From contig NZ_JAFBCZ010000008.1 of assembly GCF_016907925.1 (NCBI RefSeq), positions 62,001 through 126,000 on the forward strand: 64,000 bases of DNA. Direction: 5' to 3'. This document shows positions 1 through 64,000 of this stretch, piece by piece; the stretch's first letter is position 1; every line of letters begins with the position of its first letter. Below the pieces are notes generated by a model. It was not told the origin of the DNA. It made no database searches and was given only the letters and a program-made list of their open reading frames with translations. Position numbers and translations under genes: made by a program. The stretch comes from Herpetosiphon giganteus. GTDB lineage: Bacteria; Chloroflexota; Chloroflexia; Chloroflexales; Herpetosiphonaceae.

Positions 1-174
1 ATCTATTTGACAACAACTCCTCCTTTCTTAACAATCGTTTATCCCATCCTCATGAGCTAAAACCTTAGGCAAGCAATCTGCAATAGCATCACCTCTAGGG
101 GTGAGATAGAAGTCGTCTTAACGAACGGGACTGACGCTTGTTTATACGACTGCCCAACAACCCCAAGTGTTGCT

Positions 175-188
175 ATACTAGCTAGTAT
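175..188. promoter_or_regulatory. Perfect 14-bp palindrome in leading intergenic region
   Basis: ATACTAG followed by CTAGTAT is a perfect palindrome that contains a TATACT hexamer. It lies in the 416-bp stretch before the first gene, where I see no convincing coding region. It could be an operator over a promoter belonging to a gene outside the window or reading rightward; nothing here decides between these. Confidence 0.35.
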
Positions 189-344
189 TCTTTTTGGATT
201 CGTTGCTGGCTTGTGGCCAGTTAGGTTGCGTTTGGCTGGTTGGTATGCCTTATCAAGATATATTCCATGATTGAGTTTAGGCTCAGATTAATGCTTGCTA
301 GTTATTCGATCAGCTTGTGAGTTGCTTAAATAGCTAGCTACACA

Positions 345-373
345 TTGACATGACTTAAGGCCTGAGTCATAAT
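345..373 (+). promoter_or_regulatory. Sigma70-like promoter with embedded palindrome
   Basis: TTGACA (345-350), a 17-bp spacer and CATAAT (368-373) make a near-consensus promoter 44 bp before the first gene. An imperfect 19-bp palindrome, TGACTTAAG-G-CCTGAGTCA (351-369, 7 of 9 pairs matched), fills the spacer, which is the expected place for a repressor site. Confidence 0.65.
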
Positions 374-416
374 AGTTCTACCGACATACCAACCAATCAT
401 CGCAGGATGGTGTTTT

Positions 417-1655
417 ATGCAATGGAGCATGCGGCTACGTTCGCTCTGCATTCCTGCTCTATTGACGTTCATGATCGCTGGTTTATTTGCGCTCATGGCT
501 CGTCAACCGCACGCTAGTTTCGCTCAGGATAGCGAAGGTTCGCCTCCCGATTGCCCTGGCTTAGGCGATCTTGGTGCTTGGTTCAGCGCCGAAAACGAAG
601 TTGTTATTATCAATCGTTCGAGTGTTTGTACCTATGAAGTTGGCACGGCTGTGTATCAAAAATTCGATGCCGTAACCGATCATCAGGTGCTCTTTGCCTC
701 GCAAAGCGACCAATTGCCCCCCAATACCCAACGCACGTATCGTCAAACATTAACCACCTGCGCTGGCCAAATGAGCGCCTTCTTCGGGCAAGTTTTGCCA
801 AACCTGATGAACCAGCGCTACCACGAACGCTTGTTAGCATCCAATCATTATGGCGGCACCAATTATTGTTTGCGCAACTGCGATTCGGGCCGTTTGCTTG
901 GTTGGGTTGGTGTAAGCCAAAACGCAGTCTTACAACATTCAGCCAGAATCGGCATGAAAATCACTGGCGCGCCACCATGGCAAATTGAATTTCGCCTGAC
1001 CGGCCCAATGACCAAAACCCACATCGAGCAGATCGATCCGTATCTGTTCACGGGCAATACGTGGAATTTAAGCACAGTGCCTGCTGGCGATTACACGCTG
1101 AAAGCCTCGTATATGGCCAACCAAGGTATCCGCTGCGATAGCAAAACGATTCAATTTAAGGTCGCGAGTGCACCGTTGCCAACGCCTACGCCATCACCAA
1201 CTCCCACGCCAGTGCCGGTCTATCGGGCGCGGATTGTGCTCAATTCACTGGTGATTTGGGATGCGAATCGTGGCGATCAGCTGCATAATTTTGATGGGTT
1301 TGTACGGCCTGGCGATACCATTTCGTATACCCTCGCCATCCAAAATACTGGCAACATGCCCTTGAGCAATGTTCAAATCGTCGATCCCTTCTCAAGCGCT
1401 ACCAGTTTTAGTGGGCTAAGTTGGCCAGCGCCACAAATTCAGCCAAGCCCCAATGGCTCAGGCCCGATTGGCTGGCAAATTCCGCTCTTGCAACCAAACC
1501 AACGAATTAATGTAACCTTCCAAGTGATCGTCAAAGAATCGATTCGCGGAACCTATACCCAAATTATCAATAATGCGAGCTTCTCGAGCAACGAAACTGG
1601 CCAGCAGTGGAGCAACACAACTGAGCATATTTACAATCCAGATTTTGATCGATAA
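417..1655 (+). CDS. Secreted protein with DUF11-type adhesion domain
   Basis: A 412-residue exported protein. Residues 1-36 are a signal peptide (basic start, hydrophobic core, Ala-Ser-Phe-Ala before the likely cut). Residues 40-255 form an unrecognised N-terminal region with several cysteines. A PTPTPSPTPTP linker (about 260-270) is followed by a domain of about 130 residues with the hallmarks of a DUF11/conserved repeat domain, including GDTISYTLAIQNTGN and a later NQRINVTFQVIV. Such domains are beta-sandwich modules of bacterial surface proteins. An AGGA sequence lies nine bases before the ATG; a second in-frame ATG at 429 is possible. The gene stands alone behind a strong promoter. The role is unknown; a cell-surface or secreted structural function is inferred. 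Confidence 0.75.
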   Translation: MQWSMRLRSLCIPALLTFMIAGLFALMARQPHASFAQDSEGSPPDCPGLGDLGAWFSAENEVVIINRSSVCTYEVGTAVYQKFDAVTDHQVLFASQSDQLPPNTQRTYRQTLTTCAGQMSAFFGQVLPNLMNQRYHERLLASNHYGGTNYCLRNCDSGRLLGWVGVSQNAVLQHSARIGMKITGAPPWQIEFRLTGPMTKTHIEQIDPYLFTGNTWNLSTVPAGDYTLKASYMANQGIRCDSKTIQFKVASAPLPTPTPSPTPTPVPVYRARIVLNSLVIWDANRGDQLHNFDGFVRPGDTISYTLAIQNTGNMPLSNVQIVDPFSSATSFSGLSWPAPQIQPSPNGSGPIGWQIPLLQPNQRINVTFQVIVKESIRGTYTQIINNASFSSNETGQQWSNTTEHIYNPDFDR

Positions 1656-1695
1656 GTTGGGGATCAGTTTTTGGGGCTTGGGGATCGGAAACTGT

Positions 1696-1725
1696 AACCA
1701 CGAAGGACGCGAAGAACACGAAGGT
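1696..1725. repeat. CACGAAGG-type short tandem repeat
   Basis: Units of CACGAAGGA/CGCGAAGAA repeat with a period of 9-10 bases. Related copies occur at 3484, 22456, 35579, 54647 and 60304, always between genes. Confidence 0.7.
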
Positions 1726-1742
1726 TAAAATAGCAGCACAAT

Positions 1743-1781
1743 AACCCCTCTCCCACTTTGAGTATGGGAGAGGGGCTTTTT
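1743..1781 (+). terminator. Hairpin with T-run, short member of the palindromic repeat family
   Basis: ACCCCTCTCCCA pairs with TGGGAGAGGGG(C) and is followed by TTTTTAA. It can act as the terminator of the DUF11-type gene and looks like one arm of the 130-200-bp palindromic repeats. The rest of the gap up to 2015 holds two more small GC hairpins around 1895-1940 and no gene. Confidence 0.6.
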
Positions 1782-2015
1782 AATCGTGCGTTTTGCTTGT
1801 CAACGAACGCGGAAAGGTGATAGTTTGGCTATGATGAGGGCAAGCTTTGGGTCTGAGGAAATACAACAATCCACAAAATAAATATTTGGGTGTGCTGGGG
1901 GCTGAAAACCCCCGGCGTTTCCCTCCTGGGGAGGGTCGGAAGGGTGGCGATCTCTGCATATCGTGTGATTCAAGCGCAAGCCAAAAAGCAAATCATTGAT
2001 TCTTGCTGCTTTATA

Positions 2016-3449
2016 TTAACGACTAAATGCCGGATCAGCTTGTGTCTCGCGCATAAAAACCATTGCCAAGCCAACCACGCCCCAAAACAGCGTGCCCATA
2101 TGCGGAAACTCGATATTGAAGAAATAGTGATCGAGCACACCAACCGCGAGCGCTGCCAAAATCGCTGCCTGCAAGCCAATAATTGCATCGCCAACCGAAC
2201 GCTCGCTGCGGCGGATGGCTTGGGTTGTGAGCACCATAAAGGCAATTGCCGTCAAAATGTATAAACCTAAACCAACCAAGCCCATGCGCGAGCCAAGCGC
2301 CAAATACACGCTACTCACGCCAGTCGTCAGGTCGATATTTGGGGCACGGCCAAAGCCCACCCCAAACACAGGATACTCGCGCATAATCGCGATTGCATTG
2401 CGAAACTCGGCCAAGCGCATTTGGTTGGCTTGATCTTTAAACTGAATGCCTTCAACAATCCGCTCGACAAAATCGCCGCCCTTGCCCAAGCCCACAATGG
2501 CGATTGCGCCAGCAATGCCCCCAGCACCAATCAGCCACCACAATTGGCGATAGCGCACAGTTGCCAGAAACAGCCCTGCAATCGCAAAACCGCCGAGCGC
2601 CGCCCGTGACGAGGTTAAAAAGACCGCTAAACCAAAACTTGCGGTAATCAGCCATAACCATTTGCGGCCCAAAACAGGGCGCTGAGCCAAAGCTTGACCA
2701 AGCGCAATTGCCCCTAGCAAGGCCATCATCCCGCCAAAGCCGTTGGGGTCGATCGAAGTCCCAATCGCCCGCTCAAATCCATTCGGCTCGTCTTCGACAT
2801 AGCGCAAGACGCGACCACTTGCAGGGTAGCCAATTGGCGCAAGCGCGGTCAAAAAGCGCAGTGCTAAGCCATCGGGGGCGAAGCGCAGGCCGATGCCAAG
2901 AAGCGCCGCCGCCCACCCAGCCAGAATCAGCAAGCGCAGCCACCAACGAGCTTGTTCAAGCGAATCGAGGGCATTTTGCACACCCCAAAACAAACAAATG
3001 CCAAGCAGCAATTTGAAATAATTATGCAGCAGCAGGCTATCGGGCGCAGCATTCGAGCCAATGATAAACGAGAAAAACGAGCTACCAAGCAGCAAAATAA
3101 CCCATGGGGCGAGGCTACCCCAGCGCCAGCTGCGTTCGGGATCAACCAAATTGCGCACGACCAGCATTGCATAGAGCGCCAACAAACCTAGTTCAAGCAA
3201 GGCAGGAGTTAAGCCAACTTTGAAGGGCAAGGTACCAAAGGGCAACAGCGTGGCAACCAAAACAGTCGCTGTCAGAATCGAATGCACCGAACGAGCAAAC
3301 CATGCCCCAACCAGCAAGCCGAGTACGCCTGCGACAACCAAAAAGCCTGGCACAAACGCGGCAATCGCGCCTAGGCCAACGCCAAGCAGCGTACCGCCGA
3401 AAATCAAACCAAGCTCACGTCGTCGATGCTGATCGAATGCTGCAAACAT
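2016..3449 (-). CDS. O-antigen ligase/polymerase-like membrane protein
   Basis: A 477-residue polytopic membrane protein with about ten to twelve hydrophobic segments, starting with a pair at residues 15-60. Near residues 340-375 it has NAIAIMREYPVFGVGFGRAPN, followed by a long extracytoplasmic stretch. This resembles the Wzy_C/O-antigen ligase superfamily, where the conserved periplasmic loop precedes the last membrane helices. Members join or polymerise lipid-linked glycans at the outer face of the membrane. No glycan gene cluster surrounds it, although a sugar transferase (62310) and CpsB/YwqE-type phosphatase (39843) lie elsewhere in the window. It could equally be a polysaccharide polymerase. 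The start has a weak AAGG sequence about ten bases upstream. Confidence 0.75.
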   Translation of the reverse strand: MFAAFDQHRRRELGLIFGGTLLGVGLGAIAAFVPGFLVVAGVLGLLVGAWFARSVHSILTATVLVATLLPFGTLPFKVGLTPALLELGLLALYAMLVVRNLVDPERSWRWGSLAPWVILLLGSSFFSFIIGSNAAPDSLLLHNYFKLLLGICLFWGVQNALDSLEQARWWLRLLILAGWAAALLGIGLRFAPDGLALRFLTALAPIGYPASGRVLRYVEDEPNGFERAIGTSIDPNGFGGMMALLGAIALGQALAQRPVLGRKWLWLITASFGLAVFLTSSRAALGGFAIAGLFLATVRYRQLWWLIGAGGIAGAIAIVGLGKGGDFVERIVEGIQFKDQANQMRLAEFRNAIAIMREYPVFGVGFGRAPNIDLTTGVSSVYLALGSRMGLVGLGLYILTAIAFMVLTTQAIRRSERSVGDAIIGLQAAILAALAVGVLDHYFFNIEFPHMGTLFWGVVGLAMVFMRETQADPAFSR

Positions 3450-3483
3450 GCCAGTAATACCTTTTATAAATGGGGTAGTTTTG

Positions 3484-3513
3484 ATCCACGAAGGACACGA
3501 AGAGCACGAAGAA
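3484..3513. repeat. CACGAAGG-type short tandem repeat
   Basis: A copy of the same CACGAAGGA(CA) family as at 1696. It lies just upstream of the O-antigen-ligase-like gene and adjoins the long palindromic repeat. Confidence 0.7.
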
Positions 3514-3523
3514 TGAACAGGCT

Positions 3524-3742
3524 ATAGGCTATAGGTGTAATGGTACATGCGGTTAACCACCGCCTCATCCCCTCACCCCAACCCCTCTCCCACGTGGCGG
3601 GCGAGGGGCTTTAACGCCGTGGTTCTACCGCAATACGTCGGTAAAAACCAGCGCTCCCCTCGCCCGCGTTCAGTGGGAGAGGGGCTGGGGGTGAGGGCAT
3701 GTCCTTGGTTGCCAAGCCAATGAACCAGTACATATAGGCTAT
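3524..3742. repeat. Long palindromic intergenic repeat, copy A
   Basis: The core (3569-3698) runs from CCCTCACCCCAACCCC to GGGGCTGGGGGTGAGGG and is self-complementary end to end. Two inner hairpins are built from CCCCTCTCCCACG and GGGCGAGGGG. The complementarity extends outward: GGTGTAATGGTACATG on the left mirrors ATGAACCAGTACATATAGG on the right. Both flanks merge into CTATAGG repeats. It fills most of the 642-bp gap (3450-4091), which has no gene. Confidence 0.75.
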
Positions 3743-3838
3743 AGGCTATTGATGTTTTGTTTCCACCTACTTTCCGATAGCCAATAGTCCATAGCCATGC
3801 TTTCTCTGCGCCTCTGCGTTATAACTTTTTGACTTTCC

Positions 3839-3876
3839 TTCATCCCTCATCCTTCATCCTTCATCCTTCATCCTTT
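3839..3876. repeat. CATCCTT heptamer repeat
   Basis: About five tandem units of CATCCTT/CATCCCT. The same heptamer, often on the other strand, recurs at 32913, 54570 and 54747. Confidence 0.75.
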
Positions 3877-4031
3877 TCTCTGTTCTCTATTCTGCTACGC
3901 TACCATAGATCGTGGTGCGCTGCCAAGCCTAATGGCCAATTATTGCACAATTGTAACAGAGCGACAGGTGGCTAAAATAAAAAAAGCGCCAGCAGGCCAC
4001 CTGCACATGGCACACTAGCGTTACCCAAGAG

Positions 4032-4063
4032 CAAAAAAAGGGGGCCAGAACCGATTCTGGCCC
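4032..4063 (-). terminator. Rho-independent terminator of the Roadblock gene
   Basis: Read on the minus strand, GGGCCAGAA-TCGG-TTCTGGCCC forms a nine-bp stem and is followed by a run of seven T after two extra C. It lies 29 bases beyond the stop codon. Confidence 0.85.
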
Positions 4064-4091
4064 GCGAACGGTCGTTCGGAGGTCGGCAGCC

Positions 4092-4460
4092 TTATACGAA
4101 ATGGGCCAACTCGTTAGCGGTACGCTTCATGTCTAAGAAGATCAGGCCAAGCTTTGCCCGGCTTTGCGCCAAGGCGGTTAGCACTGCATCTTCACCGATT
4201 GAAATCAGAATAACGTAGCCTTCTTCACCTTGTACGAAGACGAGGTTAAGTGCGCCACGCCGAAGCTCGCCAGCGATTCGTTCGCCCAGAGACAACATCG
4301 CGGCACTCATAGCAGACACACGATCTTCTTCCACATCGTTCGGAAGATTCGAGGCCATGATGAGACCATCAACGCTGACGACCGCCGAGGCTTCGATGTC
4401 AGGCGTATTCATCTGCAGTGCCTTGAGATGCCGCACCATCTCTTCGGTTCTGGTTGCCAT
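4092..4460 (-). CDS. Roadblock/LC7 domain protein (MglB-like)
   Basis: A 122-residue single-domain protein of the Roadblock/LC7 family. These proteins bind small Ras-like GTPases; the family includes MglB, the GTPase-activating protein of the polarity switch MglA in gliding Myxococcus. The pattern here fits: an amphipathic first helix, then VVSVDGLIMASNLP, AMSAAMLSLGERIAGEL, and a last strand-helix with LTALAQSRAKLGLIFLDMKR. GGAGGAG sits five bases before the ATG. No MglA-type GTPase is in the window. A perfect palindrome, GGGCTAA-T-TTAGCCC (4601-4615), followed on the minus strand by TATAGT, may be its own promoter/operator. A role in motility or polarity is inference. Confidence 0.85.
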   Translation of the reverse strand: MATRTEEMVRHLKALQMNTPDIEASAVVSVDGLIMASNLPNDVEEDRVSAMSAAMLSLGERIAGELRRGALNLVFVQGEEGYVILISIGEDAVLTALAQSRAKLGLIFLDMKRTANELAHFV

Positions 4461-4600
4461 GCAACTCCTCCTTAGGCCGTAGGCCGGCGTGGAATCTATA
4501 ATGAATGACTTGCTTGGAACGATCAGCCTTCAGCGGGTTGGCCGTCTGCGCCATTCTACTACATCTTTTGCCAAATATCAACTACAGATCCCACTATAAC

Positions 4601-4615
4601 GGGCTAATTTAGCCC
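4601..4615 (-). promoter_or_regulatory. Palindromic operator-like site before the Roadblock gene
   Basis: GGGCTAA and TTAGCCC flank a single base, giving a perfect inverted repeat. On the minus strand it is followed four bases on by TATAGT, a possible -10 box. No T-run follows, so it is less likely to be a terminator of the upstream lipoprotein gene. Confidence 0.4.
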
Positions 4616-4653
4616 TTGCTTGTCAAGCGGTTCGCTGTAATATGCTGGGTTGG

Positions 4654-5886
4654 CTACTCGCTCCGTAGCAGGCGATCGGCGTTCGCGATACTTTCTTCCA
4701 AGGGTGCGCCATTTAAGCTATTACGCACCAAAGCGATCAGGATGTCCCATCCGTTGTTGAAGCGGAGGGTGGTGGGCCAAGCGCTTGCGCGACTAACTGC
4801 CAGCTGAAGTTGTGGGTAGAGTGGGTCGCTACTGGCTAAGTCGTTACGCACACTTGGGATATCAGCGGCTTGAAAAGCCGTTTGCGCTTTCATCTCCACA
4901 AGAAACCGCATCACGTCAAGCGCGGCGTTTTGCTGTTGCTCGGTGCTGCGTGGGCTGATCACAAGCACACTGCTCCGAACAAAGGGTTGCGGTTCTTGGC
5001 CGGTTTGGCTCAGGCGTGGCAATGGTTGCACGCCAACGTTCTCCCCCCACAATTGACGATAGGTGCTGATTTGATCGGCCCAGTCAATCGTCATGATCGC
5101 ACTGTTTTGGCTCACACTGCGAGCTATCAGTCGATGATCATCACGGGCTAACAAGCTTGGATCTTGGGCTAATGCGTCGACCCAGGTTAGCCACTGTAAT
5201 GTTGGGGTATAGCTTTGTGTCCCCAGAACCACCGCCCCAGTCTCATCGAAGATTGCGCCCCCGAAGGCTGGAAGGTAGGGTTGGGTAAAGTATAGCGATA
5301 AATTATACGCTAATCCGTACTGTCCTTGATCATCGCTAAACCCGCGAGCGATTTCAAGCCATTCAGCGGTGCTTTGTGGCGGTGTGCTTACAAAGTTTGC
5401 CCGATTATAGTACAGCACAGGTAGATTAAGCGTCAATGGCAAGCCATATAATTTTTCGCCATAACGGGCACCATCGAGCGCCGCTGGCACGATTGGCTCA
5501 AGGTTAACCTTACGCAGCCGTTCCGTCAGATCAATAATCAGTTGTTGATCTGCTAGTTCGCCTACCCAACGATTTTCGTTAAGCCAGATTAGGTCTGGTG
5601 GTGTGCCTTCAAGCAGTGCCGCCCGATAATCGTGCAGAAGGTTTGGCCCACGATTGACAATTTGAATCACAACGTTTGGATGTGCCCGTTGGTATTCTAA
5701 CAGCAATCGCGTGAAAAGTTCACTCCGTTGGCCATCTGCTCCATGCCAAATTACCAGTTGCGTGCGGGTCAGAGGATTAGCGGTAGCCCCCGGGGTTAAC
5801 AACGTGTTATCATAGCTTGTTGCGCTACAACCAACAATGAAAATCCCAATCATCAAAAGGCTAAAATACCGCCATACTGCCCTCAT
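4654..5886 (-). CDS. Extracellular sugar-binding lipoprotein (ABC transporter, family 1)
   Basis: A 410-residue solute-binding protein. Residues 1-20 are a lipoprotein signal with the lipobox IVGC (Cys20), so the mature protein should be membrane-anchored. The body matches the family-1 binding-protein plan: LVIWHGADGQRSELFTRLL near residue 44, a PDLIWLNENRW hinge strand near 137, YGLPLTLNLPVLYYN near 165, and tryptophan- and aromatic-rich ligand segments toward the end. No permease or ATPase gene is adjacent, so it probably serves a transporter encoded elsewhere. TATAAT on the minus strand at 5926-5931 is a likely -10 box about 40 bases upstream. The next gene downstream is the Roadblock protein, after a 193-bp gap. 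Confidence 0.85.
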   Translation of the reverse strand: MRAVWRYFSLLMIGIFIVGCSATSYDNTLLTPGATANPLTRTQLVIWHGADGQRSELFTRLLLEYQRAHPNVVIQIVNRGPNLLHDYRAALLEGTPPDLIWLNENRWVGELADQQLIIDLTERLRKVNLEPIVPAALDGARYGEKLYGLPLTLNLPVLYYNRANFVSTPPQSTAEWLEIARGFSDDQGQYGLAYNLSLYFTQPYLPAFGGAIFDETGAVVLGTQSYTPTLQWLTWVDALAQDPSLLARDDHRLIARSVSQNSAIMTIDWADQISTYRQLWGENVGVQPLPRLSQTGQEPQPFVRSSVLVISPRSTEQQQNAALDVMRFLVEMKAQTAFQAADIPSVRNDLASSDPLYPQLQLAVSRASAWPTTLRFNNGWDILIALVRNSLNGAPLEESIANADRLLRSE

Positions 5887-6094
5887 GGGTGTATCCCGTT
5901 CTTTCGTTAATTGCGTTTTATCTGATTATAAAGGCATAAAACGCCAACGAATCATCAAAAGTATACCATGCTCAGGCGTTACTGACAAGCTGACCTAGCT
6001 GGCTAGGCTCGGGCACATTCCACTACTTGACTTTGAGCGCACTCAAAGGTGTAGACTGCCTGCATTGGTTTATGATCTATTGCTGGAGGCAGGA

Positions 6095-7048
6095 ATGAAA
6101 CAACGGTCACTAGGCAGCCAAGGACTCACAGTTAATCCAATTGGCTTAGGTTGTATGGGTATGTCGGAGTTTTATGGCCCAACCGACGAGGCCGAATCGC
6201 TGGCAACCATCGATCTGGCCTTGGAATTGGGCGTGAATTTCTTCGATACCGCCGATATGTATGGGCCTTTTACCAATGAGCAGCTGGTTGGCAAGGCGTT
6301 CAAAGGTCGCCGCGATCAGGTTATTCTCGCAACCAAATTTGGTATTCAACGCGGCCCCGATAACCAACGCTCAATCAATGGCCGCCCTGAATATGTTAAA
6401 GCCGCCTGCGATGCTTCGCTGCAACGCTTGGGCGTTGATCATATTGATCTCTATTATCAGCATCGGGTTGATGCCAATGTGCCTATCGAGGAAACGGTTG
6501 GGGCAATGGCCGAGTTGGTACAAGCTGGCAAAGTGCGCTACATCGGTTTATCCGAAGCCGATGCCCCAACGATTCGCCGCGCACACCAAGTTCACCCCAT
6601 TAGCGCCTTGCAAACCGAATATTCGCTCTGGTCGCGCGAGCCAGAAATTGAAATTTTGGCGACAACGCGCGAGTTGGGCATTGGCTTTGTGGCCTATAGC
6701 CCGCTTGGGCGTGGCTTCCTAACCGGCCAATTTCGCAGCGTCGATGATTTTGCCGCCGATGATTATCGTCGCTACTCACCACGCTTCCAAGGCGAAAATT
6801 TTCAACGTAACTTGAGCTTAGTAGAACATATTGAGCAACTGGCCAGCCAAAAAGGCATCACACCAGCGCAATTGGCCTTGGCTTGGGTCTTGGCCAAAGG
6901 CGATGATATTGTGCCGATTCCAGGCACCAAGCGTCGCCGCTACCTCGAAGAAAATATGGCTGCCTTGAATGTTGAACTTAGCGCCGCCGAGCTGGCCGCC
7001 ATTGATGCGGTGTTGCCAATCGATGCTGCGGTTGGCACACGCTACTAG
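6095..7048 (+). CDS. Aldo/keto reductase
   Basis: A 317-residue NADPH-dependent aldo/keto reductase, cytosolic, reducing aldehydes or ketones to alcohols. It begins [20 protein letters not shown]. The catalytic set is visible: Asp and Tyr in FDTADMYG, Lys in ILATKFG and His in YYQHRVD. The C-terminal cofactor segment reads [15 protein letters not shown]. Length and motifs fit the YakC/AKR13-like group. GGAGG five bases upstream selects the ATG at 6095 over an in-frame TTG at 6065. A copy of the palindromic repeat follows the stop directly. Confidence 0.92.
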
Positions 7049-7058
7049 TCATTGATTT

Positions 7059-7180
7059 CCTCACCCCCTCGACCACGAAAACGCGGGCGAGGGGGAGCAC
7101 CCGTTTTCACCATCAATCATGCAAAACCACAGGGTTAAAGCCCCTCGCCCGCGCCACGGGATCGGGCGAGGGGTGAGGGA
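7059..7180. repeat. Palindromic intergenic repeat, copy B
   Basis: CCTCACCCCCTCG at one end mirrors CGAGGGGTGAGGG at the other, with inner GGGCGAGGGGG and CCCCTCGCCCGCG arms. It is a shortened member of the family, without the outer TAATGGTACAT flanks. Confidence 0.7.
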
Positions 7181-7247
7181 ACCACGCTTGCCCATAAACC
7201 ACCTCTCTACAAGCCTCGCGGCACACTTCTGGCTTGCGAACACCTGC

Positions 7248-7253
7248 TATAAT
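7248..7253 (+). promoter_or_regulatory. -10 box of the GH57 gene
   Basis: A consensus TATAAT lies 52 bases before the start codon. A convincing -35 hexamer is not visible at the standard distance. Confidence 0.5.
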
Positions 7254-7305
7254 GGGAACCGACCTCTGCAACATGTCCCGCATGTTCCGCACAGAAGGAG
7301 CATCT

Positions 7306-9282
7306 ATGCCAAAACAAGGTGCATTTACGTTTGTCTTACATAGCCACTTGCCCTATTGTCGCAAAGCTGGCCGCTGGCCTCACGGTGAAGAATGGCTTCA
7401 CGAGGCCGCTTCCGAGACGTATATTCCACTGCTCAATGCGCTGACTGATCTGATCAACGATGGGGTTACTCCTCGCTTGACGATTGGGATTACGCCAATT
7501 CTGACCGAACAATTGGCCGACCCAACGATTTTGCACAATTTCGAAGAGTATCTCGACGAAAAGATTGTTGCAGCTCAAGCTGATATTGATCGGCTGGCCG
7601 ATGTGCAGGCCGTTTGGGAAGCCGCCCAACGTGCTGAAACAGAGCCAGAGCCAGAGCCGGAGTCAACGCCACTGCTTTCGAGCGAAGAGCTTGAAAGCTT
7701 AATTACCAAAAACGATGCCCTGCTTTCTTCAACTGCTGGTGATTCGCCAGCCCCTCTCCATGCAGGCTTGTTGAGCGCCACCACTGTTGCTAGCGCCGAC
7801 GTTGCGGAAATTGATGAAGTTGTTGATGCTGATGTTGAGGCAGAACTTGACATTGAGCCAGAGCCTGAAGAACCTGCTGCCCTAGAGCAACCAGATCCCC
7901 ACAAGGCCTATTTGGCTCAGTGGTATCGCGATTGGTATAGCATGATCAAGCGCTCGTTTATCGAACGCTACAACCGCGATATTGTCGGAGCCTTCCGCCA
8001 ATTGCAAGATGCTGGCTATATCGAAATTATCACTTGTGGCGCAACCCATGGCTACTTGCCGTTGGTGAGCCGCGATTCAACGATTTATGCCCAAATTGCG
8101 GTTGCAGTGCAAAGCTACGAGCGCCATTATGGCCGCAAACCCAAGGCGATTTGGCTGCCAGAGTGCGCCTATCGCCCAGCCTACTACCCTGAAGATCGCA
8201 GCGAAACCGAGCGCAAACCAGGGGTCGAAGAATTTCTCGAAGCTCAAGGCATCGAGTGCTTCTTCGTCGAAACCACCACCATCGAGGGTGGCGCACCATT
8301 GGATAAAGCCGAGGGCAAAATTCTTGGCCCATATGGCGATACGCTGCGCAAATATGTTGTGCCAGTTACCCGCGAAGTGCCGCCAACTGGCAATAGCACG
8401 CTTCAGCCCTATTTGGTTGGCTTGAGCGATAAAGTTGCTGCGATTGGTCGCCATCACAAAACTGGCTTGCAGGTGTGGTCGGCAGAATGGGGCTACCCAG
8501 GCGATGCCAACTATCGCGAGTTCCATCGCAAAGATAGCGAAAGCGGCATGCAATATTGGCGCATCACTGGGCCAAAAGTCGATCTTGGCTTTAAAGATTA
8601 CTATCATCCCGATTGGATTAACGACAAAATTCATGCCCACGCCGATCACTTCACCAATTTGGTGCATCAGGTCATCAGCGAATATCGTGGCCAAACTGGG
8701 CGCTATGGCCTGATTTCATCAAACTACGACACCGAATTGTTCGGCCACTGGTGGTTTGAAGGGGTCGATTGGATGCGCGAAGTGCTGCGGCGCTTGGCTG
8801 CCAATCCCGATATTGATCTGACCACGGCTTCAGAATATATTGCCAATAATCCACCGCGTGAATCGTTGAACCTGCCCGAAAGCTCGTGGGGTTCCAATGG
8901 CACGCATCAAACCTGGCTCAATCCCGAAACCGAGTGGATGTGGCCAATTATTCATGCGGCAGAAAAACGCATGGAGGGTTTAGTCGCAGCCTATCCCCAA
9001 ACTGATGGCGATTTGGCTGAGGCCTTGGCCCAAACAGCCCGCGAATTGCTGCTGTTGCAATCGAGCGATTGGCCTTTCTTGGTCACAACTGGTCAAGCCC
9101 AAGATTACGCCACCAAGCGCTTTAACGAGCATGTCGATCGGTTTAGCCAATTGGCTGATGCAATTGAGGCTAATGATCTTGGCTTAATGCGCGAACTCAC
9201 CGCCAGTTTCAACGACCTTGATAATCCATTCCCAACGATTGATTATCATGTGTTTGCTGCTCGCGAGGGTTTGGTCGCCTAA
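7306..9282 (+). CDS. GH57 family 1,4-alpha-glucan branching enzyme with acidic insert
   Basis: A 658-residue glycoside hydrolase family 57 protein of the branching-enzyme type, which forms alpha-1,6 branches in glycogen. The five family regions are present: HSHLPY (12-17), GATHGYLPL (245-253), WLPECAYRP (283-291) with the predicted nucleophile Glu286, NYDTELFGHWW (473-483) with the predicted acid/base Asp475, and a later ASEYI. Residues 108-200 are an insert absent from the compact Thermus enzyme of about 520 residues. It is rich in Glu, Pro, Ala and Ser and looks disordered. AGAAGGAG five bases upstream selects this ATG over upstream in-frame starts. Without the insert, length is normal for the family. 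Confidence 0.9.
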   Translation: MPKQGAFTFVLHSHLPYCRKAGRWPHGEEWLHEAASETYIPLLNALTDLINDGVTPRLTIGITPILTEQLADPTILHNFEEYLDEKIVAAQADIDRLADVQAVWEAAQRAETEPEPEPESTPLLSSEELESLITKNDALLSSTAGDSPAPLHAGLLSATTVASADVAEIDEVVDADVEAELDIEPEPEEPAALEQPDPHKAYLAQWYRDWYSMIKRSFIERYNRDIVGAFRQLQDAGYIEIITCGATHGYLPLVSRDSTIYAQIAVAVQSYERHYGRKPKAIWLPECAYRPAYYPEDRSETERKPGVEEFLEAQGIECFFVETTTIEGGAPLDKAEGKILGPYGDTLRKYVVPVTREVPPTGNSTLQPYLVGLSDKVAAIGRHHKTGLQVWSAEWGYPGDANYREFHRKDSESGMQYWRITGPKVDLGFKDYYHPDWINDKIHAHADHFTNLVHQVISEYRGQTGRYGLISSNYDTELFGHWWFEGVDWMREVLRRLAANPDIDLTTASEYIANNPPRESLNLPESSWGSNGTHQTWLNPETEWMWPIIHAAEKRMEGLVAAYPQTDGDLAEALAQTARELLLLQSSDWPFLVTTGQAQDYATKRFNEHVDRFSQLADAIEANDLGLMRELTASFNDLDNPFPTIDYHVFAAREGLVA

Positions 9283-9288
9283 ACCCGC

Positions 9289-9326
9289 AAACCCATGGCG
9301 GGGTTTAATCGCTACGCCATGGGTTT
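9289..9326 (+). terminator. 12-bp hairpin after the GH57 gene
   Basis: AAACCCATGGCG pairs perfectly with CGCCATGGGTTT across a 14-base loop, seven bases after the stop. There is no clean T-run behind it, so it may protect the RNA end rather than terminate. Confidence 0.5.
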
Positions 9327-9398
9327 TGCCCCGCAATCAACTCTTTTTGAATCGCTGAATCAGCTTTGATTTGGCGATTCTATTAGTAATTTAGGCCT

Positions 9399-10760
9399 AT
9401 GAAAGTACTTGTGCTTGGCAACAATGGCGCAGCCCATGCCTACGTTTGGAAGTTGTTCAATAGCCAGCGAATTGATAGTTTGGCCACCATACCTGGCAAT
9501 GGTGGTACAAGTTTGCTTGTGCCAAATGCAGAGCCATTTGAAAGTATGACCGAGCTGGCAAAGTGGGCCTACGATGAGCATTTTCAGGTCATTGTGCCAG
9601 CAGAGGGCAGTTATCTGAGCAATGGCGTGGCCGATGCAGCGCTCATGTATAAAATTCCGGTCTGTGGGCCGCCCAAACAAGCGGCAGTGCTTGAACGCTC
9701 ACGTTTGTGGCTCAAAGAATTTCTCAATCGGCATCAAATTCCAACCTCAACTGGCCGCGCCTTGGGTGATTTAGCAACTGCTGAGCGTTACGTTGCCTCG
9801 CAACCACTGCCGATTGTGCTCTGGGGCGATTATCCTTCCGAATACGATGGGGCATACACTGATCGCGCTGAAGCACTGGCTGCCTTGGCTGGGATTTTTG
9901 CCTTGCCGCCACGCCCAGGTCATTATCGCGGCGTGGTCATTGAGCAACCAGCACTTGGCCCAACCGTCGCGCTTTCAGCCCTAACCGATGGCACAACCTT
10001 GATTCCAATGCAAGCGGTGCGAATCTACGATCGGCTTGATGATAACGATCAAGGCTGGGCTGCTGAAGGCATGGGCGCGCATACCACGCCCAGCGGTATC
10101 CTCAAGCAAATTGGCGATTATCTGAGTGCCACCATTTTGGAGCCAATTCGGGCGGCGTTGCTGCGCGATAAACTGCCGTGGTGGGGTATTTTGGGTGTCG
10201 ATTGTGCAATTACCGCACGCGGGCCACAAGTCTTGCGCATTCGCACAACGCTGAGCGATCCCGAGGCCCAAGTGCTTTTGCCCTTGCTCGAAGACGATTT
10301 GTTTCCGCTCCTGGTTGCGGCCAATAATCGCAGTTTGCTCAATGTGCCAGCGCTGCGTTGGCGACCAGAAGCCAGCGTTGGCGTGACCATCGTGGCAAGC
10401 GGCTATCCCCATAGTTTTAGCACCGGCATGGCAATTGATGGCATCGCCGAGCTGGAGCCTGGCATTGTGGCGTTTCAAAATGAAACTGCCAATCCCAATG
10501 GCTTGCGTTATGTTTCCGAAGAAATGCATATGCCCGAAAAGCGCAGCTTGTTGAGCGGGGTTAGCAGTGCGCTGAGCGATGCGATGTTAGTCCGTTCAAT
10601 GGGCGGCAATCACCTTTCTTCAAAGGCTGGCCGCATTGTAACGGTGACGGCGCAAGCAGCGAATTTGGCGGAAGCGCATGCCAAAGCCTATCGCAATCTC
10701 AAACGCCTACGAATCCCATCATCGACTTATCGCAACGATATTGGCCTGCGTGAACTCTAG
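9399..10760 (+). CDS. PurD (GAR synthetase) homologue lacking active-site motifs
   Basis: A 453-residue protein co-linear with phosphoribosylamine-glycine ligase over its whole length: MKVLVLGNNG, the IPGNGGTS loop, CGPPKQAAVLERSRLWLKEFL, a VVIEQPALG strand, LSDPEAQVLLPLLEDDL and a C-terminal NDIGLREL. The residues that make PurD work are not kept. GGREHAL reads NNGAAHAY, the ATP-grasp loop KADGLAAGKGV reads LWGDYPSEYDGAYT, TGGMGAYSP reads AEGMGAHTT, and the metal-binding EFNxRFGDPE reads RIRTTLSDPE. It is also longer in the C-terminal third than E. coli PurD (429 residues). I infer a non-catalytic paralogue or an enzyme with a changed reaction. The reading frame is intact, so it is not a decayed pseudogene. 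Confidence 0.75.
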   Translation: MKVLVLGNNGAAHAYVWKLFNSQRIDSLATIPGNGGTSLLVPNAEPFESMTELAKWAYDEHFQVIVPAEGSYLSNGVADAALMYKIPVCGPPKQAAVLERSRLWLKEFLNRHQIPTSTGRALGDLATAERYVASQPLPIVLWGDYPSEYDGAYTDRAEALAALAGIFALPPRPGHYRGVVIEQPALGPTVALSALTDGTTLIPMQAVRIYDRLDDNDQGWAAEGMGAHTTPSGILKQIGDYLSATILEPIRAALLRDKLPWWGILGVDCAITARGPQVLRIRTTLSDPEAQVLLPLLEDDLFPLLVAANNRSLLNVPALRWRPEASVGVTIVASGYPHSFSTGMAIDGIAELEPGIVAFQNETANPNGLRYVSEEMHMPEKRSLLSGVSSALSDAMLVRSMGGNHLSSKAGRIVTVTAQAANLAEAHAKAYRNLKRLRIPSSTYRNDIGLREL

Positions 10761-10840
10761 AAAATCGGTCTTTAGTCGCTAGGCGTGGCGAAACAGCGCG
10801 CGTATGCTGCGTTTAATCTACAAGTTGAGGGAAGTTGAAT

Positions 10841-11479
10841 ATGTATCTGCTGCGCACCATTGGATTGGGGCTGTTATTAATCGTGCTTGCTGGCTGTTCG
10901 CTCAATGCCGAACCACTGTCAATCCAAGAAGCCTACGATCAAGGCTTAATCGATTTGGAATTTAAAAACTCCGGGACTGCTGGTGGAGTCCTGATGATGA
11001 TAGTCACTGGCAAAACTGATCGCTCGATTCGGATCACGATTCCTGCTGGCCAAATTTTGGACAATCAAACCGATTATCACGAAGATATGGTCTTGATTGC
11101 CTATGAAGGTCGGCTTGATACCCCCGAAGATACGTATATCCAAGCAAAGTCGCTGATTACAAAACAGGCTACCGCTCGCTATGGCGTTATCGAAGCCTAC
11201 AGCCTTGAATTGTATGCTGAGCCAGGCGCTGAAACTGATACCTATGCGTTTGATGGTTTTGTTGATGCGGAATTGCAACGCCTCGTTGACCATTTGTCCA
11301 TGCAAAGCAGCGAAGAATTTGTAGGCAAACAATTGGCAATTTGGGCCTTGACCGATAATCCCGATCACGATACTGCTTCAGAGATTATGCAATTTAACGA
11401 GCATGATTTGGCTCAGGCCCGCACGTTTTTGCTGGCTGCCAAATTTGATCCGACCGATTATCGTCTGTTTCAAGAGTAA
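10841..11479 (+). CDS. Putative lipoprotein of unknown function
   Basis: A 212-residue protein with an N-terminal hydrophobic segment ending in LAGC, a clear lipobox, so it should be exported and lipid-anchored. The mature part has no motif I recognise; it is acidic and predicted to be mixed alpha/beta. GAGGGA lies eight bases before the ATG at 10841; an in-frame TTG at 10835 is less likely. It sits between the PurD-like gene and a strong bidirectional terminator, and is probably transcribed alone. Confidence 0.7.
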   Translation: MYLLRTIGLGLLLIVLAGCSLNAEPLSIQEAYDQGLIDLEFKNSGTAGGVLMMIVTGKTDRSIRITIPAGQILDNQTDYHEDMVLIAYEGRLDTPEDTYIQAKSLITKQATARYGVIEAYSLELYAEPGAETDTYAFDGFVDAELQRLVDHLSMQSSEEFVGKQLAIWALTDNPDHDTASEIMQFNEHDLAQARTFLLAAKFDPTDYRLFQE

Positions 11480-11481
11480 AC

Positions 11482-11517
11482 AAAACCCCCGCCATTTTTA
11501 CAATGGCGGGGGTTTTT
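11482..11517. terminator. Bidirectional rho-independent terminator
   Basis: AAAACCCCCGCCAT pairs with ATGGCGGGGGTTTT across a short loop. It has T-runs on both strands and serves both the lipoprotein gene (plus) and the iron-sulfur oxidoreductase gene (minus), which converge here. Confidence 0.92.
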
Positions 11518-11534
11518 GGTTATGCGCGCTAAAT

Positions 11535-13793
11535 TTAGGCGGCTGGTGGTTGATCGCCAACCGATTGCAAGAGAATTTCGGCTACGTCTTTGCGGCCAAG
11601 GGTTTCTGATTGGTTGGTGTTCTTGGCAGCGTCCTCGAACATCACCATACAGAAGGGGCAGCCCATTGCCACGGTATCGGGCTTTTCGGTTTGCAATTGT
11701 TCAAGCCGAATCACATTGACGTGTTTATCGCCCCATCCTTCGAGCCAGGCGTTACCGCCACCGCCACCACAGCACATCGCCTTTTCGCGATTGCGTGGGC
11801 CAGCCTCGACCAACTCCAAGCCAGGAATGCTGGTAAGCACATTGCGTGGCTCTTCGTAAATATCGTTGTAGCGGCCAATGTAACATGGGTCGTGATAGAC
11901 GACTTTTTCATTGACTGGTACGGTTGGATTGAGCTTGCCAGCTTCGACCAAATCGTTCAAGAATTCGGTATGGTGCACCACTTCGTAATCCACGCCTGCT
12001 TTGCCGCCAAATTGCGGATACTCATTTTTGACAGTGTTGTAGCAGTGGGCGCAGGTGGTGACGATCTTCTTGAATTTGTATTGGCCCATGGTTTCGATGT
12101 TGGTGTTGGCTTGTTGTTCGTACAACAATTCCTCGCCCATGCGGCGGGCTGGGTCGCCAGTACAGGTTTCTTCATCGCCAAGGATGGCAAAATCAACGCC
12201 TGCTTTTTGCATCAACTGCACCATTGCGCGGGCGGTTTTCTTCGAGCGATCATCATACGATGGCGCACAACCAACCCAATACAAGACCTCGGCTTCTTCT
12301 TTTTCGGCCAAGGTTGGCACTTCGAGGCCATCGGCCCAAGCGGTACGCTGGCGCTGAGGCAATTTCCATGGGTTGCCGTTGCGCTCGATGCCTTGCAGCA
12401 CCGTTTTGACCCCTGATGGAATTTCGCCCATCACCATGGTCAAGTTGCGGCGGAAATCGATAATGTCATCGACATGCTCAATCGTCGCAGGGCACTCGGT
12501 CATACAAGCGCGACAGGTGGTACAAGCCCAGAGTTCGTTTTCGGTAACGATGCCTTGCTCATACAATGGCAAGGTTTCGGGCGTGCCTTCGAGCAATTCG
12601 ATTTTTACGCCATTGCTAACGGTTGGCGCGGCGGCGGTTGCGCCAGCCGGCTGGAGCATCATCACCGTGCCATCGCGTTTGAGCACAGGGCCGCCGTGCA
12701 TCAAATCGCTCATCTTGGTAATCAGCCATTTGGGCGAAAGATCGGAGCCAGAGGCGAAGGCCGGACAATTATCTTGGCAGCGGCCACAGCGCATACAGGC
12801 ATCGAAGTCCATGCGGCGCTTCCATGAGAAGTCGCTGAGGCTGGTAATGCCCAATTTTGGCTCATCTTTTTCCAGTTCCTCTTCCATGTTTGGAATGCGA
12901 TCGAGCGCACCTTTGGGGTCGCGATCGCGGAACAAGGTGTTGAGCGGAGTATAGAAAATGTGGCGGAATTTGGTAAAGGGAATCGAGCCAACGAAGGCAA
13001 AAACCACCGCCATATGGCTCAGCCAGAGCACGCGGTGAATCCACAAGGCAACTTGGCTATGAATGATCGTACCATCGGCGGCGCGTTCGACCCCGAGGCC
13101 AATAGCGCGGGCAACTGATGCGCCAGGATAGCCGAAGATTGCCCATTTGGCCCAACCTTGCTCGTAGACAATCGCGGTGACGGCGTTTGCGCCTTCGCCA
13201 ACAGTCATCGTTTGGTTGGCCAAGCGCAGAATTTCAATCAAATAACCGCCAACCACGATGAAAATCATCGACCAAAGCACCCATGCATCGGTACCGCGAT
13301 TATCCAAGCGGGTTGGTTTGGTTTTATAGCGTCGCCACAACGCCCAGAGCAAACCAGCAAAAAAGACCACACCCATGACATCGAGAATCAGCTCGTAATA
13401 CTGATAAAAGCCACCAGTTAAAATCTTGCCTTGCTCTTCACCTGCAATCGGAATGGTGAAGTCGGCTTCAGCGGCAATAATATCGGTGCCGATAAACAGC
13501 GCCAAAAAGCCGTAGAAGATAAAGGTGTGCATGATGCCTGGTGTGCGATCGCGTAAGACGCGCTTCTGCCCAAAAACCTCGGTTGTCGTTGACCACAAGC
13601 GACTGGCAAAATTGGTCGAGCGCACTGTTGCATGGCCGCGTCGCCACAACAGAATGTCTTGATACATCTTGTAGAACATCGTGCCAATGGCAGCGATCGC
13701 AAACAAGTACAACACATACTCAACCGCATGCGGTAAGTTCCAGTAAATCTCGCGAACGGCGATAACTTGGCTGTTGAATAAGATTTCGTGCAT
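11535..13793 (-). CDS. HdrDE-like membrane iron-sulfur oxidoreductase
   Basis: A 752-residue fusion. Residues 20-300 hold five to six membrane helices resembling the haem b subunit of nitrate reductase/HdrE. Two 4Fe-4S motifs follow, CMRCGRCQDNCP (about 337) and CTTCRACMTECP (about 436). The C-terminal half has two CCG domains: one from WVGCAPSYDD to TTCAHCYNTVKNEYP, and one with HDPCYIGRYNDIYE to MCCGGGGG. This layout is known from heterodisulfide-reductase-like and GlpC/LldE-type electron-transfer proteins that pass electrons between a soluble donor and membrane quinones. The partner is unknown; no Hdr or Etf genes adjoin it. GAGGAA six bases upstream supports the ATG. Confidence 0.85.
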   Translation of the reverse strand: MHEILFNSQVIAVREIYWNLPHAVEYVLYLFAIAAIGTMFYKMYQDILLWRRGHATVRSTNFASRLWSTTTEVFGQKRVLRDRTPGIMHTFIFYGFLALFIGTDIIAAEADFTIPIAGEEQGKILTGGFYQYYELILDVMGVVFFAGLLWALWRRYKTKPTRLDNRGTDAWVLWSMIFIVVGGYLIEILRLANQTMTVGEGANAVTAIVYEQGWAKWAIFGYPGASVARAIGLGVERAADGTIIHSQVALWIHRVLWLSHMAVVFAFVGSIPFTKFRHIFYTPLNTLFRDRDPKGALDRIPNMEEELEKDEPKLGITSLSDFSWKRRMDFDACMRCGRCQDNCPAFASGSDLSPKWLITKMSDLMHGGPVLKRDGTVMMLQPAGATAAAPTVSNGVKIELLEGTPETLPLYEQGIVTENELWACTTCRACMTECPATIEHVDDIIDFRRNLTMVMGEIPSGVKTVLQGIERNGNPWKLPQRQRTAWADGLEVPTLAEKEEAEVLYWVGCAPSYDDRSKKTARAMVQLMQKAGVDFAILGDEETCTGDPARRMGEELLYEQQANTNIETMGQYKFKKIVTTCAHCYNTVKNEYPQFGGKAGVDYEVVHHTEFLNDLVEAGKLNPTVPVNEKVVYHDPCYIGRYNDIYEEPRNVLTSIPGLELVEAGPRNREKAMCCGGGGGNAWLEGWGDKHVNVIRLEQLQTEKPDTVAMGCPFCMVMFEDAAKNTNQSETLGRKDVAEILLQSVGDQPPAA

Positions 13794-13942
13794 GGGCGTT
13801 CCTCATCGAACTGGTTGAACACGGTGTGGGTCTATTGTATTACAAAAGAGGATATGCCGAGTTTAGCACGCATGACATCATGCGTCAAACGTTTTCGTGG
13901 GGATCGGGGGTTGGGTGTTAGGGGTCGGGGATTAGATTTTAT

Positions 13943-14074
13943 GCCCTCATCCCAACCCTGCTCCCGTGGACAGGCGAGGGGCTTTAAAGCTCTGGTTCTC
14001 TCCCAATTCCTTAGTGAACCACAGATGCTCCCCCTCGCCCGCGTTTTCGTGGGCGAGGGGGTTGGGGGTGAGGG
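13943..14074. repeat. Palindromic intergenic repeat, copy C
   Basis: CCCTCATCCCAACCCTGCTCCC pairs with GGGCGAGGGGGTTGGGGGTGAGGG, with inner GGCGAGGGGCTTTAAAG and CCCCCTCGCCCGCG arms. It lies between divergently transcribed genes. Confidence 0.7.
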
Positions 14075-14224
14075 AATTTTCAACGCTGAAGATTAATTCG
14101 ATCTAGCGAGATTATTGGTTAATTGCGGCTAATTCGGCCCTAAGGCTGAACCTTTTATTAAATGGATGAGTACTATACACAATACCTCAACGCTCATCCT
14201 CAGGGCCAATTGGAGACCAGACCT

Positions 14225-15193
14225 ATGAGCCGACTTATCCTACGCAAACTTGGGTTGTTGATCGTGTTAGTGCCGGTATTGCATTTGTTCGGGGCGTGGT
14301 ATGCCTATAAGTATATAGGTTATTTTAACCCACCAAAATTAGTTATTACTACGTTTGAAAATGGCTATAGCGAAGATTATGAGTACGATACGCAACCATT
14401 TATGACCCGTTATCGCGAAACACTCGGCGCAATGGCTAATGGCGATCTTGGCCGAATTGATCGTGATCGAACTAAAATCAGCGCCTATATGGATGATTTT
14501 GTTATTCGTTCGGCCAAATTGTTGGGTTTGGCATTTCTTATGACGATTGTTTTAGGTTTAGGCATGTGTTTGCTGGCGATTTCGCCTCGCACTGGACGCA
14601 TCTCACCAGGTATGGTTAGCGTGTTTACGCTTGGCAATGCAATTCCTGGTTTTTTCTTAGGCTCACTCTTGATTCTAGCTTTGTTGTATGTCAAACGCAT
14701 AGGCTGGACGAATCAATTATTGCTGCCAGTTCAGGGCTATAGCACAGCGAAACATATGATTTTGCCAGCGCTCATTTTGGCGTTGCGCCCAGCTTTTTAT
14801 ATTGCCTCGATTGGCGCAAGCTTGCTCGAAAACGAATTTCAACAAGATTATGTGCGCTTTGCCAAAAGTAAAGGCTTGCGCTGGCGCACAATTGTGCGTC
14901 GCCATGCGATTCCGAATGTTGCGCCTGCGGTTTTTGCTAGCTTAGGCCGTGGCTTGCAAATGGCGGTTGGGAGTTTGGTGTTGGTCGAAGCCTTGTTCGA
15001 TTGGCGCGGTATTGGCTGGATGTTGTTCAATACGCTGACCAATGAAAAAGCAATAACCTTCTTTAATCCGCTGATTTTGGGCTTGTTGTTGGCGATGATG
15101 GGCGCTGTATTAATTGCAGTTGATTTGTTGGCCTCGGTGTTGAGCCTTTGGATCAATCCAATTGGGCGGCATGCTAGTGTGGGGAGAGGCTAA
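14225..15193 (+). CDS. ABC transporter permease, DppB/OppB-like
   Basis: A 322-residue inner-membrane permease of the oligopeptide/dipeptide importer type. One membrane helix (residues 7-29) is followed by an external loop of about 80 residues and then five helices. The EAA-type loop that contacts the ATPase is seen in DYVRFAKSKGLRWRTIVRRHAIPN, with an ALFDWRGIGWMLFNTL segment after it. GGAG about nine bases upstream supports the ATG at 14225; an in-frame ATG at 14162 would add 21 residues. The next permease starts immediately after the stop. No ATPase or binding-protein gene is adjacent. Confidence 0.85.
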   Translation: MSRLILRKLGLLIVLVPVLHLFGAWYAYKYIGYFNPPKLVITTFENGYSEDYEYDTQPFMTRYRETLGAMANGDLGRIDRDRTKISAYMDDFVIRSAKLLGLAFLMTIVLGLGMCLLAISPRTGRISPGMVSVFTLGNAIPGFFLGSLLILALLYVKRIGWTNQLLLPVQGYSTAKHMILPALILALRPAFYIASIGASLLENEFQQDYVRFAKSKGLRWRTIVRRHAIPNVAPAVFASLGRGLQMAVGSLVLVEALFDWRGIGWMLFNTLTNEKAITFFNPLILGLLLAMMGAVLIAVDLLASVLSLWINPIGRHASVGRG

Positions 15194-16228
15194 ATGAAAA
15201 ATCTGCCATTAACCTTGGGTTTGTTGATTACTGGATTTATGCTGCTGATCGCTATTTTTGGCCCCAGCCTAGCACCGCATGATCCGCTGGCCGAAAATCG
15301 TTCGTTTCGCTATGAAGGCAAATTTTATGGTGGCCCGCCACGCGAAACCTTGCCGCCGTTTGTGCACCCTGAACACCCCTTGGGCTTCGACGATATTAGC
15401 CGCGATTTGCTGAGCCGCTTATTGTGGGCGGTGCGGCCAACCTTGATTTTATGTGTGATTATTGCGAGTGTGCGCTTGGTGCTTGGCATGGCAATTGGTG
15501 GCATTACCGGTTTTTTTGGCCAACGGGTCGCATGGTTGCTCGATACGCTTATGAGCATTACCAGCGCCATTCCAATTTTGATTATTGCCTTGGGCTATTT
15601 GATCTGGACGAACGGTACAGCGCTGGTGATTTATCAAGGCACTACGCCGATGGTTGCTAATAAAGCTGGCATCAGCGCCTTTCTGATTGCCTTATGTTTA
15701 ACTGGTTGGGTCAATAGCGCAAGTGTCATTCAAGGCCATGTCCAGAAGGTTTTGCAGGCCCAGTATTTAGAAAGCGCGCTTGCGATTGGCCTTAACCGCT
15801 GGCAAATTGCCTATCGTTATATTTTGCCCCAAATGCTGCCACTCTTGCCAATGTTGCTGGCCAGCGAATTAACCGCTGTTACCTTGATTGTGGCCGAGCT
15901 TGGCTATTTGGGCTATTTCATCGGCGGTAGTTATGTCTATAGCGATTTTACTAAAGATGTTCCCTTGCCCGATATTGTCAAACAAAAAGCCAGCCAGCCC
16001 GAACTAGGCCAGATGCTTTCGGATTTCTTTGGCCAATATAGCCGCTCGCCATGGGTCTCGGTGTTTGCTGGCATTTTGATGGTGTTGCTGTTGATTGGCT
16101 TTACGCTCACCAGCGAAGGCTTGCGCCGCCAGTTGGATATTACGCGGCCTCGGCGTTGGAATTGGCGCGGCCTGTTTCAGCGCAAACCAAGCAAACCCAA
16201 CAAAACCAAGCTCAATCAAACAGCCTAG
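15194..16228 (+). CDS. ABC transporter permease, DppC/OppC-like
   Basis: A 344-residue permease and partner of the upstream gene. Its ATG follows the upstream TAA without a gap, and GGGAGAGG lies just ahead, so translation is probably coupled. It has an N-terminal helix, the DppC-type GPSLAPHDPLAENRSF external segment, HPLGFDDISRDLLSRLLWA, and the ATPase-contact loop with YLESALAIGLNRWQIAYRYILPQ. An unusual insert (about 257-280) lies in the last external loop. Substrate is unknown. The lysine- and asparagine-rich tail is cytoplasmic. Confidence 0.85.
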   Translation: MKNLPLTLGLLITGFMLLIAIFGPSLAPHDPLAENRSFRYEGKFYGGPPRETLPPFVHPEHPLGFDDISRDLLSRLLWAVRPTLILCVIIASVRLVLGMAIGGITGFFGQRVAWLLDTLMSITSAIPILIIALGYLIWTNGTALVIYQGTTPMVANKAGISAFLIALCLTGWVNSASVIQGHVQKVLQAQYLESALAIGLNRWQIAYRYILPQMLPLLPMLLASELTAVTLIVAELGYLGYFIGGSYVYSDFTKDVPLPDIVKQKASQPELGQMLSDFFGQYSRSPWVSVFAGILMVLLLIGFTLTSEGLRRQLDITRPRRWNWRGLFQRKPSKPNKTKLNQTA

Positions 16229-16269
16229 AGCTTTGCTATCGCCAATCATTTTTTGCTGTCGCTCACCTG

Positions 16270-16298
16270 TTCCAACACAGCGCCGGAACGGGTACAAT
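16270..16298 (+). promoter_or_regulatory. Candidate promoter of the helicase gene
   Basis: TTCCAA (16270-16275), a 17-bp spacer and TACAAT (16293-16298) lie in the 128-bp gap after the permease gene. The -35 box is weak. Confidence 0.4.
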
Positions 16299-16356
16299 AG
16301 AGCCAGCAAGATTGACATCAATCACGGTTTTTGACCGTCATGTAAGGACTAGATCA

Positions 16357-18633
16357 ATGACTCACCCGCTGCTGATTGGGCTGAATGCTCAACAACAACG
16401 CGCAGTCCAAGCGATTCATGGGCCAGTGTTGGTGCTGGCTGGCCCAGGCTCAGGCAAGACCCGCGTGCTCACTCATCGTATTGCCTATTTGATTAATGAA
16501 GTTGGCGTGCGCCCCTATAACATTTTGGCGGTGACCTTTACCAACAAGGCTGCCCGCGAAATGCGCGAACGGCTTAGCAATTTAATTGGCGAAAGCCGCG
16601 CCCACGATGTGATGATGGGCACGTTCCACTCGATTTGTGCCCGTTGGCTGCGGCGCGATATTCAGCACTTGCAACGCGCCAACGATTTCGTGGTCTACGA
16701 TGCAGACGATCAGCAACGGGTGATGAAGCAAATTTTGCGCGAATTGGATTTAAGCGAGAAGCAATATAATCCGCGTTCGATCCACGCCCGCATTTCTGCC
16801 GCCAAAAACGAATTAATTGGGGTAGCCGAATTTGCCCGTAGCGTCAGTAGCTATTTCGATGAAATTGTGTTGCGTTGTTATGAGCGCTACGAAAAACAAT
16901 TATTCGCCAATAATGCGCTCGATTTTGATGATTTGCTGCTCAAAACGGTTAATTTGTTTGAATATCATCCCGAGGTGCTGGCCCGTTATGCTGAGCGCTA
17001 CGTTCATGTGATGGTCGACGAAGTGCAAGATACCAATCGAGTGCAATTTTCGTTGGTCAATCACGTTGGCGCTGGCCATAACAACTACTTTTTAATTGGC
17101 GATATTCAGCAATCAATTTACGCTTGGCGCGGCGCGCGCTTGGCCAATGTGCGCGAATTTGAAGAAGCGCATCCCGATGTGCAAATTATTCCCCTTGAGC
17201 AAAATTACCGCTCCACCCAACCAATTCTCGATGTGGCCCAATCGATCATCGATGCAGCCCACGATCGCCGTCATACCACCAAAATCTGGACCGATCAGCA
17301 GGATGGCGAGCTGGTTTCGCTGGTTGAGGCCTACGATCACAACGAAGAAGCCCGCTGGGTTGCCGACGAAATTATGCGCATTCGCGGGCGCGATGGTCGT
17401 TCGCTCGACGATTTTGCCGTGATGTATCGCACCAATGCCCAATCGCGGGCCTTTGAAGAAGCCATGATTAGCCGCAGCTTGCGCTATAAATTGGTCGGCG
17501 GCACGCGCTTCTACGAGCGCAAAGAAATTAAAGATATTGTGGCCTATCTGCGGATTATCCATAACCCGCATGATGAGGTTAGTTTGTTGCGGGTGATTAA
17601 CGTGCCAGGCCGTAGCATTGGTGATCGCACTCAGCAAGAGTTGCTGCAATGGGCGCGCAATCTCGATATTTCAATTTGGGATGCGCTTGAGTTGTTAGTT
17701 ACCAACGAGGCCCAAAATCCACCAATCGGTGGCCGGGCGCGCAACGCCGTCGAGCAATTTCAAAAATTGGTAGCTGGGCTACGCGATTTGCGCCACGATT
17801 TAATGCTTGGCGAATTGATTCAACGTTTGCTTGAGCGTGTGCCATTCCAAGAGTTGTTGGTGGCCGAGTATGGCGAGGAAGAAGGCGCTGAACGCTGGGA
17901 AAATATTCTCGAATTGCAAAACGTCAGTATGGAATATTTGGCCTTGCCAACCGAAGATCAATTGCCGCGCTTTTTAGAAGAAGTGGCCTTGGTCAGCGAT
18001 GTTGATAGCCTTGACACCAGCAAAGCTCGCGAACCAGGCGTAACCTTGATTACCTTGCACCAAGCCAAAGGTCTTGAGTATCCGGTGGTCTTTTTGGCTG
18101 GGCTAGAAGAAGGCTTGTTGCCGCACGGACGCTCGATTGACGACCCTGAGAGCATCGAAGAAGAACGCCGCTTGTTGTATGTTGGCACGACTCGGGCCAA
18201 ACAACGGCTGTATATGCTCTATGCCTTCAAACGCGCCACGTGGGGCCGCACCGATCTGACCATTCCTTCGCGCTTTTTGGGCGATATTCCCAAAGATTTG
18301 CTGCAACGTACGCCAACCCGTGAAGTTAAGCAAATGCCAGTGCATGCTGCGACTCAATGGCAAAGCAACACGCCGCAACGCACGCGGGGAGCACAACCAA
18401 GCTCAAGCAGCATGTGGAGTGGCGCAAGTGGGCCAGCCCGCCCCAAACGCCCAGAACGAGAGCCAAGCGCCGCCAGTTATAGCGCTGGCGATAAAGTGCG
18501 CCATGCCAATTTTGGCGAGGGCGTTGTCGTCAGCAGTAAAATGGTTGGCGACGACGAAGAAGTCACAGTGGCCTTTCCTGGCAAAGGCGTGAAAAAACTG
18601 TTAGCTGCCTTCGCCAAACTCGAACGAGTCTAG
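16357..18633 (+). CDS. pcrA: ATP-dependent DNA helicase PcrA/UvrD
   Basis: A 758-residue superfamily-1A helicase that unwinds DNA 3' to 5' in nucleotide excision and mismatch repair and in clearing stalled forks. The motifs are in order: LNAQQQRAV (Q motif), AGPGSGKTRVL (Walker A), AVTFTNKAAREM (Ia), VDEVQDTN (II, with Val where most members have DEFQDTN), IGDIQQSIYAWRGA (III), LEQNYRST (IV), VTLITLHQAKGLEYPVVFLAG (V) and EERRLLYVGTTRAK (VI). A C-terminal Tudor-like module begins at GDKVRHANFGEG, as in PcrA proteins that bind RNA polymerase. AAGGA before 16357 selects this start; a longer in-frame extension would overlap the permease gene. Confidence 0.95.
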   Translation: MTHPLLIGLNAQQQRAVQAIHGPVLVLAGPGSGKTRVLTHRIAYLINEVGVRPYNILAVTFTNKAAREMRERLSNLIGESRAHDVMMGTFHSICARWLRRDIQHLQRANDFVVYDADDQQRVMKQILRELDLSEKQYNPRSIHARISAAKNELIGVAEFARSVSSYFDEIVLRCYERYEKQLFANNALDFDDLLLKTVNLFEYHPEVLARYAERYVHVMVDEVQDTNRVQFSLVNHVGAGHNNYFLIGDIQQSIYAWRGARLANVREFEEAHPDVQIIPLEQNYRSTQPILDVAQSIIDAAHDRRHTTKIWTDQQDGELVSLVEAYDHNEEARWVADEIMRIRGRDGRSLDDFAVMYRTNAQSRAFEEAMISRSLRYKLVGGTRFYERKEIKDIVAYLRIIHNPHDEVSLLRVINVPGRSIGDRTQQELLQWARNLDISIWDALELLVTNEAQNPPIGGRARNAVEQFQKLVAGLRDLRHDLMLGELIQRLLERVPFQELLVAEYGEEEGAERWENILELQNVSMEYLALPTEDQLPRFLEEVALVSDVDSLDTSKAREPGVTLITLHQAKGLEYPVVFLAGLEEGLLPHGRSIDDPESIEEERRLLYVGTTRAKQRLYMLYAFKRATWGRTDLTIPSRFLGDIPKDLLQRTPTREVKQMPVHAATQWQSNTPQRTRGAQPSSSSMWSGASGPARPKRPEREPSAASYSAGDKVRHANFGEGVVVSSKMVGDDEEVTVAFPGKGVKKLLAAFAKLERV

Positions 18634-18642
18634 GAGGATGCG

Positions 18643-19314
18643 ATGAATCAAGCAACATGGGATGCGGTTGATAACTATATTTCCGATTCATTAGTTCAGG
18701 CTGATCCGGTTTTGGAATCAGCCTTGCAAGCGAGCGCTGAGGCAGGCTTGCCGCCAATCAATGTTGCGCCCAACCAAGGCAAATTGCTACACATGTTTGC
18801 CATGATGTGTGGTGCGAAACGCATTTTAGAAATTGGCACGCTGGGCGGCTATAGCTCAATTTGGTTGGCGCGGGCGCTACCTGCCGATGGCAAATTGATT
18901 ACGCTGGAATATGAGCCGCATCACGCCGAGGTTGCCAAGGCCAATCTTGCCAAGGCTGGCTTGAGCGATAAGGTCGAGGTACGGGTTGGCGCGGCCTTAG
19001 CTAGCTTGGCTCAATTGGCTGATGAGGGTATTGAGCCATTCGACCTGATTTTTATTGATGCAGATAAGCCGAATAATCCCCATTATTTGGCTTGGGCGCT
19101 CAAATTTGCCCATGTTGGCACAGTAATTATTGGCGATAACGTAGTGCGCAATGGGGCAGTCACTAATTCAAGCGATCCTGATCCAGCAATTCAAGGCACA
19201 CGCCAATTATTTGCTGATTTGGCCTCAAATCCCAAGCTCACCGCTACTGCACTGCAAACCGTTGGCAGCAAAGGCTACGATGGCTTTGCAATTGCAATTG
19301 TGCAGCAGCTCTGA
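18643..19314 (+). CDS. SAM-dependent O-methyltransferase (family 3)
   Basis: A 223-residue class I methyltransferase of the caffeoyl-CoA/catechol O-methyltransferase type. The SAM-binding loop is seen in ILEIGTLGGYSSIWLARALP. The acidic ribose-binding residue is in LITLEYEP, and the metal-binding/catalytic segment in FDLIFIDADKPNN is followed by GDNVVRNGAV. AGGAGG lies five bases before the ATG. The gene starts nine bases after the helicase stop, so it is probably in the same transcript. The acceptor substrate cannot be told from sequence. Confidence 0.9.
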   Translation: MNQATWDAVDNYISDSLVQADPVLESALQASAEAGLPPINVAPNQGKLLHMFAMMCGAKRILEIGTLGGYSSIWLARALPADGKLITLEYEPHHAEVAKANLAKAGLSDKVEVRVGAALASLAQLADEGIEPFDLIFIDADKPNNPHYLAWALKFAHVGTVIIGDNVVRNGAVTNSSDPDPAIQGTRQLFADLASNPKLTATALQTVGSKGYDGFAIAIVQQL

Positions 19315-19317
19315 GAT

Positions 19318-19450
19318 TCCCTCACCCCCCAGCCCCCTCTCCCACTGCACGCGGGCGACGGGGAGCCAACTGTTTTTCACCAAAAAATTGGGGAGAACCA
19401 CCGTCTTAAAGCCCCTCGCCCAGCGGATGGGAGAGGGGTTGGGGTGAGGA
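19318..19450. repeat. Palindromic intergenic repeat, copy D
   Basis: CCCTCACCCCCCAGCCCCCTCTCCCA pairs with GGGAGAGGGGTTGGGGTGAGG. It follows the methyltransferase stop within four bases. The remaining 200 bp before aconitase show no gene. Confidence 0.75.
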
Positions 19451-19664
19451 GACTCTACCCAACAATTCTTAAAAGCTACAAGAAATATCTATCACAACCT
19501 TGATTAAGTATAGATAATGCCTATGTTAAACCAAGGGTCTCTCTAGTTGCAGGAACAGCAGGCGGCGAGTACCATAGTAGGCAGAGCTAGAAACGAGAAA
19601 TTGTTCTAGAACCAGCATGTCCTGATGCTTGGGTATTAACGAATTAGTGCCTAGAGAGGTTGCG

Positions 19665-22382
19665 ATGACGCACAAACGCCAAGATGATTTCGGAGCCAAA
19701 GCCACATTGACCGTCGGTGATCGGTCGTTGGTCTACTATCGGCTCAACAAACTCGAAGAAGATGGAATTGCCGCCGTATCCAAACTGCCATTCTCAATTA
19801 AAGTGTTGTTGGAAGCTATGCTGCGCAACAACGATGGTTTTGCCGTAACCAAACAAGATGTTGAGAATATGGCGCGCTGGAACGCCGCCAGCCCCGAAAA
19901 AATTGAAGTTCCGTTTAAGCCAGCCCGCGTAATTTTGCAAGACTTCACCGGCGTTCCAGCCGTGGTCGACTTGGCTGCAATGCGCGCTGCAATGGCTCAA
20001 CAAGGTGGCGATCCACAACGGATTAATCCACTGGTGCCAGTCGATTTGGTCATCGACCACTCGGTGCAAATCGATCAATTCGGCTCGAAAATGGCCTTGT
20101 TCTTCAATGCAGAGCGCGAATTTGAACGCAACGCTGAACGCTATGAGTTTTTGAAATGGGGCCAACAAGCCTTCGATAACTTCAGCGTCGTGCCACCAGA
20201 AACTGGGATTGTGCACCAAGTCAACCTTGAATATTTGGCAAAAGTGGTTCAAGTATTTACTGAAGAAGGCGAATTGGTCGCCTTGCCCGATTCATTGGTC
20301 GGTACCGACTCGCATACCACGATGATCAACGGCCTTGGTGTGGTTGGTTGGGGCGTTGGCGGGATCGAAGCCGAAGCAGTTATGCTTGGTCAGCCAATCT
20401 ACATGTTGCTGCCAGAAGTTATTGGCTTCAAAGTGACTGGCCAATTGCCTGAAGGCGCGACCGCAACCGACTTGGCCTTGACCGTGACTGAATTGCTGCG
20501 CAAAAAAGGTGTGGTCGGCAAATTCGTCGAATTCTACGGCCCTGGTGTGGCGAATATGGCCTTGTCAGACCGTGCAACGATTGCCAACATGGCTCCAGAA
20601 TATGGCGCAACCATGGGCTTCTTCCCCGTCGACCAAGAAACAATTCACTTCTTGCGCAACACGGGCCGCTCTGATGAATTGGCCAATTTGGTCGAAGCCT
20701 ACAGCAAAGCCCAAGGCTTGTTCCTCGATGCCAACTCACCAGAAGCAGAATACACCGACACCGTGCATTTGGATCTTTCGACGATTGTGCCAAGCGTCGC
20801 TGGCCCCAAGCGCCCGCAAGATCGGGTCGAATTGCCAAATACCAAGGCTTCGTTCCAAAAATCGTTGACCGCGCCAATTGCCGAGCGTGGTTTTGCCTTG
20901 TCAACTGAGAAGGCTGAAAGCACCGCTACCGTGCAAAATAATGGCCACTCGGCCAAAATTGGTCACGGCGCAGTCGTTATCGCTTCGATCACTAGCTGTA
21001 CCAACACCTCGAACCCTTCGGTGATGTTGGGTGCTGGCTTGTTGGCCAAAAAAGCTGTTGAAAAAGGCTTGACCGTTGCCCCATACGTCAAAACCAGTTT
21101 GGCCCCTGGCTCACGCGTAGTTTCAAGCTACCTCGAACAAGCAGAATTGATCGAGCCGCTCGAAGCGCTTGGCTTCCACATCGTTGGCTACGGCTGTACA
21201 ACTTGTATCGGAAACAGCGGGCCACTGCCAGAGCCAGTTGCCGCCGCCGTGCAAGAAGGCGAATTGGTTGCCGCCGCCGTGTTGAGCGGTAACCGCAACT
21301 TCGAAGGTCGGATCAATCCCTTGGTCAAGGCCGCCTACTTGGCCTCGCCACCATTGGTTGTCGCCTACGCTTTGGCTGGCACAATGAACCTCGATTTGGC
21401 CACCGAGCCATTGGGCAACGACAAAGAAGGCAATCCGGTCTACTTGCGCGATATTTGGCCAAGCCAAAGCGAAATTCAAGAAACCGTGCGCAAAGCCATC
21501 AAGCCAGAAATGTTTACCCAACAATATGGCAATGTCTTTGCTGGCAGCGATGCTTGGAAGCGGGTGCAAGCGCCAACTGGCGACATCTATGCTTGGAGCA
21601 ACGACTCAACCTACATCCAACACCCACCATTCTTCCAAGATTTGCAGCCAGAGCCAGCGCCAATCGGCGACATCAATGGCGCACGGGTTTTGGCCTTGTT
21701 GGGCGATTCCGTAACCACCGACCACATCTCGCCAGCAGGTTCAATCGCCAAAAACAGCCCAGCTGCTAAATATTTGATTGAAAATGGCGTTGATCCCCAA
21801 GATTTCAACTCGTATGGCGCACGTCGTGGCAACCACGAAGTGATGATGCGCGGCACATTTGCTAACATCCGCCTGAAAAACTTGTTGTTGAATGGGGTTG
21901 AAGGCGGCTATACGCTCTACTTCCCAACCGGCGAACAGCAATCAATCTACGATGCCTCGATGGCTTATCAAGCCAGTGGCACGCCGTTGGTGATTTTGGC
22001 TGGCAAGGAATACGGCACTGGTAGCTCACGCGATTGGGCCGCCAAAGGCACGTATCTCTTGGGCGTAAAAGTGGTCATTGCCGAAAGCTACGAACGGATT
22101 CACCGCTCGAACTTGGTCGGCATGGGCGTGTTGCCATTGCAATACCGCGCTGGCGAATCGGCTACGAGCCTTGGCTTGAAGGGCAACGAAACCTTCTCAG
22201 TCGAAGGCATCAACGACGATTTGCAAGCTCGCTCAGAGTTGACCGTGCGCGCCGTTCGCCCAGATGGCAGCGAACTCAGCTTCCAAGCAGTGGTGCGGAT
22301 CGATACGCCAGTTGAAGTTGAATACTACAAGAATGGTGGGATTCTCCACACCGTTCTGCGCCAATTGGCCAAAACCGCCTAA
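19665..22382 (+). CDS. acnA: Aconitate hydratase A
   Basis: A 905-residue TCA-cycle enzyme that converts citrate to isocitrate through cis-aconitate with a 4Fe-4S cluster. The three cluster cysteines are in [13 protein letters not shown] and [12 protein letters not shown]. Substrate-binding regions are visible in [42 protein letters not shown] and the C-terminal swivel domain with [14 protein letters not shown]. Length is standard for the AcnA/IRP1 type. AGAGAGG before 19665 selects this start over in-frame codons upstream. No neighbouring TCA gene, though PEP carboxylase is the next gene, on the opposite strand. Confidence 0.97.
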
Positions 22383-22455
22383 TAGATAAAATCAACAATC
22401 CCCATGCTGTTTTCGGGCAGCATGGGGATTTGTTGTATTGAGGCTATCGGCTTTT

Positions 22456-22520
22456 GATCCACGAAGGACACGAAGCGCACGAAGGATTGGAACCGCGAAG
22501 AACGCGAAGATCGCGAAGGA
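22456..22520. repeat. CACGAAGG-type short tandem repeat, double copy
   Basis: Two blocks of the family, CCACGAAGGACACGAAG and CCGCGAAGAACGCGAAG, separated by a few bases, lie between the converging aconitase and PEP carboxylase genes. Confidence 0.75.
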
Positions 22521-22603
22521 CGTTTTAGCCACAGATTGCCACAGATTGGCTCAGGTAATTTCTCAAAGCCCAAACTCCGATCCCCAACCCCTGATCCCTA
22601 CTC

Positions 22604-22634
22604 CTATGCTCTATGTTCTATGTTCTATGCTCTT
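22604..22634. repeat. CTATGTTCTATG octamer-type repeat
   Basis: Tandem CTATGCT/CTATGTT units abut the stop codon of PEP carboxylase. The same repeat occurs next to the stop codon of the gene at 33272. Confidence 0.7.
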
Positions 22635-22635
22635 C

Positions 22636-25425
22636 CTAGCCTGTATTTTTCAAGCCCGCAGCAATCCCGTTGATGCTGAGCAGAATTGCATCCTCAAGGT
22701 CGCCATGTTCAAGCCCGTCGGGATCGGTGCGCAACCGCCGCAGCAGTTCGATTTGGACGAAACTTAATGGATCAACATACGGGTTGCGCTGTTTAATTGA
22801 GTGCTGCAAAATTGGGTTGGTATCCAGCAACTCGCTAATTTGGGCAACCTCACAAATCCATTTAACCGTGCGATCATACTCGGCTTTGATCAGGCCAAAG
22901 ATCTCGGTGGCGAGGGCTTGGTCGGGCACAAGCAAAGCATATTGGGCTGCAATATCCATATCGGCCTTGGATAAAATCATTTGGGCGTTATCAAGCATCG
23001 TGCGAAAGAATGGCCAATCGTTATACATGCCTTGCAGCGTGATCAAACCATTGGCATCTGCCTGAATTAAATGCTCCAAGGCACTACCCAAGCCGTACCA
23101 ACCAGGCAAGGTATGCCGACTTTGCATCCAACTGAAAACCCACGGAATCGCCCGCAAATCTTCAATCCGATCGCTGGCTTTGCGGCTGGCTGGCCGTGAG
23201 CCAATATTCAGGCGACTAATTTCGGTAATCGGCGTAGCATTGCGAAAATATTCCAAGAAATGTGGATGATCATAGACCAAGCCACGATAGACTTTGCGCG
23301 AAACCTGCGCCAAGCTGCTCATGGCTGCTTGCCATTCTGGGCTGATATGGGCAATGCTCACGCCCAGCGACGAGCGCAAAACGGCGTTGATAATCTGCTC
23401 CTGATGGCGATAGGCGGTTTCTGGCTCGGCGTAGCGGTCGCTAATGACCTCGCCTTGTTCAGTGATTTTGATGCGCCCGCCAACGGTGCCTGGTGGTTGG
23501 CCCAAAATTGCCCGATTGGCTGGCCCGCCGCCACGCCCAACCGCGCCGCCGCGACCATGGAACAAACGCATTGCTACCCGATGGCGGAAACAGGTTTCGG
23601 CCAAGGCAACTTGGGCCAGATACAGCGCCCAGTGCGCATCGGCAAAGCCGCCATCTTTGTTGGAATCGCTGTAGCCCAACATAATTTCTTGCACATCGTT
23701 GCGCAACACCAAATGTTGGCGATAGGCTTCGCTCGAAAGTAATGTGTGCATAATCTCCGGCGCAGCGATCAAATCGGCTCCGGTTTCAAATAAGGGCACG
23801 ATATTCAGCCAACTATGCTCGCCTGGCTGATAAATACCAGCTTCACGGGCCAGCAACAGCACCGCCAAAATATCGCTTGGGCCTTCGGTCATCGAAATAA
23901 TGTAAGTTTCGATCGCCTCTGCATTCAAATCGGAGAGCACCGCCCGAATTGTGCGGAAGGTTTCGATAATCTCTACGGTTTCGGGGCTGTAATACAAGTG
24001 AGTTGGAATCAAAGGCCGATTATTGGCTAGCTCACGCTCCAAAATCGCAGTGCGTTCAGCTTGGCTGAGGCTGGCATAATCGTCGCAAATGCCTGCATAT
24101 TCAAAAATTTCGCTCAGGGCGCTGGTGTGGCGGCTGCTATGTTGGCGAATATCGAGCGTGGCGGTGTGCAAACCAAACACTTTGGCCGCGCACTGCACAT
24201 CGCGCAAAAAGCCATCGGCGACCGAAGCCGCGCCATTGGTGCGCAAACTATATTCCATGGTCGCCAAATCGTTGAGATATTCGTTGGCGTTGGCATACCA
24301 AGTGCCCTCTGTTGGGCGATGACCGCCGCGTGCCCAATCTGGCTCGTAGCGCTCAACATAGGCCAGCGTGGCGTGCAGTTTGGCGTGAATATAGGAGCAT
24401 TTTTGGCGATATGGCTCGTGCGGATTGCGCCGCTCCAGCACTTGCGCCAATTCGGGGAATAATGGTGCGTCGTGAACTAAGGCTTGAGCCAATTCTTCGC
24501 TGATTGGCACTTGGCGCGACGATTGGCTTAAACGATGGCTCAAGCGCTCGACCGCGTGAATATGCTCGCGCAACGAACGGCCCATCAATAATTTAAGCGT
24601 TTCAACCGTGACCGATGGAATCACAAACGGATTGCCATCGCGATCGCCGCCAACCCACGAGCCAAAACGCAAAAATGCTGGCAAGTGCCAATCGTGCTCA
24701 GGGTAGATGCGGCGTAACGATGCTTCGGTGTCGCGATAGAGCTGCGGAATCATATCAAACAATGATTCTTCAAAGTAATAGAGATTATTCTTCACTTCGT
24801 CGATCACAGTTGGCTTGATAATTCGCACTTCATCGCTTTGCCACAGCGCTACAATCTCCTCGCGAATCGATTCGAGCAAGCGTTCGCGTTGGCGTTGAAA
24901 CGTAGTTTCAGCAGTTAATTGGCGCGCTGCTTCGGCGATGCGATGATGCTTTTTAAGCGTCGTGCGGCGTTTGGCTTCGGTTGGATGCGCCGTAAAGACT
25001 GGCCGAATCTCGGCATGATCAAGCAAATCTTGGACTTGCTGGGCGGTAATGCCACGATCGCGCAGCTCTTGCAAGGCCAACTCGACCGATTCTGAGCGCG
25101 GCGAATCGCCGTTTTGGCGGTCGCGTTCGGCCAGCACGCGCAGGCGTTCGACACTTTCGGCCAAGTTTACTAAGCCAAAATAATGGGTAAAGGCTTTGAT
25201 TAGCCCCATGAGTTGGGCGACTGGCAATTGGCCAACCAACTCGGTGAGCGCATGAGTCTCATGCAGTTTGCCATCGCTTCGGCGTTGCTTGGTGCGTTGG
25301 CGCACATCTTCTTCAAGCTCAAACGCTGACACCCCATCTTGGGCCACAATCACATCGCCAAGCACATTCCCCAAGGAATGGATTAGCATAGAAAGCGGCG
25401 TGCGGTCGGTTTCAGGTGTATACAT
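22636..25425 (-). CDS. ppc: Phosphoenolpyruvate carboxylase
   Basis: A 929-residue enzyme that adds bicarbonate to PEP to form oxaloacetate. Active-site signatures are present: FTAHPTEAKRRT with the catalytic His, LGYSDSNKDGG, FHGRGGAVGRGGGP with the mobile Arg loop, and the conserved C-terminal INGIAAGLKNTG that folds into the active site. Length is normal. The ATG at 25425 has GGAG eight bases upstream; an in-frame start at 25443 is possible. A single-domain response regulator ends 38 bases upstream on the same strand, so the two are probably cotranscribed. Confidence 0.96.
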   Translation of the reverse strand: MYTPETDRTPLSMLIHSLGNVLGDVIVAQDGVSAFELEEDVRQRTKQRRSDGKLHETHALTELVGQLPVAQLMGLIKAFTHYFGLVNLAESVERLRVLAERDRQNGDSPRSESVELALQELRDRGITAQQVQDLLDHAEIRPVFTAHPTEAKRRTTLKKHHRIAEAARQLTAETTFQRQRERLLESIREEIVALWQSDEVRIIKPTVIDEVKNNLYYFEESLFDMIPQLYRDTEASLRRIYPEHDWHLPAFLRFGSWVGGDRDGNPFVIPSVTVETLKLLMGRSLREHIHAVERLSHRLSQSSRQVPISEELAQALVHDAPLFPELAQVLERRNPHEPYRQKCSYIHAKLHATLAYVERYEPDWARGGHRPTEGTWYANANEYLNDLATMEYSLRTNGAASVADGFLRDVQCAAKVFGLHTATLDIRQHSSRHTSALSEIFEYAGICDDYASLSQAERTAILERELANNRPLIPTHLYYSPETVEIIETFRTIRAVLSDLNAEAIETYIISMTEGPSDILAVLLLAREAGIYQPGEHSWLNIVPLFETGADLIAAPEIMHTLLSSEAYRQHLVLRNDVQEIMLGYSDSNKDGGFADAHWALYLAQVALAETCFRHRVAMRLFHGRGGAVGRGGGPANRAILGQPPGTVGGRIKITEQGEVISDRYAEPETAYRHQEQIINAVLRSSLGVSIAHISPEWQAAMSSLAQVSRKVYRGLVYDHPHFLEYFRNATPITEISRLNIGSRPASRKASDRIEDLRAIPWVFSWMQSRHTLPGWYGLGSALEHLIQADANGLITLQGMYNDWPFFRTMLDNAQMILSKADMDIAAQYALLVPDQALATEIFGLIKAEYDRTVKWICEVAQISELLDTNPILQHSIKQRNPYVDPLSFVQIELLRRLRTDPDGLEHGDLEDAILLSINGIAAGLKNTG

Positions 25426-25463
25426 CGCCACACTCCAAACCATAGCGGCACGCTGGCCGCAGC

Positions 25464-25841
25464 CTAATCACAATAGCGCCGCACCACCTGCATCAAATCG
25501 TCGATCGCGATTGGCTTTTCGAGGTAGCCAACCGTATAGGGGAGCGGCGCAAGCTCTTCGTATACATAGGTCGAAATCATCACCACCGGAATCGCGCTGA
25601 GGCTTGGCTCGGTTTGCAATGCTTGCAGAAATTCATCTGACGACATGTAGGGCAACACACGATCAAGCAATATCAGGCGCGGCGGTGGGCTGGATTGTAG
25701 GTATTTTAACCCATCCACGGCAGTTGTATAGGTTGCCACGTGGTAGCCTTCATCGCGAATGATATGCGCAAGCATATCGCGCACCGTCGCACTATCTTCA
25801 ATGATTACGATTTGGGCGCTCTGAGGCGTTGCTCTTAACAT
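25464..25841 (-). CDS. Single-domain response regulator (CheY-like)
   Basis: A 125-residue receiver domain without an output domain. The acidic pocket is IIEDS near 13-17, the predicted phospho-acceptor is Asp60 in LILLDRVLPYMS, and the conserved Lys lies in YLEKPI. AAGGAG before 25841 selects this start over an ATG 18 bases earlier. No histidine kinase is adjacent. It precedes PEP carboxylase by 38 bp. Whether it signals to motility or to some other output cannot be told. Confidence 0.88.
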   Translation of the reverse strand: MLRATPQSAQIVIIEDSATVRDMLAHIIRDEGYHVATYTTAVDGLKYLQSSPPPRLILLDRVLPYMSSDEFLQALQTEPSLSAIPVVMISTYVYEELAPLPYTVGYLEKPIAIDDLMQVVRRYCD

Positions 25842-26168
25842 ATTGGCGCTCCTTGCCATCCTACCCGAGTTTGCTGCAACTCAGAATTTCGACTAAATAC
25901 GATATGATGTAGTAGTACAATACTGGCTATACGATAGCATATTGCGGCGAGCGGGTTGTTGGCTTGCATAGCCGAGCGATTCAGCAAACATTGGTCTGTG
26001 ATCGGTATCGGCCATAGTAGGCAGTTTAGAGGGGATTAAGGTACTTTAACCATTTCCCCCCAAAGTCGTGCTTGCGTGGGGTGATTTTTGGCCCCTATAA
26101 TTAAGCTAGATGATTTTGTGAATTTAGCAATACTTGTTGCAACGGCAATATACGAAGGGATGTGAGGC

Positions 26169-27779
26169 ATGCGATTTTTACTGGATGCGCGTTCGTATGA
26201 CGAAATGAAAGCTCGAAATGATCATACACCCGACTGCTACGTGCGTCCGGGCGAATATTTGCATCATATGTATGTCGATGGCATCAAGTATGCCGTCGCA
26301 CGGGCGCTCTACGATTGCTTGAAGGAAGCGCGCGAGCAAAATGATTACGAAGCTACCCGCCACTTAAATATGCACAAACAACAGCTCGATGCCTTGGTCG
26401 CCGAGGCCCAAGCTAATGGCAAATTGAGCGGCGCGCGGGTTTTAGGGGGGGATATACCCAACGACGATGGCTCAGCCCCATCGGGGAATAGCTATCACCC
26501 CAAAGTACCAACCACCATCGAAGAAACTGGCCTGAATCGAACGCAAATTCAGGACCAATTGCTGCGGGTCATTTATAATCGCTCACGGGTCACCGGCATG
26601 GAGTTGGCCCAAGAAGTACGCTTATTCTATAGCGTGCTCGATCCGGTGATTACCCAAATGCGCAACTCGGAATATATCGATATTGCTGGCCAACGCGGCT
26701 TTGGCGATACCAACTATGAATATGTTTTGACTCCACGTGGCTCACAGGCCGCTGAAGATGCCATGAAGAAAAGCAATTATAGCGGCCCTGCTCCTGTGCC
26801 ATTTGAGCAGTTTCTCGAATCGGTCAAAGCTCAAACGATCAAAAATATGGTCATTACGCGGCGCAATATTCGCAAAGCCTTCAGCGATTTGATTATCACC
26901 GACCAAGTGTTGAATGAAGTTGGGCCTGCGGTCAACTCTGGCGCGTCGATCTTCTTGTTTGGCTACCCCGGCAATGGCAAAACCAGTATCGCCGAGCGCA
27001 TTACCCGCTTGATGGGCGATGATATTTTCGTGCCCTATGCGATTGATGCCGATGGCCAAATTATCAAGGTTTACGATAGCATCGTGCATACTTTGGTCGA
27101 TAAAGATGTCAACGTCGGCACATCAGATTATGATTTGCGCTGGGCCAAAATCAAACGCCCGGTGGTGGTGGTTGGGGGCGAATTGACCCTCGAAGCACTC
27201 GATTTGACCTTCAACGAAACTGGTCGCTTTTACGAAGCGCCGTTCCAAATGAAGGCCAACGGTGGCATTTTCTTGATCGACGACTTTGGTCGCCAACAAT
27301 GTCGCCCGATGGACTTGCTCAACCGCTGGATTGTGCCGCTCGAAAAACGCTACGATTATTTGACCACAATCACTGGCCAAAAAATCGAAGTTCCATTTGA
27401 TGAGTTGCTGATCTTTTCGACCAACCTTGACCCCAGCCAAGTTGCTGACGAAGCCTTCTTGCGCCGGATTAAATTTAAAATCGAGGTCCGTGACCCCGAT
27501 GAAGCCCAATGGCGGCAAATTTGGTCGTTGGTCTGTAAAGGCCGTAAGATCAACCTTGATCCCAAGGGCTTAGATTATTTGGTCGAAAAATGGTACAAGC
27601 CCGAAGAACGCCCCTTCCGCATGTGCCAACCACGCGATATTCTCGATCAGATGATTAGCATCGCCAAATATAATATGGAACAAGTGACCTTCAATCCCGA
27701 TTTGATCGATGCTGCCTGTGGAACCTACTTTGTCAGCAAAGAAGCCAAAAACTTCGGTGCCAAAGTGCGCCTCGATTAA
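26169..27779 (+). CDS. AAA ATPase with N-terminal winged-helix region
   Basis: A 536-residue protein. Residues 1-90 are helical and charged, and 120-200 look like a winged-helix module (LNRTQIQDQLLRVIYNRSRV... ending in YVLTPRGSQAAEDAM). The AAA core follows: Walker A GYPGNGKTSIAER (about 261-273), a Walker B strand GGIFLIDDFGRQ (about 366-377), and STNLDP with arginine-rich AFLRRIKFKIEV as a sensor/arginine-finger segment. Similar ATPases are annotated near Flp/Tad pilus genes in other bacteria, but none are here. The Walker B strand ends in Asp-Asp-Phe rather than Asp-Glu, so hydrolysis may be altered. The gene stands alone behind a 327-bp gap. Function unknown. Confidence 0.8.
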   Translation: MRFLLDARSYDEMKARNDHTPDCYVRPGEYLHHMYVDGIKYAVARALYDCLKEAREQNDYEATRHLNMHKQQLDALVAEAQANGKLSGARVLGGDIPNDDGSAPSGNSYHPKVPTTIEETGLNRTQIQDQLLRVIYNRSRVTGMELAQEVRLFYSVLDPVITQMRNSEYIDIAGQRGFGDTNYEYVLTPRGSQAAEDAMKKSNYSGPAPVPFEQFLESVKAQTIKNMVITRRNIRKAFSDLIITDQVLNEVGPAVNSGASIFLFGYPGNGKTSIAERITRLMGDDIFVPYAIDADGQIIKVYDSIVHTLVDKDVNVGTSDYDLRWAKIKRPVVVVGGELTLEALDLTFNETGRFYEAPFQMKANGGIFLIDDFGRQQCRPMDLLNRWIVPLEKRYDYLTTITGQKIEVPFDELLIFSTNLDPSQVADEAFLRRIKFKIEVRDPDEAQWRQIWSLVCKGRKINLDPKGLDYLVEKWYKPEERPFRMCQPRDILDQMISIAKYNMEQVTFNPDLIDAACGTYFVSKEAKNFGAKVRLD

Positions 27780-27804
27780 TTATTTTCAGCCAAGCATATT
27801 CAAG

Positions 27805-27836
27805 CAGCCTGTTCAATGCAATAGGCTGTTTTTATT
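27805..27836 (+). terminator. Rho-independent terminator of the AAA ATPase gene
   Basis: CAGCCT pairs with AGGCTG across a 12-base loop, followed by TTTTTATTT, 25 bases after the stop. Confidence 0.75.
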
Positions 27837-28038
27837 TAAATCAACCAAACATAATCAATTTAGGAGCCAGCTATTTTATTAGGATTATGTCAAAAAAATT
27901 GAGCGCCTTTAATAAAATCATTGACAAGCTTTTTATACTAGTTTACGAGGCGAGGTAGTAGTTGTAGTTTACGTTATAGTCCGCTACACCTGGCTAGCAA
28001 TAGCTAGTGGCATTGATTAATGCCTATTGGAGTTCACA

Positions 28039-30204
28039 ATGGTACGCAAACGGATCGTCGGCAGAAACATCGGCTTTTGTTTAATCTTAATTGGGTTATT
28101 ACTCAATCTTGCAACCGCCCAAGCCCAGCGCCCCAGCCTTGCAAGCAGCAGCTTGAGCGCCCCCAATCCAACGCTTAGTCACAATCTCGCCAAGCTGCAT
28201 CCAGCCCCATTAACGACCAGCAGCGTGATTACTGGCACATGGAATCCCACTCTTCAGAACAATCTTGAGATTCCAGGAACGATCAGCAAATTATATGTCG
28301 ATGAACATGATCGGCTGTATGTAACTGGTGGTTTCAAATATCTGAATGGTCAGCAATTCAATGGCCTTGCCTCGTGGAATGGCACTGCATGGCAAGGCTA
28401 TGGCTTGCAGCCCAATGATGCTGGGGCCATTCGCGCCATGACGACCTACCACGATCAATTAATTGTTGGGGGTGGCTTTCGCCAATTTAGCGGCCAGACC
28501 ATGAATGGCATCGCTCGCTGGAATGGCACAGCCTTTGAAGCGTTTGGCACGGGCTTTAGTGGCACCAGCGATTTCTATGATTATTCGAATATCGCCAAAG
28601 TGCATGATCTTGATGTGGTCAGCGATACCTTGTATGTTAGCGGCAATTTTTCAGGCTTTAACGATTTAGTGGTTAATTCATTGCTGGCATGGCAACCAAC
28701 TGGCTATCGCAACGTTGCCAATATCGATAGCTCGCTCTATCAATTTGCGGCGACTGATGAGGCGGTTGTGGTTTCTGGCGAAGTGCTGTCGATTGATAAC
28801 ACGGCAATTGATTATTTTGCCCGCTGGCAACAAGGCGTTTGGCACAATCTCCCAATGCCTCAGTACATTTATCCCGCCCAAGAAACCCATGTTTTGAGCA
28901 ATACCTTCTATATTCGCCAGCCAATCTACGATCAAGGGGTCAAAACCAAAATCTACCATTGGGCAGCCAACAATTGGCTTGCTGATCCATCATTGATCAC
29001 TGGTTCGGCGCTTGATTTAGTGGAATGGAATAGCCAAGCCTATGCAGCAACTAATAGCCAACTTTGGCAACGCAGCAATGCTGGCTGGAACAGTGTCAAT
29101 CTGCCCATGCAAATTGGCGCTATTAATGCGATTGAAGCCAGTAGCAATGGCATCTACCTTGCTGGCGATTTCACGCTCAACGGCCAAGCAAGCCAATTGG
29201 TCTTTTGGGATGGCGCGAATCTCACCAATTTAGCCACCACCACGAGCCATCGCTGGGTTAATGATCTTGGCAATCTTCAAGGCTCGCCATTGGTGGGTTT
29301 TGGGCAAATAACCAAAACCAATCTGCAATTCTGGAATGGTACAGCCTGGCAAACCTTGGGTAATGCACCCTATGATGCCCGCTTGTTAACCACCGATGCC
29401 CAGCATACCTACTTGGTTGCCAGTAGTCCATTTACCACGACCTCGAGCGTTGCCAGTGCGATTTGGCAATATGCCCCAAATGGCAGCCTCACTGCGCCAG
29501 TCGTTCTCAAGCCGCAATCAGTTACCTGGTCGATCTCAGGCACGCAAGTTTTGGCCAGCATGTACTCAGGCACGATCAATAGCCAACCAATTACTGGCGC
29601 GGTCGCGATTGATGGCAACCACTGGCAGCAACTTACCGATCAGTATAATTTTGGCCCAATTTATGCTGCCAATCAAAAATTGTATACTGTACGCTCTGAA
29701 GCCGATCGTGGTTCGTGGCTGGTATATATTTCCGAGTGGAATGGCACAACGTGGCAAGAAGTGACTGCGTGGCAGCAATTTGATAATCGCCCTAGTTTTG
29801 AAATTGTGGCTTGGCGTGATGGCCTGTATTTGCTCTACAACAACGAATTACGCCGCTTCGATTTTGCCAGCCAAGAGCTAGTTACGCTGGCAACCTTCAA
29901 CGATGTGCCCAGAGTCTTGCGTAGTGTTGATGACGACTATTTGTATGTCGCAGGCGAATTTAGCGCCGTCGATGGGCAAACAGTCGGCCCGATTGCCCGC
30001 TGGGATGGTACCAACTGGCAAGGCTTTGAGCATGTACCGAATGGCTCAATTTATGAACTAGCAGCAACCGCCGAGAATGTGCATATTGCAGGCAGCTTTA
30101 CCCACGTTGGTGCAACCCCATCATTAGGCATTGCCAGCTTTGCAATTAATGACGTTCCTGCTAGCCCAAGCTATCGCCAATTTATTCCCCAAGCAAGCAA
30201 GTGA
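28039..30204 (+). CDS. Secreted beta-propeller (Kelch-like) protein
   Basis: A 721-residue exported protein. The signal peptide is residues 1-29 (basic MVRKRIVGRN, hydrophobic core, AQA). The rest is a chain of propeller-type repeats in which GLASWNGTAWQGYG, GIARWNGTAFEAFG, LLAWQPTGYRN, LQFWNGTAWQTLG and PIARWDGTNWQGFE recur, with IYVSGNF/LYVAGEF-type strands between. The C-terminus is YRQFIPQASK, resembling the VYLPMSTK end of the protein at 58681. The final Lys codon borrows its last base, and the TGA stop comes whole, from the end of the IS element at 30201. GGAG six bases upstream selects the ATG at 28039. Confidence 0.85.
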   Translation: MVRKRIVGRNIGFCLILIGLLLNLATAQAQRPSLASSSLSAPNPTLSHNLAKLHPAPLTTSSVITGTWNPTLQNNLEIPGTISKLYVDEHDRLYVTGGFKYLNGQQFNGLASWNGTAWQGYGLQPNDAGAIRAMTTYHDQLIVGGGFRQFSGQTMNGIARWNGTAFEAFGTGFSGTSDFYDYSNIAKVHDLDVVSDTLYVSGNFSGFNDLVVNSLLAWQPTGYRNVANIDSSLYQFAATDEAVVVSGEVLSIDNTAIDYFARWQQGVWHNLPMPQYIYPAQETHVLSNTFYIRQPIYDQGVKTKIYHWAANNWLADPSLITGSALDLVEWNSQAYAATNSQLWQRSNAGWNSVNLPMQIGAINAIEASSNGIYLAGDFTLNGQASQLVFWDGANLTNLATTTSHRWVNDLGNLQGSPLVGFGQITKTNLQFWNGTAWQTLGNAPYDARLLTTDAQHTYLVASSPFTTTSSVASAIWQYAPNGSLTAPVVLKPQSVTWSISGTQVLASMYSGTINSQPITGAVAIDGNHWQQLTDQYNFGPIYAANQKLYTVRSEADRGSWLVYISEWNGTTWQEVTAWQQFDNRPSFEIVAWRDGLYLLYNNELRRFDFASQELVTLATFNDVPRVLRSVDDDYLYVAGEFSAVDGQTVGPIARWDGTNWQGFEHVPNGSIYELAATAENVHIAGSFTHVGATPSLGIASFAINDVPASPSYRQFIPQASK

Positions 30205-30330
30205 ACTACCACGCCCACAAGGGGCGTGGCTTCTGCCTTCAACGACAGCTACCAGCGTTTCGCTGGATTTACACCATCTCGAGCAGCGTTTTGGCTTTCC
30301 GTCGTCCCAACGGCAAGCAGGCGTATTCCT
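30201..30330 (-). ncRNA. Predicted omega RNA (reRNA) of TnpB
   Basis: TnpB nucleases are guided by an RNA transcribed from the tnpB 3' end through the right end of the element. Here the last five codons of tnpB form a CCAGCG-AAA-CGCTGG stem (30252-30266), and CCACGCCC pairs with GGGCGTGG at 30209-30229 just before the GTAGTTCAC terminus. The guide would be the next 16-20 bases on the minus strand, inside the last codons of the propeller gene. The 5' boundary given is a guess. Confidence 0.5.
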
Positions 30331-31406
30331 TCATACAAGATGTTGATCGCGGCGTTGATATCGCGATCATGAGTCATGCTACACGTGGGACATGTCCACA
30401 CGCGGTCAGCCAGCTTCAAGGCATTCTTGGAATGACAGAAGTGGCACGTTTTCGATGAGGCGTAGAACCGCCCAACCTTAACAACTCGTCGTCCGTGCCA
30501 TTCCGCTTTATCGTGCAGCATTTGCATGAAGGTACTCAGGGCGGCATCGCTGAATGATTTGGCCAGCTTGGTTCTCGCAAGGCCTTTGATATTCAGATCT
30601 TCGATGCACACCACGTCGAATTGTCGAACGATCCGCAACGCATGCTTATGCAGCCAATCGGCGCGTTGGTTACTGATTTTCTTATGAAGTCGGGCAACGC
30701 GCTTTTTTGCTTTCAAGCGGTTGTTGCTGCCCTTTTGGGCGCGTGAGAGTTTCCGCTGAGCGCGGGCAAGGTTCTTCTGGTTGCGGCGGTAGAACTTGGG
30801 GGGTGCTGTTTTCTCGCCCGTTGACAGCGTGGTGAAGGATTCAAGCCCGACATCAATGCCCACAAGTCGATCAGCTGTTGGTTGCACATCAGGGAGGTCG
30901 ATATGACAGACGAAAATGACCCACCACGCGCCTGTGGCATCCTGTTTGATTGTTGCACCCTTCGCTATCCCCATCAGTGGGCGATGAATGATTGCCTGCA
31001 TATGCCCGATTTTTGGGACGCTAATGGTGCGTTCATCGACTACTGCCACACCTTGCGGGAAGCGGAGACTGTGCGGTGTGATTTTGCGAGATTTGAAGCG
31101 CGGATACTTCGCCCGTTTGGCAAAAAAGTGAGTGAAGGAGGTTTCTAAATCCATCAGCGCTTGCTGCAAGGGTTGCGAATGGCAATCACGCAAAAATGCC
31201 GTTTTGGGCTGACGTTTCAGATCAACCAACATCGCCGCAAGCCGTTGATAGCTCAGTCTTTGACCCGTTGCTTGGTAGTGAGTTTGCTTGCAGTGCAGCG
31301 CCCAATTCCAGACGAAGCGTCGGCAACCCGCCCACTGTACCAAGGTGGTTTGTTGGTCAGTGGTAGGATACAGTCGATACTTAAAGCAACGGGTCAGCGT
31401 TCGCAT
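30249..31406 (-). CDS. tnpB: TnpB RNA-guided nuclease (IS605 OrfB family)
   Basis: A 385-residue TnpB, the ancestor-type of Cas12. The three RuvC acidic residues are intact: Asp185 in GIDVGLE, Glu269 in CIEDLNI and Asp349 in HDRDINAA. The zinc ribbon has Cys321, Cys324, Cys339 and Cys342. An N-terminal OrfB helix-turn-helix region (about 1-110) and a basic R/K-rich helix (about 205-245) complete the layout, so the protein looks full-length and active. AAGGAAG before 31406 selects this ATG over an in-frame ATG at 31475. The terminal PAKRW codons double as part of the predicted guide-RNA stem. Confidence 0.93.
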   Translation of the reverse strand: MRTLTRCFKYRLYPTTDQQTTLVQWAGCRRFVWNWALHCKQTHYQATGQRLSYQRLAAMLVDLKRQPKTAFLRDCHSQPLQQALMDLETSFTHFFAKRAKYPRFKSRKITPHSLRFPQGVAVVDERTISVPKIGHMQAIIHRPLMGIAKGATIKQDATGAWWVIFVCHIDLPDVQPTADRLVGIDVGLESFTTLSTGEKTAPPKFYRRNQKNLARAQRKLSRAQKGSNNRLKAKKRVARLHKKISNQRADWLHKHALRIVRQFDVVCIEDLNIKGLARTKLAKSFSDAALSTFMQMLHDKAEWHGRRVVKVGRFYASSKTCHFCHSKNALKLADRVWTCPTCSMTHDRDINAAINILYEGIRLLAVGTTESQNAARDGVNPAKRW

Positions 31407-31437
31407 GATTAGGCTTCCTTTTGGTTGGCACGCTCCA

Positions 31438-31466
31438 TCACGCCAGTGTGTTTGTCGCTGGCGTGA
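31438..31466. repeat. Left-end subterminal hairpin of the IS element
   Basis: TCACGCCAG pairs perfectly with CTGGCGTGA across an 11-base loop. It sits upstream of tnpB where IS605-type left ends carry an imperfect palindrome. Confidence 0.65.
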
Positions 31467-31490
31467 CGAAAACAATCAACCGATAATCAA

Positions 31491-31646
31491 TTAGGAATTG
31501 AATGCGGTAAAGGTGGATTGGATACTGGCGAGTGCAGCAGCGTATCCTGCTTCATAGCCAGTTTGACGGGCTTCATATTGCAGGCTGATGACGGCTTTGG
31601 ATTCCATCTCTCGCATCAATTGCTTGATCGCTTGTTCCCGTAACAC
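31491..31646 (-). CDS. Small open reading frame beside the IS left end
   Basis: A 51-codon frame with a GTG start, or one codon set longer upstream to the preceding TAA. It encodes a hydrophilic helical peptide with an EARQTGYEAGYAAALASI stretch and stops at 31491, at the edge of the element. No ribosome-binding site is obvious before the GTG. It may be a genuine small protein, or the 3' end of a gene whose front part was lost. I recognise no family. Confidence 0.3.
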   Translation of the reverse strand: MLREQAIKQLMREMESKAVISLQYEARQTGYEAGYAAALASIQSTFTAFNS

Positions 31647-31792
31647 ATCGTGATCAAGGTCGTCAGTCGTGATATTTTTCGCTTATTTGCCAATACAATA
31701 CCACTAAGTCGTACAATAGTCAATATATAGAGTATTAAAACCAATAATGTAGTATTTTTGCACAAAAAATTATACTATATTAAGCTGTTGCT

Positions 31793-32017
31793 ATGAAAGT
31801 TAAAAGCTACCTCCGTGTCCTTGTGGCACAAAAAGAAGTCAAAGAAGATCGCAAGTTGGGGATACGAGTTATCACGGCAGAATCTGGTGCAAGCCGTAGT
31901 GCTGTTGAACGACTACTTAACAACACTATTAAGAATGTGCCGCTTGATGACTTGGGGAGAATTTGTACATGGCTCCCATGTACCGTCGGAGAATTATTAG
32001 TCCTAGAGGATGAATAG
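31793..32017 (+). CDS. Small XRE-type HTH regulator
   Basis: A 74-residue DNA-binding protein of the Cro/CI (HTH_26-like) type. The helix-turn-helix is in VITAESGASRSAVERLLNN, followed by VPLDDLGRICTWLPCTVGELLVLE, the usual third to fifth helices that end in a GELL motif. The DNA around it is far richer in AT than the rest of the window, and TATACTATATTAA lies about 20 bases before the ATG. It sits between the IS element and padR. Transfer from another genome is likely. No partner toxin is visible. Confidence 0.75.
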   Translation: MKVKSYLRVLVAQKEVKEDRKLGIRVITAESGASRSAVERLLNNTIKNVPLDDLGRICTWLPCTVGELLVLEDE

Positions 32018-32235
32018 AATCTCCTCGCACTGCTACGAACAGCCGAGGGCATGGCTACACCGAACCAAGGAAGGCAGAGCGACGGCTCGTATACCCGATA
32101 ATAGCCGTTTGTTTTGACTGCATAGAATAGTGTATGTTTCATGCAGTCAAAATAATCGAATCCCGCATGATTGATACTCACGTGGTAGCCTGCTCTTGCT
32201 CTCTTTAATTGCTCTTCTAAGCGTTGACTAGCCGC

Positions 32236-32265
32236 CCACGCCCGTTTAATGATAAATGGGCGTGG
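32236..32265. repeat. Hairpin with arms identical to the IS right-end stem
   Basis: CCACGCCC and GGGCGTGG flank a 14-base middle that itself pairs partly (GTTT/AAAT). The eight-base arms are the same as in the right-end hairpin of the IS element at 30209-30229. It lies 12 bases beyond the padR stop and has no T-run. It may be a relic of another IS end, or a padR transcript terminator without T-tract. Confidence 0.45.
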
Positions 32266-32276
32266 ATTAGCTTCGA

Positions 32277-32822
32277 TCAAGCCTCGTTAAGCTGTTGGCG
32301 AATGTGCAGCAGATACTTGGTGAGCCAATCGTGCTCAGCCTGAATCATGGTTTCGCTATAATCAAACAGGCCTTGGATATGCCAAACTTCGGTTGGCGCT
32401 TCGGCGCGGCGTTGCTGCACGCGCTCAATTTGCGCGCGTAATTCAGCGCAATAGTGCTCTAAGGCGTTGATAATATCGTTAAGCTCAAGCAATGGAAAAT
32501 TGGCCATGGCTAAGAGCAACGATGAATAGCGTTGTTGGGGCATGCTCAACATCGCTTGCAAACTCTCTTGCAATGCAGCCCTACCACTTGGTAGAATGTT
32601 ATAAACCATTCGCGAAGGCCGCCCATCGCCTTGCGAGGTTTCGCCCGCCACCAATTGAGCTTGCTCAAGCTTTTTGAGCAAATAATAAATCGACGAAAAC
32701 GCTATTTCCGTCCATAAGCGCATCCCCCGCGCCTGAATAATTTGTTCGAGCTCATAGCCATAGCGTGGCTGCTCCGCCAACAAGCTTAAAATCGCCGCTT
32801 CAGCCTGAGTCAACTTTTTCAT
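32277..32822 (-). CDS. PadR family transcriptional regulator
   Basis: A 181-residue repressor. The N-terminal winged helix has LTQAEAAILSLLAEQPRYGYELEQII, the SSIYYLLKKLEQAQLV recognition helix and a RPSRMVYNILPSGRAALQESL wing. The C-terminal half is the helical PadR_C/Vir dimerisation domain with a QAEHDWLTKYL ending. A perfect palindrome lies 13 bases before its start, suggesting that it represses itself. No efflux or detoxification gene, the common PadR target, is adjacent. Confidence 0.92.
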   Translation of the reverse strand: MKKLTQAEAAILSLLAEQPRYGYELEQIIQARGMRLWTEIAFSSIYYLLKKLEQAQLVAGETSQGDGRPSRMVYNILPSGRAALQESLQAMLSMPQQRYSSLLLAMANFPLLELNDIINALEHYCAELRAQIERVQQRRAEAPTEVWHIQGLFDYSETMIQAEHDWLTKYLLHIRQQLNEA

Positions 32823-32834
32823 AGCACATATATC

Positions 32835-32860
32835 CTAGAAGTAGAATAATCTACTTCTAG
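32835..32860. promoter_or_regulatory. Perfect palindromic operator of padR
   Basis: CTAGAAGTAGA and TCTACTTCTAG are exact inverted 11-bp arms separated by ATAA. The site lies 13 bases upstream of the padR start codon, over the expected promoter or leader. Confidence 0.75.
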
Positions 32861-32912
32861 AGTATTAAACTATCATGGTCTTGTCAAGGTGAATTCATGG
32901 GGGAAGCTTTGC

Positions 32913-32945
32913 AAGGATGAGGGATGAAGGATGAAGGCTGAAGGC
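32913..32945. repeat. AAGGATG heptamer repeat
   Basis: AAGGATGAGGGATGAAGG and further units form about four and a half copies, the inverse orientation of the CATCCTT repeat at 3839. Confidence 0.7.
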
Positions 32946-32950
32946 AAAGA

Positions 32951-33122
32951 ATATAAATGTAATAGTTCATTGGATGGGCAACGAGAGGCATCCCCTCACC
33001 CCAACCCCTCTCCCGTGGCGCGGGCGAGGGGCTTTAATCCCGTGGTTCTTGCGCAATTCGTTGGTTAACGACAGATGCCCCCCTCGCCCGCGTCCAGTGG
33101 GAGAGGGGCTGGGGGGTGAGGG
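32951..33122. repeat. Palindromic intergenic repeat, copy E
   Basis: The core (32992-33122) is CCCCTCACCCCAACCCC to GGGGCTGGGGGGTGAGGG. The left flank TATAAATGTAATAGTTCATTGG matches the outer arm of copies A and F. The right outer arm is missing, so this copy is truncated on one side. Confidence 0.75.
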
Positions 33123-33186
33123 ATCAGGAGAAACATTATCCCAAAAATCTGTGCAATTCGTGGCTAAAAAACGCGCTCTTCGATCT

Positions 33187-33268
33187 CAGCTCCCTATGTT
33201 CTATGCTCTATGTTCTATGTTCTTCCTCCTCAGCTCCCTATGTTCTATGCTCTATGTTCTATGTTCTT
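33187..33268. repeat. 38-bp direct repeat of CTATGTTCTATG units, two copies 44 bp apart
   Basis: The segment beginning CAGCTCCCTATGTTCTATGC occurs at 33187 and again at 33231 with identical sequence for 38 bases. Each is itself made of CTATGTT/CTATGCT units. It ends against the stop codon of the gene at 33272. Confidence 0.8.
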
Positions 33269-33271
33269 GGT

Positions 33272-33850
33272 CTAGGGTAAATCGCGATTCGCCAGCACCA
33301 ACAACTGCTCGGTCAAATCGGCAAGCCGCGAGTCGATCGTTTCTGGGCGAATAGTGAGATCATCGCGCAGATAATTAATTTGATCGTTGAGACCTTGGAT
33401 TGCGGCGCGGACTTCATCGCTGACCAGTGGAAAGGCTGCATCCAAATCGGCTTGGGCCAAATCGAGTTGGGCTTCGACATTGCCAGTTTGCAGGTTTCTA
33501 TGGGCGATGCGGGCATTTTGAATGCGGATAGTGGCGCGCAGCAAATGCAAACTACCAGCAGTAAACTCCAAATCGCGGCGCAGAGTTACCAATTCCAAAG
33601 AAATTGTATCCTCGGGAAAGACGATAATCGTTGGAGTGGCGGGCATTGGGGACGGCGCAGGGGCGGGCAGCACCTCGGTGGCAGCGGCCTTGAGCACCGT
33701 TGGGGTAACAATTTGAATGACAGGTTGTTGGGCGGGAGGATCTGGTTGCAGGGCGAGCGCAACTAAACCGCCTAGGAAGGCGGCCAGCAGCAAAGGCAAC
33801 GTCGCCCGCAACACAGCGACAAGTTGTTGCTGAGAGGGGCGACGTAACAT
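33272..33850 (-). CDS. Membrane-anchored coiled-coil protein of unknown function
   Basis: A 192-residue protein with one N-terminal membrane helix (LPLLLAAFLGGLVALAL, about 18-34), a Pro/Ala/Thr-rich linker (40-80) and a C-terminal alpha-helical part (85-190). That part is rich in Leu, Asp and Arg, with heptad-like spacing, and is likely a coiled coil on the outer side of the membrane. It starts three bases after the stop of the ANTAR regulator, so translation is probably coupled. I recognise no family; a partner role with the regulator is inference. Confidence 0.7.
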   Translation of the reverse strand: MLRRPSQQQLVAVLRATLPLLLAAFLGGLVALALQPDPPAQQPVIQIVTPTVLKAAATEVLPAPAPSPMPATPTIIVFPEDTISLELVTLRRDLEFTAGSLHLLRATIRIQNARIAHRNLQTGNVEAQLDLAQADLDAAFPLVSDEVRAAIQGLNDQINYLRDDLTIRPETIDSRLADLTEQLLVLANRDLP

Positions 33851-33853
33851 AAC

Positions 33854-34441
33854 TTACTTTTGTTGCTCCATCTGGTTGGCCAACAGCAAGGCCGAGGCAA
33901 CTTCGCGCATCGACTTGCGGGTATTCATGCTCAATTGCTGAATCTTGCGGAAAGCCTCAGATTCTTTCAGCCCTTGAGAATCCATCAACATGCCCTTGGC
34001 ACGTTCGATAATCTTGCGAGTTTCGAGCGTTTCCTTCAGGTCGCCGACTTGTTGTTCGAGGGTCAGGAACTCTTCAAAACGGGCGCGGGCAATTTCGAGT
34101 GCTGGCATCAAATCGCTATCGCGAAAGGGCTTGCTGAGATACCCCACAACACCAGCGTCGCGGGCGCGCTCGACCAACTCTTTGTCGCTGTGGGCAGTCA
34201 AGAGCAAGACCGGGGCAATTTTCTCTTCAGTCAGCACTTTGGCTGCCTGGATACCATCCAGTTTGGGCATTTTGATGTCCATCACCACTACGTCTGGGCG
34301 TAGTTCGCGGGCAAGGTTGATAACGCTCACGCCATCACCAGCTTCCCCAACGACAAGATAGCCGAGGCCAACTAACGTTTCACGCAGATTCATGCGAATC
34401 AGCGATTCGTCATCGGCGATGACAATGCGTGTCTGTGGCAT
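33854..34441 (-). CDS. Response regulator with ANTAR RNA-binding domain
   Basis: A 195-residue AmiR/NasR-type antiterminator. The receiver domain (1-120) has the IADDES acidic pocket, predicted phospho-acceptor Asp55 in VVVMDIKMPKLDG, LLTAHS and the SKPF lysine. A coiled-coil segment (about 125-145) leads to the ANTAR domain with LETRKIIERAKGMLMDSQGLKESEAFRKIQQLSM and MREVASALL. ANTAR domains bind twin hexanucleotide-loop hairpins in leader RNA and prevent termination. GGAGG eight bases before 34441 selects this start. No cognate kinase and no obvious target leader are adjacent. Confidence 0.94.
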   Translation of the reverse strand: MPQTRIVIADDESLIRMNLRETLVGLGYLVVGEAGDGVSVINLARELRPDVVVMDIKMPKLDGIQAAKVLTEEKIAPVLLLTAHSDKELVERARDAGVVGYLSKPFRDSDLMPALEIARARFEEFLTLEQQVGDLKETLETRKIIERAKGMLMDSQGLKESEAFRKIQQLSMNTRKSMREVASALLLANQMEQQK

Positions 34442-34566
34442 ACGGTTTCCTCCGGGTGCATAATCGGTCATCGTAGCGTCGATGAATGTACGCAAGTATA
34501 GCATGCTGCGGTATTCAGGGCAAGCAACCATAATGAGTAAATTGGCCTATCTAATGGGCTAAAATG

Positions 34567-34596
34567 TTCCACAGCGCATACTGCTTATGGTATAAT
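34567..34596 (+). promoter_or_regulatory. Promoter of the HU gene
   Basis: A consensus TATAAT (34591-34596) with TTCCAC 18 bases upstream lies 44 bases before the HU start codon. Confidence 0.6.
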
Positions 34597-34639
34597 CGGG
34601 GGTAACGATTGTAGCTTCGCTAGGATTAAGGAGCGTGCA

Positions 34640-34927
34640 ATGCAAAAAATCGAGTTCATTGCTGAGGTCGCTGAACGCACCGGCATTTCTAAAAAAGAGG
34701 CACGCCGCGTTGTCGATGCTATGTTGGATGTGGTCAGCGAGCGCTTGCAAGCTGGCGAAAAAGTTGTCCTGACTGGGTTCGGTACCTTTGAAGTTCGCGA
34801 GCGCCAAGCTCGCCAAGGGGTCAACCCAAAAACGCGCGAACGGATGACAATCGAAGCTACAAAAACGCCTGGCTTTTCGGCCAGTAATAGCTTGAAACTG
34901 TTGGTTCGCCAAGGCAAGTCTGAGTAG
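34640..34927 (+). CDS. hup: HU family DNA-binding protein
   Basis: A 95-residue nucleoid protein that bends DNA as a dimer. The family pattern is complete: [26 protein letters not shown], the [27 protein letters not shown] signature with the Pro-containing DNA-binding arm ([15 protein letters not shown]), and a final [11 protein letters not shown] helix. AAGGAG lies seven bases before the ATG. It has its own promoter and terminator. Confidence 0.97.
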
Positions 34928-34953
34928 CTCACAGCGTAGCCGATGTTGCTTTG

Positions 34954-34986
34954 AGCGACCGCCAATTGCTTGCGGTCGCTTTCTTG
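34954..34986 (+). terminator. Rho-independent terminator of the HU gene
   Basis: AGCGACCGC pairs with GCGGTCGCT across a nine-base loop, followed by TTCTTGTGTT. This also argues against an in-frame TTG start of the next gene at 34951. Confidence 0.85.
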
Positions 34987-35007
34987 TGTTATAACCCTAG
35001 GGTGATA

Positions 35008-35523
35008 ATGTTTTCACGATTCTTTAGTCGAAAGGGGTCTCACGTGGCCGCAAAACAATGGAAGTCAGCGCCAGCGATGTCGATTGACACCACGAAACAC
35101 TATGTCGTCACTATGGAAACAACCAAAGGGAACATCACCATCGAGTTGTATCCAGAATATGCACCCAAAACGGTCAATAATTTTGTGTTTTTGATCAACG
35201 AAGGGTTCTATGATGGCGTGGTCTTTCACCGCGTGATCTCAAACTTTATGGTTCAAGGTGGCGATCCAACTGGCACCGGCACCGGTGGCCCAGGCTATCG
35301 CTTCGAAGATGAGTTCAAAGGTAATCCACTCAAGCACGAAACCGGCGTGCTTTCAATGGCCAATGCAGGCCCAGGCACCAATGGCTCACAATTCTTCATC
35401 ACCCACGGCCCACAACCTCACCTCGATGGCCGCCATACCGTGTTTGGTAAGGTCACCGAAGGTCAAGATGTGGTCAACGCCATTCGCCAAGGCGATAGCA
35501 TGACCAAAGTAACTGTCAGCTAA
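35008..35523 (+). CDS. Peptidyl-prolyl cis-trans isomerase, cyclophilin type
   Basis: A 171-residue cyclophilin that speeds proline isomerisation during folding. The signature [25 protein letters not shown] holds the catalytic Arg, Phe and Gln; [16 protein letters not shown] and [12 protein letters not shown] complete the active site. It is a short cytosolic form. The first 35 residues precede the domain and are basic; the ATG at 35008 is chosen, but a GTG at 35044 with AAGGGG seven bases upstream is an equally good start. No signal peptide is convincing. Confidence 0.93.
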
Positions 35524-35539
35524 ATTGGGCTTTGGCTCA

Positions 35540-35577
35540 GCCCCTTGTTCTCAGCGGAACGAGGGGTTTTTGTTTTT
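35540..35577 (+). terminator. Rho-independent terminator of the cyclophilin gene
   Basis: CCCCTTGTTC pairs, with one mismatch, with GAACGAGGGG, and TTTTTGTTTTTT follows. Confidence 0.85.
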
Positions 35578-35578
35578 T

Positions 35579-35642
35579 AACCACGAAGAACACGAAGCAC
35601 CACGAAGATCAATTTAGCGATTCTTTGCGATCTTCGCGGTTA
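35579..35642. repeat. CACGAAGG-type repeat as an inverted pair
   Basis: CCACGAAGAACACGAAGCACC is followed by a reverse-oriented copy (TTTGCGATCTTCGCGGTT), so the two can pair. It sits between cyclophilin and the COG0523 gene. Confidence 0.7.
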
Positions 35643-35663
35643 ACAAGCAATTAGGAGGAGTGT

Positions 35664-36680
35664 ATGATGAGCAAAGCAACGCCGATTCCGATAACGATTT
35701 TGACTGGCTTTTTGGGCGCAGGCAAAACCACCGTGCTCAACCGTTTGCTCACAGCCCAGCATGGCCTCAAAATCGCGGTGCTGGTCAACGATTTTGGCGC
35801 AATCAATATCGATGCCCAATTAGTCGTTGGGGTTGAGGCTAACGAAATTGTGAATCTGGCGAATGGCTGTATTTGCTGCACAATTCGCGAGGATTTGCTG
35901 AGCACTACCCTCGAATTGCTCGAACGCCCCGATCGTCCAGATTATATTATCGTCGAGGCCAGCGGGGTTTCCGACCCAGTTTCAGTTGCCTTAACCTTCC
36001 GCTTGCCAGCCTTGCGCTCATTAATTAGCCTCGCTGCAATCGTGGCGGTCGTCGATGCAGAGCGCATTCAGGAACAGCGCCAGCAAATCGTCCAAGTCGG
36101 CGATCAAATTGCCGCCGCCGATATTATAGTGGTCAACAAAATCGATTTAATTGATCCTGCCCAACAGCAACGAGTGATCAATTGGATTCAAGCAATCGTG
36201 CCACGCGCCCGCATCTTGACTGCTGAATATGGCGTTGTGCCAATCGATCTGCTGCTTGGCATTGGCCAATATCAGATTGATTTACTCGCTGATCGCCATG
36301 AATTTGCGCATCAGCACGACCAAGATTGGCAAACCTGGCATTACCAAACTGCGAATCCGTTTAGCATGAGCAGCCTACAACACGCCTTTCAACAGCTGCC
36401 AAACTCAATTTTTCGTGCTAAAGGCATTGTCTATTTGGCCGAAGCGCCTGAGCGCCAAGCAATTGTTCAGTTAGCAGGCAAACGGGCGAGTTTGCAACTC
36501 GGCGAGCCTTGGGGTGCAACCCCGCCGCACAGCAAAATTGTGGTCATTGGTCGCAGCCAGAGCTTTGATTCAGCCCAATTAACTGCCCAATTTGATGCCT
36601 GCTTGGCTCAGCCCACCCACGAACTGCGCGAAGAAATTCTGACTGTGGCCGAATGGCGACGCAAGTATCAAAACCAATAA
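35664..36680 (+). CDS. COG0523 (CobW/YjiA) family GTPase
   Basis: A 338-residue G3E-family metallochaperone GTPase that helps deliver a metal, often zinc or cobalt, to target proteins. It has Walker A GFLGAGKTTVLN, the metal-binding NGCICCTIRED (CxCC), a Walker B region IIVEASGVSDP, NKxD as VNKIDLID, and a C-terminal CobW_C domain from about residue 230 (FRAKGIVYLAEAPERQA). Two histidine-containing stretches (HEFAHQHDQDWQTWHY) in the linker could bind metal. AGGAGGAG precedes the tandem ATG codons at 35664 and 35667. The metal cannot be told; no Zur box or B12 gene is nearby. Confidence 0.9.
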   Translation: MMSKATPIPITILTGFLGAGKTTVLNRLLTAQHGLKIAVLVNDFGAINIDAQLVVGVEANEIVNLANGCICCTIREDLLSTTLELLERPDRPDYIIVEASGVSDPVSVALTFRLPALRSLISLAAIVAVVDAERIQEQRQQIVQVGDQIAAADIIVVNKIDLIDPAQQQRVINWIQAIVPRARILTAEYGVVPIDLLLGIGQYQIDLLADRHEFAHQHDQDWQTWHYQTANPFSMSSLQHAFQQLPNSIFRAKGIVYLAEAPERQAIVQLAGKRASLQLGEPWGATPPHSKIVVIGRSQSFDSAQLTAQFDACLAQPTHELREEILTVAEWRRKYQNQ

Positions 36681-36685
36681 TTCAA

Positions 36686-36762
36686 AAACTAATCAATTTA
36701 GTCTTTACAAACAATCCAAAGACTACTATCATTAGGCTTATAAACTAATTGAATTAGTCTTG
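36686..36762. promoter_or_regulatory. Paired operator repeats before the DUF4260-tetR genes
   Basis: Two 21-bp copies, AAACTAATCAATTTAGTCTT(T) at 36686-36706 and AAACTAATTGAATTAGTCTT(G) at 36742-36762, match at 17 of 21 positions. The second contains the perfect palindrome ACTAATT-G-AATTAGT. They flank the likely promoter of the downstream pair and are good candidates for the TetR binding sites. Confidence 0.65.
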
Positions 36763-36771
36763 AGGTTGGTT

Positions 36772-37134
36772 ATGAAAACAGCAAGTTTGGCGAAGCAATT
36801 ATTACATGTTGAAGGCTTGGGTTTATTATTGATTGCGATTTTGGGCTATGCCTGGCAAGGTTTTAGTTGGTGGCAATTTGGCCTCGCCTTGTTTGCGCCC
36901 GATCTGGCGATGCTGGGCTATCTGTGGGGGCCAAAAGTCGGCAGCATTTGCTACAATCTTGCTCATGTTACGCTTGTGCCATTGAGCTTTTTGGCACTTT
37001 GGGTGGTCAACGATTGGAGCGTGGGGCTGCAAATTGGCTTGATCTGGTTGGCGCATATTGGGCTTGATCGTATGCTCGGCTATGGGCTAAAATACCCAAC
37101 TCAGTTTAAAGATACCCATTTGGGGCGCGTTTAA
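36772..37134 (+). CDS. DUF4260 family membrane protein
   Basis: A 120-residue integral membrane protein with four hydrophobic segments, closely fitting DUF4260: VEGLGLLLIAILGY, LALFAPDLAMLGYLWGPKVGS, YNLAHVTLVPL, and a conserved tail WLAHIGLDRMLGYGLKYPTQFKDTHLGRV. The biochemical function is unknown. GAGG six bases upstream selects the ATG at 36772 over a TTG at 36760. It ends 11 bases before tetR, so the two form a unit that the regulator probably controls. Confidence 0.85.
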   Translation: MKTASLAKQLLHVEGLGLLLIAILGYAWQGFSWWQFGLALFAPDLAMLGYLWGPKVGSICYNLAHVTLVPLSFLALWVVNDWSVGLQIGLIWLAHIGLDRMLGYGLKYPTQFKDTHLGRV

Positions 37135-37145
37135 GAGGAATTTGT

Positions 37146-37721
37146 ATGGCCTATCCTGCCCAAACCGATTACCCAACAATTATTGCTACTGCTCAACGAT
37201 TAATCGAACGTGATGGAGTTGAGCAATTGGCATTAGCCAGCTTGGCAAGCGAGTTGGGCATCAAAGCACCATCGTTATATCGCTATGTTACCAATAAAAC
37301 CGCTTTGCTCAAAGGCATTGTGACAATCACGATTCAGCAATTGTTTGAGACCTATAGTCAGGCCTTGAATACCAGTGCTGACGATCCACAAAACCAAATG
37401 CTCGCAATTTGCCATGGCCATCGCCAATTTGCCCATGCCCAGCCCAAAAATTATGCTCTGGCCTTTACTGCTGCCAGCGCCGAACAACGCGCCGATCCAG
37501 CAAGCTTGGTCGCAATGGTGCTGCCAGTGCAGGCCATCATGGCCCAAATTAGTGGCCAAGAGCATTCGCTGAGCGCTTTGCGCGGCATGCTGGGGCTAAT
37601 TCATGGCTTTATCTTGCTTGAACTCAATCAACAACTTCAACGCGGCGGCGATTTAAGCGCAGCCTTTGATTTTGCAGTGCGCAGCTATTTGGCTGGTGTG
37701 GCCACGTTGGCAAGCGCCTAA
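37146..37721 (+). CDS. TetR family transcriptional regulator
   Basis: A 191-residue repressor. The N-terminal HTH is typical: IIATAQRLIERDGVEQLALASLASELGIKAPSLYRYVTNKTALLKGI. The C-terminal half resembles the TetR_C_13 (WHG-type) ligand domain, ending LRGMLGLIHGFILLELN...FAVRSYLAGV. AGAGGAA lies before the ATG. It is downstream of, and probably cotranscribed with, the DUF4260 gene. Its stop codon overlaps that of the convergent gene at 37718. Confidence 0.92.
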   Translation: MAYPAQTDYPTIIATAQRLIERDGVEQLALASLASELGIKAPSLYRYVTNKTALLKGIVTITIQQLFETYSQALNTSADDPQNQMLAICHGHRQFAHAQPKNYALAFTAASAEQRADPASLVAMVLPVQAIMAQISGQEHSLSALRGMLGLIHGFILLELNQQLQRGGDLSAAFDFAVRSYLAGVATLASA

Positions 37722-38155
37722 AGAATAACCAAAAAGAAAATCAACATGCCAATCAAAAAAAATAAAAGAATAAATAATGAGCTGTTGTTCCACAAGAACT
37801 CTAGCCTAGCCTCCCTGCTGAGATAGCCTTCATGCGCTCTGCGGTTGCGAGGCTGGTTGCGCTTAATATCTTGCTCGGTTAATTGAATATCGCTGGCTTT
37901 GACGCGATCACGTTTCAAATAGGCTCCGATTTCATCCATCGAAACCTGCTCAGAAAGCTGTTGCGCCACATCAGCCAAGGCTTCTGGCTCACGTTCAGGT
38001 ACTAAATTACGCTCTGGCGTTGGCTGATGCTTTGGCGTTGGCCGTGGATTGATCATTGGATGTAAATCAGCGCGCAGCGAACGAATTTCACTGCGTAAAG
38101 CCTGAACTTCTTCTTCTAAACTTGCGATCCGTTTATGAAAATACAAATCAGACAT
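37718..38155 (-). CDS. Tail-anchored coiled-coil membrane protein
   Basis: A 145-residue protein with an N-terminal coiled coil (HKRIASLEEEVQALRSEIRSLRADL, about 7-31), a charged linker with a PTPKHQPTPERN stretch, and a single C-terminal membrane helix (SSLFILLFFLIGMLIFFLVIL, the last 21 residues). The soluble part should face the cytoplasm. No family is recognised. The stop overlaps the tetR stop in the tetranucleotide CTAA. Confidence 0.75.
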   Translation of the reverse strand: MSDLYFHKRIASLEEEVQALRSEIRSLRADLHPMINPRPTPKHQPTPERNLVPEREPEALADVAQQLSEQVSMDEIGAYLKRDRVKASDIQLTEQDIKRNQPRNRRAHEGYLSREARLEFLWNNSSLFILLFFLIGMLIFFLVIL

Positions 38156-38194
38156 ATTAAATCTCCAAATCTAATACCATCAGACTACGGTACG

Positions 38195-38222
38195 TTGCAT
38201 GGAGGCGTGGAGTTGCTATAAT
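38195..38222 (+). promoter_or_regulatory. Promoter of asd
   Basis: TTGCAT (38195-38200), a 16-bp spacer and TATAAT (38217-38222) lie 65 bases before the asd start. Confidence 0.65.
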
Positions 38223-38287
38223 GCGCGCAGCAACGAAGCTGATGAGCAATGGTGCTATTTAACATTCCCACTGCGGAGGCTTTTGGT

Positions 38288-39343
38288 ATGAAGAAGATTC
38301 CTGTTGGTGTGCTAGGCGCAACAGGGATGGTTGGACAACGCTTTTTGAGCTTGTTGATCGATCACCCCTATTTTGAAGTAACGGTCGTTGCAGCTTCGGA
38401 GCGTTCGGCTGGTAAGACCTTGGCCGAAGCTGGCCGCTGGATGATCGGTGGCGAAATGCCTAGCCAATTTGCCAAGATGACCGTCCAGCCAGTTGATCAG
38501 GTTGGTGATGTTGGCCTAGTGTTCAGTGCCTTGCCCAGTGATGCTGCTGGCCCGACCGAAATTGCTTGGGCCAAGGCTGGAGCCTTGGTGTTCTCGAATG
38601 CTGGCGCTCATCGCCGCGATCCACTCGTGCCGCTGTTAGTTCCCGAAGTCAACCCCGACCATGTTAATTTGTTGGAGCTGCAACGCCAACATTATGGTTG
38701 GAGCGGCGGCATTTTGACCAACCCCAACTGCACCACCACTCACGCGGTGTTGCCAATGCGGGCTTTGCACGATGCCTTTGGCCTAAGCAAAGTCTTGTTA
38801 GTCAGTATGCAAGCAATCTCAGGTGCTGGCTACCCAGGCGTGCCAAGCCTTGATATTATTGATAATGTTGTGCCGCTAATCAAAGGTGAAGAAGAGAAAG
38901 TTGAGTGGGAGCCACGCAAATTGTTGGGCACACTTGGCGCGCAGGGCATCGAAGAAGCCCAAATCACTATCAGCGCCCACTGTAATCGGGTGGCCGTTAT
39001 CGATGGCCATACCGAATGTTTATCATTGGCCTTCGAGCGCCCACCAGCAGACGAAGCAGAATTAATTGCAGCCTTGCGCGAATTCAAGGCCGAACCGCAA
39101 ACCCTCAATTTACCGAGTGCTCCTGCGCACCCCATTTTGGTCACCGATTTGGCCGATGGCCCACAGCCTCGCCGCGATCGCGATGCAGAACGCGGCATGG
39201 CGACAACCGTTGGCCGCGTCCGCCGCTGCCCAATTCTCGATTATAAATTAGTCTTGTTGGGCCACAATACCTTGCGGGGAGCCGCTGGAGGTTCGTTGCT
39301 CAATGCAGAATTAATGGTCGCCAAAGGCCTAATCAAAGCCTAA
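38288..39343 (+). CDS. asd: Aspartate-semialdehyde dehydrogenase
   Basis: A 351-residue enzyme that reduces aspartyl phosphate to aspartate semialdehyde on the way to lysine, threonine, methionine and diaminopimelate. The NADP-binding loop is GVLGATGMVGQRFL, the catalytic Cys is in ILTNPNCTTTHAVLP, and the active-site His in ISAHCNRVAVIDGHTE. It is the yeast/archaeal-type sequence class rather than the E. coli class. GGAGG eight bases upstream selects the ATG at 38288. A long bidirectional terminator follows. Confidence 0.95.
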   Translation: MKKIPVGVLGATGMVGQRFLSLLIDHPYFEVTVVAASERSAGKTLAEAGRWMIGGEMPSQFAKMTVQPVDQVGDVGLVFSALPSDAAGPTEIAWAKAGALVFSNAGAHRRDPLVPLLVPEVNPDHVNLLELQRQHYGWSGGILTNPNCTTTHAVLPMRALHDAFGLSKVLLVSMQAISGAGYPGVPSLDIIDNVVPLIKGEEEKVEWEPRKLLGTLGAQGIEEAQITISAHCNRVAVIDGHTECLSLAFERPPADEAELIAALREFKAEPQTLNLPSAPAHPILVTDLADGPQPRRDRDAERGMATTVGRVRRCPILDYKLVLLGHNTLRGAAGGSLLNAELMVAKGLIKA

Positions 39344-39346
39344 AAT

Positions 39347-39389
39347 AAATCGCGCACGCCATCGAGGTGAGTGATGGCGTGCGCGATTT
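39347..39389. terminator. 17-bp bidirectional terminator hairpin
   Basis: AAATCGCGCACGCCATC pairs perfectly with GATGGCGTGCGCGATTT around a nine-base loop. It separates asd from the convergent small membrane protein gene. Confidence 0.8.
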
Positions 39390-39391
39390 GA

Positions 39392-39607
39392 TTAAATAGT
39401 ATTGATCACCACGATGATCAGCCCGATCAGCATAAATACGCCGCCAACAGAGCGAAAGGTCTGGTGCAGCCGTTGGGTAAACACCATATCAGTGCCACGC
39501 CGCGCATCGCTATAGAACCATTGCTCACGAAATTGGCGCGAAACCAAGAGAATTCCACCAAAGAGAATCAATAACACTGCAAAGAGAACCATCAACACAC
39601 CCCTCAT
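39392..39607 (-). CDS. Small two-helix membrane protein
   Basis: A 71-residue protein with membrane helices at about residues 3-22 (LMVLFAVLLILFGGILLV) and 52-70 (VGGVFMLIGLIIVVI), joined by a polar loop with QFREQWFYSDARRGTD. There is no obvious ribosome-binding site. I recognise no family. It is supported by its clean membrane topology and its fit against the terminator hairpin. Confidence 0.6.
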   Translation of the reverse strand: MRGVLMVLFAVLLILFGGILLVSRQFREQWFYSDARRGTDMVFTQRLHQTFRSVGGVFMLIGLIIVVINTI

Positions 39608-39787
39608 AAAACTGGATATCTAGCTGTATCGTATCATATCAAACTTAGTTAATCATTGACCTATTCAGGCTAAATAGATAAGAATTTGATTAATATCTAT
39701 AGCTCATTAGTCATCAAGCCGCTAGTACCATAGCCACAGCCTCGCTAGGATGGCAGCCTAGCAGCATGTGTTCCAAGAGCCTAAAAT

Positions 39788-39815
39788 ACAAAAAAGCCAC
39801 CCGTAGGTGACCTTA
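39788..39815 (-). terminator. Probable terminator of the CpsB/YwqE-type phosphatase gene
   Basis: On the minus strand GTCACC-TACG-GGTGGC, a short stem with one mismatch, is followed by TTTTTTG, 28 bases beyond the stop. Confidence 0.6.
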
Positions 39816-39842
39816 ACCCGCAAGAATCGCTTATCGATTAAA

Positions 39843-40625
39843 TTAACGTCGTCGCCACCAACTTTGCTTTTGGGGCTGAATAAAATATGGCTCAGCCTGA
39901 GGAATTTGCGCATCAGAAAGCAACAAATGCGGTAATTCTTCGACCATGCGACGGGCACGCTGCTCGCCAATTAATTTGCTAGCAACGGTAAATGCTTCGT
40001 GCATTGCAGGAGCACGTGCGCCAGTTGGGGCATGCGCATCGCTGGCAATAATTTGGGCCAAATTGTGATAGACCATTTGGGTTGTAATATCTTGCAAACG
40101 TTGGCCGTGCCAACCAACCAAGCTGGCAGCGGTAATTTGCACCACTACGCCACGCTCAATTAATGGAATCAAAAGATTAGGATTATCTTGGAAGACGCGA
40201 GTGCGCTCGGGATGAGCCAAAATCACCCGATGGCCTGCCAGTTGTAAATCGAAAATTGAGCGCTGCAAATGCTCAATCACAATATGGGCTGGCGTTTCCA
40301 ACAAAACAGCGCGACTGGTGCCATAGCCCAATAAATCGCCTTGGCGCAAACGCTCGCTCAAATCGCTGGCAACCACAATTTCCGTGCCTAAAACGACTTG
40401 CAAGCCTAATTTTGCGCGTTGCAAATATTCGCGCAACTGCACCACCAAATCGCGCAAGCGCGAAGGCAAATAGAGCCGCGATTGGGTTGAGCCAGGCCCG
40501 TGTGGCGTAGCAGCCACACATGTCACACCTTCGGCAACTAAGGCGCGGGCAATTGCTAACGAACCACTCCAATCGGTGGGGCCATCATCAATTCCAGGCA
40601 GAATATGACAGTGTAAATCGTACAT
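39843..40625 (-). CDS. PHP-type protein-tyrosine phosphatase (CpsB/YwqE family)
   Basis: A 260-residue metal-dependent phosphatase of the PHP superfamily. Family members remove phosphate from bacterial tyrosine kinases that control capsule assembly. Metal ligands are visible in MYDLHCHILPGIDDGP, AATPHG, VILAHPERTRVF and IASDAHAP. Length is typical. No tyrosine kinase or capsule operon adjoins it; a sugar transferase (62310), a LMW tyrosine phosphatase (58052) and an O-antigen-ligase-like protein lie elsewhere in the window. It is transcribed alone. Confidence 0.9.
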   Translation of the reverse strand: MYDLHCHILPGIDDGPTDWSGSLAIARALVAEGVTCVAATPHGPGSTQSRLYLPSRLRDLVVQLREYLQRAKLGLQVVLGTEIVVASDLSERLRQGDLLGYGTSRAVLLETPAHIVIEHLQRSIFDLQLAGHRVILAHPERTRVFQDNPNLLIPLIERGVVVQITAASLVGWHGQRLQDITTQMVYHNLAQIIASDAHAPTGARAPAMHEAFTVASKLIGEQRARRMVEELPHLLLSDAQIPQAEPYFIQPQKQSWWRRR

Positions 40626-40850
40626 AGAGTGCGCCTTGTTTTAGTTTCAAACTAGACCAAGCAAGTATACCACTACGCCATCGCCCCATAGGAGTGAATT
40701 AGGGGGGACGATACGGAGTAGTAATTAACAAATTTAACTAATCTCTATAGGTGATGGATTATACCGCCATAGACCTAAAAGTCAACGGATTATGTTTGGT
40801 TACTAGGGCTGCTTTAACAGAAAGTACTATCCAAGACAGGAAAAAAAGCC

Positions 40851-40879
40851 TTGTACTTGACGAACAAGTGTGCTATACT
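40851..40879 (+). promoter_or_regulatory. recA promoter with embedded SOS-box-like site
   Basis: TTGTAC (40851-40856), a 17-bp spacer and TATACT (40874-40879). Inside the spacer, CGAACAAGTGTGCT (40861-40874) matches the Gram-positive LexA consensus CGAACATATGTTCG at 10 of 14 positions and shares GAACAxGTxTGyT with the uvrA promoter. Confidence 0.6.
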
Positions 40880-40949
40880 GCCTTGCAGTGGCGACGCGAA
40901 GTCTGCCGCACTTTTTCGTAAGCAAGAGTATCTACAAGGAGTCCGAGTA

Positions 40950-42029
40950 ATGGCAATCTCACCCGAAAAAGAAAAGGCCCTCGCCGCCGCCCTCAGTCAG
41001 ATCGACCGTCAATTTGGTAAAGGCGCAATTATGCGCATGAGCGATCAACGCTTGTCGATCGAAGCCATTCCAACTGGTTCGATCGCCCTTGACTTAGCGC
41101 TTGGGGTTGGCGGGATTCCACGGGGTCGGGTGATTGAAATTTATGGTCCAGAAAGCTCAGGTAAAACAACCCTGACCCAACATATTGTTGCCGAAACCCA
41201 AAAAATGGGTGGTGTTGCAGCCTTTATCGATGCTGAACACGCCTTCGACCCCGTTTATGCAGCCAATTGTGGTGTCAACGTTGAAGATCTGTTGGTCTCA
41301 CAACCTGACACTGGCGAACAAGCACTCGAAATTTGTGAAACCTTGGTGCGCTCAGGCGCAATCGACGTGATTGTGGTTGACTCAGTAGCAGCGCTTGTGC
41401 CACGCGCCGAAATTGAAGGCGACATGGGCGATTCACACGTTGGTTTGCAAGCTCGTTTGATGTCACAAGCGTTGCGTAAGCTCTCTGGCGCAGTTGCCAA
41501 ATCACGCACAGCCTTGATTTTTATCAACCAATTGCGGATGAAAATCGGCGTGATGTTCGGCAACCCCGAAACGACAACCGGCGGTAATGCCTTGAAATTC
41601 TATGCCTCAGTCCGCTTAGATATTCGCAAAATTGAGAGCATCAAGCAAGGCCAAGATGTGATTGGCGCGCGCGCGCGGGTCAAAGTGGTCAAAAATAAAG
41701 TTGCACCACCATTCCGCCAAGCTGAATTCGATATTATGTACAACGAAGGCATCTCGCGCGAAGGTAATATTGTCGACGTTGGCGTAACCATGGAAATTCT
41801 GCGCAAAAGCGGGGCTTGGTTCTACCTTGGCGACGATCGCTTGGGCCAAGGCCGCGAAAATGCCAAACAGTTTCTCAAAGATAATCCAGCCTTAGCTGAT
41901 GAAGTTGAAAAGATGATTCGGGCCGCCTCACCAGGCGCGCCAACCGCGAAAGTAATTGTCGGTGCTGCTGCTGCCAATGGCGGCGCTGCCCCAGCCGACG
42001 ATGGCGATGGCATTTTCGACGACGAATAA
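40950..42029 (+). CDS. recA: RecA recombinase
   Basis: A 359-residue strand-exchange ATPase that also activates LexA cleavage. Walker A is [10 protein letters not shown], Walker B is [12 protein letters not shown], loop L1 follows at [24 protein letters not shown], and L2 includes [21 protein letters not shown]. The C-terminus is Ala/Gly-rich and ends in the acidic [10 protein letters not shown], as in other RecA proteins. AAGGAG nine bases upstream selects the ATG at 40950. A terminator hairpin separates it from recX, 70 bp on. Confidence 0.98.
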
Positions 42030-42056
42030 TCAGCTTAGCCAATTAATAGCAAGCGG

Positions 42057-42085
42057 GCGTAGCATTGGTTTGCTACGCCTTTTTG
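42057..42085 (+). terminator. Intercistronic terminator between recA and recX
   Basis: GGCGTAGCA pairs with TGCTACGCC across a five-base loop, followed by TTTTTG. recX begins 15 bases further on, so recX would be made from readthrough, limiting its amount relative to RecA. Confidence 0.85.
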
Positions 42086-42099
42086 TTTGAGGAATTGCC

Positions 42100-42771
42100 A
42101 TGCCAACTGGAACAATTACCCAACTAGAACTGCAACAGCACGATCGCGAACGGGTTAATTTGTATATTGATTCGGTTTTTGCCTTGGGCATTAGCCTACG
42201 CACGCTCGAACACCAAGGACTCTACAAAGGCAAAGTGCTGAGCGAGAGCGATTGGCAAGCAATTGCCCAAGCAGAAGAGGTCGATAAAGCCTATAACGCG
42301 GCCTTAGTTTTTCTAGCGGCTCGCCCACGCTCAAGCCAAGAAATTCGCACGCGCTTGCGCAAACGTGAGTTTCCCGATGAGCATATTGATCTCGCGATTG
42401 AAAAACTCGCCCAAATTGGCTTGGTTAACGATGCCGCTTTTGCCCGCTTTTGGGTCGAAAATCGCCAACAACATCGGCCCCGCGGCGCACGGGCAATTCA
42501 AGCTGAGCTTAGCCAAAAAGGCGTACAGCGCGATTTGATTAGCGAAGTGTTGAACGAGCTAACCGACCAAGATGAAGAGCAAGAACGAGCGTTTAGCGTC
42601 GCTCGCTCAGCGTTGCGGCGCTATGCCAACGAGCCAACCAAAATGGCGTTTAGTCGCAAAATGGCAGGCCTCTTGCAACGCCGTGGCTTTGGCTTCGATA
42701 CGATCAAGCCAGTGCTTGACCAACTTTGGCAGGAGCTTCAAAACAACACCGAACCAGATGAAATCGATTAA
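42100..42771 (+). CDS. recX: RecX regulatory protein
   Basis: A 223-residue modulator that binds the RecA filament and inhibits or destabilises it. It has the three-helix RecX repeats: ALVFLAARPRSSQEIRTRLRKREF, IDLAIEKLAQIGLVNDAAFARFWVENR and RGARAIQAELSQKGVQRDLI, with a fourth in the tail (YANEPTKMAFSRKMAGLLQRRGFGFDTI). GAGGAA lies just before the ATG. Its stop overlaps that of the convergent STAS gene in TTAA. Confidence 0.93.
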   Translation: MPTGTITQLELQQHDRERVNLYIDSVFALGISLRTLEHQGLYKGKVLSESDWQAIAQAEEVDKAYNAALVFLAARPRSSQEIRTRLRKREFPDEHIDLAIEKLAQIGLVNDAAFARFWVENRQQHRPRGARAIQAELSQKGVQRDLISEVLNELTDQDEEQERAFSVARSALRRYANEPTKMAFSRKMAGLLQRRGFGFDTIKPVLDQLWQELQNNTEPDEID

Positions 42772-43910
42772 GCTGCACGGCGCACATGCGGTTGAAGCAG
42801 CGGCTGCATGGCTTTTTCGAGGGTCAGATAATTTTTAACCATGTTGGCTTGCAAATTCAAGTTAACCAATGCGGTTGCTACTTCTGGGCGCAAACCAACC
42901 AAAATGGTTTGTGTGCCCAGCAATTGCGACGCTTTGGCAATTTGGATAATTGTTTCAGCAACAACTTGGTCAATTAATGAAACTCCAGTTATATCTAAAA
43001 TAATGGTATGGGCATTCACCCGCTCAATCGCAGCAAAAATATCGTTTTTCAAAATCTGAGCATGATCAGCAGCCATTTCGCCAATTAATGGAGCAATTAA
43101 TACGCGTGGTAGCACCGGAATAACCGGAATATTGAGTTGCGCAACAATGGTTTGGCTAATTTGCAGTTCATCGAGCGCTTGTTGCAACACATGTTCACGC
43201 TGAGCAATCTCATCTAAAGCTTGCTGTAAACTTTGATTGCGCTCAACAACTTTTTGCTCCAATAAATTATGGAGCTGTTGCGCTTCATCCTCGCGTTGTA
43301 ATAAATTATAAATCTCCATATGCAAGCTGCTACCAAAACGCTCAACTAATAAGGCTTGGCTAATAATCCCAATTGTTAGGGTTACAAAAATAACCCAAAA
43401 ATTTTCAATCATGTCGATTGGTTTTAACATACCAGAATATTCGAGTATTCCAACCAATGCAACAATTGCAATTGAAATTACTGCATTAATAATTAACACT
43501 TTACGATTATTGAGCAAGGCACTGATAATTAACGGAATTGTAAAGAAAACAAAGCCATAGGTGCTATTTTCACGTAAAATCCCAACCACAGCATAGCCAA
43601 GCAATAACATCAATTGAATGCTGCCACTCACAATCATCGCAGCCCGCTGCAAGGCATTATGTCGTACTTGATGCAGCGCAATCGCCGAGCCAATGCCCAT
43701 AATTGAATAGGCTCCCATCGCCATTAACAGTTGTTTGAAGGTATCAGCGGTTGCAGGAAAAATGATGAAAATAAGCGCAGAACTGATCACGCCAAAGACC
43801 GCAATCACAAACAAGCCAAGCACAATCGATTGAAATGCCCGAGCTTGGCGACGCTCGATTAGTTTCTGTTGTGGTAATTGATCAAGCAATATCCGCCAGC
43901 GCTTGCGCAT
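42768..43910 (-). CDS. Membrane protein with C-terminal STAS domain (paralogue 1)
   Basis: A 380-residue protein. Residues 25-195 hold about six membrane helices; a coiled coil follows (about 205-255, with REDEAQQLHNLLEQKVVERNQSLQ). The STAS domain (about 260-375) is of the RsbR/RsbS type: VLPRVLIAPLIGEM, HTIILDITGVSLIDQVVAE, LLGTQTILVGLRPEVATALV. RsbR proteins build the stressosome and are phosphorylated on two threonines. The first (DITGV) is kept; the second, usually LTGIRPE, is Val here. It lies 15 bases after its upstream paralogue and was probably duplicated from it. Confidence 0.85.
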   Translation of the reverse strand: MRKRWRILLDQLPQQKLIERRQARAFQSIVLGLFVIAVFGVISSALIFIIFPATADTFKQLLMAMGAYSIMGIGSAIALHQVRHNALQRAAMIVSGSIQLMLLLGYAVVGILRENSTYGFVFFTIPLIISALLNNRKVLIINAVISIAIVALVGILEYSGMLKPIDMIENFWVIFVTLTIGIISQALLVERFGSSLHMEIYNLLQREDEAQQLHNLLEQKVVERNQSLQQALDEIAQREHVLQQALDELQISQTIVAQLNIPVIPVLPRVLIAPLIGEMAADHAQILKNDIFAAIERVNAHTIILDITGVSLIDQVVAETIIQIAKASQLLGTQTILVGLRPEVATALVNLNLQANMVKNYLTLEKAMQPLLQPHVRRAA

Positions 43911-43925
43911 ACGCCATCCCCTCTG

Positions 43926-45044
43926 CTAATTCAATACAAGTCGTTGATTGATTAACGATAAAACTGCCTGTTCAAGGTTGGCGAAGGTCTGAATCGATGG
44001 AAATTTAATGTGCAATGCAATCAGGGTTTCAGCTACCTCAGGCCGCAAACCGACCAAAATTGTCCGCACCTCAAGAAAGCGCACGGTGCTGGCAATATGC
44101 AGCAGCGCTTTGCCAATAAAAGTATCGATTGTCGTCACACCAGTCACATCAAGAATAATCGTATGCGCTTTGTTGGCTTCGATTGCATTGAAAATATTCT
44201 CGGCAAAGGCCTCAGCCCGTTCGCCAGAAACCTCGCCAACCAAAGGTATAACCAAAATTCGTGGCAAGATTGGCAAGGCTGGCGCACTGAGTTGGGTAAA
44301 AATTTGTTTGCTATGCTGGAGCGTATCGAGGGTATGCTGTAAATCGAGTTCACGCTGTTCAAGCTCATTTAGGGCTTGGCGCAAACTGGTGGTGCGCTCA
44401 TTGACTGATGTTTCAAGCGAATCGCGCAATTGGCTCAGGCTGGCTTCGCGATCCAAGGCTTCGTGCAAGGTCGTGCGGAGATTACTGCCAAAGCGATCAA
44501 CAATCACTGCCTGCAAAATCGTCAGCAAGGTAAAAGTGCCAACAATTGCTTGCAGATTGATTGGTAGCAGCAATTTGCCAGCCCAACCCTGTGATTCGGC
44601 CCAGCCAATCAGCCCAAAAATCGCTAGCGTCAGGCCCGTCATGCCAAAAACCACGCGCCGACTGCTCAACAGGCCAGCTAAAACGATCGGCATCGAAAAT
44701 GAAACCAGCGTAAAGCCCACCGCTTGGGTATACACGCCAATCGCCCAAAACGAAATTAATAACTGAATCAGGAAATTACTTAATAAAATCAAAATAGCTT
44801 GTTGCAAGGCATTGCATCGAATGCGCCAAAGCACCAACAATGAACTCAATCCCAACACGCTATAACAAACGACTGCCAGCAGCAATTGGTTCGCGGAGCC
44901 ACTGGTCAGCGGTGCAGTGACAACCCCAATCGCTGAAACGAGGATAAGCGTCAGCACCATATGTTGAAGCAACAGCGCTTGGCGACGTTCGACCACATGT
45001 TGTTGTGGCAAGCGCTCAAGCCATGCCCGCAATCGCATAACCAT
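43926..45044 (-). CDS. Membrane protein with C-terminal STAS domain (paralogue 2)
   Basis: A 372-residue protein with the same plan as the gene at 42768: six membrane helices (25-190), a coiled coil with SQLRDSLETSVNERTTSLRQALNELEQ and an RsbR-like STAS domain (TIILDVTGVTTIDTFIGKAL, VRTILVGLRPEVAETLI). The first phospho-Thr (DVTGV) is present and the second is again Val. The start is the first ATG of the pair at 45044 and 45038, with AAGGA upstream. The caspase-like gene ends 108 bases upstream on the same strand. Confidence 0.85.
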   Translation of the reverse strand: MVMRLRAWLERLPQQHVVERRQALLLQHMVLTLILVSAIGVVTAPLTSGSANQLLLAVVCYSVLGLSSLLVLWRIRCNALQQAILILLSNFLIQLLISFWAIGVYTQAVGFTLVSFSMPIVLAGLLSSRRVVFGMTGLTLAIFGLIGWAESQGWAGKLLLPINLQAIVGTFTLLTILQAVIVDRFGSNLRTTLHEALDREASLSQLRDSLETSVNERTTSLRQALNELEQRELDLQHTLDTLQHSKQIFTQLSAPALPILPRILVIPLVGEVSGERAEAFAENIFNAIEANKAHTIILDVTGVTTIDTFIGKALLHIASTVRFLEVRTILVGLRPEVAETLIALHIKFPSIQTFANLEQAVLSLINQRLVLN

Positions 45045-45152
45045 AAGGGGGATTCCTTAGCTATCTAGATTCGCTTTATTATCCCCCCACTGTCAACTAT
45101 TTGCCTTGTTGATCGTCCTGTTTTAACCTACCCCGTAGAGGGGATATTCTGG

Positions 45153-45950
45153 TTAATCAACTCGCAGCACAAGTGAGGATTTCATGCCATTCGTCAGCTT
45201 GGGGCTTTGCTGAATTCCGGCCAGATCGCAGGCATCAAGCACTGCCCGATACGCAGCTTTAAACAACGTTTGAATATCATAGCTTTGACCAGCGATCAGC
45301 TGTTCGATCAATTTGGCAGTAAACAACGAATTGGCTTCGCCAGGCAAAATGTAGGATTGTTCGTTATCATTACAGCCCGCCAAAAGCATTTGATTGCTAG
45401 GAATTGAATCGGTAGCAGTGCGCAGCGGAAGTGCAGCCGATCCAATAATCTGCTTAACCAAGCCATTTGGCAATTCTTTGGCGATCAAGCCAGCAGGAGC
45501 CATGGCCGCAGAGCCGCTATGACAGGCATCGAGCACAACCAACAAAGGCGCTTTTTCACGAATTGGCGTAAGCCATGCCCGCAACTCATCATCGCGCACG
45601 AAGCTGCTTAGGCCCTGCTCCAAGCCACATTCATAGGGGCATAAAAATTCTTCTTTGCCATCATCCTCGTCGCCATTATCGTCGTCGAAGCTCGCGCCAT
45701 GGCCTGAATAATAAAAAATCGCCAGATCATCAGCTGTTACTGTTGCGGCTAACCATTCCAACGCAGCCTGAAGGTTTGCTTTGGTTGCCTGCTCATCGAA
45801 CAATACCTGCTCAAGCAGCGGCTGGTTGCTCAAAGGACGCAGCGCATTCAAAAACGCTTGGACATCATCACGGCAGGTTGGCAGGGTCGGAATCGCCGGA
45901 TTGGCATAGACACTGATCCCAACCGCCACCACCAGCAAACGCTTTGGCAT
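45153..45950 (-). CDS. Caspase-family (C14) protease
   Basis: A 265-residue caspase-fold cysteine protease. It begins MPKRLLVVAVGISVYANP, a typical first strand. The catalytic dyad is His84 in IFYYSGHGASF and Cys143 in LLVVLDACHSGSA. An acidic loop, DDDNGDEDDGKEE (about 88-101), follows the His and may bind calcium, as in metacaspases. No partner or regulatory domain is fused. AAGGAG six bases upstream selects the ATG at 45950. It starts 11 bases after the stop of the CHAT protease, so they form an operon. Substrate unknown. Confidence 0.9.
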   Translation of the reverse strand: MPKRLLVVAVGISVYANPAIPTLPTCRDDVQAFLNALRPLSNQPLLEQVLFDEQATKANLQAALEWLAATVTADDLAIFYYSGHGASFDDDNGDEDDGKEEFLCPYECGLEQGLSSFVRDDELRAWLTPIREKAPLLVVLDACHSGSAAMAPAGLIAKELPNGLVKQIIGSAALPLRTATDSIPSNQMLLAGCNDNEQSYILPGEANSLFTAKLIEQLIAGQSYDIQTLFKAAYRAVLDACDLAGIQQSPKLTNGMKSSLVLRVD

Positions 45951-45961
45951 AGTTTGCTCCT

Positions 45962-48900
45962 TCATCGTTTTCCAATTGGAATAAAGGCTGCCCAATAAAA
46001 TGGATGGGCCAAATGCGGCTTATCCGGCTGAGCAATCACTTGTTGCTTAGCCTTAGTCAAAATTGCCGCTTTATCGGCGTTTGGTTGCTGGCCGAGCAAG
46101 CCAAAATAGGCTGTAACCAAATCCATCGTTGCCAAAACATCGACCGACCACAAGCTCGCAATAATCGTGGGACTGCCACGATACATGAGCGCCTGAGTGA
46201 GGCTATTGATGCCCTCGCCGCGCGAAATTAAGCCCAAGCCAGCTTGGCAGGCTGCCAAAAAAATCAATTCGGTCTGCGGCAACTGTAGTTCAAATAGATC
46301 ATGAATCGCCAAAAAGCCATCTTGGCCGCTGTGATCGCTGCTGCCATCGGGGGCCGCCAAATTAAAGACCAAGCCCGAAAATTGGGGATATTTATCGTTG
46401 AACACGCCATGGCCAGCAAAAATAATGTAGCGCATAGTCTGCTCGTTTAAAATGCGTTTGAAATTAGCTTCGTTCGATTGCAATTCGGCCTGTGCTGGGG
46501 TGTGATCTGCTTGCCACGCAGTGAGTTGCACGGTGGGGCCATGCTGCGCTAATTCTGCCAAAACAGTGCTGAGCACGCTGGTTTGGCTCAAATCGCTATA
46601 ACTCAGCATCAATTCTTGGGCATAGATATGGCCAGGATAAACACTTGGCACATTGGTCTGATAATTAATATTGTAAACACCCAAGGCTACGTGTTCTGCC
46701 TGCGGCGTTGTTTGTTGCTGAAGTTGCAGCCAAAGGCTAATCGACTGAGCGCTGGAAATGCTGGCGTGATTCAGCCAATAAAATGGCAGCAAATCGTGGC
46801 AAATTTGCTCTGGCGTGGCCTGATCAGGCGCAGTTTGGCGATAGGTCGCCGGATCAAGTGGCTGCTGATTGGCAGCAAGCGGTTCATCGAAAAACAGCAA
46901 ATCAAAGGGCAAGTAATATAAAATCCCATCAGGAATGATGATAATGTGCTTGCCCCGCAGTTGCTCCTTCAACCCCGCCGCCCAAAGCTCAGCAAACAAT
47001 AATTGAACCACCGCGCGATTGGCGCGCACAAACTCTGGCCAACGCGCCGCGCCACGCTGCACATACCAAATCAAACGAGCCACCGCATACTCAATTTTGG
47101 CGCGGCATGCTAGCTCAAACGCCTGCAATTGCTGACTATCTGCGTACAACAGATAGCTCCATTCGCTGCCAATTGTAAAGCTCAAAATAACCGTGTTTGG
47201 GCGTTGAGCCAAGGCGGTTTGGACAGCTGGCCAGTTTGCTAATTGCGGTTGTAAGCCGTGATCTTGGTTTTGCAAGGCTTGGGCAATGCTGCTTTGCAAG
47301 GCTTGCCAAGCGCCAAAAGCAGCTTGTTGGTCGGCCAATAATGCCACGAGATCAGCGCTGGCAGGTTGTTGCAACGCCAAACGAATTGCCATGCTGCGGG
47401 CGGAAATCGCTGCGGCGAGGGCTGCTCGTTGTTGTTTCAATTCGGGGCTAAGTTCACGCTCACGCTCAATCTGGCTGGCTGCCAATAATTGTTCAAAGCC
47501 ATGGCCACGCAAACTTTCGCTCAGTTCTAGCAAGCGGCGACGGTCGGTTGCATGCTTGAAATGAAAATGCATAGCGCATTCAAAGACCTGAAATTTATCT
47601 TGTAGCGCTGCCATTTGCCAATCACTTTGCTGCACATTTTCACGCAGCAGTTGCACCAATTCGCAAGCATTGGCATAGGCTTGCTGGGCCTTGGGCAGGT
47701 CGTTGAGCGCTTCATGGGCGCGGGCAATCGTCAACCAAACTCGCCAACCAGCCTCAGGAATCAAAATTCCACGCATTTGGGCTTGTTTGAGCGCTGCTTG
47801 CGGCTTTAGCTCGCTCAGGCCAAGCGCTTGCAAGCAATTTTGGGCTGTGCTCAAGGCAGCGGTGGGCTGGCCCAGCAACAATTGTACTTCGCTGATGTTG
47901 GCAAATAATCCTGCTTGCAAGACCCGATCAGGAGTTGTTTGATTGAGCGTCGCCAGTGCCTTTTGCAATAAATGCAGAGCTTGTTGATAAAGCTGATCTG
48001 CTGGCCCCAAATCGTGCAAACTGCCCGCTAAATTGGGCGAGAACCAGCCAGCCTCACGCACTAAATTGGCTTGCAACCAAGCGATATTAGCCTGATTGGC
48101 AAGAATCAAACTGCGATAGGAAACCAAATTTGGGGCTTGCTCGGCCAAAGCCAAGGCTTCTGCATAAGCTTGTTCTGCTTGGGCCAAGGCTTGACGATGT
48201 TTGGTATATTTCAGCCCCAACCATGCTTCTGGCGGTTGATCGCCACGCAACAACACTTGCTCAGTTTTGTCGTAGCTAATGTAGCCGCGATGATCGAGCA
48301 AATTATTGCGCACAAAAGCAATATTGCCGCGATTAATTGCCGCCAAACATTGGCCTTCGTGGTCGTCGGCTGCCAAAAGATGGGCAATGCGCGCATAGCA
48401 ACGCTCAGCAGCAGTATAATCGCCAAGCATCATCAAACTATTGCCTTGCCATTGCGCCAACAAGCCAACAAAAGCCCGATTTTGGCGCGAATGGCTGGCA
48501 AAGTGTTGCTCGTCGAGCAAGGCTTGGCTAGCGGCAATGCTTGAGCCAAAGCAGTGTTGGGCCAATTCAGGCTGGCCTAGCCCAAAAGCCAATTCGCCAC
48601 GCAAGGCTTCAAGCAACAAACCCAACGGAGCAGGGCAATGCGGAATCTGGCTGAGCAGCTGTTGGGCTTGCGTTGGCTGAAATACTTGTTGTGCTGTCCA
48701 TGCGAGCCACCATTGCAGCACCGCTTGCTGGCGCTTGCCAAACTGAGCATCAACCACAAGCCCTGCCAGCAAGGCTTGCCAAACCAATTTAAGTTCATTC
48801 AGGGTCTGCGTTGCGGGGGTAGCAAAGCGCAAGATATTTGGCATTGGCACATTGACTGCTGGCAAAGGCAGGCCGCGCTGCTGGCTAGGCGTTGGGCCAG

Positions 48901-49693
48901 CATCATCATCAGGCCCAGCTTCAGCAGGCGTTAAGGCCATAATTGCTTGGTGTAGCGCTTGGAGCAAGGCACGATCAGGCGGGTTGTGTAGTTGGTAAGC
49001 CAGCAAAACCGCCTCAAGCATCGCGCGTAAATCATCGATTAAGGCTGGTTTTAATTGATTGTCGAGCCATGGCACAAGCTCGTGCGCAGCTTGGGGATGG
49101 GCTGCCCGCGCCCGATTAAATGTTTCAATAATGCCAGCATAATCAGCTAATTGGCGTTGCAGCAAAATCAAGCTCATCGCGGCTTCAAGCTCGTTATTGC
49201 TGGCCAAGGCTTGGATAATCGGCTGCCAAAGCGCTATAATGTTGCCAAAAAGCGCGTGCGCATGCAGCTCGCAGGCATACAATTCGGCCTCATCGGCCAC
49301 GCACATCGTCCAGCTTGCAGAGCGCGGATCGTTGCTGACGCTGCTACAAAACGCGCGAATTGCTTGGATTTGTTTGGCGCTTAGGGTTGGTTGGTTGGCT
49401 TGCCAAAGGTTGGGGAGTTGCAGAGGCAGGTTGGTTTGCTGCTGATTCAATTCGCAATACTGCTGAACATTGCCATGCCACAAGGCGAGTTGCTTGGCGC
49501 TAGCAATAATGCATTGGCTAAACCCCTGATCAGGCCAGCAATTGGCCTCAGCTTGCTGCTGCAACCCAGCAAATACTGCTGGAATCCAATCGAATACCAC
49601 CAGTTGCAAGGCTTGATGCAGCGCTTCGCCTTGTTGGTATTGCGCGGTTAAGCGTTGTTTTGCCAGCCATTCGGTCAACCAGACTGTGGTCAT
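45962..49693 (-). CDS. TPR-CHAT protease
   Basis: A 1243-residue protein. The first 900 residues are alpha-helical with several tetratricopeptide repeats, clear in the middle (CLAAINRGNIAFVRN, LILANQANIAWLQAN, AGLFANISEVQLLLGQPTAALSTAQNCL, GWRVWLTIARAHEALNDLPKAQQAYANACEL). The C-terminal CHAT domain (caspase HetF associated with TPRs) has His about 1095 in YIIFAGHGVFND and Cys about 1149 in LIFLAACQAGLG, then the conserved LTQALMYRGSPTIIASLWSVD. CHAT proteases include separase-like and Craspase/gasdermin-cleaving enzymes. GGAGG five bases upstream selects the ATG at 49693 over 49723. No gRAMP/Cas7-11, gasdermin or nucleic-acid sensor gene is adjacent. Confidence 0.92.
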   Translation of the reverse strand: MTTVWLTEWLAKQRLTAQYQQGEALHQALQLVVFDWIPAVFAGLQQQAEANCWPDQGFSQCIIASAKQLALWHGNVQQYCELNQQQTNLPLQLPNLWQANQPTLSAKQIQAIRAFCSSVSNDPRSASWTMCVADEAELYACELHAHALFGNIIALWQPIIQALASNNELEAAMSLILLQRQLADYAGIIETFNRARAAHPQAAHELVPWLDNQLKPALIDDLRAMLEAVLLAYQLHNPPDRALLQALHQAIMALTPAEAGPDDDAGPTPSQQRGLPLPAVNVPMPNILRFATPATQTLNELKLVWQALLAGLVVDAQFGKRQQAVLQWWLAWTAQQVFQPTQAQQLLSQIPHCPAPLGLLLEALRGELAFGLGQPELAQHCFGSSIAASQALLDEQHFASHSRQNRAFVGLLAQWQGNSLMMLGDYTAAERCYARIAHLLAADDHEGQCLAAINRGNIAFVRNNLLDHRGYISYDKTEQVLLRGDQPPEAWLGLKYTKHRQALAQAEQAYAEALALAEQAPNLVSYRSLILANQANIAWLQANLVREAGWFSPNLAGSLHDLGPADQLYQQALHLLQKALATLNQTTPDRVLQAGLFANISEVQLLLGQPTAALSTAQNCLQALGLSELKPQAALKQAQMRGILIPEAGWRVWLTIARAHEALNDLPKAQQAYANACELVQLLRENVQQSDWQMAALQDKFQVFECAMHFHFKHATDRRRLLELSESLRGHGFEQLLAASQIERERELSPELKQQRAALAAAISARSMAIRLALQQPASADLVALLADQQAAFGAWQALQSSIAQALQNQDHGLQPQLANWPAVQTALAQRPNTVILSFTIGSEWSYLLYADSQQLQAFELACRAKIEYAVARLIWYVQRGAARWPEFVRANRAVVQLLFAELWAAGLKEQLRGKHIIIIPDGILYYLPFDLLFFDEPLAANQQPLDPATYRQTAPDQATPEQICHDLLPFYWLNHASISSAQSISLWLQLQQQTTPQAEHVALGVYNINYQTNVPSVYPGHIYAQELMLSYSDLSQTSVLSTVLAELAQHGPTVQLTAWQADHTPAQAELQSNEANFKRILNEQTMRYIIFAGHGVFNDKYPQFSGLVFNLAAPDGSSDHSGQDGFLAIHDLFELQLPQTELIFLAACQAGLGLISRGEGINSLTQALMYRGSPTIIASLWSVDVLATMDLVTAYFGLLGQQPNADKAAILTKAKQQVIAQPDKPHLAHPFYWAAFIPIGKR

Positions 49694-49812
49694 CCCAGCC
49701 TCCAAGCGCAGTGTTGGCAGCATTTTAGCAAATTGCTGCGCAAAATACGAGCAACCATGCCAAATTTTGGCTTTTTGTGGCTCTAGCTGTTCAATGTGCC
49801 AAGGAGCAATCT

Positions 49813-50649
49813 ATGCAACAGTTGTGGCAACATTGGCAGCAATTGGCCAGCTGGCAACGCTGGCTAGCGCGAATCATTGGCCTTAGTGGCATCGTCGTGG
49901 CTTGGCAAGCATGGCTTTATCGTGGCGATGGCAATCTGCACCTATTTGTGCCCGCCATTGCTGGCAATAGCGTGTTGGTTCAAACACCCAACGCCAAGCA
50001 AATTGTGATCGATGGCAGCACCGATCCAATCGCGATTATGGCGCTTATGGGCGAGCGCTTGCCTTTTTGGCAACGCCAGATTGATCTTTTAGTGTTGACC
50101 AGCAGTGAGCCAGAGCAATTAAGCGGCGCTTTGGCCTTGGCACGTAGTTATCAGATTGGCATCTTGCTGGCCCCGCCGTTCGAGCATGATCCTGTGGCTG
50201 CTGAGCTAGCCCAAGCCTTGAAGCAGCAACAGAGCCGCGTGGTCTTTATCGAAGCGGGCCAAACATTAACGATCGACCATGTGCAGGTAACGGTTTTGGC
50301 AGCGCCCCAAGCCCAATCGCAAGCAATTATCGAGCTTAGTTTTGGCTCATGGCACAGCTTGATTGGCCTGAATCCAAGCGATCGGGTTGCCAAGCAATTA
50401 CCTTTGGATAAACTCAAATGCCAAGTTTTAATTTGGCCATGGTCGCGGGGCGATGATCGGTTGCTGGCCAATAGCTGTGGCGCGCAAGCCCTAATTTATA
50501 GCCAAGGCCAGCCAGAACAACAAGATCCGCGCAGCTATTTTGCCCGTGGCAGCCAAGAGCGGCGCTTACTCCACGAAAAGCTCGATGGCTCAGTTCACAT
50601 TCGCAGCGATGGCCAACGCATGTGGTTGCAAACCCATGCCCAACCTTAA
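49813..50649 (+). CDS. ComEC-like metallo-beta-lactamase-fold protein without metal site
   Basis: A 278-residue protein with one N-terminal membrane helix (WLARIIGLSGIVVAWQAWL) and an outer domain resembling the C-terminal domain of ComEC (GDGNLHLFVPAIAGNSVLVQTPNAKQIVIDGS, then LPFWQRQIDLLVLTSSEPEQLSGALALARSYQ). The place of the HxHxDH metal motif reads SSEPEQ, so it should not bind metal. AAGGAG seven bases upstream selects the ATG at 49813. It is divergent from the TPR-CHAT gene with 119 bp between. A non-catalytic binding or structural role is inferred. Confidence 0.65.
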   Translation: MQQLWQHWQQLASWQRWLARIIGLSGIVVAWQAWLYRGDGNLHLFVPAIAGNSVLVQTPNAKQIVIDGSTDPIAIMALMGERLPFWQRQIDLLVLTSSEPEQLSGALALARSYQIGILLAPPFEHDPVAAELAQALKQQQSRVVFIEAGQTLTIDHVQVTVLAAPQAQSQAIIELSFGSWHSLIGLNPSDRVAKQLPLDKLKCQVLIWPWSRGDDRLLANSCGAQALIYSQGQPEQQDPRSYFARGSQERRLLHEKLDGSVHIRSDGQRMWLQTHAQP

Positions 50650-50691
50650 CATGCTAAAATAAGCCGCATCGCCACACCCAAGGAGGCCAGT

Positions 50692-50958
50692 ATGCGCAAA
50701 AAAGTTGCCCGTGCTTTATTCAACGATCAGCAGGATGAGACAACAAGCCCACCCAAGCTGATTCGTTTTGGCAGCACGCAAAGCGATCAATGTAGTTTAT
50801 ATGATGCTCCCGCCAAATTCGAGCAATGTTTGGGCTGCGAGTATCGGCGTGGCAGCAAAGGGCTGGGTATTCTCTGCGGCCATCGCTTTGGGCTTGATCC
50901 CACTTATATCAACGGCATTTTGACCCAAATTCGTGATGATGAGATTCTGCCGCTCTAA
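50692..50958 (+). CDS. Small Cys-rich protein of unknown function
   Basis: An 88-residue protein with a basic start and a compact pattern CSLYDAPAKFEQCLGCEYRRGSKGLGILCGH. The three Cys (one CxxC) and a CGH suggest one zinc site. AAGGAGG precedes the ATG. It begins 42 bases after the previous gene, so the two may be cotranscribed. I do not recognise the family. Confidence 0.7.
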   Translation: MRKKVARALFNDQQDETTSPPKLIRFGSTQSDQCSLYDAPAKFEQCLGCEYRRGSKGLGILCGHRFGLDPTYINGILTQIRDDEILPL

Positions 50959-51962
50959 CGTTGAGCTGCGGGCGTTGGCCGACTTATGCTGAGCACAAAC
51001 CAAATCACGCCAATAATAATTGCGGTGTAGGCAATTGAATAAACTAAGCCCAATGGTTGGGCAAATGGAATCGATTTGAAGATAATTAAATTGCTGAGCA
51101 GCAAGTAGACTAAAGTATTGGCCCCAATTGGTTGCAAGATGCGCACAAACCATGAGCTGCGCGCGAGCAAACTGGCAAGGCTAAACCAGAGCAAGGCCGC
51201 CGCCAAACCGCCAACAATCCAATGCCAACTGGGCGGAAAGCGATTAAATGGTTGTTGTTCCAGCGAGCGCCAAACCAGCCAAGCAAAACCAAGCCCGCCT
51301 AAGAGCCACGTTGGCCATGAGCCACGCCATTGTTGCTGAGCGAAGAGCATGCCTAAGAAGAAAATTGGGCTATATTGCAAGGCCGGAAACGGATAGGCTA
51401 GCGGTGGATTTGTGCCAACCAATAAACTTAATGGCACCGAAGTGACCTTGGCATAGGGAAAAAACGTTGTGCCAAGCAACGCCACAATCAAGCCCAACAT
51501 CAGCCATGGACGTTGGAGCAGCCAACGTAACGGCGTGCGAGCCAGCATTGCAACGCTGAGCAAAATCGCAAAGCTAATCAAAAACTCGCAATACATCGGC
51601 AATTTTTGAAATGTAATCAGATCAACGAAGCGGGGCCATGTCAGCGGTTGGTTTTCTATCAACAACAGCGACATCAAACCAGAAACATAGTAGGCAACAA
51701 CTAACTTAATAATTGTGCTGAGCATTTGGCGATACCGTGGTTGATCGTTGAGGTAGGCAAAGCGTGCAGTGTAGCCAAAACAAAAGACAAAGCCCGCAAA
51801 CGAGCTAGCATCGCCAATAAATTCGCCTAATTGAACTTGTTTCCATTGGCGATCAGCACTAAATTTAATCACATGGGCCAGAATCATACCCCAAACCAGC
51901 AAACCCTTCATCACATCGATGCTATAGTTGCGCGGGCGGGCAGTAGCTACGGGCTGCGCCAT
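50955..51962 (-). CDS. Acyltransferase-3-like membrane protein
   Basis: A 335-residue protein with about ten membrane helices, starting RNYSIDVMKGLLVWGMILAHVIKF. That opening, with a conserved Asp-x-x-Lys-Gly followed by a His near the end of the first helix, fits the acyltransferase 3/OpgC-like superfamily, which transfers acyl groups to carbohydrates or other outer-layer molecules. AAGGAG six bases upstream selects the ATG at 51962 over 51983. The stop overlaps the convergent Cys-rich gene in CTAA. Substrate unknown. Confidence 0.75.
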   Translation of the reverse strand: MAQPVATARPRNYSIDVMKGLLVWGMILAHVIKFSADRQWKQVQLGEFIGDASSFAGFVFCFGYTARFAYLNDQPRYRQMLSTIIKLVVAYYVSGLMSLLLIENQPLTWPRFVDLITFQKLPMYCEFLISFAILLSVAMLARTPLRWLLQRPWLMLGLIVALLGTTFFPYAKVTSVPLSLLVGTNPPLAYPFPALQYSPIFFLGMLFAQQQWRGSWPTWLLGGLGFAWLVWRSLEQQPFNRFPPSWHWIVGGLAAALLWFSLASLLARSSWFVRILQPIGANTLVYLLLSNLIIFKSIPFAQPLGLVYSIAYTAIIIGVIWFVLSISRPTPAAQR

Positions 51963-52024
51963 GGTCACTCCTTGGATATTCAATCAAGCCAAAAGCTTGT
52001 CCAAGAGTACCACGGTTTAAATAA

Positions 52025-54511
52025 TTAACGAATCACACCGCGGCGGATGGCAATTTCAACCAACCACAAGCCTAAAGCCAAGGCGATGAGCCACGGCCAC
52101 CATTGAATTGTGCTTACTTGGCTGGCCACTTGAATACTTGGGGCAATTTGCTGCAACGTGCCAAGCTGGCCGCGACCAAGGCTGGTCAATTGTTGCAACA
52201 GCGCTGGATTGGCCGAAACCGCCCATTCTCGATTGTAGGGTTGAATCATGCCTGCTTGGCTTTCAAGCCGATTTTGGCTTTGCTCTAAGGCTGCCAAAAT
52301 ATGATACGCCCCAGTTTGGGGAACCTCGGCTACAGCTTGATAGCGGCCTGGAGCAATCTGCGGAGCACGCAAAACTTGTTCGCTGCCATCGGGAGCCAGC
52401 ACGCGCAAGCCCACATCGGCTAAATCGTAGAGTTCGCCTGTTTCGGCTTGGGCATCAAGGGTAATAATTGCTTGGTTTTGTTCTAGCTCGCTGCTAATTC
52501 GCAAATCACCACGGGCAGGATTGGGGTAAGTGGCAGCAATGATTTGGGCCATCGTATTGCCCCAATTTGGCCACTGCCGCCATGGTGAAGTCCAGCGTTC
52601 GCCGCCATCGGAGGTAAAGGCACTCGCTCGCCCAAGCCCATATTGCCACGTTGCCAGCAGAATATCGCCCTCGCTGGTGGTGAGCAATTGCTCAGCCTCT
52701 GGCTTCGGCGTAACTGCGACATAGCCACCAAATGGTGGAATTTCGCCAAGGTTAAGGCCGCGAATCGCTGGGTGTGGCGTGACCAGATTTGGCTGAAACT
52801 GGCCTTCAGTTAATGGATTTTCGCGGGCAATTTCTGCTTCTTGCAGCGTTAGGCGCGGAATATCATCGGGCCTTGAGGCAAAGTGATACCGCCCAGCGCC
52901 AAGCTTGGCCAATGATTCGAGCAAAACAGTATCGGCATCGCCACCAATCGCAATTGTCGAAAGCGTGATGCCTTGCGCCCGCAATGGAGCAATGAGGGAT
53001 TCATATGAGCTTTCGCCGCCAGAGCGCCCATCGGTCAACAGCACAGCGTGGCGAACTTTGCCAGTTTGCTGGGCCAAACCGCCTAAACCAACATCGAGAG
53101 CCTCATAAATATTCGTGCCACCACCAGCACTCAAGCCAGCAATGCTATTTTGAATTTCGCTGAGCTGCAAGCCTTGGCCAACCTTGGTGAAATTGACTGT
53201 CCAATCATTGGTATCGTCGAAGGCAAGCACGCCAATCGTATCGTCGGCTCCCAAGGAATCGGTGGCAGCAATCGCGGCGGCCTTAGCAAGGCTAAATTTA
53301 TCTTTGCCATACTCGCCGAGCATACTTGCCGAGCGATCGAGAATTAGCAGCAGCGTGACGGTTGGGCGCTCGCGGCGTGGCGGTGGCTCCATCGAAACTG
53401 GCAACAATTCTTCGAGCGGGGTTCCCGCGTAGCTGCCCAAGTTGTAGCTATTGGTTCCGCCAAGCACGACCACACCATGGCCGAGGCTGCGCACAAATTC
53501 GCGCAAAGCCAATTGCTGATCAAGGCTTAAATCGTTGGCCGAAATATCTTGCAAGACGATTGAATCATACACTCGCAGTTGGCTTAAACTGGTGGGCAAG
53601 GCTGCTGGCCGCAAGGCTTCGGTCACCAAATTGGCAGCTTCTAAGGCATCGCGCAAGTTGGCTGAACTATCTGGCGAACGCTCAATAATTAGCACCCGTG
53701 GCGGCGGGCCAACCACCGTCCAAGCAGCAAGTTGATTGTTATCCGGTTGTTGATCGTTGGTTGCGAGCAAGCTAGCTTGAAAACGATGAAAGCCGCGTGC
53801 GCCAGCCGTCGATTGAAACGAAACCAGATTGCGACCTTCGCTAATGTCGATCGTGCGAGCAGCCAGCCCAACGCCATCGCTGCTTAATTCAAGCCGCACT
53901 TGGCCGCTAACGCTCGAATAGAGCACAACATCGGCGCTAAATCGTTCGCCTTCGCGCAAGGCAGGCGGCACAATCAGCGATTCAACTCGAATATCGGTTT
54001 CGGGATAGCTCATTGACACGCTATGCAAACGAATTGAGCGCTGCGCAAAACTGCTAACTTGATTCTGCCCATTGGTTGTTGTGCTGGCTCCATCGCTGAG
54101 CAAAATAATATCGCCGCCTTGCGGCAACAAACCACTTGCAAATTGCAACGCTCCAGCCAAATCGCTGCCATTTGGGTCAATTGCCGGGCGTTGGTTAGTT
54201 TGGCTCACCTGCACATCGGCCCCAAAGGCCAACAAGCGCACTGGGCGTTGCTCAATTTGTTGCTCGTAAAAAGCAATAGCCTCATTCCAAGCAGCATCAC
54301 GCACATCAGTCGGCAAATTGGCCGATTGATCGACAAGCAAAATTAATGGGCTAGCTTGTTGATTGGCTTGGCTGCGCGGTAAGGCCAGCGCCAGCACAAT
54401 ACAACCGAGGATCGCCAAGCGCAGGCCAATTACGCGCCAATCGAGCGTTGCTCGCCGCGCAATCCACCAGCCGACCAAAACTATAATCAGGAACAAGCCC
54501 AAAAATATCAT
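52025..54511 (-). CDS. Membrane protein with two von Willebrand A domains
   Basis: An 828-residue protein of the BatA/YfbK-neighbour type. Two N-terminal membrane helices (1-20, 28-46) are followed by a first vWA-like domain with a partial MIDAS (DQSAN, 61-65, last residue Asn). A glutamine-amidotransferase-like fold (about 272-370, RVLIIERSPD...HGVVVLGGTNSY) leads to a second vWA domain with a full MIDAS, DRSAS at 392-396, and LTDGRSGG. A beta-rich part ends in a single membrane helix (WWPWLIALALGLWLVEIAI). Family members are often linked to MoxR ATPases; the closest AAA protein here, at 26169, is not adjacent. Confidence 0.85.
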   Translation of the reverse strand: MIFLGLFLIIVLVGWWIARRATLDWRVIGLRLAILGCIVLALALPRSQANQQASPLILLVDQSANLPTDVRDAAWNEAIAFYEQQIEQRPVRLLAFGADVQVSQTNQRPAIDPNGSDLAGALQFASGLLPQGGDIILLSDGASTTTNGQNQVSSFAQRSIRLHSVSMSYPETDIRVESLIVPPALREGERFSADVVLYSSVSGQVRLELSSDGVGLAARTIDISEGRNLVSFQSTAGARGFHRFQASLLATNDQQPDNNQLAAWTVVGPPPRVLIIERSPDSSANLRDALEAANLVTEALRPAALPTSLSQLRVYDSIVLQDISANDLSLDQQLALREFVRSLGHGVVVLGGTNSYNLGSYAGTPLEELLPVSMEPPPRRERPTVTLLLILDRSASMLGEYGKDKFSLAKAAAIAATDSLGADDTIGVLAFDDTNDWTVNFTKVGQGLQLSEIQNSIAGLSAGGGTNIYEALDVGLGGLAQQTGKVRHAVLLTDGRSGGESSYESLIAPLRAQGITLSTIAIGGDADTVLLESLAKLGAGRYHFASRPDDIPRLTLQEAEIARENPLTEGQFQPNLVTPHPAIRGLNLGEIPPFGGYVAVTPKPEAEQLLTTSEGDILLATWQYGLGRASAFTSDGGERWTSPWRQWPNWGNTMAQIIAATYPNPARGDLRISSELEQNQAIITLDAQAETGELYDLADVGLRVLAPDGSEQVLRAPQIAPGRYQAVAEVPQTGAYHILAALEQSQNRLESQAGMIQPYNREWAVSANPALLQQLTSLGRGQLGTLQQIAPSIQVASQVSTIQWWPWLIALALGLWLVEIAIRRGVIR

Positions 54512-54569
54512 GCAAGCGCCATCGTGAGGTTGTCACAACAAATCATCGTTTGAAGCATACCATAAATAG

Positions 54570-54642
54570 AAGGATGAATTATGAGGGATGAATTATGAAG
54601 CACTGTTTCAGAAAGGATGAAGGATGGGGGATGAAGGATGAA
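54570..54642. repeat. AAGGATGAATTATG heptamer-type repeat
   Basis: Repeated AAGGATGA/GGGATGA/ATTATGA units, with an inverted block at 54747-54770 (CTTCATCCTTCATAATTCATCCTT without the last base). The two can form a long hairpin. The 440-bp gap before uvrA otherwise holds only the CACGAAGG repeat at 54647-54676 and the uvrA promoter. Confidence 0.75.
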
Positions 54643-54822
54643 ATTTAACCACGAAGAACGCGAAGATCACGAAGGTGATTTTTGAGCACTCTGTATTTCA
54701 ATGGCTCATAGCCTTCAGCCGAGAGCCTTATTGCATTCAACTAAAACTTCATCCTTCATAATTCATCCTTACCATTAACGGATTTCATTCAAAAGTCGCG
54801 GATCGTGGCGGGCAAACTCTGT

Positions 54823-54842
54823 TATAATGAACACGTCTGTTC
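54823..54842 (+). promoter_or_regulatory. uvrA -10 box with SOS-box-like palindrome
   Basis: TATAAT (54823-54828) is followed directly by GAACA-CGTC-TGTTC (54829-54842), a perfect inverted repeat over the expected transcription start. The palindrome shares GAACAxGTxTGyT with the recA promoter and fits LexA control of uvrA. Confidence 0.6.
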
Positions 54843-54850
54843 GATTATTC

Positions 54851-54893
54851 AGCTCCCCAAGCGCTGCCGCTGGAGTAACGCAAGGGGCTTTTT
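54851..54893 (+). terminator. Attenuator-like hairpin in the uvrA leader
   Basis: AGC(T)CCCC can pair with GGGGCT across a 26-base loop, followed by TTTTTCC. It lies between the promoter and the uvrA start, so it would attenuate uvrA if it forms. The pairing is short and uncertain. Confidence 0.4.
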
Positions 54894-54951
54894 CCTGTTC
54901 AAGCACCAAAAAAGTGCTTAAACACATAGATTTTACGATAAAGGCGGGTGT

Positions 54952-57900
54952 ATGGCGCAGGATAAAATTGTCATCAAGGGCGCTCGTGAGCACAATCTTA
55001 AAAACATCGACATCGAACTTCCACGCGATCAATTAGTTGTGTTGACCGGTGTTTCTGGTTCTGGCAAATCATCGTTAGCCTTTGATACGTTATATGCTGA
55101 AGGCCAGCGCCGCTATGTTGAATCGCTCTCATCATATGCGCGCCAGTTTTTGGGCCAACTCGAAAAGCCCAAGGTCGATTTTATCGGCGGGTTGTCGCCA
55201 GCAATTGCAATCGAACAAAAATCTGCCTCGAAAAACCCGCGCTCAACAGTCGGCACGGTGACCGAAATTTATGATTATCTGCGGGTTTTGTTTGCGCGGA
55301 TTGGCGTGCCACATTGTCATAATTGTGGCAAACCAATCGGCTCGCAAACTGCCGAACAAATGGTTAATCGAGTTAACGAGTTGCCCAAAGGCACGCGCTT
55401 TATGATTTTAGCGCCCATGGTTGCCGCTCGTAAAGGCGAATACAAAGATATTTTCGACGATGCTCGCGCCCAAGGGTTTTCGCGGGTACGGGTCGATGGC
55501 GAAATTCGCGATCTGCAAGAAGAAATTAAACTCAACAAAAAAGTTAAACATACGATTGATATTGTGGTCGATCGCTTGGTTGTGCCCACCGACGACGACG
55601 AAACCTTCAGCTCGCGGCTCAACGATAGCGTTGAAACCGCGCTGCGCACCGCCAATGGCACGATTATCATTGCCCTGCCAGAGTTTGCCCAACAAACTGA
55701 AAAATCGAAAACCAAAAAAGCCAAGGCCAAAGCGGTAGCTGAAGTTGAAGAAGAACTGCTGCCAGAAGAAGAAACCAGCATTACTGGCTTGAACGCCGCT
55801 GGCGATATTGTGATGAGCGAAGATTATGCCTGTGTTGATTGTGGCATTTCGTTCCTTGAACTCAACCCACAAATGTTCTCCTTCAATGCACCGCAAGGTG
55901 CTTGCCCTTCCTGCGCTGGTTTAGGCACGCGCTTGGAAGTTGACCCCGAACTGTTGGTGCCAAATCCCAATTTATCGTTGCACGATGGTGCGGTGACTTA
56001 TTGGGGCGAGTTGCGCAAAAAAGTTGGCAGTTGGGGCTATCGCGCCTTGCAAGCAATCGCCGCGCACTATAAATTTGACCTTGATACGCCTTGGAAAGAT
56101 CTCTCGCCACAGGTGCGCGAGGTTTTGACGAAAGGTTCTGGCAGCGAAAAAGTTAAGCACGTCTGGAGCGAAGGTCAATCCAAGGGCGAATATTATCGCC
56201 GCTGGGAGGGCTTGGGAGCCGAGATTATGCGCCGCTTCCAGCAAACTGGCGTGGAAAATATGCGCGAGCATTATCAACAATGGATGAGCGATCAGCCATG
56301 TCATGCCTGTCATGGTGCGAAGTTGCGGCCAGAAAGTTTGGCTGTGACGGTTGGCGATGAAAATATTCAGCAAATTTGTGCCAAAACCGTGGCCCAAGGC
56401 TATGCATGGGCTTGTGGCCTGACTGGCAGCGATGCGCATTGGGTCAGCCGCGATGGCCTCGATACCACGGTGTTGCCATTGCTGGCTTCAGCACCAACGC
56501 CGGTCAAGCTTGATGGTCGCCAACTAGAAATTGCAGGCGAAGTGCTCAAAGAAATTCGCGAGCGCTTGGGCTTTTTGCTCAACGTCGGTTTGCACTATCT
56601 GACACTCGATCGCTCAGCACCATCGCTCTCTGGCGGCGAGGCTCAACGCATTCGCTTGGCTTCGCAAATTGGCGCAGGCTTGATGGGTGTGATGTATATT
56701 CTCGATGAGCCATCGATCGGCTTGCACCAACGTGATAACCGCAAATTGATCGACACCTTGACCAAATTGCGCGACCTTGGCAACACTGTAATTGTCGTCG
56801 AACACGACGAAGATACCATGAAGGCCGCCGATTGGCTGGTTGACTTCGGGCCTGGCGCTGGGGTCAATGGTGGCAAAGTTGTGGCCGAAGGCAAGCCCGA
56901 ATATATCAGCAGCAATGGCTCATTGACTGGCAGCTATTTGTCTGGGCGCTTGAAAATTGAAGTGCCACCAACCCGCCGCCCAGCCAAAGGCCATATCAGC
57001 TTGCACGGCGCAACCCACAACAACCTCAATAATCTCGACATCACGATTCCCTTGGGCACGTTGATTGCGGTAACTGGGGTTTCTGGATCGGGCAAATCGT
57101 CGCTCATCACCGAAACGCTCTATCCAGCGCTGGCCAATTTGCTCAATCGCGCTCAACTGCGGGTTGGCAAATACGATACGCTCGAAGGTTTAGAGCAACT
57201 TGATAAAGTGATCGACATCGATCAACAGCCGATTGGCCGCACGCCACGCTCGAATCCAGCAACCTATGTTAAGTTGTTTGATCAGATTCGTGAGGTGTTT
57301 TCGAACACACCTGATGCCAAGCTCCGCGGCTACGAGCCAGGCCGTTTCTCGTTCAACGTCAAAGGTGGGCGCTGCGAAGCTTGCCAAGGCAATGGCGAGC
57401 AAAAGATCGAAATGCACTTCTTGGCCGATGTGTGGGTGCGCTGCGACGAATGCAAAGGCAAGCGCTACAATCGCGAAACCTTGCAAGTGCGCTACAAAGG
57501 CAAAACAATCTCCGATGTGCTGGATATGGATGTTCATACAGCGCTTGAGTTTTTCGAGAACCATCCCAAGCTCAAGCGGGTGCTGCAAACCTTGCACGAT
57601 GTCGGCTTGGATTACATCAAACTTGGGCAATCGGCAACGACGCTCTCTGGTGGCGAGGCCCAACGGGTCAAATTGGCCAAAGAATTAGCGCGGGTGGCTA
57701 CAGGCCGCACAATCTACATTCTCGATGAGCCAACCACCGGCTTGCACTTCGCCGACGTGCAAAATCTCTTGCGCGTGATTCAGCGCTTGGTCAACGCTGG
57801 CAACACCGTCTTGGTGATTGAACACAGCCTTGATGTGATCAAAACTGCCGATTGGATCATCGACCTCGGGCCTGAGGGCGGCACTGGCGGCGGCTATATT

Positions 57901-57978
57901 ATTGCCCAAGGCACGCCCGAAGAAGTTGCGCAGCACCCAACCTCGCATACAGCGGTCTTCTTGCGCGATTTGCTCTAA
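54952..57978 (+). CDS. uvrA: Excinuclease ABC subunit A
   Basis: A 1008-residue DNA damage-recognition ATPase that works with UvrB and UvrC. There are two ABC ATPase modules with Walker [16 protein letters not shown] and [15 protein letters not shown], signatures [16 protein letters not shown] and [16 protein letters not shown], and zinc modules with CVDCG...CPSC, CHAC and CEAC...CDEC. Residues about 243-280 are a Lys/Ala then Glu-rich insert ([20 protein letters not shown]) just before the first zinc module, which makes the protein about 50 residues longer than the usual 950. The start is the ATG at 54952. Downstream is a convergent phosphatase gene beyond a strong terminator. Confidence 0.97.
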
Positions 57979-57998
57979 CTTGACCGAAATTAACTAGA

Positions 57999-58041
57999 AA
58001 ATGCCCGCTAGCTGCTCGATTTGAACAGCTAGCGGGCATTT
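57999..58041. terminator. 16-bp bidirectional terminator hairpin
   Basis: AAATGCCCGCTAGCTG pairs perfectly with CAGCTAGCGGGCATTT around an 11-base loop. It separates the converging uvrA and phosphatase genes. Confidence 0.88.
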
Positions 58042-58051
58042 GAATTTAAGT

Positions 58052-58516
58052 TTAAAGTTTGGTTGCCACAATTTCATCAAGCAAGGCATTACAAGCTTCG
58101 TACAACATTGCATACACCTCTTCAAAATTGCCCGTGTACCAGGGGTCGGGCACGTCGCGGCCTTTGATTCCGTTGGGAATATAATCGAGCATCAGGCGCA
58201 CCTCAGCCTCGTTTGCCCCCAAAACCGTTTGCATATCGCGGCGATTTTGGGTATCCATGGCAATTAAGTAATCAAAATTTTGTTGATCGATTTTGCCAAA
58301 TTGGCGGCCTCGGTGGCTGAGGCTAATGCCATTGTGGCGCAGAATGCGCATTGTGCCATGATGGGGTTCATCGCCAATATGATAATGGCTGGTGCCAGCA
58401 GAATCGACTTCAATCGCATGACTTAGCTTTCGTTGCTCGACCAAGTGGCGCATAATCCCCTCGGCCATCGGCGAACGACAAATATTGCCTAAACAAACGA
58501 ATAAGATCCGAACCAT
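58052..58516 (-). CDS. Low-molecular-weight protein-tyrosine phosphatase
   Basis: A 154-residue cytosolic phosphatase. The active-site loop is FVCLGNICRSPMAEG (CX5R) with catalytic Cys8 and Arg14, and the acid is Asp in RDVPDPWYTGNFEE. In bacteria such enzymes often act on tyrosine kinases of exopolysaccharide assembly. It is unlinked to such genes here. On the minus strand TATACT (58562-58567) is a likely -10 box, back-to-back with the promoter of the FG-GAP gene. Confidence 0.94.
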   Translation of the reverse strand: MVRILFVCLGNICRSPMAEGIMRHLVEQRKLSHAIEVDSAGTSHYHIGDEPHHGTMRILRHNGISLSHRGRQFGKIDQQNFDYLIAMDTQNRRDMQTVLGANEAEVRLMLDYIPNGIKGRDVPDPWYTGNFEEVYAMLYEACNALLDEIVATKL

Positions 58517-58572
58517 GCGCGCTCCTTCAAAATACCGCTAAGCAAGCCAAAAACAGTCTCTAGTATACCAGT

Positions 58573-58601
58573 TTGACGTGCATTTGAAGATCGATTATAG
58601 T
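58573..58601 (+). promoter_or_regulatory. Promoter of the FG-GAP gene
   Basis: TTGACG (58573-58578), a 17-bp spacer and TATAGT (58596-58601). It overlaps the divergent -10 box of the phosphatase gene. Confidence 0.7.
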
Positions 58602-58680
58602 CTCGCGATGTAAAAACAATTTAGTCGGAAATAACTGTCTAAATTAAACATCGTAGCACACATTCTTGGAGGGTCTGGTT

Positions 58681-60192
58681 TTGAAATTACGCCAAATGGT
58701 AGGGTTATGCGGCTGTGGCATTGCCCTGGGTTTCGGTGGCTGGGCATATGCTGAATCCCAGCACACCAACGCAAATCTGAATCAAGAAACAATTGTGGCG
58801 TTTACTGGCGGCGCGAGCGAGCATGCTGGCTATGCGGTTGCCGACGCTGGCGATATTAATAATGATGGCCTGAGCGATAGCTTGGTCGGCGCATGGGTCG
58901 CTGCACCTTTAGGCCGCCCCAGTGCTGGCACCACCTATCTGATTTGGGGCCAAGCAATGACCGCAACCTTGCAAGCCCCCGATCTGGCAGAGCGGGGTGT
59001 AGCAATTTATGGGGCCAGTCAGGGTGCTTCATCTGGCTGGAGCGTGACTGGCCTTGGCGATGTCAACGGCGACCAAATCGACGACTTTGCAATTGGCGCG
59101 TGGGGTGAATCGCCCAATAATCGCGCAACCGCTGGCAGCGTATTTGTGGTTTGGGGCGGTTCGCTGACCACAACCCTCGATTTGGCGGCGCTTGGCAATC
59201 ATGGCTATCGCATCGATGGCGCAGTTGGCGGCGATCGCGTAGGCTACTCGCTGGCTGGGGTCGACGATCTCAACGGCGACGGCTTGAAAGAAGTCGTCAT
59301 CGGTGCAATTGGCGTTGATGGCAGCGCCGATAATGCTGGCGCGGCCTATGTGGTTTGGGGCAAAGCCACCACCAGCACCATCGATTTGGCAACCGCCACG
59401 AACTATGGCTACCGCATCGACGGCGCAGCCGCTGCCGATCGCGCTGGCAGTGCCGTGGGCAGCACCAGCGACATGAACGGTGATGACAAGCCTGAGATTT
59501 TGGTTGGCTCGTATGTTTCTGATCCCTTGGGCCGTAGCGCTGCTGGAAGTGTCGCCGTGGTTTGGGGTGCAAACACCAATGCTTCGTTCCAAATTGGCGC
59601 ATTGGCCCATAACGGCTTTGTGATTGCTGGTGCTGGCGCAAGCAATCGCGCTGGGATTAGCGTGGTTGGCACTGGCGATGTTAATGGCGACCAACGGGGC
59701 GATTTGGCTGTCGGCAGCGATCAATTCCCTGCTGGTGGTGCTGGCCGCGTTGATTTGGTGTATGGTGCAGCCTTGAGTGGCACGCTCGATTTGGCTCAGC
59801 CATTGAGCAACACGGTGCGCTTTGGGGGAGAGCAACCAGGTGACGAGGCAGGGTTCTCAGTGGGCTACAGCGATCAACAGCTGATTATCGGGGCCTATGG
59901 GGTTGATAGCAGCCTTGGCAACGATACTGGTCGAGTGTATGTCATCAATACGCCACCAGTCAGCAACACGATTAACTTAGCTCAATTGACAGCTGAACAG
60001 GGCTATAGCCTTGATGGCGTTGTTGGCGGTGGCCGCCTTGGGCGGGCGGTAGCAGGCTTAGGCGATGCTACTGGCGATGGGAATGGCGATTTGCTTCTGG
60101 GAGCCGACCTTGCTGGCAGCCAGATCGAAGGCCAAGCCTATATCGTTGGTCGCCTGCCAACAACAGTTTATCTGCCGATGAGCACGAAGTAA
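58681..60192 (+). CDS. Secreted FG-GAP/integrin-alpha-like repeat protein
   Basis: A 503-residue exported protein. A signal peptide ends near AYAES (about 24). The rest is a seven-bladed-propeller-type array of FG-GAP repeats with calcium-loop motifs: GDINNDGLSD, GDVNGDQIDD, DDLNGDGLKE, SDMNGDDKPE, GDVNGDQRGD and GDATGDGNGD. GYRIDGA and TSGTTYLIWGQ/AAYVVWGKA-type strands lie between. It ends in TTVYLPMSTK, a tail type shared with the protein at 28039. A TTG start at 58681 is preferred because GGAGGG lies seven bases upstream. It is likely surface-bound or released; ligand unknown. Confidence 0.85.
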   Translation: MKLRQMVGLCGCGIALGFGGWAYAESQHTNANLNQETIVAFTGGASEHAGYAVADAGDINNDGLSDSLVGAWVAAPLGRPSAGTTYLIWGQAMTATLQAPDLAERGVAIYGASQGASSGWSVTGLGDVNGDQIDDFAIGAWGESPNNRATAGSVFVVWGGSLTTTLDLAALGNHGYRIDGAVGGDRVGYSLAGVDDLNGDGLKEVVIGAIGVDGSADNAGAAYVVWGKATTSTIDLATATNYGYRIDGAAAADRAGSAVGSTSDMNGDDKPEILVGSYVSDPLGRSAAGSVAVVWGANTNASFQIGALAHNGFVIAGAGASNRAGISVVGTGDVNGDQRGDLAVGSDQFPAGGAGRVDLVYGAALSGTLDLAQPLSNTVRFGGEQPGDEAGFSVGYSDQQLIIGAYGVDSSLGNDTGRVYVINTPPVSNTINLAQLTAEQGYSLDGVVGGGRLGRAVAGLGDATGDGNGDLLLGADLAGSQIEGQAYIVGRLPTTVYLPMSTK

Positions 60193-60210
60193 TCGGCGGT
60201 TGTTTCATCA

Positions 60211-60258
60211 ACAACAGCGACATCACTGGTTCTTCGGTGTCGCTGCTGTTGCTGTTTT
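60211..60258 (+). terminator. Hairpin with T-run after the FG-GAP gene
   Basis: AACAGCGACA pairs with TGTCGCTG(C)TGTT around a loop that contains GGTTCTTCGG. GCTGTTTT follows. Confidence 0.6.
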
Positions 60259-60330
60259 AGAAGCTGGGGAATGGCTGTTGGGGATTGGGGATCGGGCTTT
60301 GTGATCCACGAAGGACACGAAGATCACGAA

Positions 60331-60533
60331 GTTAGGCTATGGGCTATGTGTATTGGTACATTGGATTGACGACGGCATTATCCCCTCACCCCAACCCCTC
60401 TCCCACGTGGCGGGCGAGGGGCTTTAATCCCGTGGTTCTTGCACAATGCGTCGGTAAAAACCAGTGCTCCCCTCGCCCGCGTTCAGTGGGAGAGGGGCTG
60501 GGGGTGAGGGAATGAACCATTACAGCTATTGGC
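60331..60533. repeat. Long palindromic intergenic repeat, copy F
   Basis: The core (60382-60510) is nearly identical to copy A. The outer arms TGTATTGGTACATTGG (left) and AATGAACCATTACAGC (right) again mirror each other. Simple CTATTGG and GACTTTTGGCTT repeats follow to 60601. The whole gap (60193-60667) has no gene. Confidence 0.78.
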
Positions 60534-60601
60534 TATTGGCTATTGACTTCTGACTTTTGGCTTTTGATTTTTGACTTCTGACTTTTGACTTCTGACTTCG
60601 G
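60525..60601. repeat. Decamer-type simple repeat (TTCTGACTTT)
   Basis: GCTATTG units followed by about six imperfect copies of TGACTTCTGACTTTTGGC. It is a sequence type distinct from the other simple repeats of the window. Confidence 0.7.
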
Positions 60602-60667
60602 TTTCATGGCATAGAGGTTGCATTAGGTTTGGGCAGATATTCTTTTGTATAGTTTGGAGTTACTGCA

Positions 60668-60853
60668 ATGACCGACCCACAAATTACTGGTGAAGATAAC
60701 ACGATTCGCCCAGATGAAAACGATGTTGATAGCACCCATGGCGCAACCGAAGAGCAATATGTGCCAGTCGATGGCCCAATGTCAGACCCGAACTCAAGCG
60801 ATGGGGCTGATGATCTCGGCATCGAACCAGCCGACGAAATCACCCCAGGCTAA
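60668..60853 (+). CDS. Small highly acidic protein
   Basis: A 61-residue protein with many Asp and Glu, no Cys and no membrane segment (MTDPQITGEDNTIRPDEND ... DDLGIEPADEITPG). It is likely disordered. GGAG lies nine bases before the ATG, a TATAGT hexamer is just upstream, and a terminator follows the stop. These support a real gene. I recognise no family. Confidence 0.6.
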   Translation: MTDPQITGEDNTIRPDENDVDSTHGATEEQYVPVDGPMSDPNSSDGADDLGIEPADEITPG

Positions 60854-60879
60854 GCCAAATTATGGTATAGTTATAGCTA

Positions 60880-60908
60880 TTCGGCGCTCGCGAGAGCGTC
60901 GTTTTTGT
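60880..60908 (+). terminator. Terminator of the small acidic gene
   Basis: GCGCTC-GCGA-GAGCGT forms a short stem and is followed by CGTTTTTGTG. Confidence 0.65.
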
Positions 60909-60999
60909 GTCTAAACGCATTGGACAGCATGCGATTCTTCATGTATCCTGCGTGACGATAGCAATTGAATAATTAACCACACGAAATGGGTGAATGTAT

Positions 61000-62313
61000 A
61001 TGTCAGATTTTATAGATCGTGCGCTAATTACAGTAAAAGCTGGTGATGGTGGCGATGGGATGGCTACCTTTCGCCGTGAAAAATATGTTCCGCGTGGCGG
61101 CCCCGATGGTGGCGATGGTGGCCGTGGCGGCAGTATTTATCTTGAAGTAAGCCCGCATTTAAATACGTTATTGCCTTTTCGCTTTGAAACCCACTATGAA
61201 GCCGATAAGGGCTTGAATGCTGGACGGCAGCGCAAACGGGGCCGCACTGGCGAAGATATGTTTATTCGGGTTCCACCAGGCACCACCGTTAGCGCCGAAA
61301 TTGAAGGCGAAGTGCAAACGGTCGACCTGTTGTTTCCTGGCCAAAAGTTGTTGGTGGCCCGCGGCGGCAAGGGCGGCTTGGGCAATACTCACTTTGCCAC
61401 CGCATCGAATCAAGTGCCACGGATTGCTGAACTTGGCCAGCCAGGCGAAGAACGCGAACTGCAACTTGAGTTAAAAGTGATTGCAGATGTTGGCTTGGTG
61501 GGTTTTCCAAATGCTGGCAAATCAACCTTGCTCTCGATGGTCAGCGCTGCGCGCCCGAAAATTGCTAACTATCCCTTCACAACTCTTTCGCCAAACTTGG
61601 GTGTCGCCGAATACAACGATTTTACCTTCGTTGTCGCCGATATTCCTGGCTTGATCGAAGGGGCGAGCCGAGGCGTTGGCTTGGGTCACGATTTCTTGCG
61701 CCATATCGAGCGCACCAGAATTTTGGTCCATGTGGTCGATGCAGCTGGCACCGAAGGCCGCGATCCATTTGAAGATTTTCAAACGATCAATGCCGAACTC
61801 AAAGCCTATTCGAGCGAATTGGCCCAGCGTCCACAACTGGTGGCTTTGAACAAAACCGACCTACCCGATGCCCAAGCCTTTGACGAATTGATGCGTCCAC
61901 AAATTATCGCTTGGGGCATTGAGCCAGAAAATATCTTCCCAATTTCGGCAGCAACCAACCAAGGCCTTCAGCCGTTGCAACGCCGCATTGTCGATATTCT
62001 GCTCGAAATGCCCGAACGGATCACCCGCCTCCCGTACAGTGAGGAAATTCTGACCTTCCGCTTCAGCAATATCGACCCGAATGACTTCTGGCTCGAAACT
62101 GAAGAAGATGGCGTGTTGCGTGTCCACGGCGAGAAAATTGAACGGCTTGTTTCAATGACGAACTTTGCCCAAAGCGAATCGCTTGATCGGCTCCAACGGG
62201 TGTTGGAAGCGATGGGCGTTTCAGCAGCCTTGTTTGCCGCTGGTGTACGCCATGGCGATCCTGTGCGGATTGAAAAAGCTGAGTTGTTATGGCAAGACGA
62301 GTCGATTGGATGA
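61000..62313 (+). CDS. obg: GTPase Obg/CgtA
   Basis: A 437-residue ribosome-associated GTPase needed for 50S assembly and stress control. The glycine-rich Obg fold is [41 protein letters not shown]. The G domain has [12 protein letters not shown] (G1), [10 protein letters not shown] (G2), DIPGLIEGA (G3), NKTD (G4) and ISAATN (G5). The C-terminal OCT domain covers about 350-437. The second ATG of the pair (60994, 61000) gives the usual MxxFID opening. The stop overlaps the start of the next gene in ATGA. Confidence 0.97.
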
Positions 62314-63791
62314 TGAGCGATTGGTCGACCAGCCAACCGATCTTTTCGCGTCGCGATGTGCGTCAAACCACATCGCGGCTGGCTCTGACCATGCTCGATG
62401 GATGTTTGATTCTCGCAGCCTTTGCCCTTGCGCACTGGCTGCGCTATGATGTCCGCTTAGGCCGCGATATTTACGACCCAGCTTCCTATCGCCAGTTATC
62501 GGCCTTCTACCCGATGATGTTGGTGTTTATGCTGACCCTTAGCACAACCCTGCACTGGCGCGGATTCTATCGTTTACCCCGTTCTGCCTCGGCCTTCGAT
62601 TCGTTCAGCATTATCGTCACCAGCACCACAATTGCGCTCGCCCTCACCGTCATGTGGCTATTTATCAATCGCGCCGATTTATGGTCGCGCTTGATTATGG
62701 TCTTTGTCTGGTTTTGTGTGATTGTGGCCCTAACCTTTGGCCGGATTGGGTTGCGCATGCTGCGGCGTTGGGCTTGGCGGCGCGGCGTAGGCTTAGAGCA
62801 AGTGGTGGTTGTTGGCAATCGCGGCCTCGCCAAACAGGTGATGGAAGAGCTGCAATATACCCTCGATCATGGCCATCATTTGTTGGGCTATGTCGAAGGC
62901 CCGCCCGATGATCGCGACGATGTGGCCGCCCCAGGCGAGCAATTTCGGTGGCTTGGCGCGCTCGGCCAATTTGAACAAATTATGCGTCAGCGCCACGTCG
63001 ATCAGGTGATTATTGCCCTGCCATTTTGGGCACATACCAGCCTGCCCGAAGTTGTGCGCATCTGTCGCAAGTTCAATGTTGAATTTCGGGTTGCTCCCGA
63101 TTTGTATGAGCTAAGTTTTGATCGGGTCAGCATTCAGCGTTTGAGCACAATTCCCTTGTTGCGCTTGAAGAAAAATGTTATTCGCGGCTGGAATTATGTT
63201 TTCAAACGCACCACCGATCTGCTGCTGATCGGGCTAACCGCGCCAATTTGGGCCACAATTTGGGGCATTGCCGCCTTGATGATCAAGCTTTCTGCGCCCC
63301 AAGCGCCAGTTGTGTTTCGCCAACCACGTATCGGCAAGCATGGCAAGCCGTTTATGGTCTACAAATTGCGCACGATGGTGCCGAATGCAGAAGCGCTCAA
63401 AAAGACCTTGATGGCGCAAAATGAGGCCGAAGGCGCGCTCTTCAAAATCAAAGACGATCCGCGGGTCACCAAAATTGGCCGCGTGCTGCGCAAACTGAGC
63501 ATCGACGAATTGCCGCAACTCTACAATGTGCTGCGTGGCGAGATGAGCTTGGTTGGCCCACGCCCGCAAGTGCCCGATGAAGTGGCCCAATATCAAGAGT
63601 GGCACTATCGGCGCTTGGAAGTTACGCCCGGCCTGACTGGCTTGTGGCAAGCCTCAGGCCGCTCCAACACGACCTTCGACGATATGGTGCGCTTGGATAT
63701 TTACTACACCGAGCATTGGTCCCTCTGGCTTGATGTGCGCATTATGATTATGACCATTCCGGCGGTGCTCTTCGGTCGCGGCGCATACTAA
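62310..63791 (+). CDS. Polyisoprenyl-phosphate hexose-1-phosphate transferase (WcaJ/WbaP-like)
   Basis: A 493-residue membrane enzyme that starts exopolysaccharide repeat units by moving a sugar phosphate onto undecaprenyl phosphate. Four N-terminal helices (about 25-150) precede a CoA-binding-3/Rossmann-like domain ([17 protein letters not shown]...) and a further membrane-associated segment ([17 protein letters not shown]). The catalytic domain has [21 protein letters not shown], the [33 protein letters not shown] motif, and [14 protein letters not shown]. Its ATG lies in the ATGA overlap with obg, so translation is coupled. No other glycan genes follow before the window ends. Confidence 0.93.
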
Positions 63792-63801
63792 AGACGACAT
63801 G

Positions 63802-63926
63802 CCCTCACCCCAAACCCCTCTCCCGTGGCGCGGGCGAGGGGCTTTTTATTGTGGTTCTTGCGCAATTCGTTAGCAAAAATGGGTGCACCCCCTCGCCCGC
63901 GTGGAGTGGGAGCGGAGAGTGAGGGG
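63802..63926. repeat. Palindromic intergenic repeat, copy G
   Basis: CCCTCACCCCAAACCCCTCTCCC pairs partly with GGGAGCGGAGAGTGAGGG, with the usual inner GGGCGAGGGGC and CCCTCGCCCGCG arms. The rest of the window to 64000 shows a TATAGT hexamer near 63943 and no gene start. Confidence 0.7.
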
Positions 63927-64000
63927 AATTTAATAACGTGCTATAGTGGTGGCATTGGAATTGCGACAAGCAGGCTTGGCCTCATCGATACGAGGTCGAA

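Follow-up and report, generated by a model that had tools for sequence, protein, structure and literature searches.

The window, a stretch of 64,000 nucleotides from Herpetosiphon giganteus, carries a gene for a full-length relative of the GAR synthetase PurD whose catalytic residues are gone and whose ATP-grasp fold is retained, and which is probably a non-catalytic pseudoenzyme with a selected role. We coined the name PurD2 for the paralogue family to which this gene belongs. The original prediction for this DNA, that the protein is a pseudoenzyme or else catalyses a different reaction, stands: the genome has a second, canonical purD, and PurD2 is conserved, intact, selected and accompanied by conserved neighbours.

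A full-length PurD paralogue with an altered active site

Full-length co-linearity with GAR synthetase had been proposed, and the 453-aa protein indeed contains the three Pfam PurD domains in PurD order, all above the Pfam cut-offs (Table 1). Its match to the NCBIfam purD model TIGR00877 (E 3e-67, 227.2 bits) misses the equivalog cut-off of 288 bits; judged by sequence, its homology to PurD is far beyond chance. In the three alignments listed, solved GAR synthetases match the window protein over approximately residues 1-370, and the C-terminal piece is weak. The same 6.16-Mb genome has, on another contig, a canonical purD that carries all the motifs and has purN downstream; a third, weak purD match in this genome corresponds to a different ATP-grasp protein.

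Table 1. Features of PurD2 and its surroundings, in window positions and PurD2 residues or codons
Feature	Window position	Residues or codons	Strand	Remarks
GH57 1,4-alpha-glucan branching enzyme	7234..9282		+	upstream of PurD2 in 8/9 Herpetosiphonaceae (f1) genomes
Strong hairpin between GH57 gene and PurD2	9287..9329		+	-25.9 kcal/mol for 9283-9340, z -3.3
PurD2, full-length PurD paralogue with a degenerate active site	9399..10760		+	ORF from ATG to stop, 453 aa plus stop
GARS_N (Pfam)		residues 1-99		E 3e-18
GARS_A (Pfam)		residues 101-290		E 2e-22
GARS_C (Pfam)		residues 403-451 (best stretch)		E 7e-15
AAHA for R-E-H-A of GGREHA (R, E lost; H, A kept)	9429..9440	codons 11-14	+
PGN loop, kept	9492..9500	codons 32-34	+	each position in 63/64 family members
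WGDYPSEYDG for KADGLAAGKG, ATP site	9822..9851	codons 142-151	+
YD for canonical H-K (Lys of ATP/Mg site); Lys to Asp	10026..10031	codons 210-211	+
RIRTTLSDPE for EFNARFGDPE	10236..10265	codons 280-289	+
Lipoprotein-like ORF, 214 aa, no family match	10835..11479		+	downstream of PurD2

In the window protein, GGREHA has become NGAAHA, KADGLAAGKG has become WGDYPSEYDG, NTGGMGAY has become AAEGMGAH, and EFNARFGDPE has become RIRTTLSDPE. Within the last of these, the E and N of EFN, which we take to be metal ligands of PurD, are both replaced by Arg (R280 and R282), the glycine-binding R is replaced by T, and the final E is retained. The reported replacement of GGREHAL, KADGLAAGKG, TGGMGAYSP and EFNxRFGDPE is therefore correct in that all four are altered, but it is partial, since H13, A14, D144, G151, G224-A227 and D287-E289 are retained, GMGA and DPE among them. 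Likewise, the description of the protein as lacking ATP-grasp or metal residues holds for the changed catalytic residues but not for the ATP-grasp fold itself, which is present.

The available part of a QM/MM study of A. aeolicus PurD (PMC8880213) gives K103, K143, E185, E192 and K214 as ATP contacts, D212, R287 and E292 as glycine contacts, and E100 and K214 as Mg contacts, and describes the binding of PRA as not clarified. When these positions are carried over to PurD2, where residue types agree if positions beyond 143 are shifted by a constant two, the glycine contacts would correspond to I209, T284 and E289 of the window protein, with two of the three lost, and the charged ATP contacts to R102, W142, E182, T189 and D211, with one of the five kept.

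The nearest named relatives of the window protein are those of H. llansteffanensis and H. geysericola (96% identity) and H. aurantiacus (89%). In a protein search of 60 relatives, full-length forms at 96-39% identity occur in three families of Chloroflexales, which the named loci place as f1 (Herpetosiphonaceae), f3 (with Roseiflexus) and f4 (with Chloroflexus, Oscillochloris, Chloroploca and Viridilinea); a diverged form at 27-30% occurs in f2.

Residue conservation and predicted fold

Residues were compared in an alignment of one PurD2 from each of 66 genomes (the 67 carriers minus G440) and 24 canonical PurD. The canonical set was selected with a pattern that contains GxGGREHA and GDPE, which in itself makes the set uniform at those letters; six canonical loci failing the pattern were excluded, and other motifs played no part in the selection. 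In canonical numbering, E12, P70, K103, K151, E190, D210, K212, T223, E281, N283 and R285 are kept in none of the 63-65 readable PurD2, and the E and N of EFN are found in 0/64 PurD2 versus 24/24 canonical PurD. The substitutions themselves recur: N283 is Arg in all 59 readable members of f1, f3 and f4 and His in 5/5 of f2, and Asp or Glu takes the place of K212 in 57 of 59 readable sequences from these three families, f1, f3 and f4. Near-invariant in PurD2 are H13 (63/63), D145 (65/65), G227 (65/65) and E290 (64/64), and the hinge Glu E183 is present in 64 of 65 readable sequences.

The Arg of GGREHA, retained in 48/63 PurD2, and the Lys of KADG, retained in 31/65, are both lost in the lineage of the window; given that they vary among relatives, the family is defined only by the losses common to all members. 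The published A. aeolicus ATP and glycine contacts, as far as the available text lists them, would coincide under our mapping with many of the lost positions. E100, a Mg contact in the same source (PMC8880213), is retained in 51/65 PurD2, which speaks against all metal contacts having been lost outright. K143, R11 and G150 are still present in many members of f3 and f4, which may have residual nucleotide binding.

The family also has a conservation pattern of its own. At a 95% threshold, with 54 near-complete PurD2 of f1, f3 and f4 set against 24 canonical sequences, 36 columns have the same fixed residue in both groups, 4 carry a different fixed residue in each, another 36 are fixed in PurD2 only and 74 in canonical PurD only; the relatedness of the sequences inflates such counts. 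G35, R156, Y210, D268 and R282 are among the 40 PurD2-specific columns (4 switched and 36 fixed only there).

The AF2 model of PurD2, built from 19 sequences, has a pLDDT of 89.7 and a pTM of 0.87, with residues 377-402 below a pLDDT of 50. Its top Foldseek matches are 15 PurD chains, and VIA-align gives Z 42.5-48.6 for 13 PurD entries, the best being 2yw2 (Z 48.6, rmsd 2.2 over 412 residues), versus about 27-28 for the next families. A PurD fold is confidently predicted for PurD2. PurK, PurT and biotin carboxylase share the superfamily fold at those lower Z values, but with only 10-14% identity, and the PurD matches lie far above them (Z 42-49).

The 40 columns that are at least 95% fixed in 54 PurD2 of three families, together with the constancy of the last Glu of DPE and of the hinge Glu, are what would be expected of an enzyme with another reaction, its cleft remodelled for a different substrate by the changes N to R, K to D, K to R and T to A, which no longer performs the usual two-metal ATP-grasp chemistry. 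This reading is nevertheless unlikely: no readable member retains the two EFN metal residues or the Asp and Arg of the glycine site, most ATP contacts are likewise missing throughout, and no conserved partner enzyme across the families points to a particular reaction. We know of no ATP-grasp ligase that works without metal.

Distribution and relation to purine genes

With PurD2 and canonical copies distinguished by score, place and length, PurD2 is present in 67 of the 82 Chloroflexales genomes, one of them holding a 160-residue fragment (G440, f3). By family, this amounts to 9/9 genomes of f1, 41/41 of f4, 5/6 of f2 and 12/26 of f3, and canonical purD matches above the cut-off are found in 68 of the 82. 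Genus g6 is without PurD2 in 11/11 genomes, 9 of which have canonical purD.

Across 150 genomes of the class, near-complete members of f1, f3 and f4 reach 567-744 bits with the PurD2 profile, and the four listed members of f2 reach 263-317 bits. The best match outside the order reaches 295 bits and covers only positions 1-366, like canonical purD; because these ranges overlap, f2 is not separable by score alone and was typed by coverage and lost residues. PurD2 was not found in class-mates outside Chloroflexales, among which G444, G472, G491, G501 and G502 have two profile matches each, the second possibly a fragment. The five best candidates outside the order (G139, G212, G094, G168 and G086) were rejected as PurD2, as a canonical purD query matches them better. 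In the tree, a 100/100 branch separates 24 canonical rows from 55 PurD2 rows, three of them from f2, whose placement within the PurD2 part is weak (35/18) and involves long branches that meet. We read the tree as supporting the split between PurD2 and canonical PurD rather than an order of events.

In G052, a single fragmented genome (93% complete, 740 contigs), PurD2 and purH are present and purF, purD, purN, purM and purL are below the cut-offs. G050, which has no PurD2, contains purH and is without purF, purM, purD and purL. Early purine genes are apparently missing in four genomes of f3, the Roseiflexus family (G050, G052, G438 and G439).

The occurrence of canonical purD in 9/11 genomes of g6, all without PurD2, indicates that PurD2 is dispensable for purine synthesis, and PurD2 in G052 without early purine genes argues, in that one fragmented genome, against a purine-only role. 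Both observations weigh against the proposal that PurD2 serves canonical PurD as a subunit or allosteric regulator. According to the accessible parts of PMC5201418 and PMC3663545, the trypanosome AdoMetDC prozyme and a dead deoxyhypusine synthase are dead paralogues that regulate an active sister, in the former source by activating it; PurD2 resembles them as a conserved dead paralogue beside an active enzyme, with both genes in most genomes of the order and the fold kept. Unlike these cases, as far as they are described there, PurD2 is present in G052, where no canonical PurD was found; in addition, the nine g6 genomes have the supposed partner alone, and PurD2 is not beside purD in any locus read. 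We regard a prozyme-like partnership as highly unlikely.

That PurD2 might be a backup or low-activity GAR synthetase is suggested by four members (G055, G053, G423 and G432) that exceed the purD cut-off once in-frame pieces are summed, and by G013, at first sight a complete genome, in which it is the only PurD visible to the search. The 7.5 kb upstream of purN in G013, however, reads N where its genus-mate G019 has canonical purD; the low purD score there is not biology, and this genome was dropped as evidence, so nothing follows from it. With the catalytic residues absent, a backup synthetase is very improbable.

Intactness and selection

PurD2 frames exceed 420 aa in 57 of the 66 extracted, the other nine being cut by a contig end, split or slightly shorter. 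Pairwise dN/dS (Nei-Gojobori; six Herpetosiphon genomes, 15 pairs for each gene) is 0.039-0.076 for PurD2 versus 0.028-0.078 for canonical purD, although dS exceeds 1 in nine of the 15 PurD2 pairs, for which the values are rough. PurD2 is intact and under strong purifying selection in these six genomes, in agreement with the original prediction that the open frame is kept by selection. A decaying pseudogene, to which the lost active-site residues and the split frames in four draft contigs (L146, L147, L150 and L151) might point, is scarcely credible, as the window frame is open, most frames are long and dN/dS of 0.04-0.08 contradicts decay.

Gene neighbourhood

The conserved neighbours of PurD2 are folD and fchA in f4 and GH57 in f1. 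In f4, where Pfam identified the neighbours through FTCD_C and both FolD domains, folD lies directly upstream on the same strand in 38/38 testable genomes (38 of 41 have enough upstream sequence), and fchA precedes folD in 36/36 testable genomes, two further contigs ending short of it. The gap between folD and PurD2 is at most 6 bases, overlaps counted, in 13/38; a 618-base gap in G428 stems from the second half of a split frame.

In the ninth f1 genome, G006 (L035 5470-11879), PurD2 lies between a GH13-like protein of 1191 aa, with a one-base frame overlap, and a DUF4147-MOFRL gene, whose product is presumably of the glycerate-kinase type. The hairpin in front of the window gene has a counterpart in the GH57-PurD2 gap of G001 (L034 about 8031-7997; z -5.1), which looks unlike it in sequence. 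Both are possible terminators or attenuators, and they weaken the case for co-transcription of GH57 and PurD2 in Herpetosiphon. A relative of the 214-aa lipoprotein-like ORF is also downstream of PurD2 in G001. The GH57 enzyme of the window contains an acidic, Pro/Glu-rich stretch at approximately residues 135-225, ahead of the part best matched by NCBIfam branching-enzyme models.

GH57 precedes PurD2 in one of the five f2 genomes, G024 (L193 3061-5837), where it overlaps the PurD2 start, so that the f1 arrangement is seen in another family. In the other four (G009, G015, G018 and G021) a subtilase adjoins PurD2, the Pfam label coming from G018 and the remaining assignments from clustering or reading. 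Within the stretches fetched for 11 f3 genomes, some of them short, folD and GH57 were not found near PurD2, and a TrmA-like methyltransferase follows it in some. PurD2 adjoining purD or purN was not found in any locus read.

Functional interpretation

PurD2 is conserved under selection with its catalytic residues lost, as would be expected of a pseudoenzyme. This reading is favoured because the window protein changes two of the three glycine contacts and four of the five charged ATP contacts given in the available part of the A. aeolicus study, as well as both metal residues of EFN. With PurD (TIGR00877; 2yw2, 2xcl, 1gso) it shares its whole length, domain order and predicted fold, along with the PGN loop, the His of GGREHA, the hinge Glu and the last Glu of DPE. 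It differs from PurD in being without the EFN metal residues, the glycine contacts and most ATP contacts, in its low-confidence loop at 377-402, and in its context, which in the loci read is folD, GH57 or others and not purN.

As a pseudoenzyme, PurD2 would be an old GAR synthetase paralogue, standing beside canonical PurD in most Chloroflexales, that lost its chemistry and kept its fold. It may still bind a ligand in the N-domain/ATP-grasp cleft, for instance phosphoribosylamine (PRA), GAR or a phosphorylated sugar resembling them, and PRA would presumably be bound at the PGN and His positions. R282 and D211 would be an Arg/Asp pair where Mg-ATP used to sit, and their pairing is a guess. The function of PurD2 would then lie in binding, whether as a sensor, a scaffold or a partner for enzymes of one-carbon/purine metabolism.

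We infer that PurD2 most likely serves ligand binding or regulation in the vicinity of one-carbon/purine metabolism; a specific role in that metabolism is a tentative suggestion and somewhat unlikely as it stands. Such a partner role is proposed on the grounds that in Chloroflexaceae-type (f4) genomes purD2 comes third in a cluster, after fchA and folD. The products of fchA and folD make 10-formyl-tetrahydrofolate, the formyl donor used on GAR. Since the families differ in their neighbours, with folD in f4, GH57 in f1 and neither of these in the f3 genomes or most of f2, the one-carbon link may be only local. In its fullest form, the proposal is speculative and decidedly unlikely: PurD2 would be a novel metabolic coupling protein, a dead GAR synthetase that senses phosphoribosylamine or GAR and tunes FolD/FchA towards 10-formyl-tetrahydrofolate so that one-carbon supply keeps pace with the demand for purines, and it would have been redeployed beside glycogen branching in Herpetosiphonaceae.

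Dead paralogues of enzymes are a known general kind that has been studied extensively in some families, and PurD2 is an unusual and testable example. Our literature search, outside which most subscription papers lay, recognised no described PurD pseudoenzyme, dead ATP-grasp protein or PurD2 of Herpetosiphon or Chloroflexi. The four PurD2 that cross the purD cut-off would be named GAR synthetase, a warning for annotation; pathways reconstructed automatically would then include an active enzyme that is probably absent. If the reading is true, PurD2, a dead PurD that an order has retained, would illustrate clearly how an ATP-grasp ligase becomes a binding protein, with its own set of fixed residues and, in one family, a conserved folate gene cluster.

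Follow-up and report, generated by a model that had tools for sequence, protein, structure and literature searches.

In a type III-B CRISPR system described in Science in 2024, the next protease after SAVED-CHAT is reportedly the caspase-fold PCaspase. According to PMC11229360, a SAVED-CHAT protease starts a proteolytic cascade in type III CRISPR; its SAVED domain binds a cyclic nucleotide, and the cascade depends on this domain. Craspase, of type III-E CRISPR, consists of the TPR-CHAT protein Csx29 with Cas7-11 (PMC9729208, PMC10028731). The nucleases of the canu caspase-nuclease systems were reported from defence islands (PMC12799240). The EACC1-caspase systems comprise two genes, a caspase at the 3' side and a one-helix membrane protein at the 5' side (PMC7159879).

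The window, i.e. the whole stretch of DNA that was analysed, comprises 64,000 nucleotides of Herpetosiphon giganteus. Members of the genus Herpetosiphon are multicellular filamentous bacteria. The window contains a gene for a large CHAT protease and, directly behind it, a gene for a small caspase (Table 1). Both reading frames lie where a sequence-only reading of the same DNA had placed them, with identical coordinates and the same gap of 11 bases.

Table 1. Features of the CHAT-caspase locus and its borders (positions within the window)
Feature	Position	Strand	Remarks
Large CHAT protease	45962..49693	-	1243 aa; weak TPR signal at the N-terminus, CHAT peptidase domain at the C-terminus
Stand-alone metacaspase-type (C14) peptidase	45153..45950	-	265 aa; ATG at 45950
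Gap between CHAT stop and caspase start	45951..45961	-	11 bases; AGGAG (ribosome-binding) overlaps the CHAT stop codon
Region upstream of the pair	49694..49776	-	common to the divergent gene at 49777; holds the conserved GGAGG before the ATG at 49693
Gap between caspase and first STAS gene	45045..45152	-	108 bases; TTGACA block and two CCCC/GGGG inverted repeats
Tandem STAS genes	42768..45044	-	
Divergent MBL-like gene	49777..50649	+	

The locus resembles SAVED-CHAT/PCaspase in that a CHAT gene stands beside a caspase gene, the two being separated by 11-12 bases in all six Herpetosiphon species. It differs in the CHAT protein, which according to Pfam carries a TPR-like and not a SAVED part, and in its location on the core chromosome with no CRISPR adjoining. 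A SAVED domain was found in the CHAT protein neither with Pfam nor with PADLOC. The pair thus looks like a non-CRISPR version of the known theme of a CHAT-caspase relay, and the idea of a cascade is not new; the earlier suggestion of a possibly new arrangement was too strong, since PMC11229360 already describes a SAVED-CHAT proteolytic cascade in type III CRISPR. In Csx29 a TPR-like part precedes the CHAT domain, as it may in the Herpetosiphon protein with its weak TPR signal. However, Cas7-11, Csx30, Csx31 and RpoE were not seen near the pair, where the neighbour is a caspase. No CRISPR/Cas, SAVED, sigma-factor or inhibitor genes adjoin the pair, which agrees with the earlier statement that the known partners of such proteases, here the SAVED and Cas partners, are absent.

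Like the EACC1-caspase systems, the locus is a two-gene unit with a caspase as 3' gene, and caspase_w_EACC1 is the best NCBIfam match of the caspase. The 5' gene, in contrast, encodes a CHAT protease, and the match (61.4 bits) lies below the cut-off of 140. As in canu, the caspase gene lies in the vicinity of genes for an MBL-fold-like and a TPR-like protein, whereas the MBL-fold pro-nuclease of canu is located downstream of the caspase (PMC12799240); in Herpetosiphon the downstream genes are STAS genes and the MBL-like gene is divergent. The MBL-like protein has TSSEPEQ or TSNEPQQ at the position of the usual metal-binding motif in 6/6 species and is, because of this replacement, probably not a metal enzyme. 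A canu identity, which this neighbour had suggested, was rejected because the metal-binding motif is missing.

The start of the CHAT gene at 49693, also chosen in the sequence-only reading, is preferred over a 1253-aa reading because the GGAGG just 5' of this ATG is kept in the alignment of all six species. An AGGAG that overlaps the preceding stop codon, here that of CHAT, is typical of co-translated genes. The two proteins are probably made together, co-transcription being suggested by the operon-like arrangement. The CHAT domain (Pfam PF12770) covers residues 905-1252 in 1253-aa numbering and scored 142 bits against a gathering score of 24 (E 3.4e-41). The label TPR-CHAT that had been given to the protein stands in its CHAT part, while the TPR part is carried by sub-threshold Pfam scores: TPR_2 reached 23.6 bits (cut-off 27) and recurred below the cut-off in all six CHAT orthologues, and several other TPR families scored weakly among them. 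A sequence search of solved structures gave no meaningful match of the CHAT part to any solved chain. Structure models from four-sequence alignments were unusable for the CHAT protein (pLDDT 40.5) and for the caspase (pLDDT 51.7).

The caspase domain was recognized as Pfam PF00656 (E 7.8e-20; 72 bits, cut-off 21.4). The His-Cys pairs, previously noted as intact in both proteins, proved invariant in 6/6 species, i.e. H1105/C1159 of the CHAT protein ('FAGHG', 'LAACQAG'; 1253-aa numbering) and H84/C143 of the caspase ('YSGHG', 'DACHSG'). Among solved structures the caspase is closest to metacaspases, namely Metacaspase-1, MCA2 and GSU0716, the last being an uncharacterised bacterial protein. In the alignment C26/D29 and D195 fall on the metacaspase 'GC..D' positions, and the invariant D29 and D195 are candidates for an acidic pocket. 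By comparison with MCA2, these positions presumably line the basic S1 pocket for Arg or Lys, and the caspase is accordingly predicted to prefer substrates with these residues. The segment that separates the two halves of the caspase (around 171-185) is variable and its basic residues are not conserved; R177 is missing in 3/6 species. The invariant basic residues nearby are K158 and K166, which are candidate processing sites if a basic-specific protease processes the caspase there. The CHAT protease may prefer residues other than basic ones.

The pair is adjacent in 6/6 available Herpetosiphon genomes, the named matches being H. llansteffanensis, H. geysericola and H. aurantiacus. Both genes are under purifying selection (pairwise dN/dS 0.117-0.133 in CHAT, 0.126-0.158 in the caspase); the values of the flanking STAS and VWA genes are somewhat lower (0.041-0.102). 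The locus has one fixed place on the core chromosome and is not part of a defence island. Gene order there is the same in each of the six species, running recA, recX, two STAS genes, the pair, the MBL-like gene and, further on, a VWA gene. The three nearest genomes also have an acyltransferase-like gene in this neighbourhood, and within the window uvrA stands at the far side. The entire 17-kb neighbourhood is syntenic within Herpetosiphon, and joint retention within the genus is weak, non-independent evidence for a partnership because the surroundings are equally conserved. In sister genera of the same family recA-recX has an unrelated context, so no empty site is definable. Both domain families are also present singly elsewhere in the same genome. 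Several caspase-fold genes form a second cluster there (L063, contig 33, 28000-47900), encoded on one strand throughout; besides an Hsp70 and a propeller protein it includes a 2232-aa CHAT-WD40 protein, a CHAT protein of 415 aa and a caspase-hydrolase protein of 1197 aa.

A whole-length CHAT profile matched 6 of 400 genomes of the phylum, all of them Herpetosiphon. The full CHAT alignment compared with 84,980 species genomes likewise found Herpetosiphon only; distant relatives could be missed in this search, because its two peptide patterns lie before the CHAT domain. As to co-occurrence in related genomes, the result is divided. Outside the genus, the genomes searched yielded no orthologues of the pair, and the stretches read around the closest CHAT relatives there (L109, L110) contain no caspase. 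On the other hand, non-orthologous CHAT and caspase genes recur as neighbours in Chloroflexota.

About 66 caspase loci outside the genus, i.e. the strong matches of the class and the best matches of the phylum, were checked for an adjacent CHAT gene. CHAT was the immediate neighbour at 6 of 66 loci, against 0.19 expected from 221 CHAT genes in 169.7 Mb at an assumed density of about 0.9 gene per kb; the Poisson P of about 6e-8 is optimistic because the independence of the loci is incomplete and genes of both families tend to be grouped in signalling islands. The adjacent CHAT gene is on the same strand at L102, L103, L107 and L120 and on the opposite strand at L174 and L175. At L101 the CHAT gene lies at a distance of two genes on the same strand, and at L157 about 0.8 kb off. 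A same-strand CHAT within 2 kb occurred at 3/11 stand-alone caspases versus 2/56 longer caspase proteins (Fisher P 0.03, optimistic for the same reason).

The His and Cys motifs are retained in both partners at L101, L102, L103 and L107. The CHAT proteins of L101 and L102 start with an alpha/beta hydrolase-like part (a weak match in L102), the partner at L107 has 381 aa, and that at L103 has CHAT first and TPR later. L108 has a similar caspase-plus-hydrolase look; its contig ends before any CHAT domain could appear. At L101:2474-8457 and L102:7953-12415 this hydrolase-like CHAT protein comes after a stand-alone caspase. One of the two genes between caspase and CHAT at L101 appears M23-type peptidase-like by eye. 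In all, the combination was found in about five non-orthologous settings. As these loci are not orthologous to the Herpetosiphon pair, the combination arose several times, and this recurrent pairing is stronger support for a partnership than co-retention within the genus.

The sequence-only reading had proposed two caspase-fold proteases in one operon, acting as a cascade. What stood is the conserved operon-like unit with invariant dyads, together with the recurrence of such neighbours far above chance; the direction of a relay, its trigger and its outcome are guessed, and protease activity is predicted. Our preferred reading, held with slightly less than even confidence, is that of a two-gene operon fixed in the Herpetosiphon core chromosome, in which CHAT senses a signal and then either activates the caspase or operates alongside it during a stress or death response. 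Sensing of an internal signal or a partner protein would fall to the N-terminal part of CHAT, which would switch the protease on. The active CHAT protease would cleave the small caspase or act in parallel with it. The caspase would be the executioner, cutting other proteins after Arg or Lys, and this cutting would drive a stress, developmental or cell-death response. By analogy with the known cascade, CHAT and caspase possibly act in sequence; a relay fits only slightly better than parallel action of the two.

It is somewhat unlikely that both proteases are co-transcribed and use separate substrates in one response, with no mutual cutting. The operon-like spacing, which shows joint expression at most, would suit such an arrangement, as would the variable caspase linker with its lack of a conserved basic site and a CHAT protein in which Pfam does not find the SAVED domain needed in the precedent cascade. 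That precisely these two folds of protease pair repeatedly, while the gene contexts differ in other respects, nevertheless suggests more than chance.

An anti-phage system, in which CHAT would recognise infection and the caspase would then kill or arrest the infected cell, is improbable. CHAT and caspase proteases are effectors in several known defence systems (PMC10952713, PMC12799240), and the caspase of the pair matches PADLOC's caspase model, but the flanking proteins have no convincing PADLOC match and the pair occupies the same housekeeping neighbourhood in 6/6 species, where nothing points to gain, loss or mobility. This fixed housekeeping location and the absence of defence matches nearby make a dedicated role in phage defence less likely. 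Nor did the viral contigs scanned contain relatives, and plasmid relatives of the CHAT part cover at most 17% of it among the matches listed; none covers most of the CHAT protein. Three plasmid caspase loci were inspected: that from Nostoc lies close to a MoxR ATPase, another is flanked by mostly unnamed genes, and the third is unannotated.

The 108-base gap and its edges have a mean column identity of 92% in the six-species alignment, although dS between the two clades is about 1, near saturation. One of the two inverted repeats in the gap encloses the ribosome-binding site. The core of the conserved block is present in one copy in each of two Herpetosiphon genomes searched, and Rfam gave no match in 42500-50900. 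The block probably serves the STAS genes themselves as leader or promoter and would thereby set the 3' border of the pair. A single regulatory operon of CHAT, caspase, STAS and STAS, with the STAS proteins reporting membrane or stress signals to the proteases, is very improbable: the four genes keep one strand and one order in 6/6 species and both STAS proteins have a STAS domain above the Pfam cut-off, but the strongly conserved leader-like block before the first STAS gene suggests a border and makes a four-gene operon less likely. The tandem STAS proteins, kept in 6/6 species, are alike in length and layout and are probably an old duplication.

The preferred reading of a CHAT protease that senses and a caspase that executes could be extended to a general two-protease relay of Chloroflexota. 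In such a relay the sensor would be swapped (TPR-like, alpha/beta hydrolase, others), the CHAT-to-caspase step would be kept, and the system would be independent of CRISPR and serve physiology or programmed death; this extension is possible but unlikely. Two-step cascades of caspase-fold proteases are a hallmark of animal cell death. If the preferred reading is true, a non-CRISPR CHAT-caspase relay is fixed in a multicellular filamentous bacterium, and such relays would also be part of bacterial core physiology.
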